Below are positions 1 to 64,000 of a stretch of 64,000 bases of DNA, in pieces. Both the position numbers and the translations under genes were made by a program. The stretch comes from Coxiella endosymbiont of Amblyomma sculptum. GTDB taxonomy: Bacteria > Pseudomonadota > Gammaproteobacteria > Coxiellales > Coxiellaceae. Below the pieces are notes generated by a model. The model saw only the letters and a program-made list of their open reading frames with translations. It was not told the DNA's origin and did no database searches. How positions within the stretch are numbered: the stretch's first letter is position 1; each line of letters opens with the position of its first letter. Location of the stretch: assembly GCF_009883795.1 (NCBI RefSeq), contig NZ_CP033868.1, positions 555,501 through 619,500 of the forward strand, written 5' to 3'.

Positions 1-910
1 ACGCGTTATGCTGAATCCCTTTTACGGTGTCAACAGTCCCGTTTCTTGTACGACAAGGAAATGAGAAAAGTAATCCTTCGTCCACTTTGTATTCTCCTCG
101 AGAACATAAAGCAATTGAATAACTTTCATTATCGATGGTGTCATGTATTAAACTCCATACGCTATCAATTATGGCATTGGCTGCCGAAGCAGCAGAAGAA
201 GCACCTCGAGTTCTGATTACGAAAGACCCACGTTGTTGAATCAAAGGAATAAAGTGTTCAATAAACCACTTCTCGTGAATTACATGCACAGCAGATTTTC
301 CGTTAACCACAGAATGATAAAAATCTGGAAATTGTGTGGAGGAATGATTACCCCAAATAATCATATTTTTTATAGCTGTCGTTTCAACTTTAGCCTTAAG
401 AGCCAATTGGTATACAGCTCGGTTCTGGTCAAGTCTTGTCATAGCATAAAATCGATCATTGGGAATATCAGGAGCATGGTTCATAGCAATAAGACAATTG
501 GTATTACAAGGGTTGCCTACTACGAGAACACGGATATCGTTTGCCGCATTTTCGTTAAGTATTTGTCCGTGCGCAGCGAAAATTTTACCGTTTTTCTCCA
601 ATAAATACCTACGTTCTACATCCGCCGTTCGCGGTGACGCACCTATTAATAATGCCCAATTGACATTATTAAAAGCGGTTTTAGGATCTGGAGTTTCTAT
701 CACATTGCGCAATAGAGGAAAAGCACAGTCCTCCAGCTCCATAACAGTACTTCTTAATACCGGCAGTGCCGGAGCAACTTCGAGTAAATGCAAATCAAGT
801 GTGGTGTCCAAACCAAACATTTGTCCGGAAGCCAAACGGAACAATAAAGCATAACTAATCCGCCCAGCAGCACCAGTTATTGCGACTTTAACATGCTTTG
901 TTGTTTTCAT
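1..910 (-). CDS. mdh: Malate dehydrogenase, 3' end cut by window edge
   Basis: Interconverts malate and oxaloacetate with NAD in the cytosol as part of the TCA cycle. The frame opens at ATG 910 and stays open to base 1, giving 303 residues of a family of about 327, so only the last two dozen or so are missing. Visible signs are an N-terminal dinucleotide-binding loop ([13 protein letters not shown]), the NPCNTNC segment, the substrate arginine region TRLDQNRA and the catalytic histidine region IWGNHSS. This is the cytosolic (type 2) MDH/LDH branch. The glycine loop reads GRISY where GQIGY is usual. It is transcribed alone from the promoter-like site just upstream. Identification is firm. Confidence 0.95.
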
Positions 911-938
911 TTCTTTTTTTTCGCTGTCTTCGCTCTTC

Positions 939-947
939 AGTATACCA
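939..947 (-). promoter_or_regulatory. Extended -10 promoter for mdh
   Basis: On the minus strand the site reads TGGTATACT, a TGn-extended -10 box about 29 bases before the mdh start. No good -35 box lies 17 bases upstream (TATTCT). The same TGGTA pattern occurs upstream of gyrA and uvrD. Prediction from sequence only. Confidence 0.4.
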
Positions 948-1199
948 ATTTTTGATTTCAAAGAATATTTCTTTTCATCGAGTTTTCCATCGAGAATGAA
1001 ATATTAGAAGGACTGTTGGTGATTGACGACGATTATAGTTTTACAATTTGTATTGTATTGCGCTTCTTTGTCTTGTCTTCATGTAATAAATTCGATAGAA
1101 AATCCTGTTTTTATTCATTCTTTATTAAGATACGGAAAACTAGAGATGTTTTGTAAGATTATTTGTCTACTCGATACAATATGAGACTCGTGAATTTTT

Positions 1200-1763
1200 T
1201 TATGCGACGTTTTCTGTAGTGACGTTCTGATAGTATTCCAACAAAAAAAGGGCGGCTACGCTGCGTGCCTCATGAAATTCAGGATGATGCAGCAACTCGT
1301 CTTTTCGAGACAGCTTCCAGGGAATAGTTTCTAAAGGCTCTGGTTCGTCGCCATGAATATCTTCCGGATAGAGGTCTGTTGCTAAAATAATATGCATTTT
1401 GGAATCTAAATAACCGGGAGCGGTACTAAAACAAGAAAGAATTGACATATTTCGTGAACCGTATCCTATTTCTTCTTTTAATTCTCGATTGGCTGTAGCT
1501 AAAATCTCCTCTCCTTTTTCAATACTACCTTTTGGAAAGCTCAGAACATAATCATTCAATCCCGTACTGTATTCTCGAATCAATAGTATTGTTTCTCTGT
1601 CTTCCAATACGGGGACTATCATTACGGCGCTGTGTCTACGACCACAAACACGTTCAAAACGACGCTCTGCTCCATTAGAAAAACGCAAATGCAATTCCTC
1701 TATTTTAAATAATCGGCTTTGAGCAATTACAGTTTTTTCGATAATGGTTGGCCTCTTACTCAT
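1200..1763 (-). CDS. nudE: ADP-sugar/NADH pyrophosphatase NudE (Nudix hydrolase)
   Basis: Nudix hydrolase of 187 residues, the length and N-terminus (MSKRPTI, then SRLFKIEELHLRFSNG) expected for NudE, which hydrolyses ADP-ribose, NADH and ApnA compounds. The Nudix box is complete: GSIEKGEE at about residue 95 is followed by RELKEEIGY, which supplies the metal-binding glutamates. The start ATG has no Shine-Dalgarno sequence and lies only a few bases after a promoter-like site, so it may be leaderless. It stands alone, with spacers of 289 and 211 bases on its sides. Family certain, substrate by homology. Confidence 0.9.
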   Translation of the reverse strand: MSKRPTIIEKTVIAQSRLFKIEELHLRFSNGAERRFERVCGRRHSAVMIVPVLEDRETILLIREYSTGLNDYVLSFPKGSIEKGEEILATANRELKEEIGYGSRNMSILSCFSTAPGYLDSKMHIILATDLYPEDIHGDEPEPLETIPWKLSRKDELLHHPEFHEARSVAALFLLEYYQNVTTENVA

Positions 1764-1770
1764 TGTATAC

Positions 1771-1800
1771 TTATAATTTAGTGCTTATATTTATAGTCAA
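1771..1800 (-). promoter_or_regulatory. Promoter upstream of nudE
   Basis: Minus strand TTGACT at 1800-1795, an 18-base spacer, then TTATAA at 1776-1771. Transcription would begin within a few bases of the nudE ATG, leaving little or no leader. Prediction only. Confidence 0.4.
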
Positions 1801-1974
1801 TAAAATTTTAGTGTTTGAATATAATTTCAACGTCAATACGCGGCAGAGAGAAACTTCTCCAATTTGTATAATTCTAACAGTTCTGGTTTTCTTCCGATTA
1901 TTATCGAAGAGGAAAAAGTCATATCTCGAAGGAAAATTGTATTTTGCACCAACGAAAATTTAGAATTAAACAAA

Positions 1975-2268
1975 TCAATCTCCAATTTTACCACGAGAAC
2001 TTGTTGATCTGGTGAGACCAAGAAAACTAATTAAAAACCAAGCGGTCTCTATGATACCAGACGACAAATTCCAAGAAAAATATAAAGAGATCAAAATAAA
2101 TCCCGAACCCAAAAAATTTAATAGGGAATAAGAAACATCTCTCTGAGAGAGTTTATCTATATGTAACAGAAAATAAGCCAATAAAATTAGAAAAACTCCA
2201 CTGATTCCAATAACGTTAAATTCCGTAGCCAGGTGTTGAATTGAATCTTTCTTCACAAAACTATACAT
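1975..2268 (-). CDS. CBU_0592-family small membrane protein
   Basis: About 97 residues with three likely membrane segments: around GVFLILLAYFLL, then FLGSGFILISLYFSW, then IIETAWFLISFLGL. The spacing and the LAYFLL...LLNFLGS...LYFSWNL...IIE..W.LIS pattern match the small membrane family named after Coxiella CBU_0592, whose function is unknown. ATG 2268 is preferred over an upstream TTG at 2286 because it starts closer to the first membrane segment. Its 5' end overlaps the end of the DUF2797 gene by 16 bases, so the two are probably translated together. The family call is from memory of the motif pattern. Confidence 0.7.
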   Translation of the reverse strand: MYSFVKKDSIQHLATEFNVIGISGVFLILLAYFLLHIDKLSQRDVSYSLLNFLGSGFILISLYFSWNLSSGIIETAWFLISFLGLTRSTSSRGKIGD

Positions 2269-3080
2269 TCGACATTGTAACCACAATATTTCCGTACATT
2301 AAATATCCCTGTATTTAAAATAAGATATTGTCCTTTTATTCCCAAAAGAGTTCCTGAAATGACAGGTGTTTTCTCAAGAGAGAGGACTTGTATCTTGCTT
2401 GGATACTGCAATACAGGATAACTCAATTGAGTGATTGCAGTTGTTTTAAACTTATAGATATCCCTTCTGCTAAATTGGCATATTGTTTTAGAGAGGGAAA
2501 AGTTAGCTCTCTTCAACAAAATATTTTTTTCCGAGATTAGATCTAGTTTTTCAATATCATTCTGCAACATTCGTCTCCAATCGGTACGGTCAGCCACGAA
2601 GGATTTTAGGACGACTTCTATTGTTCCCGCTTGAAAGCGATTCTTGGTCTGGAACATAGGTACCGCTTGAATAGCGCCTTGATCAATCCAACGAGTCGGT
2701 ACTTGTGTTGTTTGGGTAATCCCTACTTTCAGTTTCGCAGAATTTGCTAAATAAACTATATGATTTTTGTGGCAATGAGCGTGTGCCCAGTCATCAACAG
2801 GACATTCTCCTTTTTCGATTCGACAACACTCTGGTCGAATGATGCAAAAATTGCATTCCCACAGTCGCCGTAAGCAAGGATAACAAAACCCCTGTTGAAA
2901 ACTTTTATTGGTTTCACGTTTGCATCGAATGCAATGGATTGACCCTGTATGACTAAGTAAAACAGATTTACCCAACCAAGTGTTCAAGAAAACTTTTCCG
3001 TACTTAGAATGAGTGAGATAATATTCTACGGGTGTCTTTAAGACGCTTACTAATTTGTTTAGACAAATACGAATTTTCAT
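2253..3080 (-). CDS. DUF2797 family protein
   Basis: 275-residue protein of the DUF2797 family. The N-terminal third carries paired cysteines (CIRCKR, GFCYPCLRRLWECNFC, later CC and C) that look like metal ligands. The middle has the segment VYLANSAKLKVGIT followed by PTRWIDQGA, typical of DUF2797, which I recall as distantly related to GIY-YIG folds; that link is tentative. The function is not established. It overlaps the preceding ferredoxin gene by four bases (ATGA) and the following membrane-protein gene by 16 bases, which argues for a three-gene transcript. The last residues (YCGYNVECIVL) are cysteine-containing and intact. Confidence 0.75.
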   Translation of the reverse strand: MKIRICLNKLVSVLKTPVEYYLTHSKYGKVFLNTWLGKSVLLSHTGSIHCIRCKRETNKSFQQGFCYPCLRRLWECNFCIIRPECCRIEKGECPVDDWAHAHCHKNHIVYLANSAKLKVGITQTTQVPTRWIDQGAIQAVPMFQTKNRFQAGTIEVVLKSFVADRTDWRRMLQNDIEKLDLISEKNILLKRANFSLSKTICQFSRRDIYKFKTTAITQLSYPVLQYPSKIQVLSLEKTPVISGTLLGIKGQYLILNTGIFNVRKYCGYNVECIVL

Positions 3081-3442
3081 TTTTTCTTGAACAATATATA
3101 TTCTTCTACCGGCTGCTCATTAAGAAAGTGTTTTTGGATAATTAGTTCGATGACATTGGGGCTGCACGAATGGTACCAAACGCCATGTGGATACACTATC
3201 GCAATTGGCCCCTGGCAACAAATTCTCAGACAATTCGCTTTCGTTCGATAAATTCCTCCGGTACCGACTAAGCGCAATTCGCTCAATCGCTTTGTTAAAT
3301 ATTCCCACGATTCTAACCCTGTGCTTTTTTGACAGCATCGAGGGCTTTTCTGATCACAACATAAGAAAATATGGTAACGAATGTTGTCTAATTGCAAAAT
3401 ATCCAATTTGCGCCGTAATTTTTCATTCTCAAGAACAATCAT
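3077..3442 (-). CDS. Thioredoxin-like [2Fe-2S] ferredoxin
   Basis: 121 residues. The body begins YHIFLCCDQ, then RCCQKSTG, and later KANCLRICCQGP, followed by IVYPHGVWY. This is the layout of the (2Fe-2S) ferredoxin domain of the thioredoxin-like type, with an N-terminal pair of cysteine sites and a C-terminal C...C pair holding one cluster. Extra adjacent cysteines (CC three times) are unusual and leave the exact ligands uncertain. The leader of about 20 residues is charged and may be partly non-native. Starts at ATG 3442, 81 bases after the nadA start, same strand. Electron partner unknown; the Nfn-like fusion and FdxA nearby make a redox role plausible. Confidence 0.75.
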   Translation of the reverse strand: MIVLENEKLRRKLDILQLDNIRYHIFLCCDQKSPRCCQKSTGLESWEYLTKRLSELRLVGTGGIYRTKANCLRICCQGPIAIVYPHGVWYHSCSPNVIELIIQKHFLNEQPVEEYILFKKK

Positions 3443-3523
3443 AAGATTACGCTTTCCATTTCCAATTCCAATAGAAAGTGATATGCATTGTAAAATTGGA
3501 AAAATGTTTTTTTGTACGCATAG

Positions 3524-4495
3524 CTAGAAATTCAGCATTCGTTGTAGTGGAACTGTAGCTTTTGCTATAATTTCGGAATCGAGCAAAATTTCGTTGCTTC
3601 CACTGAGTAAGGATCGTTCTAAATCTGGTAGAACGTTCATAGCCATCCAAGGACAGTGTCCACAACTTCGGCAGGTTGCTCCTTGACCAAGGGTGGGTGC
3701 TGCGATAAAAATCTTATGAGGCGACTGTTGTCTCATTCTGTAAAGAATTCCTTGGTCAGTTGCCACAATGAAAACAGTATTAGACAACTCTTGTGATGCT
3801 TGCAACAATCGAGATGTAGAGCCGACCACATCAGCTTGTTCAATGACAGAAAGAGGCGATTCAGGATGCACCAAAACCGCCGCTTTCGGATGTTCTTTTC
3901 GCAAAATCATCAAAGCTTCTCCTTTAAATTCCTCGTGCACAACACAAGATCCATTCCATAAAATTAAATCCGCATCTGTCCTTTTTTGAATATAATTTCC
4001 GAGATAACGGTCAGGAGCCCACAGAATCTTTTCATTCTCTTGATCAAGAGCGTTAATAATAGACAACGCATTTGAAGAAGTCACCACCCAATCTGCTCGT
4101 GCTTTAACCGCCGCTGAGGTATTGCAGTAGACTACTACTGTTCGATCGGAATGTATATCACAAAATTGTGAGAATTTCTCGATAGGACAAGAAAGATCAA
4201 GCGAACAAGTCGCTTTTTTGGTAGGCATTAAGACTCGTTTCTTCGGGCTTAATATTTTTGCGCTTTCACCCATAAAACGTACACCAGCCACAACCAAAGT
4301 TGTGGCGGTTTGTGCCATTCCAAATTTTGCCATTGCTAGGGAATCACCTACAAAACCTCCTGTACTATCTGCTAGAAACTGAATTTCAGGGGGAGTGTAG
4401 TAATGGGAAATTACGACAGCATTTTCTTTTACGAGCTGGTCGGAAATACGCATAATATCCCGATTAAGTTTGGAATTTGACGACAATGTAGACAC
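3524..4495 (-). CDS. nadA: Quinolinate synthase A
   Basis: Condenses iminoaspartate with dihydroxyacetone phosphate to quinolinate, an early step of de novo NAD synthesis, using a [4Fe-4S] cluster. 323 residues, somewhat shorter than the E. coli enzyme. Cysteines are visible at [18 protein letters not shown] and [15 protein letters not shown], matching the three cluster-ligand regions; the substrate region [13 protein letters not shown] is at the N-terminus. Starts with GTG, with no in-frame ATG nearby and no clear Shine-Dalgarno sequence. The upstream spacer holds short repeats of ATATTCT (4522-4535) that could supply an AT-rich -10. nadB and nadC are not in the window. Confidence 0.95.
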
Positions 4496-4635
4496 TGCAT
4501 TTATTGTTCTATTCGTACCATATTCTATATTCTATATTTGGAGATGGTTATTGTTTACCTAAGCGGTTGTCTTAAAAACCACAAACTAAATTCGTTCTTT
4601 TCCCGAACGCACAGAATACAACACCACTACACAGA

Positions 4636-7600
4636 CTATATCCGTTCGATTTTTTCTGTTGAAAAAAGATAATCTAACCATAAATTGGACAGGATTTCCT
4701 GAGTTCGATTCTGAAACAAACGTTCCTCAATATTTCTAATGTCCACCAATTCTATCGGCTGATATTGCCAAGAGCAAGAAAAAACAGCTTTCGTTCTTTG
4801 ACCGGTACAGGGATCAATTTGCCATTGCAGACATTGAGCACATACTCCTTTCATCATGCATTGCATTGGACCATAAACTGAAGCGATAAATTCCACTTCT
4901 GGTTTAAAATATTTTCTCAGAACGCCCTGTCGACCGTTTTGAATTGTACGCAGAAGATGAGTTGAACCAATTACATAAACAAGATCAATCTCGTGCAAAG
5001 GAATAGGACATATTTCTACTGCACGACAGCGCAAAAAGGAAAGGAATTCTTTCCATTTCTGCTCATCTTGTGAACGGAGTAGTCTATTTGTTTCAACTTT
5101 TGTTTCTTGAGTCAATTGAAAAGCGATATCGCTCGATTCTAATTCTTTTGGAGAATACGTCCCTTTACTTTTTTCTATTAGGGTCATATGAAACACACGA
5201 TGTCCTGCTTTTTGCAAAGAATTTCCTAAAGAATATGCATGCAAGACAGATAGAAAACCTCCAATAACTATTATATTTTTCTGACCGTCTTGAGGAATCG
5301 TTTTACAGCAACCCGTTGGACCCATAACAGAAATTGGTTGACCTGGCTTTAAAGTGGCTATCAATCGAGAGCTAGCGCCTTGCTCTAAAATTACAAAACT
5401 TATGACATCTGGGTCAGAACATTGATTCACGTTGATCAACGCTAAGGCTTCAGTTTGCAAACGTGTACCATTTACAACCGGAGACAAACTTTCGAAATTT
5501 TGTAATCGATAAAATTGCCCTATCTGAAAATTGCGAGCTGCTATTGGTGCTCGAATTTGACATTCTACCGCTGAAGGTGAACACCTTCGAATTGCTGTTA
5601 TCCTTGATTCGAAGAGTGCAGCTATTTTGGCACGGAATTTTTTGTATTCAATCTCATTGTCCTTACCATTTTCGTTTTCGTTATTGATTTGAAAATGTAG
5701 CTTGTGTTTAAGTGCCTCTACAATTTTGGGATAAGTTCTCTTTGCGGAAGCGATAGCTTTCACAACACTTCCACGAAAAGTAGGGTGCGTGTCTCCTAAA
5801 AAACTCACGAGATGCCCGTCTACTGTATAGTTTGTGAAAGGTCCAAAATCTGAAGTTTTGCAGTGACTTTTCTCACTGACTGCTTTCAATTTTTTGTCTT
5901 GTAATTCAAACCGCTTATAACTAAATCCTTCACAAGAGAAAGTACCGCTGTGTTCATAAGCATAAGCTATATTAGGTCTAACTCCTGTGGCTACAAAAAT
6001 AGAACGTGCAGGTAGGATGTGTTTTGTTGTTGTACGAACCCCTCTTTTGTTCGCTGCGTGTTGTTGACATATTAAGGCCACTGTCCAACCGTAGGTATCT
6101 ATTTTTACAGATTCCGGTTCTAAATTCTCAGCGTAGTAAATTCCCTCTTCTAGAGCCTTAGCAATTTCGTCATGATTGTATTTATAGGCAGGAGATTCTT
6201 TCATAGCTCTTCGATAAATTATAGTTACCCCGCCCCATTCGCGAATAAGTTTAGTAAAGTCAACCGGACGATTTTCTTTTTTTGCTCGTAGACGTTCTTC
6301 ACACACTGTTCTCCCATGATCAAGGAATTCATCGAGAATTTTTAAAGATATTTTGTCAAATCGAGATCTCGACATTTTTTTTCCAAAATGTTCAACAAGT
6401 GTCTCATATCGTTGAATTGTTTTCTCCACTTGAGCAATGTAATACGCTTGCACTTCCGTAGCTGTGTCGATAGCTGTTAATCCGCCTCCGATTACCACCG
6501 CAGGTAAACGAACTTGTAGATTAGCTAAACTTGAAGACTTAGCGGAACCTGTTAATTGTAATGTCATTAAAAAATCATTAGCTTGACGCATGCCAGGCGC
6601 TAAACTGTGAGGAATTTTCAGCTCTTTAGGCAAACCAGAACCTACAGCTATTGCTAAATGGTCCAATCCCAAACACCATACATCTTCAACCAATAAAGTA
6701 CCTCCAAAACGAACGTTACCGAATATTTGAAAATAAGGGCGTCTTAATAAACTAATATAAATTAATTTTAGGAAATTTTTATCCCAACGAACAGTAATTC
6801 CGTATTCAGCCACTCCTCCAAAACCGATCATTGTTCGATCGTCTAATCGTTCTTGCAAATCTTTGTAATCCCGAATGGGATTGGTAATAAATGTAGAAGG
6901 TAAGGGTTCAATTTTCAAACCATCTGTTCCCACAACAGCAAATCCTTCCATAAGAAGAAAGTGTGCTAGCGAAAATCCGGCAGGACCCATGCCCATAATT
7001 AGGATTTTCTTTCCATTATAAAATTTGGGAAGATATTGTTTTTGCCTCAAAGGGTTCCATCGTGTTAGCAGATCGTAAATCTCTACTCCCCAAGGTAATT
7101 CGAGTACATCTGTTAAAATTCGTGTTTCGGTTTGGGGAATATTGACTGGGTCCTGTTTTTGATAAATACAGGATTTCATGCAATCGTTACAAATACGATG
7201 TCCAGTCACAGGACACATTGGATTATCAATCATAACAACAGCCAGAGCGGCAATTGTACGACCTTGTCTTTTCAAGAAATGCATTTCAGAAATTTTCTCA
7301 TCCAAAGGACATCCTGTTAGCATTTCACCTAAAGGATTAATTTTTATGTTTCGATGAAAATCGTTCTTTTTTGCAGGAAATCCTTTAGAGCAAAAATCAT
7401 TGTCATTTTTGTGACAATAAACGCAGTAATTAATATGATCCATTATTTCACGTCGATTCATTCGAGAATCAGTCAAAGTAAATCCATCTCGATGACGACG
7501 CAATTCCGAAGGTCCTTCTAAACGATTTATCGTATCTCCGGCAACAGAAATTGTTTCCACCAGATTTCCATAGTCTAGATGTTTGGGCAAATGAAAAATT

Positions 7601-8199
7601 GTCCATCCTTGCACTGCTTTCTTTCCGTGCAGTTGAGTTATTGCAGCAATGCACCATAAGATCAGTTTTTCAATAAGTACCGCGTTATCTTCGGACGCTC
7701 GTAATAAACTTTGTCCCCAGTGAGCAACAGCCCATTCTCGATCGGATTGGTCCAATCCGTTTTCTTTTAGTTGATCACTTACCCACCGATCCAGTAGTGA
7801 AAAATTTTCAACCAAATCCGACTTCTTAAGCATTCGACACGCTCGACGTAAAACATAGAATTTCTTGAAATCGGAGATAGTATTTTCTCTCAAAGTTACG
7901 ACACGCAAATGTTCGATATGTTTCTCGATAGAGAAAAGATTGGAAACAAAATTTTCCAATAAAGATCCACAAGAAATAATCAATTCACTAATCGATTTAG
8001 ATCTCGAAGATTTTGATTCTCCTTCTTTACGATAGAGTAAAAGTTTTTCGTACAGAACCGCATCTTTATCTTTCAAAAAAGCTAAGAACGCAGCGTCCAA
8101 TTTTTGAAGTCCGCTTGTTGTAAATAATTCCGGAAAATTGAACCCTGTTAGGATCAGTGATAGATTATCCATAAGAAAAGCTATTTTCTTCTGCGACAT
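4636..8199 (-). CDS. NfnB-NfnA-like fused flavin/iron-sulfur oxidoreductase
   Basis: A 1187-residue protein with three parts. Residues 1-250 are helical and unlike anything I recognise. Residues 255-350 hold eight cysteines (259, 262, 270, 297, 329, 337, 340, 344), fitting two [4Fe-4S] clusters as in GltD or NfnB. Residues 395-850 are a pyridine-nucleotide/FAD module with GMGPAGFS near 403 and a second nucleotide site GGGLTAIDTATE near 571. From about residue 880 follows a PyrK/NfnA-like reductase: flavin segment QIGQFYRL, GPTGCC, and near the end a [2Fe-2S] motif with cysteines in QCMMKGVCAQC and a later FSC. The likely role is soluble electron transfer between NAD(P)H and ferredoxin, possibly bifurcating. 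Substrates are inferred, domains are seen. Long proteins of this kind are, as I recall, annotated only as pyridine nucleotide-disulfide oxidoreductase. Confidence 0.8.
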   Translation of the reverse strand: MSQKKIAFLMDNLSLILTGFNFPELFTTSGLQKLDAAFLAFLKDKDAVLYEKLLLYRKEGESKSSRSKSISELIISCGSLLENFVSNLFSIEKHIEHLRVVTLRENTISDFKKFYVLRRACRMLKKSDLVENFSLLDRWVSDQLKENGLDQSDREWAVAHWGQSLLRASEDNAVLIEKLILWCIAAITQLHGKKAVQGWTIFHLPKHLDYGNLVETISVAGDTINRLEGPSELRRHRDGFTLTDSRMNRREIMDHINYCVYCHKNDNDFCSKGFPAKKNDFHRNIKINPLGEMLTGCPLDEKISEMHFLKRQGRTIAALAVVMIDNPMCPVTGHRICNDCMKSCIYQKQDPVNIPQTETRILTDVLELPWGVEIYDLLTRWNPLRQKQYLPKFYNGKKILIMGMGPAGFSLAHFLLMEGFAVVGTDGLKIEPLPSTFITNPIRDYKDLQERLDDRTMIGFGGVAEYGITVRWDKNFLKLIYISLLRRPYFQIFGNVRFGGTLLVEDVWCLGLDHLAIAVGSGLPKELKIPHSLAPGMRQANDFLMTLQLTGSAKSSSLANLQVRLPAVVIGGGLTAIDTATEVQAYYIAQVEKTIQRYETLVEHFGKKMSRSRFDKISLKILDEFLDHGRTVCEERLRAKKENRPVDFTKLIREWGGVTIIYRRAMKESPAYKYNHDEIAKALEEGIYYAENLEPESVKIDTYGWTVALICQQHAANKRGVRTTTKHILPARSIFVATGVRPNIAYAYEHSGTFSCEGFSYKRFELQDKKLKAVSEKSHCKTSDFGPFTNYTVDGHLVSFLGDTHPTFRGSVVKAIASAKRTYPKIVEALKHKLHFQINNENENGKDNEIEYKKFRAKIAALFESRITAIRRCSPSAVECQIRAPIAARNFQIGQFYRLQNFESLSPVVNGTRLQTEALALINVNQCSDPDVISFVILEQGASSRLIATLKPGQPISVMGPTGCCKTIPQDGQKNIIVIGGFLSVLHAYSLGNSLQKAGHRVFHMTLIEKSKGTYSPKELESSDIAFQLTQETKVETNRLLRSQDEQKWKEFLSFLRCRAVEICPIPLHEIDLVYVIGSTHLLRTIQNGRQGVLRKYFKPEVEFIASVYGPMQCMMKGVCAQCLQWQIDPCTGQRTKAVFSCSWQYQPIELVDIRNIEERLFQNRTQEILSNLWLDYLFSTEKIERI

Positions 8200-8425
8200 T
8201 CAGTACGTTGGTAAGTAAATTATGAACAGAAAAGGCGGTTACCGGAAGATTTCTGAAACATATGTCAGCAAAATAGACAAAGAATTTCTTGACTTTGATA
8301 AAAGCCACACTCGATCGCCCACCCAGTTGTTTGAAATCAAGAAACACGAACCAATTTTCTACCTTCGGGACAATTTCCACCCCGTCACAAGAAAAAAATC
8401 TTTATGGGATTTCGAGTAATGAAAA

Positions 8426-8734
8426 CTACAAATCTTTTAGTAACTCTAGCAGTTTTCCGTTTTCAAACAATTCACCGACGATGTCTTTTCCCCCAATGAA
8501 TTTTTTCTTAACATAAAGTTGTGGGATTGTAGGCCAGTTAGAGAATTTTTTGATTCCTTGACGAAGCGCATCTGATTCTAAAACGTTGAAACTTTTAAAA
8601 TTGACCCCGCATTGGTGCAAAACAGAAACTACATATTCAGAAAACCCGCATTGAGGAAAATCAGGGGTTCCTTTCATATATAGCACAACAGAACTGCTTT
8701 CTATTTGTTGTCTAATCACTTCTTGAATGTTCAT
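8426..8734 (-). CDS. grxD: Monothiol glutaredoxin Grx4
   Basis: 102-residue monothiol glutaredoxin that carries and delivers [2Fe-2S] clusters with glutathione. Hallmarks: active site PQCGFS, the WPTIPQLYV cis-proline segment and the GGKDIV glutathione site, in the normal spacing and at slightly below usual length. A good Shine-Dalgarno (AGAGGT) lies 8 bases before ATG 8734. The gene is divergent from fdxA, and downstream on the same strand lie the Nfn-like fusion and nadA, both iron-sulfur proteins. The 226-base spacer 8200-8425 after it holds no gene I recognise. Confidence 0.95.
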   Translation of the reverse strand: MNIQEVIRQQIESSSVVLYMKGTPDFPQCGFSEYVVSVLHQCGVNFKSFNVLESDALRQGIKKFSNWPTIPQLYVKKKFIGGKDIVGELFENGKLLELLKDL

Positions 8735-8995
8735 GGTAACCTCTTTATTTCTAAAATTTTTAATTCTTCTGAGGATTCTAAATTTTTAAGTAGAAGCTCG
8801 TAGAATGGATTGGAAACAATGCGACGCAGAAAACAACCATACAACGAATCTTGGTTCAACTTTTGCCCCTACATATTACGATACTTCCTTTTGTCTTCTA
8901 AAAAAGACAGTGGCGTCAATCCTTCTTTTTTGTTACATTGAAAAAACTCATTGCACGAATTCTTTAAAGTTTAATTGCCGCGGAAAAATTATAGC

Positions 8996-9331
8996 ATGAC
9001 TTTTGTTGTAATCGATAATTGTATACGGTGTAAATACACAGACTGTGTGGAAGTCTGTCCGGTAGATTGTTTCCGAGAAGGGCCAAACATGTTGGTTATC
9101 GATCCAGACGAATGCATCGATTGCAATCTTTGCGTTTCGGAATGTCCGGTAGACGCTATATTTTCTGAAGATGATTTACCTAAAGAGAAAAAATCTTTTC
9201 TAAAACTCAATGCGGAACTTGCAAAACAGTGGCCTGTCATTGTTTCTAAGAAAGAAGCCTTATCGGATGCAGAAGATTGGATAGATATTCATGACAAACT
9301 TCGATATCTAAAACGTGGATGGTCCAAATAG
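8996..9331 (+). CDS. fdxA: 7Fe ferredoxin FdxA ([3Fe-4S][4Fe-4S])
   Basis: 111-residue ferredoxin with one [3Fe-4S] and one [4Fe-4S] cluster. Cysteines 9, 12, 17, 21 and 25 lie in [18 protein letters not shown], and 40, 43, 46 and 50 in [12 protein letters not shown], the Azotobacter FdI pattern. The C-terminal helix region ([11 protein letters not shown]) is present. The start is ATG 8996 because the family begins MTFVV; an in-frame TTG seven codons upstream adds foreign residues. Ribosome binding site weak (GGAA). Its natural reductase is not known; the fused Nfn-like enzyme across the divergent spacer is a candidate by context. Confidence 0.95.
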
Positions 9332-9350
9332 GAAAATAAGGAGAGGAAGA

Positions 9351-9395
9351 ATGCCCATCAAGGAAGATACAGAGGCTTCTGTCCATCTGTGCTAA
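9351..9395 (+). pseudogene. Fourteen-codon stub with strong ribosome binding site
   Basis: Directly after fdxA the sequence AAGGAGAGGAAGA precedes ATG 9351, one of the strongest Shine-Dalgarno sites in the window, yet the frame stops after 14 codons (MPIKEDTEASVHLC). The rest of the spacer to 9559 holds only an unrecognised 48-codon frame (9396-9542). The simplest reading is the 5' end of a lost gene once in an operon with fdxA. It could also be a translated leader peptide. Confidence 0.35.
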
Positions 9396-9559
9396 ATGTT
9401 TTGGTCAAGGAAGTGGAAGAGAGGACTTAATTTTCTTGTGCATTTTATTTCGACTACAACACCGCAATTTGAGTCTACCAATAAAAACGATTACAATCCA
9501 ATCTTGCGTGTCGTCAAGACGCTTTCCAAGGCAATATTTTAAGTTACTGTTGGGATGTT

Positions 9560-11197
9560 ATGAATAGTACTAACGCTTATAGAAGACGCATTGGTCCAAT
9601 CGATTTAATGATGTCTTCCGTGAGTGCTATGATTGGTTCCGGTTGGCTTTTCAGTTCTTTGTATGTTGGTCGTTTGGCAGGACCCGCTTCAATTATCGCT
9701 TGGATATTTGGAGGACTACTGGTAGTTATTGTAGCCCTTACCTACGCAGAAATTACAACTATGTTGCCCATTACCGGAGGGAGTACACGATTTCCTCAAC
9801 TAACTCACGGTACCTTTGTTAGCTTATTTTTTGGGTGGATTACGTGGTTTAATTTGATGACTGCCCCCGCTACTGAGGTTCAGGCAATGGTTCAATATGC
9901 TGCTAATTATTGTCCAAGCTTGATTCGACAGCATGGGGCCGGTACGCACGGATTAAGTTTTGAAGGTTATCTTATCGCTACATTTTTGATGGTGGGGTTT
10001 AGTCTGATCAATATTTATTCCATTCGATTTACTACTAGCCTCAATAATATTTTTTCTTTTTGGAAACTGGTTGTACCTGTTTTAACTGCTTGTGTACTTA
10101 TGGCAGTTTCTTTTCATCCTCATAATTTTTCCAACTTCCGATATGGAGGATTCATGCCAAATGGTTGGAAAGGTGTTTTTGCTGCGTTGGCAACGGGTGG
10201 TATTTTATTTGCTTTCAACGGTTTCAAACAAGCGGTGGAATTGGCAGGAGAAGCAGACAATCCAAGTCGTACTGTGATGATCGCTATTTTGGGTAGTTTA
10301 TCTGTTGTATTAATTATCTATTTGTTGTTACAAATTGGCTTTATTGGCGCCTTAAGTCTTGATAGTTTATCAAAGGGTTGGCTTCATGTACATTTTACAG
10401 GAGATGCAGGGCCTTTAGCTGGTCTTTTGATGGTTCTGGGTATTACTTGGATGGCTATTTTACTCTATTTCGACGCTTTAGTAGCCACTAGTGCGGCAGG
10501 ACTAGTCTACAGTACCAGTGCGGCTCGCACCTTATATGGACTAAGTGCTAATCGTCAATTGCCTAAATTTTTACACGAAGTAAACAAAAGAGGAATTCCC
10601 GCAAAAGCCATTGTTGTCAATTTTATTGTGAGTATGACATTTTTTTTACCATTTCAGGGTTGGTACGCGATGGCTGAATTCATGTCATCAATTATTGCTC
10701 TTTCTTATATTACAGGACCGATTTGTTGTCTATCGTTGCGTTATCAATTGCCTAATCACAAGAGAATTTTTCGTTTACCTTTGGTTACAATATGGAGTTT
10801 TATCGGGTTCTATATTTGTACTCTTATCGTTTATTGGACTGGTTGGAATGTAGTTTCCAAACTAGGAATTAGCTTGGTTGTTTCTTTAGTTCTTTTTATT
10901 GTGTATCGATTGTTTTCTGAACGACCTAGAGGTATTTACATGAATTGGTGCGCTTCTCTTTGGATGTGGCCGTATCTGGTAGGATTGAGTGTCATTTCCT
11001 ACTTAGGATCTTATGGCGGAGGGTGTGGAAAGATTCCTTTTGGATGGGATTTTTTGTATCTTGGCATTTTGTCTGTCGTTTCTCTTCATTTAGCTGTCCT
11101 ATTCCGAGCTAGTGATAAACACGTAAGAATCACTCTTTCTGGATTCGAAGAAGAAGTTGCAACTGGAATTCCGTCTACTGTTCCTAATGAAAATTGA
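9560..11197 (+). CDS. APC-superfamily amino acid permease (AspP/YveA-like)
   Basis: 545-residue inner-membrane carrier with about 12 hydrophobic segments. The N-terminus has the APC signature IGPIDLMMSSVSAMIGSGW with the unwound-helix glycines, then GPASIIAWIFGG and an acidic residue in TYAEITTMLP. The sequence most resembles the aspartate:proton symporter branch (B. subtilis YveA), where GSAWLF replaces the usual GAGIF; here GSGWLFSS. Substrate by analogy is an acidic or other amino acid and remains uncertain. Translation starts at ATG 9560 with a weak GGGA upstream. miaB follows 48 bases later on the same strand. In an organism with reduced synthesis this would be a main import route. Confidence 0.85.
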   Translation: MNSTNAYRRRIGPIDLMMSSVSAMIGSGWLFSSLYVGRLAGPASIIAWIFGGLLVVIVALTYAEITTMLPITGGSTRFPQLTHGTFVSLFFGWITWFNLMTAPATEVQAMVQYAANYCPSLIRQHGAGTHGLSFEGYLIATFLMVGFSLINIYSIRFTTSLNNIFSFWKLVVPVLTACVLMAVSFHPHNFSNFRYGGFMPNGWKGVFAALATGGILFAFNGFKQAVELAGEADNPSRTVMIAILGSLSVVLIIYLLLQIGFIGALSLDSLSKGWLHVHFTGDAGPLAGLLMVLGITWMAILLYFDALVATSAAGLVYSTSAARTLYGLSANRQLPKFLHEVNKRGIPAKAIVVNFIVSMTFFLPFQGWYAMAEFMSSIIALSYITGPICCLSLRYQLPNHKRIFRLPLVTIWSFIGFYICTLIVYWTGWNVVSKLGISLVVSLVLFIVYRLFSERPRGIYMNWCASLWMWPYLVGLSVISYLGSYGGGCGKIPFGWDFLYLGILSVVSLHLAVLFRASDKHVRITLSGFEEEVATGIPSTVPNEN

Positions 11198-11245
11198 AAA
11201 ACTGTACAAATTGGAAAATTGATTAAACTGGAGAATTAAAATCTT

Positions 11246-12568
11246 ATGAGAAAACTCTATGTGAAAACATACGGCTGTCAAATGAACGAATACGATTCGG
11301 CCAAGATGGCAGATGTTCTCTATATGTCTCATCGGTTAGAGATTACAAATGATCCGGAACATGCCGACGTTCTCTTGCTTAATACATGTTCTGTGCGAAA
11401 GAAAGCCCAAGAAAAAGTATTTTCTGAATTAGGTCGATGGAAGTCTTATAAAGAAAACCGAGGTCATGTAATTATTGGTGTCGGAGGTTGTGTAGCGAGT
11501 CAAGAAGGGAAGAATATTTTAAGGCGTTCCTCTTTTGTAGATATCATTTTCGGACCTCAAACTTTACATCGATTGCCAAAATTGCTGAATGAAGCAATTC
11601 AATCTAAAAAATCAGTCATTGATATTACTTGTTCAGAAATGGAAATTGGGAAATTTGACTATTTTCCAAAACCTCGTACGATTAGACCTTCAGCTTCTGT
11701 TTCCATTATGGAAGGATGTAGCAAGTACTGCACTTTCTGTATAGTTCCTTACACACGAGGTGAAGAAACTAGTCGTCCATTTGATGATATTGTGGCTGAA
11801 GTTGTTAGTTTGACTCAACAAGGCGTTCGAGAAATTGTCTTACTCGGACAAAATGTCAATGATTATTATGGTCTTATGCATGATGGACGAGTAGCTGATT
11901 TGGCTCTACTCATTCATTATTTAGCTGCTATTGAAGAAATAGAAAGGATTCGATTTGTCACTTCTTATCCCGCTACTTTTTCAGAAAGATTGATTGGTGC
12001 TTATTCTAGAGAATCCAAAATTGCTAGTCATCTTCATTTACCAGTTCAAAGCGGTTCCGATCGCATTTTGAAAGCAATGAATCGTAACTACACTATTTCG
12101 GAATTTAAATCTAAAATTTATAAACTGCGCAAAGCGCGACCTAATATTAGTATCTCTTCAGATTTCATTGTCGGTTTCCCAGGAGAAACTAAAAAAGATT
12201 TTCAAGATACCATAAACCTCATTCACGAAATTGGATTTGATTCTTCTTTTAGTTTTCTTTATAGTTCTCGACCGAATACTTCCGCTTCTCGGTTACCTGA
12301 TGATGTGCCCATAGAGGTTAAAAAGGAACGTTTGGTGATCTTGCAAAATTGTATACGTAAACAAACGTTGAAAATCAGCCAATCAATGCTGGGGACTCGA
12401 CAGCGAGTTTTAGTTACAGGATCTTCAAGCAAGGATCCTAATCAACTCAGTGGTCGCACTGAAAATAACCGAGTTGTGAATTTTGCAGGTAACTCTTCTT
12501 TGGTTGGGAAAATGATTTCAATTCGAATCGAGAAGGTGTATCCAAATTCCTTATGGGGCGTACTGTAA
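11246..12568 (+). CDS. miaB: tRNA-2-methylthio-N6-isopentenyladenosine synthase MiaB
   Basis: Radical-SAM methylthiotransferase that modifies A37 of tRNAs reading UNN codons. 440 residues: an N-terminal cluster domain with cysteines in [23 protein letters not shown] and [11 protein letters not shown], then the radical SAM motif CSKYCTFC in [19 protein letters not shown], and a C-terminal TRAM domain ending at [15 protein letters not shown]. It is slightly shorter than E. coli MiaB (474). It heads the remains of the conserved miaB-ybeZ-ybeY-ybeX-lnt cluster. GGAGA lies about 12 bases before ATG. miaA is not in the window. Confidence 0.97.
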
Positions 12569-12569
12569 G

Positions 12570-12626
12570 ATGATTTCTGAATCCGAGAAAATTACCTTCC
12601 GATTTTTTGAGTTCACATGCGCATGA
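12570..12626 (+). pseudogene. Probable 5' stub of ybeZ (phoH-like)
   Basis: One base after the miaB stop an ATG opens a 18-codon frame, MISESEKITFRFFEFTCA, ending in TGA. The PhoH-like ATPase YbeZ normally sits exactly between miaB and ybeY, and its N-terminus in other bacteria is a short variable stretch followed by an I-T-F/L-x-x-F-like strand. Only about 68 bases separate miaB from the ybeY start, so the body of ybeZ is gone. The assignment rests on position plus weak similarity. Confidence 0.35.
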
Positions 12627-12636
12627 GGGCAGGATC

Positions 12637-13134
12637 TTGAGTGGGCGTTTATTCGAAGCGCGGGATCTACATATTGACATCCAAAACGCCACTCGAATTT
12701 CTATTGTTCCTAGTCTTTCTCAAATAAGGAAATGGATATGTGTTATTTTTAGATTTGTTCCGATGACTGTGGATACAACCACCCCTGAGTTGACGGTCCG
12801 TTTTGTCGATCAAAATGAAAGCGCCGTCCTAAACAAAATGTATAGGCATAAAAAAGGCCCTACGAATATTCTGTCCTTTTCTTATGATCCTGTTCCTGGA
12901 TTTTCTGCCAATCCTCTTGGAGATTTGGCCATTTGTGTTTCTTTAGTTTTCGAAGAAGCTAAGATACTAAATAAACCTTTAGAATCTCATTTTTCTCACC
13001 TTTTTATTCATGGAATACTACACTTACTAGGATACGATCACATCAAAAAGCGAGAAGCCGTAGAAATGCAAAGACTGGAGATAGCGCTATTGTCTCAACT
13101 CGGATACGAAAATCCGTATGAGGGTTCTTGTTAA
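12637..13134 (+). CDS. ybeY: Endoribonuclease YbeY
   Basis: Zinc-dependent RNase needed for 16S rRNA maturation and ribosome quality control. The catalytic H-x3-H-x5-H motif is intact (HGILHLLGYDH), with GPTNILSFSY and PLGDLAICV as expected. The protein is about 165 residues. I chose TTG 12637 because GAGGG (12625-12629) lies 7 bases before it; TTG 12607 in the same frame is possible but lacks such a site. The N-terminal residues up to DLHIDIQNA do not match the usual start and probably derive from the deletion that removed ybeZ. ybeX and lnt, which normally follow, are absent. Confidence 0.9.
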   Translation: MSGRLFEARDLHIDIQNATRISIVPSLSQIRKWICVIFRFVPMTVDTTTPELTVRFVDQNESAVLNKMYRHKKGPTNILSFSYDPVPGFSANPLGDLAICVSLVFEEAKILNKPLESHFSHLFIHGILHLLGYDHIKKREAVEMQRLEIALLSQLGYENPYEGSC

Positions 13135-13736
13135 TCGAAAATTCTTGTAAATACAAATTTTCTTTTAAAATTTTGAAAAGATTTGAGAATTGGCGATTTA
13201 TTTCTCGAACAGAGTTCGCCTCATTTTGTAGGTAGAGAATTTTTTATTACATATAACCTCAACTGCACGAAAAGAAATCAGTGCAAGGATGGACAATTTT
13301 TCATTAAGAAATCAGTGCAAGGATGGACAATTTTTCATTAATGTCTTTTGCGCAAAAATATTTCTCCCGCTTTGTTTATTTCTCAAAAAGTCGTTACTTT
13401 GTGGTATTATAAGAGCCCGAAAGGGGGTTGGGGTAATTTTTGTTTTTTACAACTCGTAAAATCAATACATTGGCAGACATGGGTCTTGTTGTCTCTTTGT
13501 GCTGGAAACGAAATAATTTTTAGATTTTTAGTTTTGATTGTGTTGAAATTAATTCAGTCTTGTTCTGTTTTCAATAAAACTCTTACCAGCTGATAGAAGT
13601 TTTTATAGGAATTTTGGAAATCCGAAGCTGTAGTAAATTTGTTGTAAAATAAAGATTTTAAATACAGTCAATTTAAAACTAAAGGAACTTCTTTTATCAA
13701 TATGATCAATCTTATAAGCGTCCCTTCTTTTGCCGT
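13135..13736. other. 602-base spacer between ybeY and leuS
   Basis: This is where ybeX (corC) and lnt lie in related clusters. No intact gene is visible. It holds a 34-bp tandem duplication (13272-13341), an extended -10-like site TGGTATTAT at 13402-13410, and an 81-codon TTG-started hydrophobic frame (13348-13593) that I do not recognise. The last 100 bases are AT-rich leader for leuS. Best read as decayed DNA. Confidence 0.5.
13272..13341. repeat. 34-bp tandem duplication, two perfect copies
   Basis: Copy one is 13272-13305 and copy two 13306-13339, followed by two more matching bases. Each copy contains GAAATCAGTGCAAGGATGG followed by ACAATTTTTCATT. Perfect identity indicates a recent duplication in non-coding DNA. 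Confidence 0.95.
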
Positions 13737-16247
13737 ATGAGTACAGATGTTTCATTCTATAATCCACTGGATATTGAGAAAATCGTACAGACTTATTGGG
13801 AAGAAAAAAGATGTTTTCAATCTAAAGAAGATTTAGGAAAGGAGAAATTTTATTGTTTGGTGATGCTTCCTTATCCAAGTGGAAATCTGCATATGGGGCA
13901 TGTTCGAAATTACACCATTGGAGATTTAATAGCTCGTTATCAACTGCATAAAGGTCGAAATGTTTTGCACCCTATGGGGTGGGATGCTTTTGGACTGCCT
14001 GCAGAAAATGCTGCTATCCAGCATAAATTGCCTCCGGTAAAATGGATTCGCAAGAATATTAAGAAAATACGCAATCAACTCAAACAATTGGGGTTCTCTT
14101 ACGATTGGTCTCGAGAAATTACTACGTGTGATCCTTCCTATTATCGTTGGGAACAGTGGATTTTTCTTCAACTGTATAAAAAAGGTCTGGCTTATAAGAA
14201 AAATTCTATTGTAAATTGGGATCCTGTTGATCAAACAGTATTAGCAAATGAGCAAGTGATTCACGGACGAGGATGGAGATCAGGTGTTTCTATAGAGCGA
14301 CGTGAAATTTCACAATGGTTTTTGAAAATTACCAATTATAGCGAAGAACTTCTTAAAGATCTCAATACACTAAAGGAATGGCCAGAACGGGTGATTGCAA
14401 TGCAGCGCAATTGGATTGGAAAATCCTACGGGATTACTGTGATTTTTTCTCTAGAAAATAGAGAAGATAAATTACAGATTTTTACTACACGCCCTGATGT
14501 CATTATGGGAATTTCTTACATTGCGATAGCTCCCGAACACCCTCTTGCAAAAGAGTGTGCCAAGAAAAGCAAAAAAGTGTTCGATTTTTTAAGAACATTC
14601 AGTCGAACGCGCACAGCGGAAGTCGATATCGCCGCTCAAGAAAAAAGAGGCATCGTAACAGATCTCTTTGCCATTCATCCAATTACACAAGAAAAGTTAC
14701 CTGTCTGGATTGCGAATTTTATTCTAATGGAATCCTTCTTTGGAGGAATTATGGCAGTACCTGCTCACAACGAACAAGATCATGCGTTCGCTTTAAGATA
14801 CAATTTACCTATTAGACCAGTCATTAAAACCGCTAATAACAGTCAATGGAATTACGAACGATTTGCCTATACCGATTCTGGAAAACTTTTTAATTCAGGT
14901 CCTTTTAACGGGATCGATTCAAAGGAAGCGTTTGATATAGTTACAAACTATCTAAAGATTCGCGGGTATTGCAATAACCGTCAACCAAATTACCGATTGC
15001 GGGATTGGTGCATTTCTCGCCAGCGCTATTGGGGTACACCAATTCCTATTGTGTACTGTAAAAAATGCGGAATCGTTCCTGTTCCCGAAAATCAACTGCC
15101 TGTTCTTTTACCAGAAAGCATAATTCCTACTGGTCACAGTTCTCCTTTAAAACAGAATGTAGAATTTTACAAGACAGAATGTCCTGTCTGCAATAGAATC
15201 TCTGTACGAGAAACCGATACAATGGATACATTTGTTTCGTCTTCTTGGTATTACGCTCGCTACACCTGTTCTAATCAAAAAAATACCGTACTGGACGATC
15301 GAACCAGATATTGGATTCCTGTAGATCAATACGTTGGAGGTATCGAACACGCTGTTATGCATCTACTGTACACTCGTTTCTTTCATAAAGCACTTCGAGA
15401 TTTGGGTTTACTACATTCCGATGAACCTTTTTCACGGTTGCTTACTCAAGGGATGGTCTTAAAAGACGGTGTTAAAATGTCTAAATCTAAGGGAAATATA
15501 ATCGCACCAAAATCGTTGATTGCAAAATACGGATCTGACGCAGTGCGATTATTCGTAATTTTTGCGGCTCCACCAGAGCAAGATTTGGAATGGTCAGAAA
15601 ATGGGGTTGCGGGAGTTCATCGTTTTCTAAGAAAATTGTGGAATCTTGCAAATCGATTTAAAAGCAGTTTATTAGTCATTAATCAGAAGAAAGGGCTGCA
15701 TTATCGTCAACAGAAGAAAAATAGCTCGAAAAATAATAAACGCATACAATATATAATGTACACATATCTGTTACAAGCCAACAATGACATGGAACGTAAT
15801 CAATTTAACACAGTTGTATCCGCGTCGATGAAAATTTTGAATCTGCTACTGGTTGTAAGTAATAAACCGGATGATGAATCAAAATCTCTCTTACTTCACG
15901 AAGGCTTAGGAATACTATTGCGCCTTTTATCACCAATAACCCCTCATATTACTCATTTTCTTTGGAAATTATTGGGATTCGGGGAAAACATTTTAGATGC
16001 TCCTTGGCCTAAAGTGGATCTTAAAGATTTACAGACCTTTCAAACAGAAATAGACGTAGTTGTACAGATTAACGGGAAATTTCGATCCCGTATTCAGGTT
16101 TCTGCAAACGACACAGACAAATTGATCGAAGACCTTGCGCTAAATCAAGATAGCATTAAGCGCTATATTTCTGGTAAAAAAATTAAAAACGTGATTGTTG
16201 TACGTAAAAAATTGATTAACATTGTGTTGTGTAGTACGAAACGCTAA
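13737..16247 (+). CDS. leuS: Leucyl-tRNA synthetase
   Basis: Charges tRNA-Leu; class I synthetase of 836 residues (E. coli 860). Order seen: HIGH-type motif PYPSGNLHMGHVRNYTIGD near residue 45, an editing (CP1) domain from about 220 to 400 with TTRPDVIMG, the second catalytic half with RDWCISRQRYWGTP, a zinc-type CKKC...CPVC segment, KMSKSKGN near residue 580, then the anticodon-binding helices and the C-terminal tail ending KNVIVVRKKLINIVL. All catalytic motifs are intact. The start MSTDVSFYNPLDIEKIVQ aligns with the family. It sits between two spacers where lnt/ybeX and lptE would be expected. Confidence 0.98.
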   Translation: MSTDVSFYNPLDIEKIVQTYWEEKRCFQSKEDLGKEKFYCLVMLPYPSGNLHMGHVRNYTIGDLIARYQLHKGRNVLHPMGWDAFGLPAENAAIQHKLPPVKWIRKNIKKIRNQLKQLGFSYDWSREITTCDPSYYRWEQWIFLQLYKKGLAYKKNSIVNWDPVDQTVLANEQVIHGRGWRSGVSIERREISQWFLKITNYSEELLKDLNTLKEWPERVIAMQRNWIGKSYGITVIFSLENREDKLQIFTTRPDVIMGISYIAIAPEHPLAKECAKKSKKVFDFLRTFSRTRTAEVDIAAQEKRGIVTDLFAIHPITQEKLPVWIANFILMESFFGGIMAVPAHNEQDHAFALRYNLPIRPVIKTANNSQWNYERFAYTDSGKLFNSGPFNGIDSKEAFDIVTNYLKIRGYCNNRQPNYRLRDWCISRQRYWGTPIPIVYCKKCGIVPVPENQLPVLLPESIIPTGHSSPLKQNVEFYKTECPVCNRISVRETDTMDTFVSSSWYYARYTCSNQKNTVLDDRTRYWIPVDQYVGGIEHAVMHLLYTRFFHKALRDLGLLHSDEPFSRLLTQGMVLKDGVKMSKSKGNIIAPKSLIAKYGSDAVRLFVIFAAPPEQDLEWSENGVAGVHRFLRKLWNLANRFKSSLLVINQKKGLHYRQQKKNSSKNNKRIQYIMYTYLLQANNDMERNQFNTVVSASMKILNLLLVVSNKPDDESKSLLLHEGLGILLRLLSPITPHITHFLWKLLGFGENILDAPWPKVDLKDLQTFQTEIDVVVQINGKFRSRIQVSANDTDKLIEDLALNQDSIKRYISGKKIKNVIVVRKKLINIVLCSTKR

Positions 16248-16432
16248 ACATATAAATGAGATGGTGAGCGTAATCAAAAAAGACGTTCGAAGTTTTAATG
16301 TAAATCCCAAGTTTTGATAGAACTTCCTGTTTTGTCTTTATAACATTGAAGGTTCGTTCAACCAAGCAAGAGGGTCTCGTCTCACTTCTTCGAATTACCA
16401 ATATTTACTGGAAAATCATCATTGTAGTATGA

Positions 16433-16633
16433 GGAAACAACAACAATATTTTTTTAATACTTACTTTTTATTGGGTGTTGGCGTCAACTATTGGTGTAGA
16501 TGTACAGGAAACTCCTATCTCTAGAGATATTATTGCCTTAACCAGCCCGTTTCATTTGATACCAAAAGATCGAGAATCTACATTTCTAATGCCCAAGTAT
16601 ATAAAGTTCTATGAAAAAAATATATCTCTCTAA
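16433..16633 (+). pseudogene. Open 67-codon stretch with signal-like N-terminus
   Basis: The frame after TGA 16430 reads a hydrophobic run (IFLILTFYWVLASTIG) followed by a soluble part (VDVQETPISRD, then SPFHLIPKDRES) and stops at TAA 16631-16633. The first usual start codon is GTG 16475. The plan of a signal sequence plus short mature part and the location fit a worn lptE (LPS-assembly lipoprotein), but the lipobox cysteine is missing and similarity is not convincing. It may also be random. Confidence 0.25.
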
Positions 16634-16644
16634 TTTAGAGAGAT
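16624..16644. repeat. Perfect inverted repeat, 10-bp arms, 1-base centre
   Basis: ATCTCTCTAA, one T, TTAGAGAGAT, ending 28 bases before the holA start. No T-run follows on the plus strand; on the minus strand ATATTTTTTT follows, so a minus-strand terminator shape exists although no minus-strand gene is near. It could be an operator or a leader hairpin for holA. Confidence 0.6.
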
Positions 16645-16672
16645 TAAGTGTATATACGGAGAAAGACAGTAG

Positions 16673-17689
16673 ATGCAAATTTCGCATAAAGAACTCGACG
16701 TTCATTTGAATAAACCTCTTTTACCTGTTTATCTTATATGTTCAGACGTTCCTCTTCTGATGCAAGAAGCTCGAGACAGTATTCGAAAAGCGGCTTGGCA
16801 GCAAGGATTTCAACAGAGGGAATTGTTTTTTATTGATGAGGAACGTAGTTGGGAGGCGTTAGACATCGCCATCGATAATTTCAATCTTTTTAGTGAAAAA
16901 ATCCTTATTGAGATACGAAATTCTCAAGCAAAATTCAACGAAAGAGGGATGCAAATACTACTAAAATATTTAAAAAATCCACCGTCTGATAAAAGATTGT
17001 TAATCTGTACTAACAAATTGACAACTGTACAAAAAAAATCGAGATGGTATAAAGAAATTTCCACACTAGGAGTCGTAGTTTCGATTCACCCTATACCTAT
17101 CCGAGAACTACAAAAATGGATTGTTCAACGATTGAAAAAATTTAATATTTCCGTAGATACAGAAAGTATCAATCTCCTCGCTACATTTACTGAAGGCAAT
17201 TTACTAGCGACTCAACAGGCGATAGAAAAATTTCGTTTGCTTTGTCATCAAAATAAACCGCTCCGATACACAGTTGTTAACGCTGTTATTGGTGATAATG
17301 CGTATTTTACAATTTTTGATTTGGCAGAAGCGGTTTTATTAGGTGACAAAACAAGAGTAATTCGAATTTTATCAGTTTTACAATTTGTAGATAAAGAATC
17401 TTCTTCCTTAGTATTATGGGTTTTGACTCGAGAATTGCGCAATATTTATACTTCTTTGCAAAAATCTGTAGATGGAAAATCTTTTGAACAATTATTGGCG
17501 TTTCGGTGGAAAGGTCCTTACAAAAAACTTATAAAAATAGCGCTGGCGCGTCTTGATTCACAAATCGTTTCTGAATTATTGAGATTCTCAAAAAGAGTGG
17601 ATTGGATTATAAAAGGAGTGATTCCAGGAAATGCTTGGCAGGAGCTAGAAACACTAAGTTTGAGCATTGCAGGAGCAGAACTACGATGA
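16673..17689 (+). CDS. holA: DNA polymerase III subunit delta
   Basis: Clamp-loader subunit that opens the sliding clamp in the replisome. 338 residues, the normal length, with the N-terminal DNA_pol3_delta fold (PLLPVYLICSDVPLLMQEARD), the segment KRLLICTNKLTT and the helical C-terminal region (LVLWVLTRELRNIYTSL) typical of HolA. Start ATG 16673 has GGAGA 11 bases upstream. The stop overlaps the nadD start by four bases (ATGA), so holA and nadD are translationally coupled, as in other gammaproteobacteria where leuS-lptE-holA-nadD is conserved. Its partner holB is also in the window. Confidence 0.93.
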   Translation: MQISHKELDVHLNKPLLPVYLICSDVPLLMQEARDSIRKAAWQQGFQQRELFFIDEERSWEALDIAIDNFNLFSEKILIEIRNSQAKFNERGMQILLKYLKNPPSDKRLLICTNKLTTVQKKSRWYKEISTLGVVVSIHPIPIRELQKWIVQRLKKFNISVDTESINLLATFTEGNLLATQQAIEKFRLLCHQNKPLRYTVVNAVIGDNAYFTIFDLAEAVLLGDKTRVIRILSVLQFVDKESSSLVLWVLTRELRNIYTSLQKSVDGKSFEQLLAFRWKGPYKKLIKIALARLDSQIVSELLRFSKRVDWIIKGVIPGNAWQELETLSLSIAGAELR

Positions 17690-18327
17690 ATTTTCCGTTG
17701 CTAGGATTGTTTGGTGGAAGATTTGATCCTATTCACAACGGACACTTGTCTGTTCTCGAACAGTTAATAGAGACGCTTCCTTTTGAGACCATTCAATTGA
17801 TTCCTTGCTATCAACCCCCACATAGAGGGAATACAGCGGCTGATTCTCTAGATCGATTAGAAATGATTAAACGTGCCGTTTCCAATCGTCCAATTTTTTC
17901 TGTTAGTGATATCGAAATTGAAAAAAAAGAGATTTCCTATACCATTTACACACTTCGATCTTTACGAAACTCTTTTTCAAAGTACGCTCTTTGTTTCATT
18001 TTATCTACCGATGCTTTTTCCAATTTTAATCTTTGGTACCGCTACACAGAATTTCTAAGTTATTGCCATCTGATTGTCATCAACCGAGCCAACTATCATT
18101 TGCCTTCAGCAAAATGGTTGGAAATATTGCTTAGAAATCGCACTGAAGATCCTAAAGATCTTAAGAAATTCCTTTCAGGAAAAATATTTTTTCAACAACT
18201 TTCCGATTATCCAATCAGTGCTACTGAGATTAGAAATTGTTTGGCAAAAGGAAATTATTCGGACATACAATCCATGTTCCCTAAGGGAGTAATTGAATAT
18301 ATCAAGAGGCACAATTTGTATAAATGA
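17686..18327 (+). CDS. nadD: Nicotinate-nucleotide adenylyltransferase
   Basis: Adenylates nicotinate mononucleotide to deamido-NAD, the shared late step of NAD synthesis. 213 residues. The nucleotidyltransferase motif GLFGGRFDPIHNGHL is at the N-terminus (GxFDPxHxGH) and the second motif ISATEIR near residue 180. ATG 17686 overlaps the holA stop and has AGGAG about 10 bases upstream, which fixes the start. Together with nadA it shows that de novo NAD synthesis is at least partly kept. rsfS and rlmH, which usually follow, are absent; only 104 bases separate it from mrdA. Confidence 0.96.
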   Translation: MNFPLLGLFGGRFDPIHNGHLSVLEQLIETLPFETIQLIPCYQPPHRGNTAADSLDRLEMIKRAVSNRPIFSVSDIEIEKKEISYTIYTLRSLRNSFSKYALCFILSTDAFSNFNLWYRYTEFLSYCHLIVINRANYHLPSAKWLEILLRNRTEDPKDLKKFLSGKIFFQQLSDYPISATEIRNCLAKGNYSDIQSMFPKGVIEYIKRHNLYK

Positions 18328-18383
18328 TCTCTTGATTTTCGCTCTCTTCTTCAGTTTTTAATGTATCTGATTGCGACTTTCTC

Positions 18384-18389
18384 TATAAT
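18384..18389 (+). promoter_or_regulatory. -10 box upstream of mrdA
   Basis: A perfect TATAAT 43 bases before the mrdA start, with no convincing -35 box at the right distance (ATGTAT). It could drive mrdA-mrdB-mltB. Confidence 0.35.
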
Positions 18390-18431
18390 TTTCCCTGATC
18401 CAGAAAAATCTAAATACCATCATATCAATAT

Positions 18432-20279
18432 ATGAGAGAAGAACGAATGTCTTTCAGCAACATCCGATTCGAAACACAATTATTTAAAAGTCGCAGTTTT
18501 AGTATGTTTTTTTTCACACTATTTTTTATTTTTATTTTGACAGGACGATTGCTTTATCTGCAAGTTAAAAATCATCGTTTTTACTCTTCCTTGGCTGAGC
18601 GAAATTTATTAAATATTGTTCCTGTACATCCTAATCGAGGTTTAATCTTTGATCGAAATGGAATACCCTTAGCAAAGGAAATCCCAACTTATACACTAGT
18701 CATTACTCCCAAAGATTCCAAAAATTTAAACGAAACTCTAAAAAAATTGACAAATATCGTTCCGATCTCCGATAAGGAATTAAAGAAATTTCATTGTACG
18801 CTGTATCGATACCGTACTCATCAACCAATCCCTATAAAATACAAATTGACCGAAAAAGAAATTGCGCGTTTCTACGTCAACAGTTATCGATTTCCTACAG
18901 TACATCTCAAAATACATATGATTCGTTATTATCCGTTTTCCGATATTGCCAGTAATGTTCTAGGTTATGTAGGAAAAATCAATCCTAGCGAATTACAGAA
19001 AGTCAATGCGGAAGATTATGCCTCTGACGATATAATCGGAAAAACTGGCGTTGAAAAATACTACGAAAAACAACTACACGGAAAAATGGGTTTTGAAAAG
19101 ATTGAAATTAATGCAAACAATAGAATTGTACATATTTTGAAGAAAATTCCTCCAATACCTGGAAACAATATCTATTTGACCATTGACAGCGCATTACAAA
19201 GCGAAGCCAAGAAAATTCTAGGAAGAGAAAGTGGGGCTGTTGTCATTATGCAACCTAATACAGGACAAATTTTAGCTCTCGTTACCAACCCGAGCTTTAA
19301 CGACAATCTTTTTGTACTAGGACTGAATCGAAGAGAATACCGAAAATTTTCGTGTGCGCCCCAACGTCTTTTATACAATCGAGCAATTCAAGGACAATTT
19401 GCTCCTGGTTCTACTGTTAAACCATTTCTAGCGTTAATGGGCTTAGACGAAGGAGTTATAACTTCACAATATCAAATCCACGATTTCGGTTGGTTCCAAT
19501 TACCAAATACCCATCATATTTACCACGATTGGAGTCCAGAAGGACATGGATGGGTCGATATAAGGAAAGCCATTGCGGTTTCCTGTGATGTTTACTTTTA
19601 CCATCTGGCAGCAATCCTGGGTATTGATCGAATTGATAATGTTTTACATCGTTTTGGGTTTGGAAATTTAACAGGAATTGATTTACCCGGAGAAGTTTCT
19701 GGTCTTGTGCCTTCCCCAAATTGGAAGAAAAAATCCAAAGGATACCCTTGGTATACGGGAGATACTGTAGAAACAGGTATCGGGCAAGGATTTTTTCTTG
19801 TTACGCCTTTGCAATTGGCTCAGGCTGTTAGTATTGTAGCTGAACGAGGTCTCAGGTACCGTCCGTCGTTGCTATTGAAAATCGTTACACCAAATGGTGA
19901 TTCACGAGTCCAACTGCCTATCGTGAAATCTCCGGTAGTATTAAAAAATCCTTACAACTGGAATATAGTAATTCGTGGTATGCAGGACGTAATTGACACT
20001 TCTTGGGGAAGTGCGCAATTTTTTGAAAAACATCTGGGATTTTCTGTCGCAGCCAAAACTGGCACCGCTCAAATCTACGGTCGGCAACGTGATGAAGATA
20101 AAATCCGAAAAAGCATTCCTAAACCACTGCGCAATAATCATCTTTTTATCGCTTTTGCTCCTGTAAAAGAGCATCCGCGGATCGCTATGGCGATAGTTGT
20201 TGAGCACAGCGCCTTAGCCGATAAAATGACAGGGGAAATTATGAAATATTACTTTGCGCACTATTCTCACAACAAATGA
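18432..20279 (+). CDS. mrdA: Penicillin-binding protein 2 (elongation transpeptidase)
   Basis: Peptidoglycan DD-transpeptidase of the rod-shape elongation complex, working with RodA. 615 residues: one N-terminal membrane anchor (MFFFTLFFIFILTGRLLYL), a dimerisation/pedestal domain with RGLIFDRNGIPLA, then the transpeptidase domain with SxxK (APGSTVKP), SCD in AVSCDVYFYH, and KTG (AAKTGTAQ). All catalytic motifs are intact. Start ATG 18432; ATG 18447 is an in-frame alternative. It overlaps mrdB by four bases. Keeping mrdA, mrdB, mltB and mltG means a wall is still built and lateral growth is likely. Confidence 0.97.
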   Translation: MREERMSFSNIRFETQLFKSRSFSMFFFTLFFIFILTGRLLYLQVKNHRFYSSLAERNLLNIVPVHPNRGLIFDRNGIPLAKEIPTYTLVITPKDSKNLNETLKKLTNIVPISDKELKKFHCTLYRYRTHQPIPIKYKLTEKEIARFYVNSYRFPTVHLKIHMIRYYPFSDIASNVLGYVGKINPSELQKVNAEDYASDDIIGKTGVEKYYEKQLHGKMGFEKIEINANNRIVHILKKIPPIPGNNIYLTIDSALQSEAKKILGRESGAVVIMQPNTGQILALVTNPSFNDNLFVLGLNRREYRKFSCAPQRLLYNRAIQGQFAPGSTVKPFLALMGLDEGVITSQYQIHDFGWFQLPNTHHIYHDWSPEGHGWVDIRKAIAVSCDVYFYHLAAILGIDRIDNVLHRFGFGNLTGIDLPGEVSGLVPSPNWKKKSKGYPWYTGDTVETGIGQGFFLVTPLQLAQAVSIVAERGLRYRPSLLLKIVTPNGDSRVQLPIVKSPVVLKNPYNWNIVIRGMQDVIDTSWGSAQFFEKHLGFSVAAKTGTAQIYGRQRDEDKIRKSIPKPLRNNHLFIAFAPVKEHPRIAMAIVVEHSALADKMTGEIMKYYFAHYSHNK

Positions 20280-21406
20280 AAAAATTTCTTGTATCCAACA
20301 TGATAAGATACAACAGACAACCAATTATTCGATCGAATTGGCAATCGTTACATATTGATCTTTGGTTAACAGTTTGGGTATTGGTTCTTGTTGTATTCGG
20401 TTTTTTGATTCTGTTCAGTGCTAGCAATCAAAATATGGGTGTTATGATTAAGCAGTTAATTTGGTTATTGATTGGTTTTGTAACAATGCTTGTTTTTTCT
20501 AATATCCCTCCGCGATTTTACTACCAATGGACTCCTACGGTATTTATTTTTGGGATATTTTTATTGGTTTTTGTGTTAATCTTTGGAGACGCTGGTAGAG
20601 GAGCGCGGCGTTGGTTTGATTTAGGATTTTTTCATTTTCAGCCTTCTGAAATTATGAAACTTTCTACACCTATGATGCTCGCTTACTATCTCAGCAATAA
20701 AAAATTGCCTCTTCAAGTAAAACCACTGTTTCTCTCTCTGATCTTGTTAGTATCTCCCGCTATTCTAATTGCAAAACAACCTGATTTGGGAACAGCTGTA
20801 ATTATAGGAATCTCAGGTCTATGCGTATTACTGCTAGCGGGAATGAGTTGGAGATTAATTGCTGTCTCTCTCTTTTTGATCGTACTGGGTACGCCTGTAT
20901 TTTGGAGATTTATGCATACTTATCAAAAAAATCGGGTTTTAACTTTCCTCAATCCGGAACGAGATCCGCTAAAGGAAGGGTATCATATTATCCAGTCAAA
21001 GATAGCTCTTGGTTCTGGAGGTTTATTTGGAAAAGGATGGTTGCACGGAACACAATCGCATTTTCAATTCCTACCTGTTCACACAACTGATTTTATTTTT
21101 TCGGTAAATGGCGAGGAATTTGGTTTTTTCGGTTGTATTATCTTACTTCTCCTATTTGTAGTTGTTTTTTCTCGGTGTTTTCTATACATAAGCAGAAAAG
21201 CCCAAGATACCTATAGTCGCTTACTAAGCGGAAGCTTAAGTTTAACATTCATCTTGTCGACCCTAATTAACATAGGGATGGTTGTTGGTATTTTGCCCGT
21301 CGTAGGTGTACCTTTGCCGCTCATCAGCTACGGAGGAAGTTCTATTGTTACTACAATGGCTGGATTCGGTATAATTATGTCAATACATACGCATAGGAAA
21401 CTTTAA
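20276..21406 (+). CDS. mrdB: Rod-shape glycosyltransferase RodA
   Basis: SEDS-family peptidoglycan polymerase, partner of PBP2. 376 residues with about ten membrane segments. SEDS marks include WFDLGFFHFQPSEIMKL, the KQPDLGTAVI loop, the long periplasmic loop with the catalytic-type acidic region (NPERDPLKEGYH), and GVPLPLISYGGSS near the C-terminus. The ATG shares ATGA with the mrdA stop, giving coupled translation and 1:1 expression. mltB starts two bases after its stop. The N-terminal 30 residues are cytosolic and slightly longer than in E. coli. Confidence 0.97.
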   Translation: MKKFLVSNMIRYNRQPIIRSNWQSLHIDLWLTVWVLVLVVFGFLILFSASNQNMGVMIKQLIWLLIGFVTMLVFSNIPPRFYYQWTPTVFIFGIFLLVFVLIFGDAGRGARRWFDLGFFHFQPSEIMKLSTPMMLAYYLSNKKLPLQVKPLFLSLILLVSPAILIAKQPDLGTAVIIGISGLCVLLLAGMSWRLIAVSLFLIVLGTPVFWRFMHTYQKNRVLTFLNPERDPLKEGYHIIQSKIALGSGGLFGKGWLHGTQSHFQFLPVHTTDFIFSVNGEEFGFFGCIILLLLFVVVFSRCFLYISRKAQDTYSRLLSGSLSLTFILSTLINIGMVVGILPVVGVPLPLISYGGSSIVTTMAGFGIIMSIHTHRKL

Positions 21407-21408
21407 TA

Positions 21409-22464
21409 TTGTTCTTAGTTCTAAGAAGGTTCCAGAAAATATTATCGTATGCTTTGATTCTGTGCAGTACGGTAGCCACCGCCAGATCCGAACCTACTGA
21501 TGATGGTTTATTACTACTCCCAAAAGCACGTGTATTCGTTGAATATATGGTGAAACACTATCGATTTAAACGTAAGAAACTTGTCAGCATTCTATCTCAT
21601 GCCAGATATAATCGAGAAGTCATGTATAACATTACCCATCCGTACGAAAAAAGACCGTGGAATTTTTATCGAGATTGTTTTCTGACAAAAACACGCATTC
21701 GGAACGGTGTTGATTATTGGAAATCTCATCGGAGAGTTTTAGAACGTGCTTATCGTATATACGGAATTCCGCCTGAGATTGTAGTGGCTATTATCGGAAT
21801 CGAGACCAATTATGGACGATGCACAGGAAACTATTCCGCTTTAGACACTCTTTCTACATTAGCCTTCTGTTACAAATCTCGTGCTAGATTTTTTTTATTC
21901 GAACTTATTCAATTCTTTTTGCTTACCAAAGAACAAAAATTGCCAATTTTGTTGATACACAGTTCCTACGCAGGAGCTATTGGCATTTCGCAATTTATGC
22001 CTAGTACCTATCGGCATTTCGCCGTGAATTCTTCCAAAAAAGAACATATCAATCTCATAAAAAGCAACGACGACGCTATTATTAGTGTTGCTAATTTTCT
22101 AAGATTTCATGGTTGGAAGAAGGAATATCCTGTCGCGTACTCCTTTTCTACTTCTCAGGGTTTTTTACGGTTCATTTCAGAAATGAAAAGAGAAGAAAAA
22201 GCAAAAAAATCCAGAATCGTTCTCTGTGTGAACAACAGCGGTACAATGTCCTTGTTTCCGATTCCTGCTGTCTACTCTTTTCCTCATACAACAGAGGAAC
22301 TACTTACATTGTTTCGGCGCAATAATTGTAGGAATTTTTGGATCGTTTTTCCAAATTTTTTCGTTATCATGCAATACAATCCTCATAAAATGTACGCCAT
22401 GGTCGTTTACCAACTGAGTCGAATGATTCACGAAATATACACAACAAATCGACAAAGAACTTGA
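21409..22464 (+). CDS. mltB: Lytic murein transglycosylase B
   Basis: Cleaves peptidoglycan glycan strands to 1,6-anhydro products in the periplasm. 351 residues of the SLT_2 family with the catalytic glutamate in IIGIETNYGR and the following ALDTLSTLAF, plus GAIGISQFMPSTYRHFAV. The signal sequence (RRFQK, hydrophobic ILSYALILCSTV, then ATARS) has a cysteine after L-I-L, a poor lipobox, but a fair signal-peptidase I site at ATA, so the protein may be soluble rather than a lipoprotein. It starts with TTG two bases after the mrdB stop. rlpA and dacA, common neighbours, are absent. Confidence 0.92.
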   Translation: MFLVLRRFQKILSYALILCSTVATARSEPTDDGLLLLPKARVFVEYMVKHYRFKRKKLVSILSHARYNREVMYNITHPYEKRPWNFYRDCFLTKTRIRNGVDYWKSHRRVLERAYRIYGIPPEIVVAIIGIETNYGRCTGNYSALDTLSTLAFCYKSRARFFLFELIQFFLLTKEQKLPILLIHSSYAGAIGISQFMPSTYRHFAVNSSKKEHINLIKSNDDAIISVANFLRFHGWKKEYPVAYSFSTSQGFLRFISEMKREEKAKKSRIVLCVNNSGTMSLFPIPAVYSFPHTTEELLTLFRRNNCRNFWIVFPNFFVIMQYNPHKMYAMVVYQLSRMIHEIYTTNRQRT

Positions 22465-22471
22465 TTGTCCC

Positions 22472-22497
22472 GAAAAAACTTTTGAGTAAGTTTTTTC
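22472..22497. terminator. Bidirectional hairpin terminator between mltB and htpX
   Basis: Perfect inverted repeat: GAAAAAACTT, six-base loop TTGAGT, AAGTTTTTTC. The A- and T-rich arms give a U-tract in either direction. It begins 8 bases after the mltB stop, and htpX converges from the other side. Confidence 0.6.
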
Positions 22498-22558
22498 TAG
22501 ATGAAACACTTTTTTCGCTCGATTGATATTCTCTTCTCAATCACCTCAATCACTCTCT

Positions 22559-23608
22559 TTATCGCTCTTTGATGATTTTATATCCGATAGCTGCCAAACG
22601 TTTTACAATTGGAGGATGGGTAGAAAAGAGATTGTTTAATGAATTTCTAATTTCGATACCTGCTTTGATTGGATCGAAGATATAAGCCGCTTGACGAACT
22701 CCTTCATGAGGAGTTTGTCTGTATTGAAACGAGTATTTTTCCTTGTTTTGTATGTGATCATCTTGGATTTTTAACAACGCCAGAGCCAAAGGTTCGTTGT
22801 CTCGTATTAAACCTACAGAACCCGCATCAGCCATATATTCTCGAGTCCGGCTCAAATAAAGCATTAGAAGTATTGTGGCTAAAGGCAATAGATAACGTAA
22901 CACCAGTATAAAAGGAAACAACTGATTTCGAGCTTCGTTGTCTCGAGAACGTCCTCCGAAAATAGCGCCGAAAAAAAGAATATCGACAAATATTAGAAGA
23001 ATGTTAACAAGAACAGAAGCTATTAGAGTGAGGCGTATATCCGTGTGTCGGATATGACTAATTTCGTGTGCTATAACGGCTTCTAGTTCATCACGATTCA
23101 ACTTCATTAACAGTCCGTGGGTGACTGCAATCATTGCGGATCCCTCCCCAAAACCACTAGCGAACGCGTTCATGTAATCCGCATCTATTACGTAAACCTT
23201 AGGCATAAACTGAAGAGTTGCTGCGATCCTTAGTTCCTCCACCACATTGTAGAGCATCGCTTCTCGAAAAGTTTTAGTTTCATCTAGAGTAATTTCTCTA
23301 TAATTAGTGCCAAGAAGCATCAATCTATGATGAAAAATAAAAGTTGTACATAAAGAACACACCGCAATCAATCCCGTAACGAATGCTGCGATCGGAAATA
23401 TCTTTAAAGTAATCAACGCTGTAAAAATCTGAAACAGAGTAGCCATAGGAAAACGTTCTGCGTAAATGTACAAGTCGACGAGCAACCCTATCGAAAGATA
23501 TATCAATACAAAAGTGGTAATAACTAATACAGTCCTCCTTCGATTTCGTTTCAAAGAACCTCTCCAATCAAACGCAGTCGACTCAAAATCGTTGATGTAG
23601 TTTCTCAT
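22559..23608 (-). CDS. htpX: M48 family zinc metalloprotease HtpX
   Basis: Inner-membrane protease thought to degrade damaged membrane proteins. 349 residues with two N-terminal membrane segments (about 28-50 and 72-95), the zinc site HEISH in AVIAHEISHIRHTD, the third ligand region REYMADAGSVGL, two further hydrophobic segments after the active site, and the C-terminal STHPPIVKRLAAIG motif. Longer than E. coli HtpX (293). It follows lemA by 54 bases on the same strand; the lemA-htpX pair recurs in many bacteria, which suggests joint function. Confidence 0.93.
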   Translation of the reverse strand: MRNYINDFESTAFDWRGSLKRNRRRTVLVITTFVLIYLSIGLLVDLYIYAERFPMATLFQIFTALITLKIFPIAAFVTGLIAVCSLCTTFIFHHRLMLLGTNYREITLDETKTFREAMLYNVVEELRIAATLQFMPKVYVIDADYMNAFASGFGEGSAMIAVTHGLLMKLNRDELEAVIAHEISHIRHTDIRLTLIASVLVNILLIFVDILFFGAIFGGRSRDNEARNQLFPFILVLRYLLPLATILLMLYLSRTREYMADAGSVGLIRDNEPLALALLKIQDDHIQNKEKYSFQYRQTPHEGVRQAAYIFDPIKAGIEIRNSLNNLFSTHPPIVKRLAAIGYKIIKER

Positions 23609-23662
23609 AACGAAACCTCCAATAATTCCAATAATTCTTTGGAGAAAGTAAATAAGAAGAAT

Positions 23663-24241
23663 TTACAATCGTACTTTGTAGCTTTCCTGTTCCTGAATTT
23701 TTTCGGAAGACAGTTCCCAATAAGGAAAATAAACATCCAACTTTCCAGGAAACGTTCGAACAATCATTGAAGGAAAAGCCATTTTTTTCTTAACGTTGTA
23801 ACGTTCGACACTATCGTTATAAGCCTGCTTTGCATAAGCTAACTTATTCTCTGTACTAACGATCGTTTCCTGCAGCTGCATTGCATTTTGATTTGCTTTG
23901 AGTTCAGGGTATTGTTCAAATACTATGCGCAGTCCGCTGAAAATCATCGATATTTTATTTTCCGCTTTCATGCGGGCGCTGCTATCTCCTTCTTGCTTTG
24001 CTGTCTGGGCTTGATTACGCAATGCTACTACATCTTTTAAAGTAGAGCGCTCATAATCCATATATTTCTTGACGACTTCGACTAGGGATTCAAATACTTT
24101 GAATCGGCGATCTAACTGAATGTCAATTTGTTTATTATTATTGCGGACTGCTTCTATTAGCAGAATTAAATTGTTGTACGCCGCTACAGCGTAGACACCC
24201 AAAAATACCAATAAGATAAGAATAACAACAAAAAACTTCAT
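23663..24241 (-). CDS. lemA: LemA family protein
   Basis: 192 residues: one N-terminal membrane helix (FFVVILILLVFLGVYAVAAY) followed by a long helical-bundle domain with the LemA marks AVRNNNKQIDIQLDRRFKVFESLVEVVKKY (here split over residues 33-62) and ALRNQAQ, then AYNDSVERYNVKKKMAFPS and a C-terminal FP...Y segment. The biochemical role is unknown. A strong ribosome site GAGGGGGT lies about 8 bases before ATG 24241. Co-directional with htpX, so probably one operon from the promoter at 24277-24306. Confidence 0.93.
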   Translation of the reverse strand: MKFFVVILILLVFLGVYAVAAYNNLILLIEAVRNNNKQIDIQLDRRFKVFESLVEVVKKYMDYERSTLKDVVALRNQAQTAKQEGDSSARMKAENKISMIFSGLRIVFEQYPELKANQNAMQLQETIVSTENKLAYAKQAYNDSVERYNVKKKMAFPSMIVRTFPGKLDVYFPYWELSSEKIQEQESYKVRL

Positions 24242-24276
24242 AGCCCTACCCCCTCTATCGCATGCTTCACTGTGGG

Positions 24277-24306
24277 ATTATAGCTTAGAGCTTAATCAAT
24301 ACGCAA
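24277..24306 (-). promoter_or_regulatory. Promoter for lemA-htpX
   Basis: Minus strand TTGCGT (24306-24301), 18-base spacer, perfect TATAAT (24282-24277). About 35 bases before the lemA start. Confidence 0.5.
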
Positions 24307-24345
24307 ATTTATATGATATTTAACAAGAAATAAAGATTAAAAAAT

Positions 24346-24354
24346 TGTTATAAT
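24346..24354 (+). promoter_or_regulatory. Extended -10 promoter for ligA
   Basis: TGTTATAAT, a full consensus extended -10, with no clear -35. Leader to the ligA start would be about 130 bases. Back to back with the lemA promoter. Confidence 0.5.
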
Positions 24355-24480
24355 GAAGAATAGTAAGTCTCTACGCTAATGATATCTTAAACGTTTCTAA
24401 ATGAGAAATTAAGAAACTTTTGCAAAAACTGAGTTGCACACTGAGGCATCAAATCGTTTGAAAAAACTATTCTTGGCTGA

Positions 24481-26526
<2,046 letters not shown>

Positions 26527-26555
26527 ATTATTGTTCTATTTTTCCGTTCTTGTAT

Positions 26556-28022
26556 TCATTTTATCATTTGCCGATCGTTTTCTGTCAGTCTCTTTAAAAG
26601 AGGAACCAAGATAAACATTCCAAAGGAAATAGAGACTGTAGTTAGACCAATTTTTGTAAAAAGATGATTGTAAATAGGTAATGATAAATACGGATCTGTA
26701 GAAATTTTAGCAGAAACACTGGCGATACTAGCTACTTTACCGGCGATGATACTTGCAACTGAAACACAGAGAAACCAAAGGCCCATAGTGAAACCCATAA
26801 ATCGTTGTGGCACATAGCGAGCGGCCAGAGATAATCCAAGAGCGCTTACTAAAAGCTCTCCGGTACTTTGTAGCCAATAAGACAGGACCAACCACATACC
26901 GGAAATTACTCCATGATGATTGTAAAGAGAACCCAATGGGAGAAATAAGAAAGCTAATCCGGCCATCAACGTTCCTAATGAGAACTTGGTCGGCAAGGAC
27001 AAATCTCGACCACATTTATGCCATTTCTGATAAAACCAAGCCATTATTGGACTCATTGTCATCACCCAAAATGAATTAAGCATTTGAAATTGAGCCGGTT
27101 GAATAGGAATGCCCAGAATTGAATGGCGAACGTTTCGCAAAGCAAATAGCGACAATGAAGTTGGCATTTGGAAGTATAGTACAAAAAAAACAATAGCCTG
27201 AGAAAACAGAATCATAAACAAAAACATTCCTTTACGTTCTTCTGGTGCTGACTTGGCAATTAGCATCAGGTAAATGGAGAGCAGTACGATAGTTCCACCA
27301 GAGAGAAGCCAAGAAACAATTTGATAGTGGTTAAGTAGAAAATTGCTCATAATAACCGATGTGACGATTCCTAATAAGACATATCCAAAATAATCCCATC
27401 GAAAAGGCGCTTGGTCCGGTTCAGATCCAATATCAAATATAGCTTTTCGCATGATAAAAAAATTTAAAATAGCGAGGATCATTCCGGCGCAACAAACGGA
27501 AAAAGCTACATGCCAACCAAAAAATCTATTTAAAATGGGTGTAAGATTCATTGAAATGGCCGCTCCCATATTAATAGCCATATAGTATAAAGTAAATCCA
27601 CTGTCTAAATTGTGAGGCGTTTCTTCGTACACTTTCGAGAGCAAGCTTGAAGGATTAGCTTTAAATAAGCCTACCCCAACTGCAATAAAGGCTAATGGCA
27701 GTGAAAAATGTCGACTAGAAATTTTCGGTAAAGATAATATTAGATAGCCTAACGACAATACTATTGCTCCTAGCAAAATCGTTCTCTTAGTGCCCAATAT
27801 TTTGTCGCCAATATACCCACCCAAACAAGGCAATAAAAAGACCAAGGCACTAAAAGCTGCAAACAAAAAATCAGCATGGCTGTCTTGATAACCCAATTTT
27901 TGCACCATATACAGGACCAATAGCGCCTGTACACCATAAAATCCAAATCGTTCCCAGATTTCTAGGAAAAAGATGAAGTAAAAAGGCTTGGGTTGAACGG
28001 CTAAAGATCTAATAATTGGCAC
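26556..28022 (-). CDS. POT-family proton-dependent oligopeptide transporter
   Basis: Inner-membrane di/tripeptide:proton symporter, about 488 residues and 12-14 membrane segments. The family signature ExxERFGFYG is present (LEIWERFGFYGVQALL), then LGGYIGDKILGTKRTILLGA and the second POT motif region FKANPSSLLSKVYEE with FTLYYMAINMGA. Closest to DtpA/DtpB-type carriers. Two GTG codons are possible starts; GTG 28022 has AGGAG five bases upstream, whereas GTG 28028 overlaps that site, so 28022 is preferred. Peptide import would supply amino acids and nitrogen to a host-bound cell. The promoter candidate lies 44-73 bases upstream. Confidence 0.9.
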   Translation of the reverse strand: MPIIRSLAVQPKPFYFIFFLEIWERFGFYGVQALLVLYMVQKLGYQDSHADFLFAAFSALVFLLPCLGGYIGDKILGTKRTILLGAIVLSLGYLILSLPKISSRHFSLPLAFIAVGVGLFKANPSSLLSKVYEETPHNLDSGFTLYYMAINMGAAISMNLTPILNRFFGWHVAFSVCCAGMILAILNFFIMRKAIFDIGSEPDQAPFRWDYFGYVLLGIVTSVIMSNFLLNHYQIVSWLLSGGTIVLLSIYLMLIAKSAPEERKGMFLFMILFSQAIVFFVLYFQMPTSLSLFALRNVRHSILGIPIQPAQFQMLNSFWVMTMSPIMAWFYQKWHKCGRDLSLPTKFSLGTLMAGLAFLFLPLGSLYNHHGVISGMWLVLSYWLQSTGELLVSALGLSLAARYVPQRFMGFTMGLWFLCVSVASIIAGKVASIASVSAKISTDPYLSLPIYNHLFTKIGLTTVSISFGMFILVPLLKRLTENDRQMIK

Positions 28023-28065
28023 AAACACTCCTCATGATGGGGCCCCTAGATTTCTACAACTAGAC

Positions 28066-28095
28066 TATATACGGATTTCCTAAAAAATCCAACAA
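28066..28095 (-). promoter_or_regulatory. Promoter for the POT transporter
   Basis: Minus strand TTGTTG (28095-28090), 18-base spacer, TATATA (28071-28066). A GGGGCCCC palindrome (28039-28046) lies between it and the start codon. The rest of the spacer to 28281 holds no gene. Confidence 0.4.
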
Positions 28096-28281
28096 GGAGT
28101 AGAGTGTCAGATTGCGTTTCGTAGTTTGACCGATTCGTATCTTTCAGCAAGTTTATATTAAGTGCATTTTATAAAAATCAGTTAAAATCAGGAAACTGAT
28201 AGCTGCTTTTGCCATAAAGTTATACTGAGTCAAAACAGAACAGATGAAAATTATTTGATAATCTTTTAACTAAAAATTTTC

Positions 28282-29013
28282 TTAGGCGGGAGTGATATTT
28301 GTGGTAGTAGCGACAATTGAAATCGAACTGGTAATTTTTTGTAGAGCTTCTCCGGGATTTAAAGATTGAACTATAGATCGACCAATAACTAGATAATCAC
28401 TGCCTGCTTTAATAGCGTCTTCTGGAGTCACAGTCCTCTTCTGATCGATTTTCTTTTCGAAAGACAATCGAATCCCCGGTGTCACTAGCAAAAATTCTTT
28501 ACCCTGTTGTTTTCGTAAAAGAGACACTTCGTTTGCTGAACATACTACTCCGTTGAGACCAGATTCCTTAGCAAGTTCCGCCATGCAAGACACTACAGAA
28601 GAGATATTATTATTGATTCCTAGCGATTTAAAATCCTCAGTATCCAAACTGGTCAAAATCGTAATGCCAACGACAAGAGGTTTTATCCTTACTGTATGCA
28701 ATATATCGATTACAGTCTCTAACATGATACGCCCTCCAAAAACGTGTACGTCTATCATCCAAACACCTAACAGAGCGGCATTACGACAGGAATCGGCAAC
28801 AATTTTTGGAATATCGTGGAACTTCAAGTCTAAAAAGATTTTATAATTCTTTTTCATTAATTCTTCTATAAAAGGAAACCCGTATCGTGTAAATAAAACA
28901 TTTCCGATCTTGAGATGACATAATTTGGGATCTAACTGTTGCACTTGTGTATAGGCTTCTTCACGAGTATTGGCGTCAATAGCTACAATAATTTTAGGTT
29001 CATTTTGTTTCAT
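28282..29013 (-). CDS. pyrF: Orotidine-5'-phosphate decarboxylase
   Basis: Last step of UMP synthesis. 243 residues of the type I family: IIVAIDANTREEA at the start, the catalytic DxKxxD site in IFLDLKFHDIPKIV, VHVFGG, and the phosphate-binding VTPGIR...DYLVIGRSI at the C-terminal end. I set the start at ATG 29013 (MKQNEPKIIV) since the in-frame upstream stretch to 29085 has no counterpart in the family. In related bacteria ihfB, lapA and lapB lie between rpsA and pyrF; here 161 bases of non-coding DNA remain. Confidence 0.95.
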   Translation of the reverse strand: MKQNEPKIIVAIDANTREEAYTQVQQLDPKLCHLKIGNVLFTRYGFPFIEELMKKNYKIFLDLKFHDIPKIVADSCRNAALLGVWMIDVHVFGGRIMLETVIDILHTVRIKPLVVGITILTSLDTEDFKSLGINNNISSVVSCMAELAKESGLNGVVCSANEVSLLRKQQGKEFLLVTPGIRLSFEKKIDQKRTVTPEDAIKAGSDYLVIGRSIVQSLNPGEALQKITSSISIVATTTNITPA

Positions 29014-29174
29014 ATCTGTTTCTGTTATTTCTTGTTCTATCTCTATTCTGTAATACCAATCTGAGCAGATTGTTGAACAGATCACAATTTTGGATCAAGA
29101 AATTACACACTTTACTGCAGACGGAAACAAGAAACCAATGTATTAAAAAATACAACATAGAAATGAGACAACGA

Positions 29175-30848
29175 TCACCTATTCTCTTCCTTTCGCATTT
29201 GTTCTTTAAGAAGATCACCTAAAGTGGTTTTTGTCGGCATATCAGAACTTGTCATCACTGATGTAAAATGATCTTCCTGATTCATCAAATTTTTTGCAGC
29301 TTTGTGAGATACTCGGATAAGGTGATTTGCAAGATCTACACCGATAATCTTAACCAAGATTTTATCATCTGTATTGAGTTCCTTCGTTAGATCTTCTATA
29401 TGATCGTATGTGTAGTCTGCCACATGCATTTGCCCAAACACCTGATCAGATAATTCTAAAATAGCTTTCTTACTTTCTACTTCTTTTACTCTGGCTTGCA
29501 CGATTGTATCCCTATCGTGTCTTTTAAGAAATTCTTCTAAGAGATTTTCCTCGAGTTTTTTGATACTGAGAGAGATTCTCTCACGATCCGGATCAATCGA
29601 TAAAATAACAGTTTTTACTTCATCACCTTTTTTATAGTCGCGAATAGCTATCTCGCTATCTTTTGACCAAGAAATATCGGATATATGTACAAGACCATCA
29701 ATATTGCCTTCCAATCCAACGAATATACCAAAATCAGTAATAGAACGAACCTTTCCAACAATTTCTTCATCTTTTTGATGTTTTCTAGCAAATTCTCTCC
29801 ATGGATTGGACTTACACTGTTTCATCCCCAATGAAATACGACGGCGTTCTTCATCGATCTCCAGTATCATAACGTCGACTTCTTTACCAGATTGTACTAT
29901 TTTACTAGGATGAATGTTTTTGTTAGTCCAATCTAATTCGGAAGCGTGTACCAATCCTTCCGCACCATCTTCCAATTGTACAAAACATCCATAATCGGTA
30001 ATATTCGTCACTTTTCCAGATACTTTAGTGTTTACGGAATAGCGCTTCGTAATATTCATCCACGGATCTTCGGTCAGTTGTTTCATGCCTAGCGAGACCC
30101 GATTCTTCTCTCGATCGAATCTGAGAATCTTAACAAGAACTTTGTCGCCTATATTGAGTAGTTCGCTAGGATGCTTAATACGTTTCCAAGACATATCGGT
30201 GATATGCAATAATCCATCGATACTTCCTAAATCCACAAAAGCACCATAATCTGTAATGTTTTTAACAACGCCTTCAATTTCTTGATTTTCTTGCAGTTCC
30301 GAAAGTCGAGCTTGTCTCTCAGCACTAGATTCAGCTTCCATTACAGCACGTCGTGAAACAACTACATTATTTCGATAACGATCCATCTTGATAATTTTGA
30401 AATCATGTTCAGTGCCTCTAAGAGAATCGGGGTCTCGAATAGGCTTAATATCTACTAAAGAACCGGGTAAAAAAGCCCGAATTGGACTAATTTCTACAGT
30501 AAATCCGCCTTTAACCCGTTCTATAATTCTTCCTTTAACCAATTCTTCAGTCTTATAAGCTTTTTCAAGTTGACTCCAAACCTTTGTACGACGCGCTTTT
30601 TCTCTCGATAATCGGGTCTCCCCAAAACCATTATCGGGAGTATCAACTACTACATCTACTTTATCACCTATATGGATCTCTTCGTGATAAAACTCGGAAA
30701 TAGGTATAACACCTTCCGATTTAAGGCCAGCATCAACAATGATCCATTCAGGCTTTATTTCGACGATAGTAGCTTCGATAAGAGCTCCCGGACGAAGATC
30801 GGTTTTTTCCAAACTTTTTTCAAACAAATCAGCAAAATTTTCGTTCAT
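29175..30848 (-). CDS. rpsA: 30S ribosomal protein S1
   Basis: Binds mRNA on the 30S subunit and helps start translation, especially where Shine-Dalgarno sites are weak, which is common here. 557 residues with six S1 repeats, recognisable by ITDYGAFVDLGSIDGLLHITD, ITDYGCFVQLEDGAEGLVH and ITDFGIFVGLEGNIDGLVHISD segments (each cut short here). ATG 30848 (MNENFADLFEKSL) is preferred to an upstream ATG at 30881 because S1 proteins begin with this kind of segment. It follows cmk by about 50 bases, as in most gammaproteobacteria (cmk-rpsA). Confidence 0.96.
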   Translation of the reverse strand: MNENFADLFEKSLEKTDLRPGALIEATIVEIKPEWIIVDAGLKSEGVIPISEFYHEEIHIGDKVDVVVDTPDNGFGETRLSREKARRTKVWSQLEKAYKTEELVKGRIIERVKGGFTVEISPIRAFLPGSLVDIKPIRDPDSLRGTEHDFKIIKMDRYRNNVVVSRRAVMEAESSAERQARLSELQENQEIEGVVKNITDYGAFVDLGSIDGLLHITDMSWKRIKHPSELLNIGDKVLVKILRFDREKNRVSLGMKQLTEDPWMNITKRYSVNTKVSGKVTNITDYGCFVQLEDGAEGLVHASELDWTNKNIHPSKIVQSGKEVDVMILEIDEERRRISLGMKQCKSNPWREFARKHQKDEEIVGKVRSITDFGIFVGLEGNIDGLVHISDISWSKDSEIAIRDYKKGDEVKTVILSIDPDRERISLSIKKLEENLLEEFLKRHDRDTIVQARVKEVESKKAILELSDQVFGQMHVADYTYDHIEDLTKELNTDDKILVKIIGVDLANHLIRVSHKAAKNLMNQEDHFTSVMTSSDMPTKTTLGDLLKEQMRKEENR

Positions 30849-30897
30849 ACACAGATCACGTTGCGTTTTCTTATCGACCATACCAACACACTGCAGA

Positions 30898-31620
30898 TTA
30901 CCCCCTTTTCTTTTCCAGAAAATCGAAGAATCTCCCTTTTGATATAGAACATATAACTATATCAAAAACTTCCGTTACGCTTAACTTAGTTGTATCAATA
31001 ACCAAGGCATCCCTTGCAGGTTCGGCAGAAGAAAAAACTCTGTTAATGTCGCGAAAGTCACGTTCCTCCAAATTTTCCTGAACCTCACGCAGGCTAACAT
31101 CAATTCCTCTTTCTTGCAACTGCTTATAACGTCGACGCGCTCGTTCTTTTGGATTGGCATCAAGATAAAATTTGAAAGGAGCGCTGGGGAAAATAACAGT
31201 TCCCATATCACGACCATCCGACACCAATCCAGGCCATCGATGAAAATTACGTTGATACTGAAGAAAGGCTTGTCGAATTTCCGGAATTTCTGCAGCTTTG
31301 GAAGCTAATTTGCTGTACTTTTCAGTTCGAATAACTTCTGTAATATTGTAATCGTCACAACTCACTTTAGTCTTTTTGTCTGTAAGACAATTCTCGATAA
31401 CTATTTGAAGTCTTTTTAGCAATTGTACAGCACTTCGTCGATCCTTTATAGGAATTTTATAGTGAAGAAACGCCCAAGCTGCCGCACGATAAATAATTCC
31501 ACTGTCCAAAATGTGCCAACGCAAAGTTTGTGCAATTCTGAACGCTACTGTTCCCTTTCCAGAACCGGATAGACCGTCAATTGTAATAACCGGAGGAGTT
31601 GTTTTTTCTAAGTTTTCCAT
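30898..31620 (-). CDS. cmk: Cytidylate kinase
   Basis: Phosphorylates CMP and dCMP. 240 residues. P-loop IDGLSGSGKGTVAFRIA at the N-terminus, LDSGIIYRAAA (the DSGAMYRA site with small changes), the NMP-binding VSDGRDMGTVIFPSA, and the lid region ERARRRYKQLQERG. Slightly longer than E. coli Cmk (227). It lies 46 bases after aroA and ahead of rpsA, the usual aroA-cmk-rpsA order, so these genes probably share a transcript. Confidence 0.97.
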   Translation of the reverse strand: MENLEKTTPPVITIDGLSGSGKGTVAFRIAQTLRWHILDSGIIYRAAAWAFLHYKIPIKDRRSAVQLLKRLQIVIENCLTDKKTKVSCDDYNITEVIRTEKYSKLASKAAEIPEIRQAFLQYQRNFHRWPGLVSDGRDMGTVIFPSAPFKFYLDANPKERARRRYKQLQERGIDVSLREVQENLEERDFRDINRVFSSAEPARDALVIDTTKLSVTEVFDIVICSISKGRFFDFLEKKRG

Positions 31621-31666
31621 GAATTTTGTGCTACCGATAGAATCGGCAGTGATTTTCGATCAGATA

Positions 31667-32971
31667 TTAAAGAAAAACTTTCAATTTCATTCCTAGTTTT
31701 TTCGCCAATTCAACAAAATTGGGAAAAGAAGTTTTCACATTCTCGCAATTTCGGATGTATACAGCGGATCGTGCTGTAATGCCCGCAATCGAAAATGCCA
31801 TAGCGACGCGATGGTCATGATGACTGGAAATCGTTCCGCCCTGGAATTCCCCTCCTTGCACAATAAGACCGTCGGAAAATGACGTTGTTTTGATTCCCAA
31901 TTTCTCCAATCCTTCTTTCATAACAGAGATTCGATCGGTTTCTTTAATTCTCAATTCTTCTGCGCCTCGCAATAGGGTTTTTCCTCGTGCAGCAGCAGCG
32001 GCAATTAACAAGACAGGCAGTTCATCGATAGCAAGAGGGATTTGCTTTCTTGGAATATTAATACCTTTAAGTTGGGCATGACGAACTAAAATGTCTCCTA
32101 TGGGTTCTGTATTTTTTTTCCGATACTTTACAATCTTAATATTCGCCCCCATCATTTTTAACAAATTTATAATACCAATTCTGGTAGGATTAATACCCAC
32201 TTGACGTAAACAAATACAGGAACCTGGAGTAATAGTTGCCGCTACAATGAAGAAAGCGGCTGATGAAATATCTCCCGGTATAGTGATATTTCCTGCTTTA
32301 AGCAGTCCGTCACCGGAAAGACAAGTTCGTAAGTTTTTGATTTGTATAGGATATTTAAAAACATACTTTAGTAACCGCTCGGTATGATTCCGAGAAGGCA
32401 TCAGTTCTGTAACACAAGTTTCTCCTTTTGCATACAATCCTGCCAACAATAAACAAGACTTAACCTGGGCACTTGCTACGGGCAAATGGTAATGAATTCC
32501 TTTCAGGTTAGGATTTCCAAAAATCTTAAGTGGAGGAAAAATCCCCTTTGAATCAATATTCGCACCCATCCGCACCAACGGGTCAATAATACGCTTCATA
32601 GGACGATTCTGTAAAGAAAGGTCTCCTGTGAGATTAGTAGTAAATGATTGACCGGACAACAATCCAGCTAATAAACGGATAGACGTTCCTGAATTTCCAC
32701 AGTCCAATTTTCCAGATGGAATATTTAGTCCGTATTTTCCCACTCCACATACTAATAACACGTTCTTATCTCTGTCTATCTTAATAACAACCCCCATTTT
32801 TTGAAAAACCTTTACTGTAGCAAGATTGTCTTCTCCCATCAAAAAACCATCTATTCGTGTTTGCCCTTCAGCAATAGAGGCTAGAATCGTAGATCGATGA
32901 GAAATAGATTTATCGCCAGGAACGGTAATTTCTCCACTTAAATTGTTCGATGGAGTAATACAGTAATGCAT
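31667..32971 (-). CDS. aroA: 3-Phosphoshikimate 1-carboxyvinyltransferase (EPSP synthase)
   Basis: Sixth step of the shikimate pathway, joining PEP to shikimate-3-phosphate. 434 residues with [15 protein letters not shown] near the start, [17 protein letters not shown], and [13 protein letters not shown] in the C-terminal half; the closing [14 protein letters not shown] is intact. The residue pattern is that of the Bacillus/class II-like enzymes rather than E. coli. aroD is also in the window, so chorismate synthesis seems kept. It sits 21 bases downstream of serC, the common serC-aroA pair. Confidence 0.96.
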
Positions 32972-32992
32972 TATCTATCGTATCTTTTTTAA

Positions 32993-34075
32993 TTAACCGT
33001 ACTTTTTTTCAAATGTTTGCATAAAATCGACTAGAGTGTCGATTCCAGATTCTGGCATCGCATTGTAGATACTAGCTCGCATACCACCCAACAGACGATG
33101 GCCTTTTAGGTTGGTCAGCCCATTCTCCAAAGCTTTTTCTAGAAAAAGCGCATTCAAATTTTTGTTTGTTAGTGTGAAAATGACATTCATCCGTGAACGA
33201 AAACGGGGATCGATTGTATTACAGTAAAAATTACTTTTATCGATAGTCTTATAGAGCTTTTGCGATTTTCGATCATTACGTTTAGCAAGCTCCGAAACAC
33301 CGCCTTCTTTTTTTATCCATTTAAAAATTAAACCAGAAATGTACCAAGCAAACGTAGGGGGTGTGTTCCATAAAGAATGTTCTTTTTCGTGTAAAGCGTA
33401 GTGTAAAAAACTTGGGGTTCCTAGAAGAGGCGTCCGATTTAACAAATTTTTATGAATAATTACGATTGTTAATCCTGATATTCCGATATTTTTTTGAGCA
33501 CAAGCAAAAATTAATCCGTATCTTGATACATCAAGAGGACAGGATAATAAATTTGACGACATATCGCATACTAACGTTAGATCCGTTTCAGGAATGAAAG
33601 GAAATTCCATTCCGTTTGCCGTTTCATTACTGACGTAATATAAATACGCAGCCTCTTCAGGAATATTCCAATCGGTTTGGTTAGGCAAAGTTGTATAACG
33701 AAACTGTTTAGCGCTTGCTGCTAGTTGAGGATTACAGTAGCGTCTTGCTTCTTTAATCGCTTTCTGAGACCAAATTCCAGAATCAATATAAACTGCCGTT
33801 TTATACTTTCCCATTAAATTCATCGGTATCATAGAAAATTGTAGTCGAGCACCACCTTGCATAAAAAGAATTTGATAATCACTAGAGATATCTAATAGAT
33901 CTCTAAGATCTCGCTCCGACTCTTCTATGATCTCTTTGAATTCTGTACCGCGATGCGCGACTTCCATTATCGACATTCCAACCCCGTGCCAATTCAACAA
34001 TTCGGCTTGTGCTGCGAGAAGCACTGTTTCTGGCAACATAGATGGCCCGGCTGAAAAATTATAAATGCGCAACAT
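32993..34075 (-). CDS. serC: Phosphoserine aminotransferase
   Basis: PLP enzyme that makes phosphoserine in serine synthesis and also acts in pyridoxal phosphate synthesis. 360 residues: NFSAGPSMLPETVLLAAQ at the start, GGARLQFSMIPMNL, the PLP lysine in CAQKNIGISGLT, and PTFAWYISGLIFKWIK with the C-terminal GHRLLGGMRASIYNAMP. Full length with all expected motifs. It is the first gene of a serC-aroA-cmk-rpsA run and follows gyrA by about 108 bases on the same strand. Confidence 0.97.
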   Translation of the reverse strand: MLRIYNFSAGPSMLPETVLLAAQAELLNWHGVGMSIMEVAHRGTEFKEIIEESERDLRDLLDISSDYQILFMQGGARLQFSMIPMNLMGKYKTAVYIDSGIWSQKAIKEARRYCNPQLAASAKQFRYTTLPNQTDWNIPEEAAYLYYVSNETANGMEFPFIPETDLTLVCDMSSNLLSCPLDVSRYGLIFACAQKNIGISGLTIVIIHKNLLNRTPLLGTPSFLHYALHEKEHSLWNTPPTFAWYISGLIFKWIKKEGGVSELAKRNDRKSQKLYKTIDKSNFYCNTIDPRFRSRMNVIFTLTNKNLNALFLEKALENGLTNLKGHRLLGGMRASIYNAMPESGIDTLVDFMQTFEKKYG

Positions 34076-34183
34076 ACAAAGTTTTAAGGAACTTTTTTGA
34101 TTACTCCGCTAAATTTTTCTAACAGTCCTCCCTTTATCAAAGACATATTTTCCGTATCTTTCTTATTTATCCTTAATCAAACT

Positions 34184-36712
34184 CTATTCTTTCTCGACAA
34201 TTTCCATTCCAGCAAGCGTATCTTCTTGTGCTAACCCAATCAATCGAACTCCCTGGGTGCTTCGCCCCATCTGCGGAATTTCGTCAGTACGAATTCGGAC
34301 TAAGATGCCTTTTTTACTAATCAAAAATGCTTCATCGCTACTAACCACCTGGACAGCAGAAACTGCATTTCCATTACGACGACTAACGCGAATGGCAATA
34401 ACGCCTTGACCACCTCGACTTGTCGAACGATAATTTTTGACGATTGTACGTTGTCCATAGCCATGAGCAGTTGCTGTCAGAAGACAGCTTTTTTCTCTTA
34501 CAACAACTAAGGAAATCACATTTTGATTGTCTCCTTTCAGCTTAATTCCACATACTCCACGCGCCGCTCGTCCCATTACACGCACTTCTCTTTCATGAAA
34601 TCGGATGGCTTTTCCTGCATTGGTCACAAGCATCACTTCTTTTTTCCCGTCTGTAATATCCACTCCTACCAGTCGATCCCCTTTTTTCAAAGTCAACGCA
34701 ATTTTTCCGCTTACACGAGGCTGAAGAAATTTGGATAATACGACTTTTTTTACAAAACCTTTAGTTGTGGTCATAAAGACAAAAAGATCCTTATTGCAAT
34801 GATACGTAGGCAACATAGCGGAAATATATTCATCCTTATCTAAAGGAAGCAAATTAACAATTGGAAATCCGTATGAAATTCGATTACTTTGTGGTATTTG
34901 ATGAACTTTGAGTTCATACACTTTCCCATAAGTTGAAAAACACAGAATTGTTTCGTGTGAATTTGCTACTAGGATATTTCCAACAGAATCCTGATTTTTT
35001 ACTGCTGTAGCTATCTTACCGCGCCCTCCTCGGTGTTGAGCGCGATAAGTGTTTATCGATTGTGATTTAATATAACCACTACAGGATAGTATTATAATTA
35101 GATATCCTTTAGGAATTAGGTCTTTATCCTCTAGATTTGATTTTGTATGAAGGATTTTGGTACGACGCGCATCGCCAAATTGGGTTTTGATTTCAATTAA
35201 TTCTTCTCGAATCACTTCGTGTAATTTATCGGAATCTGAGATAATCGAAGTTAATGTATCGATTCGATTGGAAAGAGAAACATATTCCTCACGAATTTTT
35301 TTACTTTCAAGGCCAGTCAATCGATGCAGTTGTAAATCTAAAATAGCTTGTACTTGCGACAAAGATAAGTGATATCCGTCAGTTTTTAATCCATATTTCG
35401 AATCTAAATTTTCCGGACGAACGCGGTCATTTCCAAACTTTTGTAATAGATCAGATTCTTTAACCTTCCATACTTTTTCTAATAAATTTCCTTCAGAAAG
35501 TTTTCGGGTTTGTGCTTTTTTAATCGCGACGATTACCTCGTCGATATTGGTTAGTGCAATTCCAAATCCTTCCAAGATGTGTGCTTTAGAACGAGCTTTA
35601 TGCAATTCAAACAAAGTACGGCGCATTACAACTTCTCTACGATGCTGTAAAAAAGCATTTAATAGTTTCTTTAAATTCAGTACACACGGTTGTCCATTCT
35701 CTCTTAAAGCCACCATATTAATTCCAAACACAGTTTCTAATTGGGTTTGAGCGTATAAATTGTTGAGCACAACTCCAGCATGATTACCTCGTGTTATCTC
35801 AATCATTATTCGCATACCGCACTTGTCGGATTCGTCGCGCAATGCGGAAATTCCTTCAATTTTTTTTTCATATACCAATTTTTTAATCTTTTCCAATAAC
35901 CGCGCTTTATTTACTTGGTATGGAAGTTCAGAGACGATAATTTGCGAACGGCCATTCTTCGTAATTTCAATATCAGCTTTTGCGCGTACATAAATACGCC
36001 CCCGTCCTGTTTTATAAGCTTCGACAATACCACTGCGGCCATTGATAATTCCTAAAGTTGGAAAATCTGGCCCGGGTATATAGTGCATTAGTTCTTCTAC
36101 AGTTAAATCCGAATTGTCGATCAATACTAGCGTAGCGTCAATAATTTCACTTAAATTGTGGGGAGGAATGTTGGTTGCCATTCCCACTGCGATACCGGAA
36201 GAACCATTAATCAGTAAGTTCGGGACACGAGTAGGTAAAACCAAAGGCATCGTTTCCGTTTCATCATAATTGAAAATACAATCTACAGTTTCTTTATCGA
36301 TATCCTGCATTAGAGTATGAGCAAATCGAGACAAACGAATTTCCGTGTACCGCATGGCCGCAGGTGCGTCTCCATCAACAGAACCGAAATTTCCTTGTCC
36401 ATCAATAAGCAAATAACGGAGACTAAAATCTTGAGCCATTCTTACAATCGCATCGTAAACAGCGACATCACCGTGAGGATGATATTTACCGATTACATCT
36501 CCCACAATACGAGCTGATTTTTTGTATGCTTTATCCCAATCGTTTCTCAATGCGTGCATTGCATAAAGAATTCGACGATGTACTGGTTTTAATCCATCTC
36601 GCACATCAGGCAATGCCCTTCCTACGATTACACTCATCGCGTAGCCCAAATAAGACTGTTTTAATTCATTTTCAATAGGAATTGGAACAATTTCGTGTGC
36701 AAATTCTGTCAT
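34184..36712 (-). CDS. gyrA: DNA gyrase subunit A
   Basis: Cleaving and rejoining subunit of gyrase, which supercoils DNA. 842 residues. The catalytic tyrosine is Y122 (AMRYTEIRL), preceded by the [18 protein letters not shown] region. Residue 83, usually Ser or Thr, is Val here (codon GTC), with Asp87 kept; position 83 is the main quinolone contact. The winged-helix, tower and coiled-coil parts are present, and the C-terminal beta-pinwheel carries the GyrA box as QHRGGRGK near residue 555. The acidic C-terminal tail of E. coli is shortened. The upstream promoter is well formed. Confidence 0.97.
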
Positions 36713-36749
36713 TGAGTTACTTCTACTGTATTTAGATTGAATCGAGAAA

Positions 36750-36758
36750 ATTATACCA
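36750..36758 (-). promoter_or_regulatory. Extended -10 promoter for gyrA
   Basis: Minus strand TGGTATAAT, a perfect extended -10, about 38 bases before the gyrA ATG; the -35 position (CAAAAA) is poor. Confidence 0.6.
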
Positions 36759-36874
36759 TAATATTTTAGACATTTTTGAAAATACAGATTCTCAGAAATC
36801 GTTCAAAATTTTAGAATGCCATATTTTCAATTTTTCTAACAAAATTATTGTTTGTGACTTTGGTTTCTACTATG

Positions 36875-36906
36875 CTCCACACCATTCGAATTCGAATGGT
36901 GTGGAG
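36875..36906. repeat. Perfect 32-bp palindrome between gyrA and aatA
   Basis: CTCCACACCATTCGAA followed at once by its exact reverse complement, centred between 36890 and 36891, with the EcoRI-like GAATTC in the middle. It lies in the divergent spacer, 35 bases before the aminotransferase start and about 120 bases from the gyrA promoter. No T-run flanks it, so it is not an ordinary terminator. It may be an operator, a cruciform site or a scattered repeat. Confidence 0.95.
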
Positions 36907-36941
36907 TCTCAAAAGAATTATTATTAGAACTACGTATTGAT

Positions 36942-38129
36942 ATGAACGATATCTTATTATCTTCTAGAGCTCGAAAAATTGAACCTTCCGCCACGATAAT
37001 TGTTTCTAATTTAGCCATCGAGTTAATAAGTCAAGGCTGTGATGTTATTGATCTTAGTACCGGTGAACCAGATTTTGATACTCCGAATTTCATAAAAAAA
37101 TCAGCGATAAAAGCCATCCAAAGTGGATTTACTAAATATACCTGTGTTGGAGGTACTTTTTCTTTGAAAGCAGCTATCGCCCAAAAATTAAGACGCGACA
37201 ACCAATTGTATTACGAATCCGATGAGATAATTGTAAGTAACGGAGCAAAGCAATCTATTTATAATGCCATGATGGCAGTGTTGGATATAGGTGACGAAGT
37301 GATTGTTCCGGCGCCTTATTGGGTGAGTTATCCGTCCATCATAAAAATTACTGAAGCAACACCGGTTATTGTACAAACCACCCTTTTGCAGAATTTTAAG
37401 ATACTTCCGCAGCAATTAGAAGAAGCCATAACCTCAAAAACTCGCTTGTTAATTTTAAACAGTCCAAACAATCCTTCTGGAGCAATTTATAGCAAATTAG
37501 AATTAGAACACCTGTCGGCAATATTGTTAAAACATCCGAAAATACTGATTATTTCCGATGAAATTTATGAATATATTTTTTGGGGGCAGGATCGTTTTTC
37601 TAATATTGTAAATATATGTCCTGAGTTGCGTGATCGCACTATTATTATCAATGGAGTTTCTAAAGCATATGCTATGACAGGGTGGCGAATTGGGTATGCT
37701 GCTGGTTCTAAAGTTATCGTACAAGCAATGAAAAATATTCAATCCCAAAGTACCTCCTGTCCTAACGCAATTGCTCAAGTAGCGGCAACTACTGCTTTAA
37801 ATTACGATCGCAGTCATTTTGACTATATGTACAAGACATACAAAGTGCGTCATGATCTGGTGTTAGGAGCGTTTAGTCGGATGCAGGGTATAAAATGTCT
37901 GCCTGCAAGTGGCACTTTTTATCTTTTTCCTAATGTAACGGAAATTATTAAACGATTAAAATTTTCATCTGATATTGAATTTTCTTCTTATCTTCTTAAT
38001 AAAGTCAATATAGCTGTGGTACCTGGAAGTGCTTTCGGATTTCCAGGTCACGTGCGGCTCTCTTGTGCTGCGAGCAGCGCAAAGCTTAAGGAGACGATAC
38101 ATCGGCTATCAACTGTCCTTAGATTGTGA
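36942..38129 (+). CDS. Aspartate aminotransferase, class I (subgroup Ib)
   Basis: PLP transaminase of 395 residues interconverting aspartate and 2-oxoglutarate with oxaloacetate and glutamate; members of this subgroup also use prephenate. Signs: DLSTGEPDFDTP near residue 45, ILNSPNNPSGAIY, SDEIYEYIFW, the PLP lysine in NGVSKAYAMTGWRIGYAAG, and the C-terminal carboxylate arginine in GHVRLSCAAS. The gene is divergent from gyrA and carries the large palindrome just before it. The symbol is left open because aatA/aspC naming differs among subgroups. Linked to mdh and pckA through oxaloacetate. Confidence 0.92.
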   Translation: MNDILLSSRARKIEPSATIIVSNLAIELISQGCDVIDLSTGEPDFDTPNFIKKSAIKAIQSGFTKYTCVGGTFSLKAAIAQKLRRDNQLYYESDEIIVSNGAKQSIYNAMMAVLDIGDEVIVPAPYWVSYPSIIKITEATPVIVQTTLLQNFKILPQQLEEAITSKTRLLILNSPNNPSGAIYSKLELEHLSAILLKHPKILIISDEIYEYIFWGQDRFSNIVNICPELRDRTIIINGVSKAYAMTGWRIGYAAGSKVIVQAMKNIQSQSTSCPNAIAQVAATTALNYDRSHFDYMYKTYKVRHDLVLGAFSRMQGIKCLPASGTFYLFPNVTEIIKRLKFSSDIEFSSYLLNKVNIAVVPGSAFGFPGHVRLSCAASSAKLKETIHRLSTVLRL

Positions 38130-38136
38130 CCCACAA

Positions 38137-38165
38137 TTGATTATCGTATTGCTGACTAGTAATAT
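38137..38165 (+). promoter_or_regulatory. Promoter for tRNA-Asn
   Basis: TTGATT at 38137-38142, 17-base spacer, TAATAT at 38160-38165. Transcription would start about 20 bases before the mature tRNA. Confidence 0.5.
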
Positions 38166-38190
38166 TACGATTTTTATTTGACAGAATTGA

Positions 38191-38265
38191 TCCTCGGTAG
38201 CTCAGCGGTAGAGCAAGTGGCTGTTAACCATTTGGTCGGGGGTTCGAATCCCTCCCGAGGAGCCA
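38191..38265 (+). tRNA. tRNA-Asn (anticodon GTT)
   Basis: A full cloverleaf of 75 bases with an encoded CCA. Acceptor stem TCCTCGG pairs with CCGAGGA, D arm GCTC...GAGC, anticodon loop CTGTTAA with GTT at 38223-38225, and T arm GGGTTCGAATCCC. The discriminator base is G as expected for asparagine. A lone tRNA gene; the following 269 bases up to recJ hold nothing recognisable. Confidence 0.97.
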
Positions 38266-38534
38266 GATATCTGTAGAAACTGTGTTCTTGTCTTTAATTT
38301 ACAAACTTGTTTCGTTTCAGACCGATCTGTTTAGCTTATCAATGTAAGAGGATAGCTTTTTCCCTATTTTTCTTTCCTTGTATAAATCGATCTTGTATAT
38401 ATTCCCTATTGAAATTGTTGTGGTTTTAAAGACAAATAAAGAATGAAGCCAAACCTTATCGACGCAAGTTCCTAAAAATAAAACGATTAACAACAGATCG
38501 GAGATATTGTTGAACAACAAAAAGTCTTTACGGA

Positions 38535-40268
38535 TTATTTATGGATTATGGGTTGGATGTAATCTACCAAAAGTTGTAATTTCTTACGTCCTCGAAATTC
38601 ATTGACATTTAATCGATAGACCAAGCGAACATACCTACAGCGTAAGTCAGGCCTTTCCTTCGCATTGATATGAAATACAAACCCCTCCAAATAATGCTCC
38701 ATTTTAGAAATTTGTAAAATCAATTTCAAATGCTGTTGACGAATAATTTTTTGATTAATCAATTTGAAATACCCATCAAATGTGGGTTCAGGAAATCCTT
38801 GTCCCCAAGGCTCAGCTTGTTCTATTAATTCAGCAAACTCAAGAGTTAATTCCTTTGAAGTTAATGTTCCATCAGTTATCAGTTTCGGTCGTAAGTTTTT
38901 TTCTCCAAAACATCTGTTGACTTCTTCAGAAAATGCTTGTTGAAATTCTGTATATCGATCTAAAGATATACTAAGACCTGCTGCCATAGCATGCCCTCCA
39001 AATTTCTTTATTAATTCCGGATTTCTGATGGAAATCGTCTCTAATATGTTACAGATGTGTAGCCCGGAAACAGATCGAGCAGATCCTTGTAACATGTTAT
39101 CGTGTATTTTTGAGAACGCAATGGTAGGTCGGTGTATACGCTCTCTTACTTGAGAGGCGATTAATCCTATTATACCTTGGTGCCATTCTTCTCGATACAA
39201 ACAAACCCCGGGGGGTGGTGGTTGATTCGTATCGAATCGATCGATAAAACTGAATGCCTCTTTTTGCATTCGAGACGCAATAACACGCCTCTTTTGATTC
39301 AAATTGTCTAATCGATGGGCAATGTATAAAGCCGTTTTTTTATTGTCTGCTAATAAACAATCGACACCTAAACTCATATCTTCCAAACGTCCTGCTGCAT
39401 TTAATCGTGGACCAATAGAAAAACCGAGATCAGAAGTCCGTAATCGTTCTCGTTTACGTCCGGATACTTCTAATAGTGCCAGTACTCCTTCATGAGCTTT
39501 TCCTGCTCGAATACGTTGCAATCCTTGATATACTAGTATACGGTTGTTTTTGTCTAGTGGGACAACATCGGCTATTGTACCAAGAGCGACAAAATCTAAG
39601 AACTTTGCCATATTGGGATAGTGTAGTCCACACCGATCGAACCAATTATTTTTTTTTAATTCTGCACGCAATGCCAACATGAGATAAAAAGACACTCCCA
39701 CACCGGATAAACATTTGCTGGGAAATGCATCCTCTTTACAATTGGGATTTACAATAGCGCAAGCGGGAGGTAATGGATCGTTGGGTAAATGGTGATCTGT
39801 AATCAATACATCGATTCCTAGTTGATTTGCTTTCACTACTCCTGGATAACTGGAAATTCCGTTGTCGACTGTGACGATTAAATTGGGACGTTTAGCGGAA
39901 GCTATTTCTACAATTTTTGTTGTTAATCCATAACCACAAGTAAATCGATTAGGAATTAAATAAGAAATATTTTTCATTCCAAATTCACGCAATGCTCTTA
40001 TCATCAAAGCGGTACTCGTAGCGCCGTCTGTATCAAAATCTCCAATGACTACAGTATTTTGTTGTTTCTTTAAAGCAAGCATTAATCTTTTTGTTGCTTG
40101 AGTAATACCGGATAGCAAAGAAAAGGATAGTAAGCTTCTTAGTTCTCGGGACAGTTCTTCAGGTGAACTAATATTTCTTGCCAGATAAATACGCTGAAGA
40201 ACTGGATGTAAATGTGTAAGATTTTTATTTAACTTTAATACTTTACGTCGAATAATTTCTTTATTCAA
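38535..40268 (-). CDS. recJ: Single-stranded-DNA exonuclease RecJ
   Basis: 5'-3' exonuclease on single-stranded DNA in recombination and mismatch repair. About 577 residues. DHH-family motifs are in order: VVIGDFDTDGATSTAL (DxDxDGxT), VTVDNGISS, ITDHHLPNDPLPPA, then GPRLNAAGRLEDM, and the DHHA1 motif FGGHAMAAGLSI. The start is probably TTG 40268, since AAAGGAAA lies about 8 bases before it and the resulting N-terminus (NKEIIRRKVLK, HPVLQRIYLARNI) matches RecJ; a longer reading from TTG 40352 adds 28 residues without a counterpart. Last gene of the minus-strand run that begins at rpmF. Confidence 0.95.
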   Translation of the reverse strand: MNKEIIRRKVLKLNKNLTHLHPVLQRIYLARNISSPEELSRELRSLLSFSLLSGITQATKRLMLALKKQQNTVVIGDFDTDGATSTALMIRALREFGMKNISYLIPNRFTCGYGLTTKIVEIASAKRPNLIVTVDNGISSYPGVVKANQLGIDVLITDHHLPNDPLPPACAIVNPNCKEDAFPSKCLSGVGVSFYLMLALRAELKKNNWFDRCGLHYPNMAKFLDFVALGTIADVVPLDKNNRILVYQGLQRIRAGKAHEGVLALLEVSGRKRERLRTSDLGFSIGPRLNAAGRLEDMSLGVDCLLADNKKTALYIAHRLDNLNQKRRVIASRMQKEAFSFIDRFDTNQPPPPGVCLYREEWHQGIIGLIASQVRERIHRPTIAFSKIHDNMLQGSARSVSGLHICNILETISIRNPELIKKFGGHAMAAGLSISLDRYTEFQQAFSEEVNRCFGEKNLRPKLITDGTLTSKELTLEFAELIEQAEPWGQGFPEPTFDGYFKLINQKIIRQQHLKLILQISKMEHYLEGFVFHINAKERPDLRCRYVRLVYRLNVNEFRGRKKLQLLVDYIQPIIHK

Positions 40269-40384
40269 AACAGCATTTCCTTTTGGTAGTATAGAATTTG
40301 TGTTTGAAGATATTAGGTTATGCTTTAGATGCTTTGTACGAAAAGAAAACAATAAAAAATTAAGAAATTTCGCATGAAACCGTT

Positions 40385-41176
40385 CTAAGAACGATTAGAT
40401 AAAAACAAACGATAAAAATTTTCGGTAGTTTTCTTAGCGACTTCATACAGAGAGGTATTTTTCAATTTTGCGATACATTCAGCTGTATATCGTACATATT
40501 GTGGTTCGTTGTTCTTACCCCGAAACGGTACGGGGGTTAAATACGGAGCATCTGTTTCGATAAGCATTTTTTCCAAAGGAATCTGTTTGGCAACTTCGGC
40601 GACATTTCCAGCATTTTTAAAAGTTACAATACCAGAAAAAGAAATATAAAAATTCAAATTTATCGCTTGCTTTGCTGTTTCTAGGTTTTCCGTAAAACAA
40701 TGCACCACTCCACCCACTAATTCTGCTTTTTCTTCTTGCATAATCTGAATAGTGTCTGTTTGAGCGTTACGGGAATGAATGACCAAAGGCTTGTGAACCT
40801 TTATGGCAGCCTGAATATGACGACGAAATCGATCTCGCATCGTATTTAAATCGATCTCACTGCTATAAGAGCAATAGTCCAAACCTGTTTCGCCAACAGA
40901 AACTACATTAGCATGATCTACTGACTCGGCTAATTCCATCACAGTAGGCTCATGTTCTCCTTGTACTGCTTCGTTGGGGTGCAGTCCTAAACTTGCAGAA
41001 ACGTTATCGAATCGATTTGTAATTCCGATAATTTCAGGTTTATCAACCAAATTGAGACCAATACAAAGAATATACTCAATACCTTCGGTTTTTGTTTTTT
41101 CGATTAAAGATTCTAATTTTCCTCCATAACGAGTTAAGTTGAGCTTGTTTAAATGACAGTGGGAATCAACCAGCAT
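40385..41176 (-). CDS. TatD-family metal-dependent hydrolase (YcfH type)
   Basis: 263-residue TIM-barrel metalloenzyme of the TatD DNase family. Metal ligands are visible: DSHCHL at the start, GETGLDYC, VIHSRNAQ, VVHCFTENLE and ETDAPYLTPVPFRGK. Substrate in the cell is not established; relatives show 3'-5' exonuclease or deoxyribonuclease activity. It overlaps the end of holB by 11 bases, the same holB-ycfH order seen in E. coli, which favours the YcfH ortholog over TatD itself. Confidence 0.93.
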   Translation of the reverse strand: MLVDSHCHLNKLNLTRYGGKLESLIEKTKTEGIEYILCIGLNLVDKPEIIGITNRFDNVSASLGLHPNEAVQGEHEPTVMELAESVDHANVVSVGETGLDYCSYSSEIDLNTMRDRFRRHIQAAIKVHKPLVIHSRNAQTDTIQIMQEEKAELVGGVVHCFTENLETAKQAINLNFYISFSGIVTFKNAGNVAEVAKQIPLEKMLIETDAPYLTPVPFRGKNNEPQYVRYTAECIAKLKNTSLYEVAKKTTENFYRLFLSNRS

Positions 41177-42167
41177 TTTTTTTGCCTCTAAACAATATTA
41201 AAAAAATTTCTTCCAAAAGCAATTGGAAATTTATCTTTACTGAACCTGCAATCACCTGCCAAGTTTCCTGCAATTGTCGCAATACTTCAAGTAGATTTTC
41301 CTGAGACAAGACAGATGAAAATTTCTGAAGAATTGGAAGGCAGTCTGTATTTAGGATAAAATCTGAACAATTGATTTGAAAGCGCAAAATGTCCATAAGA
41401 AGAATCGTTGTAATATATAAAACCAATTTGGCATCTTCCTTTAGCAAAATATTTACAATATCGATTGCCGATTCGTTTTGCGTAGCAGTTACTAGTAACT
41501 TTAACAAACGATTTCGTAATGAAAAGTAATTTAAACGTTCCAATTTTATCGCTTTCAATGGGGAATTATACGCCAAACTCAAAAGTTGAGATGCTTTACT
41601 TTTATTTTTAATTTGTTTTTTTACCCATTGTAGAATTTTTGGATCAGCGCAAGTTCTAAATTCAATCCGTTGGCATCGACTAAGAACGGTTTGAGGTAAG
41701 ATCCTTGGACGATGGGTAACTAACATTAAAAGTATAGTTCCCAAGGGTTCTTCTAACGTTTTTAGAAAAGCATTCGCTGCCGACCGATTCATCAATTCAG
41801 CGGACGAAAGAATTGCTACCTGGTAGTGATTTCGTTGTGCAGTTTGGTTGAGTGCAGCGGCTAGTTCTCGGATTTGTGTTACTTTAACAGCGTGACCCCC
41901 TTCTTTCAAATCAACCGTAAAAAAATCGGGATGATTGCCTGAACGAAATAATTGGCAATCTCTACACCTCCCACAGGCTTGTGTTTCGTTGCATTCACAA
42001 AGAACCAATTCTGCTACAGACTTAGCAAACATTAGCTTACCCAAACCACGACTACCCGATAAAAGCAAAGCGTGAGGCATACGTTTTTTCTGAAGATAAG
42101 TTAAAATTTTCTCCCATTGTTTCTGTTGCCATGGATAAATCCCATTTTTGTTCTCAATGTCTAGCAT
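41166..42167 (-). CDS. holB: DNA polymerase III subunit delta prime
   Basis: Clamp-loader subunit of 333 residues. AAA+ fold with a modified P-loop ([18 protein letters not shown]), the four-cysteine zinc module ([15 protein letters not shown]) after it, [13 protein letters not shown] as sensor region, and the SRC-type segment [10 protein letters not shown]. It overlaps tmk upstream by seven bases and tatD downstream by 11 bases, so tmk-holB-tatD form a tight translational unit. Confidence 0.95.
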
Positions 42168-42814
42168 TTTTTATGTTCCGAGAAGTCTTCTAACAATCGA
42201 TCGATCGCTTTCCGTAATTGCTGTCTGATTCTCAATAAATCGTGATCTGCATGAATTATCTGAAATCTTTTAAGATTACATACTGCCTGAGTAAGATAAC
42301 TTTTCCTTACCCGCTCAAAAAATTCTAGACCTTCTGTTTCGATACGATCCCTTACTCCTCGATTTTTTGCTCGATCTAACCCCACTGAAATAGGAGCATC
42401 CAGAAGAAAAGTGACGTCAGGTTCTAGGTCTCCTTGAACCCACCGTGTCAACTTCCTAAGATGTCCAATCGGAATACCACGCCCACCGCCTTGATAAGCA
42501 AAACTTGAATCGGTAAATCGATCGGATAACGCCCATTTACCTTGACGTAAAGCCGGTAAAATCACTCGTGTGATGTTCTGCGCGCGCCCAGCAAATATTA
42601 ACAGCAATTCGGTATTCGAACACATTATTTCTTTGTGATGTTGAAGCAAAACACTACGAATAGCTTCAGCAATGGGGGTTCCTCCAGGCTCTCGAGTGAC
42701 AACATAAGCAATATGAGCAATGTCCAAACATTTGCAAACATATTGCAGTGCTGTAGTTTTTCCCATTCCTTCAATTCCTTCGAAAGAAATAAAACGTCCT
42801 TTTTTGTTTTCCAT
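42161..42814 (-). CDS. tmk: Thymidylate kinase
   Basis: Phosphorylates dTMP to dTDP. 217 residues: P-loop [16 protein letters not shown] (usual form GxDGxGKTT, here EGMGKTT), the DRF/H-type motif [28 protein letters not shown] and the lid arginines in [14 protein letters not shown] (E. coli-type). It lies 44 bases downstream of mltG and overlaps holB by seven bases. Confidence 0.96.
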
Positions 42815-42858
42815 ATTTTTCCTTATTTTATTTCTGTTTGATGTTTATAGAGAGCAGA

Positions 42859-43893
42859 TTATGATGATTTCTTATCGTTTTTTCTCTGCTGGTATTTTTT
42901 TATAGCGATACGATGAGATCGATAGGTGTTTGAAAATACATGGTTTCCATCCCCTCGCGCTACATAATACAAAGTGTTTCCTGAGTCAGGATTGACAGAA
43001 GCCCAAATAGATCTATACGACGGCATGTCAATTGGTGTAGGAGGCAATCCGTGGTTTCGATATGTATTGTATGGTGTAGGAGCAATAAGATCCTTTTTGG
43101 TAATCGGCCTGCTATAAGGAAAATCCAATCCATACAAAATCGTAGGATCTACTTGCAAAAGCATACTTTTCTTTAGACGACGTAAAATTACTCCAGAAAT
43201 TTCGACATACTCTTTGGGAGATGCGGTTTCCTTTTCTATTAAGGAAGCGACAATAAGTGCTTGATAAGGGTTTTTATAAGGTAAATTTTTGGATCGTTTC
43301 TTCCAGATCTTCTGTAAAACTGTTTGCATCCGACTGTGAGCTTGATGTAGGATTTGCAAATCGGTCTCCCCCCAAGTGAAGAAATAGGTATCAGGGAAGA
43401 ACAATCCTTCAGGATTATGGTTGTCTCCTAGACTCTCCATAATTTTTCGATTATTTAACTTATTAATTGTGTGTTGAATGTAGGGATTTTCTGATAGCGC
43501 TTTCTTGACTTGACGAAAAGTCCATCCTTCGATAAATGTGATTCTTCGTTGTTTTGTGTTTCCTGTTATAATTTCGTTCAATAGCTTTTGAGGGGTTGTA
43601 GTGTTTACTATTTGATACTCTCCCGCCCTTAATAAGGGTGCGCTCCCTGTAAAGCGAGCTAAAAAAACAAGAATCTTTGGGTTTCGTATTAAATTTCGTT
43701 TAAACAGACAGCAAGACAAGAAACGAATTCCTGTTCCTGAAGGAACTTTAACGGTGGTTTCCGTACATTTCGTTTTTGTTTTCCCGTACATAGGAACGTA
43801 GGAAAAACCATACCATACAACAATAAACCAAATTCCCAAGACTAAAACAAAAACTGTCGCAATAGAAGAGACAATTTTCTTAAACAAGAACAT
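42859..43893 (-). CDS. mltG: Endolytic murein transglycosylase MltG
   Basis: Membrane-anchored enzyme that ends growing glycan strands. 344 residues: an N-terminal helix (IVSSIATVFVLVLGIWFIVVW, shown only in part here), a LysM-like domain, and the YceG catalytic domain with the key glutamate in ASLIEKETASPKEY followed by LQVDPTILYGL and YNTYRNHGLPPTPI. Seven bases separate it from the fabF stop; pabC, which lies between them in E. coli, is missing. Together with mltB it shows glycan trimming is retained. Confidence 0.95.
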   Translation of the reverse strand: MFLFKKIVSSIATVFVLVLGIWFIVVWYGFSYVPMYGKTKTKCTETTVKVPSGTGIRFLSCCLFKRNLIRNPKILVFLARFTGSAPLLRAGEYQIVNTTTPQKLLNEIITGNTKQRRITFIEGWTFRQVKKALSENPYIQHTINKLNNRKIMESLGDNHNPEGLFFPDTYFFTWGETDLQILHQAHSRMQTVLQKIWKKRSKNLPYKNPYQALIVASLIEKETASPKEYVEISGVILRRLKKSMLLQVDPTILYGLDFPYSRPITKKDLIAPTPYNTYRNHGLPPTPIDMPSYRSIWASVNPDSGNTLYYVARGDGNHVFSNTYRSHRIAIKKYQQRKNDKKSS

Positions 43894-43900
43894 GAAAAAT

Positions 43901-45139
43901 TTAAGCCTTTTTCAAAACTAATGTACCATTGGTTCCTCCAAATCCAAAAGAGTTTGACATCACTGTAGTGATGTTCATTTCTCGTGCTGTTTTAGGAACA
44001 AAATCCAAATCACAATCTTCATCTGAGTGTTCTAAATTAATTGTTGGAGGCACTACACTGTCTCGGATAGCCAAAACTGAAATTACCGTTTCAACCGCGC
44101 CTGAAGCTCCTAACATATGACCCATCATTGATTTTGTAGAGCTTACAGACAATTTATAAGCGTGGTCTCCAAAAGTTTTTTTGATAGCCAATGCTTCAAG
44201 ATGGTCTGCCGCTTGTGTAGAAGTACCGTGGGCGTTAACGTAATCTACCGATTCAGGAGTGATCTGAGCGTCAGCCAATGAATTTTTCATGCAGGTATGA
44301 AATCCTTCACCACCCAAATCCGGTGTTGTCATGTGAAAAGCATCGCTGCTCATTCCAAATCCAATAATTTCCGCGCAGATGGGAGCTCCGCGCTTTTTTG
44401 CGTATTCCAATTCTTCTAATACTACTGAAGCAGCTCCTTCACCCAATACAAATCCGTCTCTATCTTTATCCCAAGGGCGACTGGCTTTCTCAGGTTCTTC
44501 ATTGCGAACCGAAAGTGCTCGAATAGCCGAAAATCCACCAACTCCCAAAGCCGTTGTAGCCATCTCACTACCCCCCGCAATCATTGCATCTGCATCATTA
44601 TACGCAATGATTCTAGCGGCATGACCAATATTATGAAGGCCTGTAGCACAAGCGGTAACAAGAGAAATATTGGGTCCTCTCAAATTATAGTTTATAGATA
44701 TTATTCCAGATGCCATGTTTATAATAGCACCAGGTATAAAAAAAGGAGAAATTTTTCGCGGCCCTTTACGCAGCATAATTTGATGATATCTTTCGATCCA
44801 AGGCATTCCACCAATTCCAGAGCCGATTGCAACACCCACTCTGGAAGCATTACTTTCATCAATGACAAGACCAGAATTTTCAATAGCTTGTCGCGATGCT
44901 TCAACAGCAAACTGGACAAAGACATCAGTATGTCGCACATCTTTAGACTCTAAAGATAAATGCGGATTAAAGTTTTTTACTTCTGCTGCGATTTTTGTGG
45001 GAAAACCAGAGGTATCAAAACGAGTTATACGAGTCACACCACTTCTTCCCTTTAAAAGGGAAGACCACATTTCAGAAACACTATTTCCTACAGGAGTCAC
45101 CACTCCCAATCCGGTTATTACAACACGCCTCCCCTTCAC
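43901..45139 (-). CDS. fabF: 3-Oxoacyl-ACP synthase II
   Basis: Condensing enzyme that lengthens acyl chains. About 412 residues with the active cysteine in VTACATGLHNIGH and the two histidines in VNAHGTSTQAAD and KSMMGHMLGASGA, and the C-terminal NSFGFGGTN loop. I take GTG 45139 (MKGRRVVITGLGVV) as the start because the family begins there; the longer frame from 45232 would run back into acpP and has no counterpart. 49 bases follow the acpP stop. Confidence 0.96.
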   Translation of the reverse strand: MKGRRVVITGLGVVTPVGNSVSEMWSSLLKGRSGVTRITRFDTSGFPTKIAAEVKNFNPHLSLESKDVRHTDVFVQFAVEASRQAIENSGLVIDESNASRVGVAIGSGIGGMPWIERYHQIMLRKGPRKISPFFIPGAIINMASGIISINYNLRGPNISLVTACATGLHNIGHAARIIAYNDADAMIAGGSEMATTALGVGGFSAIRALSVRNEEPEKASRPWDKDRDGFVLGEGAASVVLEELEYAKKRGAPICAEIIGFGMSSDAFHMTTPDLGGEGFHTCMKNSLADAQITPESVDYVNAHGTSTQAADHLEALAIKKTFGDHAYKLSVSSTKSMMGHMLGASGAVETVISVLAIRDSVVPPTINLEHSDEDCDLDFVPKTAREMNITTVMSNSFGFGGTNGTLVLKKA

Positions 45140-45188
45140 CAACCTAGAGCGCTCCCCGGAAATTATCAAAAAAAGACATACTTCTACA

Positions 45189-45440
45189 TCAAGCAATGGA
45201 TTCATTTGAGGAGTGCGATTTAATATAATCAATCGCTTGTTGAACAGTCGTAAGTTTCTCTGCCTCTTCGTCAGGAATTTCAGTATCGAATTGTTCTTCT
45301 AACGCCATTACCAATTCAACTGTATCCAGAGAATCGGCCCCAAGATCATCTACAAACGAAGATTCATTGGTCACTTCCTCTTCCTTCACTCCCAATTGTT
45401 CAACGATAATCTTTCTAACTCGTTCTTCAACTGTCGCCAT
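45189..45440 (-). CDS. acpP: Acyl carrier protein
   Basis: Carries growing acyl chains on a phosphopantetheine arm. 83 residues, acidic, with the attachment serine in [19 protein letters not shown] and the normal helix pattern. The C-terminal tail (SHSSNESIA) is a few residues longer than in E. coli (78). A good purine-rich site (GGGAGCCGAGAG) precedes ATG 45440. It lies in the usual fabG-acpP-fabF order. Confidence 0.98.
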
Positions 45441-45516
45441 ATCTCTCGGCTCCCTTTCTCAAAAAACCAAATAAGTGAATCAAAAATAGTAACATTTTTC
45501 CGCCTATATTCAAATT

Positions 45517-46263
45517 CTATACCATACACATTCCACCGTTAATATGCAATGTTTCTCCTGTTATATATCCGGATTTTTCAGAAGCCAGATAAACTACGGC
45601 GTTGGCAATTTCTTTCGGAAGCCCCATACGTTGCATTGGAATCCGAGAAAAAATAAACTGTTTTTGTTTTTTTGATAATTTTTTTGTCATTTCTGTTTTA
45701 ATAAATCCAGGAGCAACGCAATTCGCGGTAATACCGTAAGTAGCGTATTCCATAGCAACAACTTTTGTAAGTCCAATAAGACCAGATTTAGCAGCTACAT
45801 AGTTTGCTTGTCCTATATTCCCCATAACTGCCGACACAGAAGTGATATTTATAATTCGACCCCAGTGATTTTTAATCATTGGCTTTAGGCAAGATTTGAT
45901 CAAATAAAAAACACCATATAAATTGGTTTCGATAACAGACTTCCAATCTTTGTACTTCATACGTAGTATAATACTATCGCGAATGATTCCAGCGTTATTG
46001 ATTAGAATATGCGGAGGACCAAAATCTTCTCGCATCCGAGACAAGACAAGTGGTATGGATTTTTGATCACAAACATCCAAAACATACCCTCTTCCTTGAA
46101 CATTTTTTTCAGATAAAAAATGAGTAACTTTAGAAGCAGTGTCTTCAGAAGTAGCGGTTCCAAGAATAATAATATTCTTTCGAAGACTCAACTTTTTGAC
46201 AATAGCTAATCCAATTCCACGAGATGCACCTGTAACCAATACAACTTTCCTTTTAAAGGACAT
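45517..46263 (-). CDS. fabG: 3-Oxoacyl-ACP reductase
   Basis: NADPH-dependent reductase of fatty-acid synthesis. 248-residue short-chain dehydrogenase: GASRGIGLAI for the cofactor, NNAGI, catalytic serine in ITSVSAVMGN, and YVAAKSG with the tyrosine and lysine, then PGFIKTEMTKKL and the C-terminal GETLHINGGMCMV. All active residues intact. 31 bases follow the fabD stop; 76 bases then lead to acpP, long enough for an internal promoter, though none is obvious. Confidence 0.97.
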   Translation of the reverse strand: MSFKRKVVLVTGASRGIGLAIVKKLSLRKNIIILGTATSEDTASKVTHFLSEKNVQGRGYVLDVCDQKSIPLVLSRMREDFGPPHILINNAGIIRDSIILRMKYKDWKSVIETNLYGVFYLIKSCLKPMIKNHWGRIINITSVSAVMGNIGQANYVAAKSGLIGLTKVVAMEYATYGITANCVAPGFIKTEMTKKLSKKQKQFIFSRIPMQRMGLPKEIANAVVYLASEKSGYITGETLHINGGMCMV

Positions 46264-46294
46264 ATTACTTTCAGTTCTTATCTAAAAATTTATT

Positions 46295-47233
46295 CTATTT
46301 TACGAGTTTAATAGCGGATAAAATTAGTTTTGTAACTGTAAGCGGAAATGTTTTGCTTTGACATTCGATACGCTTATTTAAGTCCAATAATGTGTGACCC
46401 ACCCCACACTCTCCAAAAAACTTTATACCTTGTCTTACCATTTTCTGTATGGTTTCTACCCATCGTACAGGACTAACAAGTTGTTTAATCAGAGCGTGAC
46501 GAATCGCTTCAATTCTGTAATGTTCTGATGTATCTACATTATGAATTACAGGAATCTTCGGCGAGGTTATACTTGTCTTGGCTAAATCATACGAAAAGCG
46601 TTTGGCTGCCGGATTCATTAAAGAAGAATGAGAGGGAACACTAACGGGAATACGTTTGGCAATTTTGGCGCCCTGAATTCGAGCTGATACAAGAGCACGA
46701 TTCACTGCTGATACTTCTCCCGATATTACAATTTGAACAGGAGAATTCAGATTAGCGGGGGAAACCACCGAATTTTGAGACGATTCTTTACAGATCGCTC
46801 TAATTTGCAATTCGCTCAATCCAATAATAACTCCCATCGCTCCTTCTTCGATAGGTACTGCTTCTTGCATATAGCGTCCCCTATTTTTTACTAGTCGAAT
46901 AGCATCTGTAAATTGTAACGCTTCCGCACAAACTAAGGCTGTATATTCTCCTAAACTATGTCCCGCCATAACTTTAGGTAGAGGACCACCTAGAATTTCC
47001 CAACATCGAAAAACAGCTACGCCCGCCGCTAGAAGAGCTGGTTGTGTGTATTGAGTTTGATCCAATTTTTCTCTAGGTCCTGTTTGAGTCAACAACCACA
47101 AATCGTATCCTAAAGCAGAAGATGCTTCACAAAACGTTTCTCTAACGACAACTTGTTCTTTTGCCAGTTCTCTGAGCATTCCAAGATGCTGAGACCCTTG
47201 TCCAGGAAATATTAAAGCAAATGGTTGAGGCAT
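46295..47233 (-). CDS. fabD: Malonyl-CoA:ACP transacylase
   Basis: Loads malonyl groups on ACP. 312 residues with FPGQGSQHLGML at the start, the active serine in AGHSLGEYTALVCAEAL, the arginine region KNRGRYMQEA and the histidine in VSVPSHSSLMNPA. Normal length. 18 bases after fabH, same operon. Confidence 0.97.
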   Translation of the reverse strand: MPQPFALIFPGQGSQHLGMLRELAKEQVVVRETFCEASSALGYDLWLLTQTGPREKLDQTQYTQPALLAAGVAVFRCWEILGGPLPKVMAGHSLGEYTALVCAEALQFTDAIRLVKNRGRYMQEAVPIEEGAMGVIIGLSELQIRAICKESSQNSVVSPANLNSPVQIVISGEVSAVNRALVSARIQGAKIAKRIPVSVPSHSSLMNPAAKRFSYDLAKTSITSPKIPVIHNVDTSEHYRIEAIRHALIKQLVSPVRWVETIQKMVRQGIKFFGECGVGHTLLDLNKRIECQSKTFPLTVTKLILSAIKLVK

Positions 47234-47251
47234 ACTCCCCCTTTTCTCTAT

Positions 47252-48214
47252 TTAGTATTTTAATAAAACAGCTCCCCACGCTAATCCTGCTCCTAAAGCT
47301 TCCAATAACAACGTTTCTCCTCGTTTTATCTTGCCAGACCGAATTGCAGTATCTAAAGCTAAAGGAATAGAAGCGGCGGAAGTATTTCCATGTTTCTCGA
47401 TAGTTAGAATAACTCTTTCTAGAGGCAAATCGAGGCGTTTAGCCATTGCTTGAATGATTCGCATATTCGCTTGGTGGGGTACTAGCCAATCGATATCCGA
47501 TTTTCTGAGTCCACTCTTTTTTACAGTCTCGTCAATGATTTCTCCTAATTTAGTTACAGCTACTTTAAAAACTTCGCTACCTCTCATCCGTAATAAAAAT
47601 TCATCCAGTTTGTGATCCCACCATATAGGATTTTTAGAAGTAATTAAGTCTGCATAATTTCCGTTGGCGTGTAAGACGGTTTTTAGAAACCCCGGTTCCT
47701 TATTAGCTTTTAAGATTACAGCTCCTGCTCCATCTCCAAATAAGATACATGTACTGCGATCTTTCCAATTTACTATTTTTGTTAACGAATCTACTCCAAT
47801 AATTAAGACAGTTTTGGCATTACCCGTACGAATGTACTGATCTGCGATGCTTAGCCCATATACAAATCCTGCGCATGCTGCGTTTAAATCAAATGCTGAA
47901 ATGTCGTTCCTTAAATGTAAGTACTTTTGGACCAAACAAGCTGTACTTGGAAAGTAATACTCTGCTGTAGTAGTTCCTACAATAACCATATCAATAGTGG
48001 AAGGATTAATTCCAGACATCTCTATCGCACGCTTAGAAGCATCAACTGCCATTGTAGTGGTACTATCATGGCTTTCATTAATGATATGTCGTTCCCTCAC
48101 TCCAACTCGCCTCACTATCCATTCGTCTGAAGTTTCCACCATACGTTCTAAATCCGAATTTCTGAGAATTTTCTCTGGAACATAACTACCGATTCCTTGA
48201 ATGCGCGAGTACAT
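47252..48214 (-). CDS. fabH: 3-Oxoacyl-ACP synthase III
   Basis: Starts fatty-acid synthesis by joining acetyl-CoA and malonyl-ACP. 320 residues; active cysteine in [12 protein letters not shown], histidine in [10 protein letters not shown] and asparagine in [14 protein letters not shown]. The start [16 protein letters not shown] fits the family. Two bases after the plsX stop, so coupled translation is likely. Confidence 0.97.
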
Positions 48215-48216
48215 TG

Positions 48217-49239
48217 TTATTTTCTACACTCCTTAAGGACACTGCCGACTTTTTCTTTAATGAGTTTCGGAATGTTTTTGTCAATCTCAAAAATGGCTTC
48301 TTCCACAGCCGAAAAGAAACCGCGAACGTTAGCACTTCCATGACTTTTAATCACAATCGCATTTAAACCTAAAAAAGTTGCTCCATTATAACGTTCTGGA
48401 TCTATTTGTTGTACTAAACGTTTGAAAATAGGGATAGCGGGAAATACTGCTAATTTAGTCCACCAGGCTTCTTTAAAAGCCGATCGGGCATATTGAGTAA
48501 TTAATTTTACTATTCCTTCCGTAGCTTTCAATACAATATTCCCTACAAATCCGTCACAGACCACTACATTGGCAATGTTATCAAAGATGGAATCACCTTC
48601 TACATATCCAATATAATTAATTGCTTTGCTCCTCTCAAAAAGTTCATTGGTTTTTTTTACTAATTCATTACCTTTAGTCTCTTCTTCACCTATATTTAAT
48701 AATCCTATCTTTGGATTTGGGATGTTTTCGGAAGCTGCTACTAAAATTGATCCCATTACGGCAAATTGATATAAATTTTTGGGAGCGGAATCAACATTAG
48801 CACCTAAATCTAGAACTCGAACTTCCTGGGTATCTTTAGTGGGAAAAGAAGCAATGATAGCAGGTCGATCAATACCGGGTAAAGTTTTTAGAACATATCG
48901 GGCGGTTACCATCAGAGCTCCAGTATTTCCAGCACTAACGCAAGCTTGTGCTCGACCTTCCTTCACCAAATTTATGGCTATACGCATTGAAGAATTTTTT
49001 TTTACTCGAAGGGACTGAGAAGGGGTATCTTTCATTGTTACCTCTTCGGTAGTGTGTACAATTTTCCATCGATCTCTTATTTCGCTTCTATCTTCTTCTA
49101 CTAAAGGACGCAATTGCTCTTCTTTACCTACTAAAATTAGATTTACATTCGGATATTTCTTAAGAATTGACAACGCAGCGGGCACAACAACCTTGGGTCC
49201 AAAATCCCCTCCCATAGCATCCAACGCGATTGTTTTCAC
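48217..49239 (-). CDS. plsX: Phosphate acyltransferase PlsX
   Basis: Makes acyl-phosphate from acyl-ACP, feeding phospholipid synthesis. 340 residues with [13 protein letters not shown] at the start, [21 protein letters not shown] and [17 protein letters not shown]. Full length. It starts with GTG at the very base after the rpmF stop, so its translation must depend on ribosomes finishing rpmF. The partner acyltransferase plsY is not in the window. Confidence 0.97.
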
Positions 49240-49437
49240 TTATTGATATTTCTCTTTGTCTTCGTTTTTTGAAATGATAATTTTAGAGTTTTTGTAGTGT
49301 CCTTTTGGGCTAATGTGGTGTCGCAAATGTATTTCACCAGTCAAAGAATTTTTGGACAACACAGATGCTCGCAAAATATCATGCGATCGCCGCATACCAC
49401 GCTTCGAACGAGTTTTTCGTCTTTTTTGTACTGCCAT
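49240..49437 (-). CDS. rpmF: 50S ribosomal protein L32
   Basis: 65-residue basic ribosomal protein: [20 protein letters not shown], then HHISPKGHY near the end. ATG 49437 is fixed by the family start and by GGAG 11 bases upstream. An open frame continues upstream to 49542 and contains KNPFTKCK, possibly the worn end of yceD (DUF177), its usual upstream neighbour. First gene of the rpmF-plsX-fab run. Confidence 0.97.
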
Positions 49438-49455
49438 TTTTTCTAAACTCCAAAG

Positions 49456-49485
49456 TCTATAAAATGTTGTTTTGCATTTTGTAAA
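49456..49485 (-). promoter_or_regulatory. Promoter for rpmF-plsX-fab operon
   Basis: Minus strand TTTACA (49485-49480), 18-base spacer, TATAGA (49461-49456). Transcription would start about 12 bases before the rpmF ATG, just enough to include its GGAG site. Confidence 0.5.
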
Positions 49486-49973
49486 GGGATTTTTGAACGG
49501 TCTTAAAAAATCCCCATTTCTCATATTGTTGCATCCCGTAATTAATTATCTCTCAGCTTTCTAAATTAGGATAGATGGGCTTTCGTTCTTTTGTTGTTCC
49601 AATTTTCTGTAAGAACTTAGTTTATACCACGCCCTACTACCTTACTACAATGTGAGATTCTAACGAAATCGGAGAAATTTCTTCGAAAAAATAAAGAACA
49701 GTTTTTTATAACATTCTCTCTAAATTGCTTTCAAAGCATTTTTTAAGAAAATTATGTAAAGCTCTAAAAAGAACGTATTTTTTCACAACCAGAGTAAAAT
49801 ATCGAATATCAATCAGAAAACCCAAAGGGGGAATTTATTTACTTCCACATTTTTTAAAAATGGCATAAATTTTTTGTTATTAAGACGACAATTCTTGATA
49901 AAAACGGTAGTTAACGTCAAAATAAGATTGTTTAAAACGTACAAATGTAGTTTTTTTATGAGGAAAAGCTTAA

Positions 49974-49979
49974 TATAAT
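49974..49979 (+). promoter_or_regulatory. -10 box for rne
   Basis: TATAAT with only a T-run at the -35 position. It would give a leader of about 235 bases, in line with the long autoregulatory rne leaders of other gammaproteobacteria. Confidence 0.35.
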
Positions 49980-50142
49980 CGGGTGGTTCTTGCTATTTTG
50001 CAAAACAAAACTAACGAAAACAGCGAAAACTCCGCTTGACAACAAATAAAGAATTAGACAAGAAATAGACAACCCCATCTGGGGAAACTTAGAGATAAAT
50101 TTTTTAAATATCAACCAAACAGTGATTGTTTATGTTTAGTTT

Positions 50143-50171
50143 GAATTCCGAAGAAATACTTCGTGGAATTT
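50143..50171 (+). promoter_or_regulatory. Leader hairpin of rne
   Basis: GAATTCCGAAG, loop AAATA, CTTC, two unpaired bases, GGAATTT. Eleven pairs with one bulge, 50 bases before the rne start. A second small stem (ACCC 50199-50202 with GGGT 50210-50213) holds the likely ribosome site AAGGTGG partly paired. Confidence 0.45.
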
Positions 50172-50220
50172 CGAATCTTAAAAATTATGTGGTTAATTAC
50201 CCAGAAGGTGGGTTTATAGA

Positions 50221-52419
50221 ATGAAGAGAATGCTGATTAACGCGACTCAGCTTGATGAGGTGCGTGTAGCGATTACTGCAGATTCCAGACTTATTGATTT
50301 AGATATTGAGATTCCCGGACAAGAACAAAAAAAATCTAACATTTACAAAAGCGTCATTACCAGTATTGAACCGAGTTTAGGAGCGGTGTTTGTCAATTAT
50401 GGAAGTAAAAGACATGGATTCTTGCCGTTGAAAGAAATTTCTCGTGAGTATTTCCTTCAAGACGCATCAAAAGAATTTGATCCTTCCGATATCAATCGAG
50501 TACTTAAAGTAGGTCAAGAACTTGTTGTGCAAGTAGGAAAAGAAGAACGAGGAACAAAGGGCGCTGCGTTGACTACTTTTATTAGTTTAGCGGGGTCTTT
50601 TTTGGTTCTGATGCCTAATAACCCACAGGCAAATGGAATTTCACGGCGCATTGAAGGAGAAGAGCGCGATCAATTACGTGAAACTATTAATCAACTGGAC
50701 ATTCCAGAAGGAATGGGTTTGATTGTGCGTACTGCTGGTCTTGGACGTGCAAAAGAAGAATTAGAATGGGATTTAAAGATCTTACTACGTTATTGGGAAG
50801 CTATTAAACGGGCAGCGATAGCCAAACCAGGTCCTTATCTTATTCATCAGGAAAGTGATGTCGTCATTCGCGCAATTCGAGACTACTTGCGTCACGATAT
50901 TGAAGAAATTCTCATTGATAATGAAAAGTCTTACCAAAACGCTTGTCACTATATCAATCAGGTTCGTCCTCAGTTTGTTGGACGTTTAAGATTTTATTGT
51001 GATCAATTGCCTCTTTTTAGTCGATTTCAAATTGAACGACAAATTGAAAATGCTCACCATCGTGAAGTTCGTCTTCCTTCTGGAGGTTCGTTAATTATTG
51101 ATCACAGTGAAGCGTTAGTGGCTATTGATATTAATTCAGCACGAGCTACCAGAGGAACAAGTCTTGAAGAAACAGCGCTTTTGACAAATTTAGAAGCTGC
51201 CGAAGAAATTACTCGTCAACTACGCATTCGAGATATCGGAGGGCTTATTGTTATAGATTTTATCGATATGACACCTATTCGTAACCAAAGAGAAGTCGAA
51301 AATTATTTGCGTAATGCTTTAAAACAAGATCGTGCTCGTATTCAAATTGGTCGGATTTCAAAATTTGGTTTGTTGGAAATGTCTCGTCAGCGACTGCGTT
51401 CTTCTCTGACTCGATCTACTCAAATAACTTGTCCTCGCTGCGAAGGAGAAGGTGCTATTCGCAGTATAGAGTCTCTTGGACTTTCTATTATTCATCTAAT
51501 TCAAGAACAGGCTTCTAAAGCTGAGAATATTCACTTTCAACTGCAAGTACCCGTGGATTTAGCGATTTACTTAATTAACGAAAAACGGGAAAGTTTAAGC
51601 ATCATCGAAAAACACTATCCAGTAAAAATAACTGTCATTCCTAATCAGTACATAGAGACACCGTTTTATCAGCTAAAGCAGATTAAAATTGATTTAGGGA
51701 ATTTAGAGCATGGTAAAGGTATATCCAGTTATAAACTAGCCAAATTTTTCAAAACTGAAATATCCAAAAAACAGAAAATAAATCCACCGTCAAAACCAAT
51801 AGTTCAACAATTCTTGTCTACGGAGAAAATTCCCTTGATAACGACAACAAATTTCCCTCAAAAGACAGGAAGCGGTGGTGTATTCAAGAGATTAATGGCA
51901 AAAATGTTTGGTATTGATAGGGAAGAATCTCTAGATTCTCGAAGATTAATTCAAGCTTCTTATAATAGAAGTGAAAAAAAATATGCTCCGAGAAAAGAAC
52001 ATATTCTTAAGTCTTTGTTGTCTGGGGGTCATCAAAATAATACCAAACGCTATCATTCTCAAAATGTCAAAATTCAAAGAGAAGATGGAGAAAAGGGGTG
52101 TTCTCATCGCAGCGATCGAAATGAAAGATATCAGAATTATTGTCGAGACGATGTCCGAGTTCAAGTATCGAGTCCAGTAGAGTATAATCATAACAAATAT
52201 TACATAAAACGTTCAGGTTCATCTATCATTACAACAAATAGTATGGTAGTTGATATCAAACAGTTGCCGATAACATCTTCTTCGATTCCTACACCTTATG
52301 CTTCTTCTTCCAAGTTTCGCTCTTCCAAAGAAGACTTGAAACAAACTGTTAGTGTTAATAGAAATTTTCTCAAAGAGAATAAAAGTAAAGATTCTGAGAA
52401 TAAAGACAACAATAACTAG
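50221..52419 (+). CDS. rne: Ribonuclease E
   Basis: Main mRNA-decay and RNA-processing endonuclease. 732 residues. The catalytic half (1-510) is complete: MKRMLINATQ, the S1 domain (SIEPSLGAVFVNYGSKRHGF), the magnesium aspartates in VAIDINSARATRG and VIDFIDMTPI, and the zinc-link CPRCEGEG. The C-terminal part is only about 220 residues, basic and rich in Ser, Asn and Lys with low-complexity stretches, and much shorter than the 500-residue scaffold of E. coli; helicase- or enolase-binding motifs are not evident. The leader may be self-regulated. Confidence 0.96.
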   Translation: MKRMLINATQLDEVRVAITADSRLIDLDIEIPGQEQKKSNIYKSVITSIEPSLGAVFVNYGSKRHGFLPLKEISREYFLQDASKEFDPSDINRVLKVGQELVVQVGKEERGTKGAALTTFISLAGSFLVLMPNNPQANGISRRIEGEERDQLRETINQLDIPEGMGLIVRTAGLGRAKEELEWDLKILLRYWEAIKRAAIAKPGPYLIHQESDVVIRAIRDYLRHDIEEILIDNEKSYQNACHYINQVRPQFVGRLRFYCDQLPLFSRFQIERQIENAHHREVRLPSGGSLIIDHSEALVAIDINSARATRGTSLEETALLTNLEAAEEITRQLRIRDIGGLIVIDFIDMTPIRNQREVENYLRNALKQDRARIQIGRISKFGLLEMSRQRLRSSLTRSTQITCPRCEGEGAIRSIESLGLSIIHLIQEQASKAENIHFQLQVPVDLAIYLINEKRESLSIIEKHYPVKITVIPNQYIETPFYQLKQIKIDLGNLEHGKGISSYKLAKFFKTEISKKQKINPPSKPIVQQFLSTEKIPLITTTNFPQKTGSGGVFKRLMAKMFGIDREESLDSRRLIQASYNRSEKKYAPRKEHILKSLLSGGHQNNTKRYHSQNVKIQREDGEKGCSHRSDRNERYQNYCRDDVRVQVSSPVEYNHNKYYIKRSGSSIITTNSMVVDIKQLPITSSSIPTPYASSSKFRSSKEDLKQTVSVNRNFLKENKSKDSENKDNNN

Positions 52420-52463
52420 AAGATTTATTGAATTTTATATCTAACTATAAAACACAGAAAATA

Positions 52464-52483
52464 AAAACTCTTTAGAGAGTTTT
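52464..52483 (+). terminator. Weak hairpin terminator after rne
   Basis: AAAACTCT, loop TTAG, AGAGTTTT, then ATACAAT. Eight perfect pairs, 45 bases after the rne stop, with the U-run inside the 3' arm. Confidence 0.45.
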
Positions 52484-52586
52484 ATACAATATCCTCGTTT
52501 ACTAGAGTTGTACCTATAAAAACCAATGCAATCTTTTTAGAAATTTATTATTATAACTTCCCAAACGTAGCTCATGAAATTGCAGT

Positions 52587-53762
52587 ATGGTGTACACAAG
52601 TTCATTTACTTCAGAATCTGTCTCTGAAGGGCATCCTGATAAAATAGCCGATCAGATTTCTGATGCTGTTTTGGATGCTCTTATCAGTCAAGATCCCTAT
52701 TCTCGGGTGGCATGTGAGACTGTTGTAAAATCCGGTATGGTTTTTGTCGCTGGAGAAATTACTACTAGTGCTTGGGCTGACGTAGAGCAAATTGCTCGCA
52801 ATACAGTTTTGCAAATCGGTTACGATGATCCTCGTATTGGTTTTGATGGAGAGACCTGCGCTGTGCTGTCGGCTATTGGTAGACAATCTTCCGAGATAGC
52901 GTTAGGTGTCGACGGACGTGAAGATCTAGAATGGGGGGCAGGAGATCAAGGTTTGATGTTCGGATATGCTTCTACGGAAACCGATGTACTTATGCCAGCT
53001 CCTATTACCTATGCACACCGACTGGTTCGAAGACAAGCGAAGTTGAGAAAAGAGGGAATTCTTTCCTGGCTACGTCCAGACGCCAAATCGCAAGTTACAC
53101 TTCGTTATAAAAACGGAATTCCAATAGCGATAGATTGTGTTGTTCTCTCTACACAACACAGTCCAGATATTCCTCAAAAAGATTTACAAGAGGCTGTTAT
53201 TGAGGAAATTATTAAACCTACCATTCCTAAAAATTGGATTTGTAAGGAAACTCGATTTTTAGTAAATTCTACTGGACGCTTTGTTATTGGTGGGCCCGTA
53301 GGTGATTGCGGACTAACAGGACGAAAAATTATTGTCGATACTTACGGGGGGGTAGCTCGTCATGGCGGAGGATGTTTTTCAGGAAAAGATCCTTCGAAAG
53401 TAGATCGTTCAGCTACTTACGCGGCTCGTTATGTTGCTAAAAATATAGTAGCCGCTGGATTAGCAGATCGCTGTGAAGTCCAAGTTTCTTACGCAATAGG
53501 CATTGCTGAGCCTACTTCAATCAGCGTTGAAACTTTTGGGACTGCAAAGATTGATGAAATGCGCATTCAACGGCTGATTCTTGAATTTTTTGATCTCCGG
53601 CCCGGACGTATTATCCAAGAACTTCGTCTATTGCGACCCATATACAAAGCTACTGCTACATATGGTCATTTTGGTAGAGAGGAACCAGATTTTACTTGGG
53701 AGAAAACAGATAAAGCTGCAGTTCTTCGAGAGGCTGCAGGTTTGTTTTCAGATGTTGTTTAG
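52587..53762 (+). CDS. metK: S-adenosylmethionine synthetase
   Basis: Makes SAM from methionine and ATP. 391 residues with [20 protein letters not shown] at the start, [12 protein letters not shown], the P-loop-like [14 protein letters not shown] and the [17 protein letters not shown] loop. Complete. The start ATG 52587 has no obvious ribosome site. ahcY follows 31 bases later, so the pair covers both making SAM and clearing its product. No SAM riboswitch shape was seen in the 167-base spacer before it. Confidence 0.98.
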
Positions 53763-53793
53763 CACTTAGTTATTAAGTAGATTTTGAACAAAA

Positions 53794-55089
53794 ATGGTAA
53801 TGACTCAAGATTTTCGAATTGCTGATAGCAAACTGGCAAATTGGGGCCGGAGAGAAATCGAAATTGCTGAAACAGAAATGCCTGGATTGATGACGTTACG
53901 TCGAGAATACGAAAGAAACCAACCTTTAAAAGGTGCTCGTATTGCTGGTTGTATTCATATGACGATTCAAACAGCTGTTTTAATTGAAACTCTAATTAAG
54001 CTCGGTGCTGAAGTTAGATGGTCCTCATGCAATATTTTTTCAACTCAAGATCATGCAGCTGCGGCTGTTGTAGAAAAGGGTATTTCTGTTTTTGCTTGGA
54101 AAGGAGAGACCGAGAAAGAATATTGGGAGTGTATTGCCTCCACATTGGAGGGACCTAACGGATGGAGACCTAATATGTTGTTGGATGATGGTGGAGATTT
54201 GACATCTTATGTTTTGAAAAAACACCCCGTATTGTGTCAAAACATCCGAGGTGTATCTGAAGAAACAACTACAGGCGTTCGGAGGTTGTATAATCTGTTC
54301 AACACAGGAACATTAAAGTTTCCCGCAATCAACGTAAACGATTCGGTAACAAAATCAAAATTTGATAATCTCTATGGTTGTCGTGAATCACTTGTTGATT
54401 CTATCAAAAGAGCAACTGACATAATGATCTCGGGAAAATGTGTCGTTGTTTGCGGATATGGTAATGTAGGTAAAGGTTGTGCGCAATCCATGCGTTTGTA
54501 CGGGGCTATTGTATACATTACCGAAATTGATCCTATTTGCGCTCTGCAAGCTTCTATGGAAGGATATCGAGTTGCAACTATGGAAGAAGTGGCTCCTATT
54601 GCTGATATCTTTATTACTGCAACTGGTAATATTGATGTTATTTCTTACGAACATATGGTATTGATGAAAAATCAGGCTATTGTTTGTAACATCGGTCATT
54701 TTGATAAAGAAATCGATATCGGTTCTTTAAAAAAGCACAAGTGGATCACCATTAAGCCTCAAGTTGATCAGGTTGTCTTCTCTGACGGAAAACGATTAAC
54801 GATTTTAGCGAAAGGCCGTTTGGTTAATTTGGGCTGTGCTACAGGGCATCCTAGCTTTATTATGTCGGTTTCCTTTACCAATCAAGTATTGGCCCAAATG
54901 GAACTATGGCAACACTCGGAAAAATATCCGATCGGGTTATCTGTGTTGCCTAAATACTTGGATGAGAAAACGGCGCGTCTTCATTTGCAACAGATAGGAG
55001 CTAAATTGACTGAGTTAACAGAGAAACAATCCTTTTACATCAATATAAATCGCGACGGCCCGTTCAAACCAGACTACTACCGTTACTGA
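53794..55089 (+). CDS. ahcY: Adenosylhomocysteinase
   Basis: Splits S-adenosylhomocysteine to homocysteine and adenosine. 431 residues, the short bacterial form. [14 protein letters not shown] and the segment [17 protein letters not shown] hold substrate residues; the NAD site is [24 protein letters not shown] and the C-terminal KPDYYRY tail are present. The start MVMTQDF or the later ATG two codons on are both possible. Same operon as metK. It removes the inhibitor formed by methyltransferases. Confidence 0.97.
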
Positions 55090-55159
55090 TTGTTGTTTTT
55101 AATTAAGTTTTTGATTAATTTAGTACGTTACGAAGAGCAATCAATTTATCGTTGCGAGT

Positions 55160-55181
55160 CAACTAGCTAGCAACTAGCTAC
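55160..55181. repeat. Short tandem repeat, two 11-base units
   Basis: CAACTAGCTAG followed by CAACTAGCTAC, in the convergent spacer between ahcY and trpS. One mismatch. Probably a replication slip; no role is suggested. Confidence 0.7.
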
Positions 55182-55215
55182 TATGAACTTTTCGATACAA
55201 GAATAAACTGAAACT

Positions 55216-56283
55216 TCAAAAGTAATTTTGGCAGATTGTTTTTTTTACAAGGCGCAGTGTCTCTTCTGCGATAGCATTGACTCGTTCTGTCCCTCGATGC
55301 AAAATTTTGTATAAATAGGTACGGTCTGCTGCGTATTCAGTACGGCGTTTTTGGAGTGGAGCTAAAAATTCCGATAATATTTCTACTAAATATTCTTTGC
55401 ATTCTACATCTCCAATTTTCCCTTCACAGTAGAGTCGTTTCGCTTTTTCTATCCATGATTTATTAGGATTAAAAACGTCATGAAAAATCCATAAAGGGTT
55501 ATTTTCGATAGTTCCTGGATCTGTTGTTCGCAAGCGATTTGGATCGGTGTACATATTCATAATCTTTCTTCGAATCTCGTCTGTGGAGTCGCTTAAGAAA
55601 ATTGCATTATTCAATGATTTACTCATTTTTAATAATTGACCATTTTTTCCAGGTTTTCCAATCCCCACCAACCGTCGTACACGTCCAATCTTAGCTTTCG
55701 GTATTGGAAATAACCTATTTTCATGATGATCTTTATCACCAATATGCGCATTCATTCTACGATACAATTGATTGAAGCGTTTAGCTGTCTCACGAGCTAG
55801 TTCAATGTGAGGAATTTGATCTGCTCCTACTGGAACAACCTCAGCGCGAACTGACAGAATATCAGCTACTTGCATAATTGGGTATAATAGGAAACCTACT
55901 GAATGGTTTTCCCTTAATTTTTTATCCCGTATTTCATCTTTAATAGTTGGATTGCGCATCAATCGAGGAAACGAAATGAACATACTGAAGTACACCATTA
56001 GCTCAAAAATAGCTGGAACTTCCGATTCGATAAAGATCGTACTTTTCTCAGGATTAACACCAACTGCTAAGTAATCGAGAACAATCTCCAATGTATTTTG
56101 ATGAATCAACTCAGGGGTTAAGACATTCGTAGTGAACGCATGAGTATTTGCGATTAAAAAATAGCACTCGTACTCGTCTTGTAACGAAACTCGATTCTCG
56201 ACAGAACCCACCCAGTGTCCTAGATGCAAACGTCCTGTAGGCATATCACCGCTAAGCAACCGGGGCTTCTGAAATTCAGACAT
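55216..56283 (-). CDS. trpS: Tryptophanyl-tRNA synthetase
   Basis: Charges tRNA-Trp. 355 residues, class I; the HIGH motif is PTGRLHLGHWVGSVENR and the KMSKS motif LLKMSKSLNNAIFL. PVGADQIPHIELARE binds substrate. It belongs to the longer TrpRS form with KIGRVRRLVGIGKPG insertion before KMSKS. Intact. Divergent from uvrD with overlapping promoter elements; a TTGACA (56320-56315) with a weak -10 lies just upstream. Confidence 0.96.
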   Translation of the reverse strand: MSEFQKPRLLSGDMPTGRLHLGHWVGSVENRVSLQDEYECYFLIANTHAFTTNVLTPELIHQNTLEIVLDYLAVGVNPEKSTIFIESEVPAIFELMVYFSMFISFPRLMRNPTIKDEIRDKKLRENHSVGFLLYPIMQVADILSVRAEVVPVGADQIPHIELARETAKRFNQLYRRMNAHIGDKDHHENRLFPIPKAKIGRVRRLVGIGKPGKNGQLLKMSKSLNNAIFLSDSTDEIRRKIMNMYTDPNRLRTTDPGTIENNPLWIFHDVFNPNKSWIEKAKRLYCEGKIGDVECKEYLVEILSEFLAPLQKRRTEYAADRTYLYKILHRGTERVNAIAEETLRLVKKTICQNYF

Positions 56284-56291
56284 GACTTTTA

Positions 56292-56320
56292 TCTTTACTC
56301 AGTTTAAAGACTTCTGTCAA
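56292..56320 (-). promoter_or_regulatory. Promoter for trpS
   Basis: Minus strand TTGACA (56320-56315), 17-base spacer, weak TAAAGA (56297-56292). Transcription would start within a few bases of the ATG. Confidence 0.35.
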
Positions 56321-56341
56321 CTTTGTGATTAATGGTACAAT
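56314..56341 (+). promoter_or_regulatory. Extended -10 promoter for uvrD
   Basis: CTGTCA (56314-56319), 16-base spacer, TACAAT (56336-56341) preceded by TGG, giving TGGTACAAT. The -35 overlaps the trpS -35 on the other strand. No LexA-type CTG-N10-CAG box is apparent. Confidence 0.5.
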
Positions 56342-56386
56342 GACATACGGTAAGATTGTTTCGGTATTTGAAAGAGATATAAGTTT

Positions 56387-58381
56387 TTGGAATCGTTAAA
56401 CCTAAGACAAGAAGAAGCAGTTACCTCATCGTCTCCCTATATCTGTGTATTGGCTGGTGCGGGCAGTGGAAAAACTCGAGTATTGACCCATCGGATAGTG
56501 TGGCTTGTTCGAAAAAGAAATATATCTCCTTACAGTATTTTAGCAATAACTTTTACCAATAAAGCGGCACAAGAAATGCGTAGACGTGTTGAAGTTATGT
56601 TAGGTACCTCCGCTGTAACCACCATATGGATAGGAACTTTTCATAATTTGGCACATCGCTTACTCCGAACACATTGGAAAGAGGCTTGTGTACCGAAATC
56701 TTTTCAGATTCTCGATTCTGAAGATCAGTGTCGTTTAATTCGTCGAATTCAGAAAAGTTTATATTTAAAGGAAATACAATGGTCTTCTAAGAAGATTCAA
56801 TGGTTTATTAATAAGCGAAAAGAGGAAAATCAATGTAACATTCAATTAAACGATTCAAACGATCATTTCAAAAATATCCTTTCTAAAGTCTACAAAACTT
56901 ACGAAGAAATTTGCTGTCGAAGCGGATTGCTTGATTTTCCAGAACTATTACTGCGTTCGCTAGAATTGCTTCGCAATGTATCGCCGATTAGACGTCATTA
57001 TCAGAAACGTTTTCGTTACATTTTAGTAGACGAATTCCAAGATACAAGTACTGTCCAGTACGCTTGGTTACGGACTTTGATGGACAATAGTACAGAAATG
57101 ATGATAGTGGGAGACGACGATCAGTCCATCTATAGTTGGCGCGGAGCGACAACGGAAAATATTCAACGTTTTTCTCAAGATTTTTCCGATGTACAGACAG
57201 TTCGTTTGGAACAGAATTATCGATCAACGCAAACTATTCTTAATGCCGCTAATGCAGTTATTAAAAATAATGCGAACCGGTTTGGAAAGAAATTATGGAC
57301 TGTAAGTGACATTGGTGAGCGTATTACTGTATATGCGGCCTCCAACGAATGTGAGGAAGCTTTTTATGTCATCTCGTGCATTAAATCTTGGATACAACGA
57401 GAAGGACGGAAATATAACGATATTGCAATCCTATATCGTTCAAATATTCAGTCTCGTTCATTAGAGAATCGATTGGTTGACCAAAAGATTCCTTACCGAA
57501 TTTGTAGCGATTTGGATTTTTTCGAACGAGTAGAGATTAAGGATACAATTGCTTATCTGTGTTTGCTGGACAATCGTCATTCTGATACAGCTTTTGAGCG
57601 TGTTGTTAATGTTCCTACACGAGGCGTGGGTAATACTGCTTTGAATGCATTACGTTCTGTAGCCCATAATCTAGGTATCTCTCTATGGGGAGCTGCAAAG
57701 TATTTGATCGAAAAAAAAAGTTTAAACGCACGAACTCTTAGTGCTTTGCAACAATTTCTTAATCTGATCGAGTCACTTAAAGCGGAAACGAGAGACTTTT
57801 CGTTAGTTGAACAAATAGAAAAAATCCTAAATAAAAGTGGTTTACTTGCATTCTACAAAAAAGGTGTCGAAAGTTTAAAAGAACTAACCAATGTCGTTTT
57901 ACAATTCTCTTCATCAAAAACAATGAAAAACGAAGTTGTTTTTTCATCACCTTTAAGCGTTTTTCTTGCTCATATCGCTCTAAGAAGAGACGAAGAGCAA
58001 GTGGATCCGAGTAGTGATTGTATAAATCTGATGACTGTACATGCTGCTAAGGGGCTAGAGTTTCCTCTAGTAATTATTAATGGACTGGAAGAAAATTTGT
58101 TTCCCCATCGTATATCTGTAGACAGAAAAGATAAATTGGAGGAAGAAAGGAGATTGTGTTATGTAGGAATGACTCGTGCTAAAGAAAAGTTAATTTTGAC
58201 TTATGCTGCGTCTCGCTATATGTATGGATTGGAAAAATTTAATCAGCCTTCGCGGTTCTTGGATGAAATTCCTTTAGAATTAATTAATGTAACTCAATCT
58301 CGTACCCAGTATCATATCTCGAAAAGTGGATTCAATAACGGAAGAAGAATAGGTAGGAGAAATTTTTGTCGGGATTTATAA
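56387..58381 (+). CDS. uvrD: DNA helicase II UvrD, C-terminus truncated
   Basis: 3'-5' helicase of nucleotide-excision and mismatch repair. 664 residues against about 720 in E. coli. Superfamily 1 motifs are all present: AGAGSGKTR, FTNKAAQEMR, VDEFQDTSTVQYAW, GDDDQSIYSWRG, LEQNYRST, MTVHAAKGLEFPLV and VGMTRAKEKL. The last residues SGFNNGRRIGRRNF align with the opening of the C-terminal tudor-like domain and then the frame ends, so that domain, which touches RNA polymerase in E. coli, is lost. Starts at TTG 56387 (MESLNLRQEEAV). The end overlaps the next gene by 16 bases. Confidence 0.94.
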   Translation: MESLNLRQEEAVTSSSPYICVLAGAGSGKTRVLTHRIVWLVRKRNISPYSILAITFTNKAAQEMRRRVEVMLGTSAVTTIWIGTFHNLAHRLLRTHWKEACVPKSFQILDSEDQCRLIRRIQKSLYLKEIQWSSKKIQWFINKRKEENQCNIQLNDSNDHFKNILSKVYKTYEEICCRSGLLDFPELLLRSLELLRNVSPIRRHYQKRFRYILVDEFQDTSTVQYAWLRTLMDNSTEMMIVGDDDQSIYSWRGATTENIQRFSQDFSDVQTVRLEQNYRSTQTILNAANAVIKNNANRFGKKLWTVSDIGERITVYAASNECEEAFYVISCIKSWIQREGRKYNDIAILYRSNIQSRSLENRLVDQKIPYRICSDLDFFERVEIKDTIAYLCLLDNRHSDTAFERVVNVPTRGVGNTALNALRSVAHNLGISLWGAAKYLIEKKSLNARTLSALQQFLNLIESLKAETRDFSLVEQIEKILNKSGLLAFYKKGVESLKELTNVVLQFSSSKTMKNEVVFSSPLSVFLAHIALRRDEEQVDPSSDCINLMTVHAAKGLEFPLVIINGLEENLFPHRISVDRKDKLEEERRLCYVGMTRAKEKLILTYAASRYMYGLEKFNQPSRFLDEIPLELINVTQSRTQYHISKSGFNNGRRIGRRNFCRDL

Positions 58382-59328
58382 AAAGACAGAGAATTAGACG
58401 TCTCTTTAATTTCTTATTGGGAGTTCTCCTCGTATTTCTGTATACAATTCTTTCTTTTGCTTTGGGAACATTTGCGCTTATTTTTGGTTTCCTATCTCGG
58501 GTCGTATTAGTGAAATCTTGGTATCGCAGATTGATGAAAATCGCTCTATTTTTTCCTGTTTTGTGGTCTGTCATTTCTGGAAAATTCCTGGAATTACGAA
58601 ATCTTCGTTGGAAGACTATAGGCGAATGTCGTCTTTCTTCTCGTCAGTGGTATCTTTTAATTAGTAATCATCAAACTTGGCTTGATATTTTGGTTCTCGG
58701 TCGTGTATTTGGTTGTAAAGTCCCTGTGATCAAGTTTTTTATGAAGCGAGAATTATTATGGAAATTGCCCATACTTGGTTTGAGTTGTTGGTTTTTAGAA
58801 TATCCTTTCTTATATCGTTATTCTCACCGAAAAATTCGGAATCAACCGAAATTGAGAAAGTATGATGTTGAAGCTGTAAAAAAAGCATGTAAGAAATTTG
58901 AAGAATTTCCTACAACGGTAGTAAATTTTGTGGAAGGCACCCGTTTTAAGGTAGTCAAAAAAAGCCCTTTTTCTCCTTATGTACATTTGTTAAATCCAAA
59001 AGCAGGAGGAATTGCTGTTGTTATAAAAGAACTAAATCGAAAATTGAGTGGAATTTTGAATGTAACCATTCACTACTCCCACAATGTGCATCAAACCACT
59101 GATTCTAGAACTGTTACTTTTTGGAAATATTTTTGTGGAGAGTTCTCTGCTATTACTGTATATTACGAGTTGCTACCTATAACCACTAGTCTTGTTGGAG
59201 ATTACTATACAAACCGTGATTTTCGCCGTTCTTTTCAGCAGTGGCTGAATTCAATCTGGAAACGTAAGGATTTGTTATTGGATAAACTAGATCGGCACCC
59301 CGTGTCGCCGTATAAATCAACTGAATAA
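58366..59328 (+). CDS. YihG-like lysophospholipid acyltransferase
   Basis: Membrane acyltransferase of the PlsC/LPLAT family, probably moving acyl groups onto lysophospholipids. 320 residues: hydrophobic N-terminus (FNFLLGVLLVFLYTILSFAL), the catalytic HX4D as NHQTWLD, KRELLWKLP and the EGTR motif in NFVEGTRF. The layout with a long C-terminal part matches YihG. TTG 58366 is the start because TAGGAGA lies seven bases before it inside the uvrD end; no ATG is near. The overlap with uvrD points to a deletion that joined the two genes. Confidence 0.9.
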   Translation: MSGFIKRQRIRRLFNFLLGVLLVFLYTILSFALGTFALIFGFLSRVVLVKSWYRRLMKIALFFPVLWSVISGKFLELRNLRWKTIGECRLSSRQWYLLISNHQTWLDILVLGRVFGCKVPVIKFFMKRELLWKLPILGLSCWFLEYPFLYRYSHRKIRNQPKLRKYDVEAVKKACKKFEEFPTTVVNFVEGTRFKVVKKSPFSPYVHLLNPKAGGIAVVIKELNRKLSGILNVTIHYSHNVHQTTDSRTVTFWKYFCGEFSAITVYYELLPITTSLVGDYYTNRDFRRSFQQWLNSIWKRKDLLLDKLDRHPVSPYKSTE

Positions 59329-59413
59329 GGACAATGAAAAAGCGCAACGATCGTTTTTGAACATTTCTCCAGAGCGAAAAAATTTCGAAATTCTCAACAG
59401 AGAGAAAGGGTGA

Positions 59414-59442
59414 TTGTGTGTTTTGTCAAAGAAGTCTAAATA
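59414..59442 (+). promoter_or_regulatory. Promoter for aroD
   Basis: TTGTGT, 17-base spacer, TAAATA; about 25 bases before the aroD ATG. Confidence 0.4.
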
Positions 59443-59466
59443 GTCCTCACTAACACTACAAAACAA

Positions 59467-60153
59467 ATGAATGATGAAAATGTGGTGTGCATCTCAGTAG
59501 TTGGAAGGACTCTCGAATCTTTTTTACTACAACTTAAAAAATCTCAAGAATTATCAAATTTTGTAGAATTGCGCGTAGATTGGATTCAGAATATAAATGT
59601 TATGAAACTCAATGCTATCGCAAGAAACACCAATAAAAAATCTATCTTATGCTGTCGTTCTAGATCGGAAGGAGGAAATTTCAAAGGTACTTTCGAGAAG
59701 AAAAACGAAATTTTGCAAATGGGAAATACACTCGGATTCGATTATTTGGACATTGATCTTGTTACGGCAAATAGAATCACCATTCATAATAAAAAATCTA
59801 AATTTATCCTTTCTTATCATAATTTTGTGGAAACTCCAGATCTAAAGAATCTTGAAATGATCATGATGCATATGCGGAATTTTAATCCAGATGTTTTAAA
59901 AATTTCGGTTATGATAAACAGTCAAATTGATGTGAAGATTCTATTTCAGTTACTACTTAATAAGAGAAAAGATGAAAATGTCATTGTATTAGGAATGGGG
60001 AAAAAAGGCAGGATAGTTCGATTATTAGCTCCATTGTTTGGAGGATATTTGACTTTTTCCTCTCTTGAAGAGGAAACACAATCAGCACCTGGACAGATTC
60101 CCTATCGAATGATGAAGAAGTTTTATAGAAATCTTAAAAAGATTTTACACTAA
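59467..60153 (+). CDS. aroD: 3-Dehydroquinate dehydratase, type I
   Basis: Third step of the shikimate pathway by a Schiff-base mechanism. 228 residues, a little short (E. coli 252). VELRVDWIQ near the start, CRSRSEGGNFKG, the catalytic histidine in LSYHNFVETP, the lysine in DVLKISVM and the closing SAPGQIPYR loop are all present. No clear ribosome site before ATG 59467. A 14-base tandem duplication spans the stop codon (see repeat). Confidence 0.94.
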   Translation: MNDENVVCISVVGRTLESFLLQLKKSQELSNFVELRVDWIQNINVMKLNAIARNTNKKSILCCRSRSEGGNFKGTFEKKNEILQMGNTLGFDYLDIDLVTANRITIHNKKSKFILSYHNFVETPDLKNLEMIMMHMRNFNPDVLKISVMINSQIDVKILFQLLLNKRKDENVIVLGMGKKGRIVRLLAPLFGGYLTFSSLEEETQSAPGQIPYRMMKKFYRNLKKILH

Positions 60154-60165
60154 AGATTTTACACT
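60138..60165. repeat. 14-bp tandem duplication over the aroD stop
   Basis: AAAGATTTTACACT twice in a row (60138-60151, 60152-60165). It creates the present stop codon; with a single copy the frame would end two codons later, so it does not harm the protein. Confidence 0.95.
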
Positions 60166-60249
60166 TCTGAAAATTTCTCTGCTTTCTGTCTATTCTAGTC
60201 TACCAATTTCTTGTATACTAAAACTCCCGATTTTGCAAGAGTGTTTTCT

Positions 60250-60591
60250 GTGTATAAGTTTTCTTTTTACGTTCCAATAGATCATTTAGAACCGATCAAA
60301 ACTGCTTTATTCAAAGCTGGGGCTGGCCGGTTAAGCAATTATGATTGCTGTGCATGGCAAACTTTAGGAACAGGACAGTATCGCCCTCTGAGTTCTAGTC
60401 AACCTTACGTAGGTACTCATGATCGAATCGAAATTGTTGAAGAATATTTAGTAGAAATGGTTTGCGAAGATCAATACATACAAAATGTAGTGAAAGAGTT
60501 ATTGCGCGTTCATCCATACGAGATTCCATCTTATGCAGTATGGAAAATAGATCTTTGTATGAAAAGAAATAAAGAAGGAGACAGTAATTAA
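60250..60591 (+). CDS. Stand-alone NIF3-insert / PII-like protein (COG3323)
   Basis: 113 residues of the small family that equals the inserted domain of some NIF3/YqfO proteins, a ferredoxin-like, CutA/PII-like fold. Marks: KFSFYVPIDHLEPIKTAL, then GAGRLSNYDCCAWQTLGTG, YRPL and the C-terminal RVHPYEIPSYAVW. GTG 60250 is chosen since relatives begin MYKFxFxVP and AAGAG lies upstream; an in-frame start at 60211 would add 13 unrelated residues. Function unknown, perhaps metal or nucleotide sensing. Ends just before a strong terminator. Confidence 0.85.
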   Translation: MYKFSFYVPIDHLEPIKTALFKAGAGRLSNYDCCAWQTLGTGQYRPLSSSQPYVGTHDRIEIVEEYLVEMVCEDQYIQNVVKELLRVHPYEIPSYAVWKIDLCMKRNKEGDSN

Positions 60592-60616
60592 TAATTATTG
60601 ATGTTTTTTCAAAGAG

Positions 60617-60645
60617 CAGGGTTCCGATGAGCCGCTGGTTTTTTT
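60617..60645 (+). terminator. Intrinsic terminator after the COG3323 gene
   Basis: CAGGGTTC, loop CGAT, GAGCCGCTG with one bulged G, then GGTTTTTTT. Eight pairs and a seven-base T-run: the best intrinsic terminator in the window, 25 bases after the stop. It shields rho, which converges. Confidence 0.7.
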
Positions 60646-60668
60646 ATCCTCTCTTCTTATTCTCTCTC

Positions 60669-61925
60669 TTATCCTTTCATTGAATCGAAGAAATCGTTGT
60701 TTGTTTTTGTCAATTTTAATCGATCAATTAAAAATTCGCTTGCCGCCACCTCGTCCATAGGTTGAAGAATCTTGCGAAGAATCCATACTTTTTGTAAAAT
60801 ATCCTGTCTCATCATCAATTCTTCTCTTCGCGTTCCAGATCGATTGATATTAATAGCAGGAAACGTTCGTTTCTCAGCAATTCTACGATCCAAATGAATC
60901 TCCATATTACCTGTCCCTTTGAACTCCTCATAAATCACATCATCCATTTTAGATCCAGTCTCAATTAAAGTAGTTGCGATAATCGTTAAGCTGCCACACT
61001 CTTCAATATTACGTGCAGCTCCAAAAAAACGCTTAGGTCTTTGCAGCGCGTTTGCATCTACACCACCAGTTAAGACTTTTCCTGAAGCTGGAATCACAGT
61101 ATTGTAAGCGCGCGCTAAACGAGTGATAGAATCAAGCAAAATAACAACATCTTTTTTATGCTCTACAAGTCGTTTTGCTTTCTCAATGACCATTTCTGCT
61201 ACTTGTACATGACGTGAAGCAGGTTCGTCAAAAGTACTAGCTACAACTTCTCCTTTTACAGAACGATCCATTTCCGTCACTTCTTCTGGACGTTCATCAA
61301 TCAACAATACAATTAGCATGCATTCAGGATGACTACCGGTGATAGAATGGGCAATATTTTGTAACATCATTGTTTTTCCAGCTTTAGGAGGTGATACAAT
61401 CAAACCTCGTTGTCCTTTTCCAATAGGTGCAACTAAGTCAATAATTCGAGCGGTAATGTCTTCTGTACTGCCATTTCCCATTTCCATTTGAATTTGTTCA
61501 TCTGGAAAAAGCGGTGTGAGATTCTCAAAAAGAATCTTTCCTTTAGAAGCTTCGGGTTTTTCCAAATTAATTTCGTTAACTTGTAATAAAGCAAAATAAC
61601 GTTCTCCCTCTTTAGGAGGGCGAATTTTCCCAGAAACAGTATCCCCAGTACGCAAATTGAATCTTCGAATTTGACTAGGAGAAACATAGATATCATCAGG
61701 ACCGGCTAAATAAGAACTATCGGAGGAACGTAAAAATCCAAAACCATCTTGGAGAATTTCCAAAACACCGTTTCCAAAAATATCCTCTCCTTTTTTAGCA
61801 TGTGATTTTAAGACCGCAAAAATAATGTCTTGTTTTCGAGAACGCGATACATGCTCTAAACTCATCAATTGGGCAATTTTCATTAATTCTGGAACTGATT
61901 TTTGTTTAAGCTCAGTTAAGTTCAT
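60669..61925 (-). CDS. rho: Transcription termination factor Rho
   Basis: Hexameric RNA-dependent helicase that ends transcription. 418 residues, near-identical in plan to E. coli Rho: MNLTELKQ, the RNA-binding [21 protein letters not shown]-loop [27 protein letters not shown], and the Q/R loops ([19 protein letters not shown]). ATG 61925 is preferred over GTG 61940 by comparison with the family. The 209-base spacer after trxA is the usual place of a rho leader; a small hairpin is at 62057-62073. Confidence 0.98.
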
Positions 61926-62056
61926 AAATTGCGATGACACCTCATTTAGTTATTGTAAAGCAGAAAAACCAACTCAAGAATTTGGGCTGTTTCGAATAAA
62001 AATAAGTAATTAATTCCTCTTAATATAGCCCCATTCTACTCCCCAAAATCAAAGTT

Positions 62057-62073
62057 TCAGAAGCCTCTTCTGA
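62057..62073 (-). terminator. Hairpin between trxA and rho
   Basis: TCAGAAG, three-base loop, CTTCTGA: seven perfect pairs, 77 bases after the trxA stop on the minus strand. The following AACTTTGATTTT is only a weak U-run, so it may be an attenuator in the rho leader rather than a full terminator. Confidence 0.35.
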
Positions 62074-62149
62074 GGAATTTTTCCTAGAGATTTATAACAA
62101 GGTTGTGTAGAACTCCATCATGATCTTACATACCAAAAAAGGTTTTGGT

Positions 62150-62488
62150 CTATTGAGAATAATACAAGTTCTCGTTCAAAAAAGAAACTAACTGCGATTT
62201 GTTCAGTACACCTACTTTTCTGGCAATTACATCTCCATTTCGAAAGATTAAAAGACTAGGTATTCCTCTTATTCCATATCTATCTGGAATTTTAGTATTA
62301 TCATCTACGTTCATCTTAAATACCTTAACACGACCATCATATTCTTCAGCTGTTTCTTCTAAAATTGGAGCAACTACTCTACACGGTTGACACCAATCGG
62401 CCCAAAAATCGATAAGAACAGAACCGTCCGATTCAAGTACATCTTTCTCGAAATTCTCATCAGATGTAGAGTATACATATTTACTCAT
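62150..62488 (-). CDS. trxA: Thioredoxin with CQPC active site
   Basis: Thiol-disulfide reductant of the cytosol. 112 residues with the full thioredoxin fold: VLIDFWADWCQPC at residues 24-36, the partner aspartate in that strand, and the cis-proline loop GIPSLLIF. The active site reads C33-Q-P-C36 where C-G-P-C is nearly universal; the change is clear in the DNA (TGT CAA CCG TGT). AAGGGGAT precedes ATG 62488 by about eight bases. trxA-rho order is conserved in gammaproteobacteria. Confidence 0.95.
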   Translation of the reverse strand: MSKYVYSTSDENFEKDVLESDGSVLIDFWADWCQPCRVVAPILEETAEEYDGRVKVFKMNVDDNTKIPDRYGIRGIPSLLIFRNGDVIARKVGVLNKSQLVSFLNENLYYSQ

Positions 62489-62715
62489 ATATTATCCCCT
62501 TCGCTATAGCTTAACAAACTATTCAAACTCCTTTACAATCTTCCTAAACACCACAATAAACACCTCAAGAAATTATTGAGATTAATTACAAAAAATCAAC
62601 AGAGAATTTCTGTTTCCACAAATATAATCAAAGATACAAATCATCTTCCTGTTTTGAATTGGAAAGAAAAAACGGGGCGATCCGCTAGAAATCAAAAATA
62701 GACTCAGAAACACTT

Positions 62716-63396
62716 TCAATTTCGTAGACCAAAAACACCCGTACCGATACGCAACATCGTGCTACCTGCTGCGATAGCCGCTCGGAAATCATGTGTCATT
62801 CCCATCGATAACGTATCCAATACAATACCTTTTTTTGCTAACTGTTTTTGGGTATTTTTTATTTTTTCAAATTCGTGTTTCTGTGCACTAAAATCTCCCA
62901 CATAAGCCGGAATAGCCATTATACCACGCAGTCGCAATCTCTCGAAATTGTTTATTTCGGCAGCGAATTTTGGTAAGTCAGTAAGATTAATACCACTCTT
63001 GTTTTTTTCGTTACTGAGATTAACTTGGATACAAATGTTTAGAGGAGACAACTCTGACATTCGATATTTATTCAATTGTTCCGCGATTTTTAATCGAGAA
63101 ACACTGTGTACCCACGAAAAGTGGGAAGCAATAGTACGAGTTTTGTTAGATTGAATTGACCCGATAAAATGCCACTCTAGATGGTAATTGTGTAGGTCAC
63201 GCATCTTAGGTAAAGCTTCCTGAACGTAATTTTCACCGAAACTTGTTTGTCCTTCAAAAATTGCTGTTTTTAATTTATCAGTGGCTTGCGATTTGCTAAC
63301 AGCTAATAGAATGATAGAGTTTGGTTTCCGCCCATATTGTCTTTCTGCTGCACGAATCTCTTTTCTGATGTTCTTAATATTTGTAGATACAGTCAT
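62716..63396 (-). CDS. yggS: PLP homeostasis protein YggS
   Basis: Cofactor-binding protein that keeps pyridoxal phosphate levels balanced. 226 residues; PLP lysine in ILLAVSKSQATDK, FGENYVQEALPK, WHFIGSIQSNK and the end SMGMTHDFRAAIAAGST followed by RIGTGVFG. ATG 63396 is preferred: it lies five bases after the pckA stop and gives the usual N-terminus, while an upstream in-frame start (63420) would overlap pckA. Confidence 0.94.
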   Translation of the reverse strand: MTVSTNIKNIRKEIRAAERQYGRKPNSIILLAVSKSQATDKLKTAIFEGQTSFGENYVQEALPKMRDLHNYHLEWHFIGSIQSNKTRTIASHFSWVHSVSRLKIAEQLNKYRMSELSPLNICIQVNLSNEKNKSGINLTDLPKFAAEINNFERLRLRGIMAIPAYVGDFSAQKHEFEKIKNTQKQLAKKGIVLDTLSMGMTHDFRAAIAAGSTMLRIGTGVFGLRN

Positions 63397-63400
63397 TTTT

Positions 63401-64000
63401 CTAGCTACATATCTCACCAATTATAGGCCCCGATTGTTGAACAGCATCCGTTACTTGAAACTTAAGAAAGTTTTCTTGAAATTTTTTGATTAGTGCGAGA
63501 GCTTTTACATCGTACGCTTTGACATCCGCCCAAGTTTGCCGAGGATGCAAGATCTTATCTTCTATTCCCGGGATCGATTTAGGAATCGCTAAATTAAATC
63601 CTCTCAAATTTTCTGTAGGCTGGTTTTTTACTTTCCCTGCAAGTATGGAATTAATAATAGAACGAGTTACGGAAATTGGAAATCGGGCGCCTCCTTCTGC
63701 ATAAGAACCCCCTGTCCAACCTGTATTAACAAGATATACTTGACATTTTGTTTCTTCAAGACGTTTTACAAGCAATTCTGCGTATACTATAGGAGGACGG
63801 GGAAAAAATGGCTCTCCAAAGCAAGTACTAAAGATAGGTTTCACTTCTTTCACTTCTGTAGTACTTTTAATTTCTGTACCACCTATTAGAGCTGTGTAGC
63901 CGCTTAAAAAATAATATACAGACTGTTCTTTCGTAAGTAGAGAAACGGCAGGTAAGATACCATACAAATCACAGGTTAAAAAGACTACTGCACTGGGCGG
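63401..64000 (-). CDS. pckA: Phosphoenolpyruvate carboxykinase (ATP), 5' part beyond window
   Basis: Turns oxaloacetate to PEP for gluconeogenesis. The frame is open from base 64000 to the stop at 63401, giving the C-terminal 199 residues of about 520-540. Marks: [47 protein letters not shown] with [12 protein letters not shown]. Its presence beside mdh fits growth on amino acids with upward flow of carbon. yggS follows on the same strand after four bases. Confidence 0.95.

Follow-up and report, generated by a model that had tools for sequence, protein, structure and literature searches.

A single uninterrupted open reading frame of 1187 codons, on the minus strand of the 64,000-nucleotide stretch analysed here (the window), encodes a 1187-aa protein in which a helical N-terminal domain, a GltD/NfnB-like half (B half) and a PyrK/NfnA-like half (A half) are joined in one chain. 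The family to which this fusion belongs has a distribution complementary to that of the reductase Fpr, and we consider the chances about even that the protein is a soluble NADPH:ferredoxin reductase that replaces the missing Fpr. The frame is the one claimed at 4636-8199 by the first-pass annotation, which gave no strand; the plus-strand reading of that interval was dropped since it contains no open frame. Homologs, purifying selection and the AF2 model establish, far beyond chance, that the frame is a real gene. It lies in a very reduced genome, the single 622,921-bp contig (~623 kb) of a Coxiella-like tick endosymbiont.

Table 1. Positions in the window of the fusion gene, its parts and its neighbours.
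Feature	Position	Strand	Basis
Whole fusion ORF, 1187 aa	4636..8199	-	ORF call and homologs
Family-specific all-helical N-terminal domain, residues 1-250	7450..8199	-	AF2, Foldseek, profile search
Predicted two-[4Fe-4S]-cluster domain, residues 251-394	7018..7449	-	Invariant residues; weak Fer4_20; NfnI-L alignment
GltD/NfnB-type FAD + NADPH module, residues 395-835	5695..7017	-	Pyr_redox_2 9.4e-11; NfnI-L fold, TMt 0.82
Helical insertion inside the NADPH module, residues 583-655	6235..6453	-	Profile-comparison gap; modelled helices
PyrK/NfnA-type half, residues 860-1187: FAD barrel, NAD-type subdomain, [2Fe-2S] domain	4639..5622	-	5jca_S hmmsearch; fold
Eroded NAD(H) loop, residues 979-990, IGGFLSVLHAYS replacing GGGLGNAVLFS	5230..5265	-	Alignment, tree, dN/dS
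[2Fe-2S] site, C1114-x5-C1120-x2-C1123-x18-C1142	4774..4860	-	Invariant 58/58; dN/dS 0.02-0.24
grxD, monothiol-type glutaredoxin, upstream neighbour	8426..8734	-	Glutaredoxin 6.2e-19
fdxA-type (7Fe-like) ferredoxin, divergent neighbour, candidate electron partner	8975..9331	+	Fer4 + DUF3470
nadA, quinolinate synthase, downstream neighbour	3524..4495	-	NadA 3.8e-101

The top match of the ORF in the family libraries was NCBIfam NF005128 / PRK06567 (612.8 bits, E = 1.1e-183). The likeness extends over residues 21-979, N-terminal domain included, but the score falls under the curated equivalog cut-off of the model (1072 bits), which was reached by 0 of the 398 genomes in a phylum sample. The database title of this model, 'putative bifunctional glutamate synthase subunit beta/2-polyprenylphenol hydroxylase', was assigned by similarity and is a guessed name; a literature search on PRK06567, that name and related terms found no paper on the family. 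Pyr_redox_2 was the one Pfam domain above threshold, with Fer4_20 below it, and the scores of GltD models, 33-62 bits, stayed far under their cut-offs of 448-483. Homologs of the fusion were present in 26 of 38 relatives, and the gene is intact in nine of the ten genomes of the genus. The PRK06567 model found 17 positive genomes in the phylum sample, while a profile of our own detected the fusion in 71 of 369 genomes of a class-level sample. At least 559 candidate relatives were present in a collection of genome contigs, with Methylococcus, Acidithiobacillus, Myxococcus, Pyrinomonas, Planctomycetota, Nitrospirota and Chlorobiota among them. The family is old and widespread in bacteria; it is also under-described, a variant of the GltD/PyrK-type oxidoreductases with a new domain.

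An AF2 model of the full fusion, computed on a 58-row alignment, had a pLDDT of 86.4 and a pTM of 0.90. The top Foldseek match was the large subunit of P. furiosus NfnI for the B half (TMt 0.82, E = 1e-21) and the small subunit of the same enzyme for the A half (TMt 0.86), and sequence profiles agreed on both. The assignment of an NfnB-type half and of a PyrK/NfnA-type half with a [2Fe-2S] cysteine set, made in the first-pass annotation together with a call for an AlphaFold comparison with NfnAB, is thus upheld by fold and by profile. With Nfn (NfnAB; P. furiosus NfnI, 5JCA; T. maritima, 4YLF) the fusion has in common both halves, their fold, the cluster-ligand residues and the arginine at the bifurcating FAD (b-FAD). 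It differs in being one chain with B before A, in its N-terminal domain and helical insertion, in a Cys for Asp at the [2Fe-2S] cluster, in the lack of ERxPxT and in an eroded NAD loop, and identity is only 16-20%. The published Nfn motifs are spaced RCx2Cx4Cx3CPV and GRVCPQExQCx3C (PMC6405883), whereas the fusion has YCx2Cx7Cx26CP and GHRICx2Cx3C.

The order of the halves, which had been remarked on as reversed, is indeed B before A, but this is not new. It is already found in the 'Pattern C' fused Nfn, in which the A domains are C-terminal and there are ~200 extra residues (PMC6405883), and in PRK12779 proteins (loci L102-L109), which have the same N-extension, B and A layout in one chain. 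The hhalign alignment of the fusion with PRK12779 spans profile columns 242-1157 only, at 24% identity, so that the N-terminal extensions are unaligned, and in the tree a very long branch lies between the two. On these two grounds we regard the layout as shared, the N-terminus as different and the kinship as distant. PRK12779 also retains an Asp-type VDATGMCGAC site, unlike the fusion. P. furiosus NfnII, which has lost the NADH site on its small subunit, works as a simple NADPH:Fd reductase (PMC8097209). In the clade of the window protein this site is likewise eroded, and NfnII/Xfn (5VJ7) matched the B half of the fusion with 81.9 bits; NfnII has two subunits and no N-terminal domain, unlike the fusion.

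Two [4Fe-4S] clusters had been predicted from eight cysteines in residues 259-344. All eight positions were confirmed (259, 262, 270, 297, 329, 337, 340 and 344), but C329 is kept in just 34 of the 58 alignment rows while the other seven, C259, C262, C270, C297, C337, C340 and C344, are invariant (58/58), as is E358. Because of this difference we rejected the eight-cysteine set and consider seven cysteines plus E358 the likelier ligands. The predicted sets are C259, C262, C270, C344 and C297, C337, C340, E358, a pairing of seven Cys and one Glu that we assume by analogy with NfnB and DPD. The FAD + NADPH module that follows carries GxGPAG at 403-408 and VIGGG at 569-573, and Y662-R663 of the NADPH site is invariant. 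R471 is also invariant (58/58) and, as placed by the alignment, corresponds to the arginine of GIPEFR in the NfnI large subunit; an arginine at N5 of the b-FAD has been described in Nfn (PMC6405883). The helical insertion at 583-655, a gap in the profile comparison, is absent from NfnB/Nfn and from PRK12779; AF2 modelled helices in this region at 574-605 and 616-642.

The A half matched 5jca_S by hmmsearch (3.6e-16), and its four cysteines (1114, 1120, 1123 and 1142) are invariant in all 58 rows. The Asp-ligated Nfn motif DGTGMCGxCR is absent, the window protein having QCMMKGVCAQC instead. Also absent is the a-FAD strand ERxPxT, for which the window protein has TEALALI and clade I has EGLALT, close to ERIPLT. 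The NADH-site loop GGGxGxA reads GGFLSVL in the window protein. By this nucleotide loop the family divides into three clades, of which only clade I has kept it intact (GGGLGNA; Myxococcota, Methylococcales, Acidobacteriota and others). A second clade has AGxWGAA (Acidithiobacillus, Ectothiorhodospiraceae and others), and clade III, a 14-row clade with support 99, has the eroded loop and includes the window protein.

The front of the protein had been described as about 250 helical residues unlike known modules, and this description held. Modelled alone by AF2, residues 1-250 were helical with a pLDDT of 90 and a pTM of 0.78. Foldseek found no fold match for them among 350,542 PDB chains (best E 4.4), and Pfam gave no match. 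A weak match to an oxysterol-binding protein (E 0.05) was taken as chance, and homology to the PRK12779 extension was ruled out, as hhalign begins at column 242. A profile of the domain was found in eight of the eight fusion carriers tested, always at the front of the fusion; it was absent from 50 genomes without the fusion and from a genome that carries PRK12779 (G054). The domain is thus a confident prediction with no solved counterpart.

Every domain of the fusion is under purifying selection. Against the homolog in the Coxiella-like tick endosymbiont CRt, dN/dS was 0.02-0.34. Of six Coxiella-like pairs, five had their dN/dS maximum in the NAD subdomain (0.16-0.48), and in most pairs no other part had a lower identity (51-53% in those that include the window protein); dS approaches saturation in the more distant pairs. 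The [2Fe-2S] and Fe-S segments were mostly the most constrained (0.02-0.24 for the [2Fe-2S] site). In one Coxiella-like genome (G006), in which no Fpr was found, the fusion gene is frameshifted while its neighbours are mostly intact; the frameshift is therefore a lesion or else an error in the assembly.

In the Coxiellaceae loci the fusion gene follows grxD, with fdxA divergent. The cluster also includes bolA in CRt, UBA1530 and G006, and nadA follows the fusion gene in the window, CRt and G006. A bolA remnant suspected by eye between grxD and fdxA in the window was dropped, as tblastn gave it no support. The fdxA start is probably an ATG inside the ORF listed in Table 1. MiaB and NadA are encoded near the fusion gene; quinolinate synthase is a [4Fe-4S] enzyme. 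In an Acidithiobacillus locus (L064), fdxA lies 22 bp upstream of the fusion gene on the same strand. A family-wide operon was sought in the 10-kb flanks of ~80 loci, and none was found beyond the Coxiellaceae fdxA/grxD(/bolA) arrangement and this one Acidithiobacillus fdxA.

E. coli Fpr, used as a query, had no match in the genome of the window or in any of the 23 genomes of its family. In the class sample, where presence was defined as a match to E. coli Fpr at E<=1e-15, Fpr was found in 6 of 71 fusion carriers and 114 of 298 non-carriers (p=1.9e-7, phylogeny not fully corrected). With one genome per family the counts were 2/30 and 43/122, respectively (p=0.001). The phylum sample gave the same picture by genome (1/17 carriers, 224/381 non-carriers; p=1e-5) and by family (1/10 and 55/78; p=3.6e-4). 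A glpK control showed no deficit in carriers (12/30, compared to 10/50 non-carriers). Fpr is often missing for other reasons too, since 184 of the 298 non-carriers also lack the E. coli type at this threshold, and six class-sample carriers possess both proteins. The multi-genome survey covered E. coli-type Fpr, and the YumC and adrenodoxin-reductase types were checked in the window's own genome. That genome has no FNR-fold NAD_binding_1 protein, and apart from the fusion nothing in it is recognisable as an NADPH:ferredoxin reductase. Besides the fusion, the clear Pyr_redox_2 proteins there are two flavoproteins of the disulfide-reductase type, Lpd (dihydrolipoamide dehydrogenase) and TrxB (thioredoxin reductase), with further matches to L-aspartate oxidase and, weakly, to two FAD proteins. 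E. coli Fpr, which has the function proposed for the fusion, is a protein of 248 aa with one FAD and no clusters, unlike the fusion, although the A half has the FNR fold too (2xnj, TMt 0.64).

In the mechanism that we propose, NADPH would bind the B half and reduce its FAD, from which electrons would pass through the two predicted [4Fe-4S] clusters to ferredoxin; in Coxiellaceae this is probably FdxA, encoded next to the fusion. The ferredoxin so reduced would then feed iron-sulfur and radical-SAM enzymes. The A half would keep its [2Fe-2S] cluster, probably in an internal redox role, its NAD(H) pocket having eroded in this clade as in NfnII, and the N-terminal domain may serve for dimerisation or for the docking of a partner. 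The replacement of Fpr is favoured by the likeness of both halves to NfnI, the invariant residues, the anti-correlation with Fpr, the neighbouring fdxA and grxD and the retention of the gene in so small a genome. Against it count the many non-carriers that lack Fpr, the six carriers with both proteins, the absence of a recurrent operon outside Coxiellaceae, the frameshifted gene of G006 and the conserved A half, for which a plain reductase has no need. Domains, fold, conservation, distribution, the anti-correlation with Fpr and the selection pattern are shown by the analysis, whereas the cofactors, ligand pairing, electron path, partner, reaction and role of the N-terminal domain are inferred.

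The first-pass annotation had suggested that the protein transfers or bifurcates electrons between NADH, NADPH and ferredoxin. The NADH part of that suggestion is weakened by the eroded loop, by the position of the NAD subdomain as the least constrained and by the lack of ERxPxT and of the Asp ligand, and a simple NADPH:ferredoxin reductase fits better, with the anti-correlation with Fpr in its support. A true flavin-based bifurcating enzyme like NfnAB, with NADPH at the b-FAD, one electron passing through the [4Fe-4S] pair to ferredoxin and the second reaching a high-potential acceptor (NAD+ for clade I, another for the Coxiella clade) via the [2Fe-2S] cluster and the a-FAD, seems to us rather unlikely. 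The invariance of R471, the conservation of three cluster sites and both halves, the strong constraint on the [2Fe-2S] segment and the loop and strand retained by clade I would all suit such an enzyme, but the Nfn Asp ligand is now Cys, ERxPxT is missing and clade III has an eroded NAD loop. Bifurcation to NAD+ is also less expected in the many carriers that are aerobes (Methylococcus, Myxococcus, Coxiella-like symbionts), and NfnII, a precedent whose site is degraded in a comparable way, acts as a plain NADPH:Fd reductase (PMC8097209).

We give no better prospects to a GltD-like supply of electrons to a dedicated enzyme or substrate, as in GltD-GltB or between the GltD domain and the uracil site in DPD, with the N-terminal domain docking the partner and an acceptor other than ferredoxin. 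GltD-like modules do work with partners that are unrelated to one another (PMC8097209), the new N-terminal domain is specific to this family, and the grxD/bolA/nadA cluster of Coxiellaceae could indicate a dedicated role in Fe-S assembly. Yet no adjoining partner gene is conserved across phyla, and the anti-correlation with Fpr points to a general role. That the gene in the symbiont is a decaying remnant without function is very improbable; the NAD subdomain is relaxed and the relative in G006 is frameshifted, but a genome of only 623 kb has kept an intact 1187-codon frame, the rest of the protein is under strong purifying selection, the cluster residues are all kept and the gene is intact in nine of the ten genomes of the genus.

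A larger reading of the preferred function, as a soluble NADPH:ferredoxin reductase, is offered tentatively and is in our view rather unlikely. The fusion would represent an unrecognised general kind of bacterial NADPH:ferredoxin reductase, present in about one-fifth of the class-level genomes sampled and in several other phyla, which may bifurcate with a non-NAD acceptor, making low-potential ferredoxin in aerobes under the control of the new helical domain. The findings bear on how bacteria without Fpr make reduced ferredoxin for iron-sulfur and radical-SAM metabolism, and the complementary distribution of Fpr gives a family named by guess only a directly testable function. If the proposed function is true, the fusion is, in tick symbionts with tiny genomes, the visible candidate for the supply of low-potential electrons to Fe-S and radical-SAM enzymes.

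The Nfn-like fusion occurs in two full-length copies in one member of the class, G442 (Table). In G006, a Coxiella-like genome of 1.0 Mb, the fusion (locus L130, 6923-10436) carries a frameshift that separates the N-terminal domain from the B half. The majority of its neighbours are intact. The frameshift is either a genuine lesion or an error of assembly.

Features at and near the fusion
Feature	Location	Strand	Remark
DUF2797 protein	window 2253-3080	(-)	DUF2797 match, E 2e-86
Cysteine-rich ORF, 121 aa	window 3077-3442	(-)	between nadA and DUF2797 gene
Fusion copy 1, G442	C1:325106-328531
Fusion copy 2, G442	C9:102771-106232

The DUF2797 gene is kept close to the fusion in several Coxiellaceae loci. 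The cysteine-rich ORF gave no Pfam matches. Judged by eye, its cysteine pattern resembles that of a thioredoxin-like [2Fe-2S] ferredoxin; a frameshifted copy is present in CRt, a tick endosymbiont of the same genus. A bolA gene separates fdxA from grxD in CRt, G006 and the Coxiellaceae genome UBA1530; none was detected in that interval of the window (8735-8974).

In CRt, nadA (locus L023, 13841-14780) is broken into two ORFs of 160 and 100 aa, whereas the window nadA is intact. The symbionts may differ from one another in NAD synthesis.
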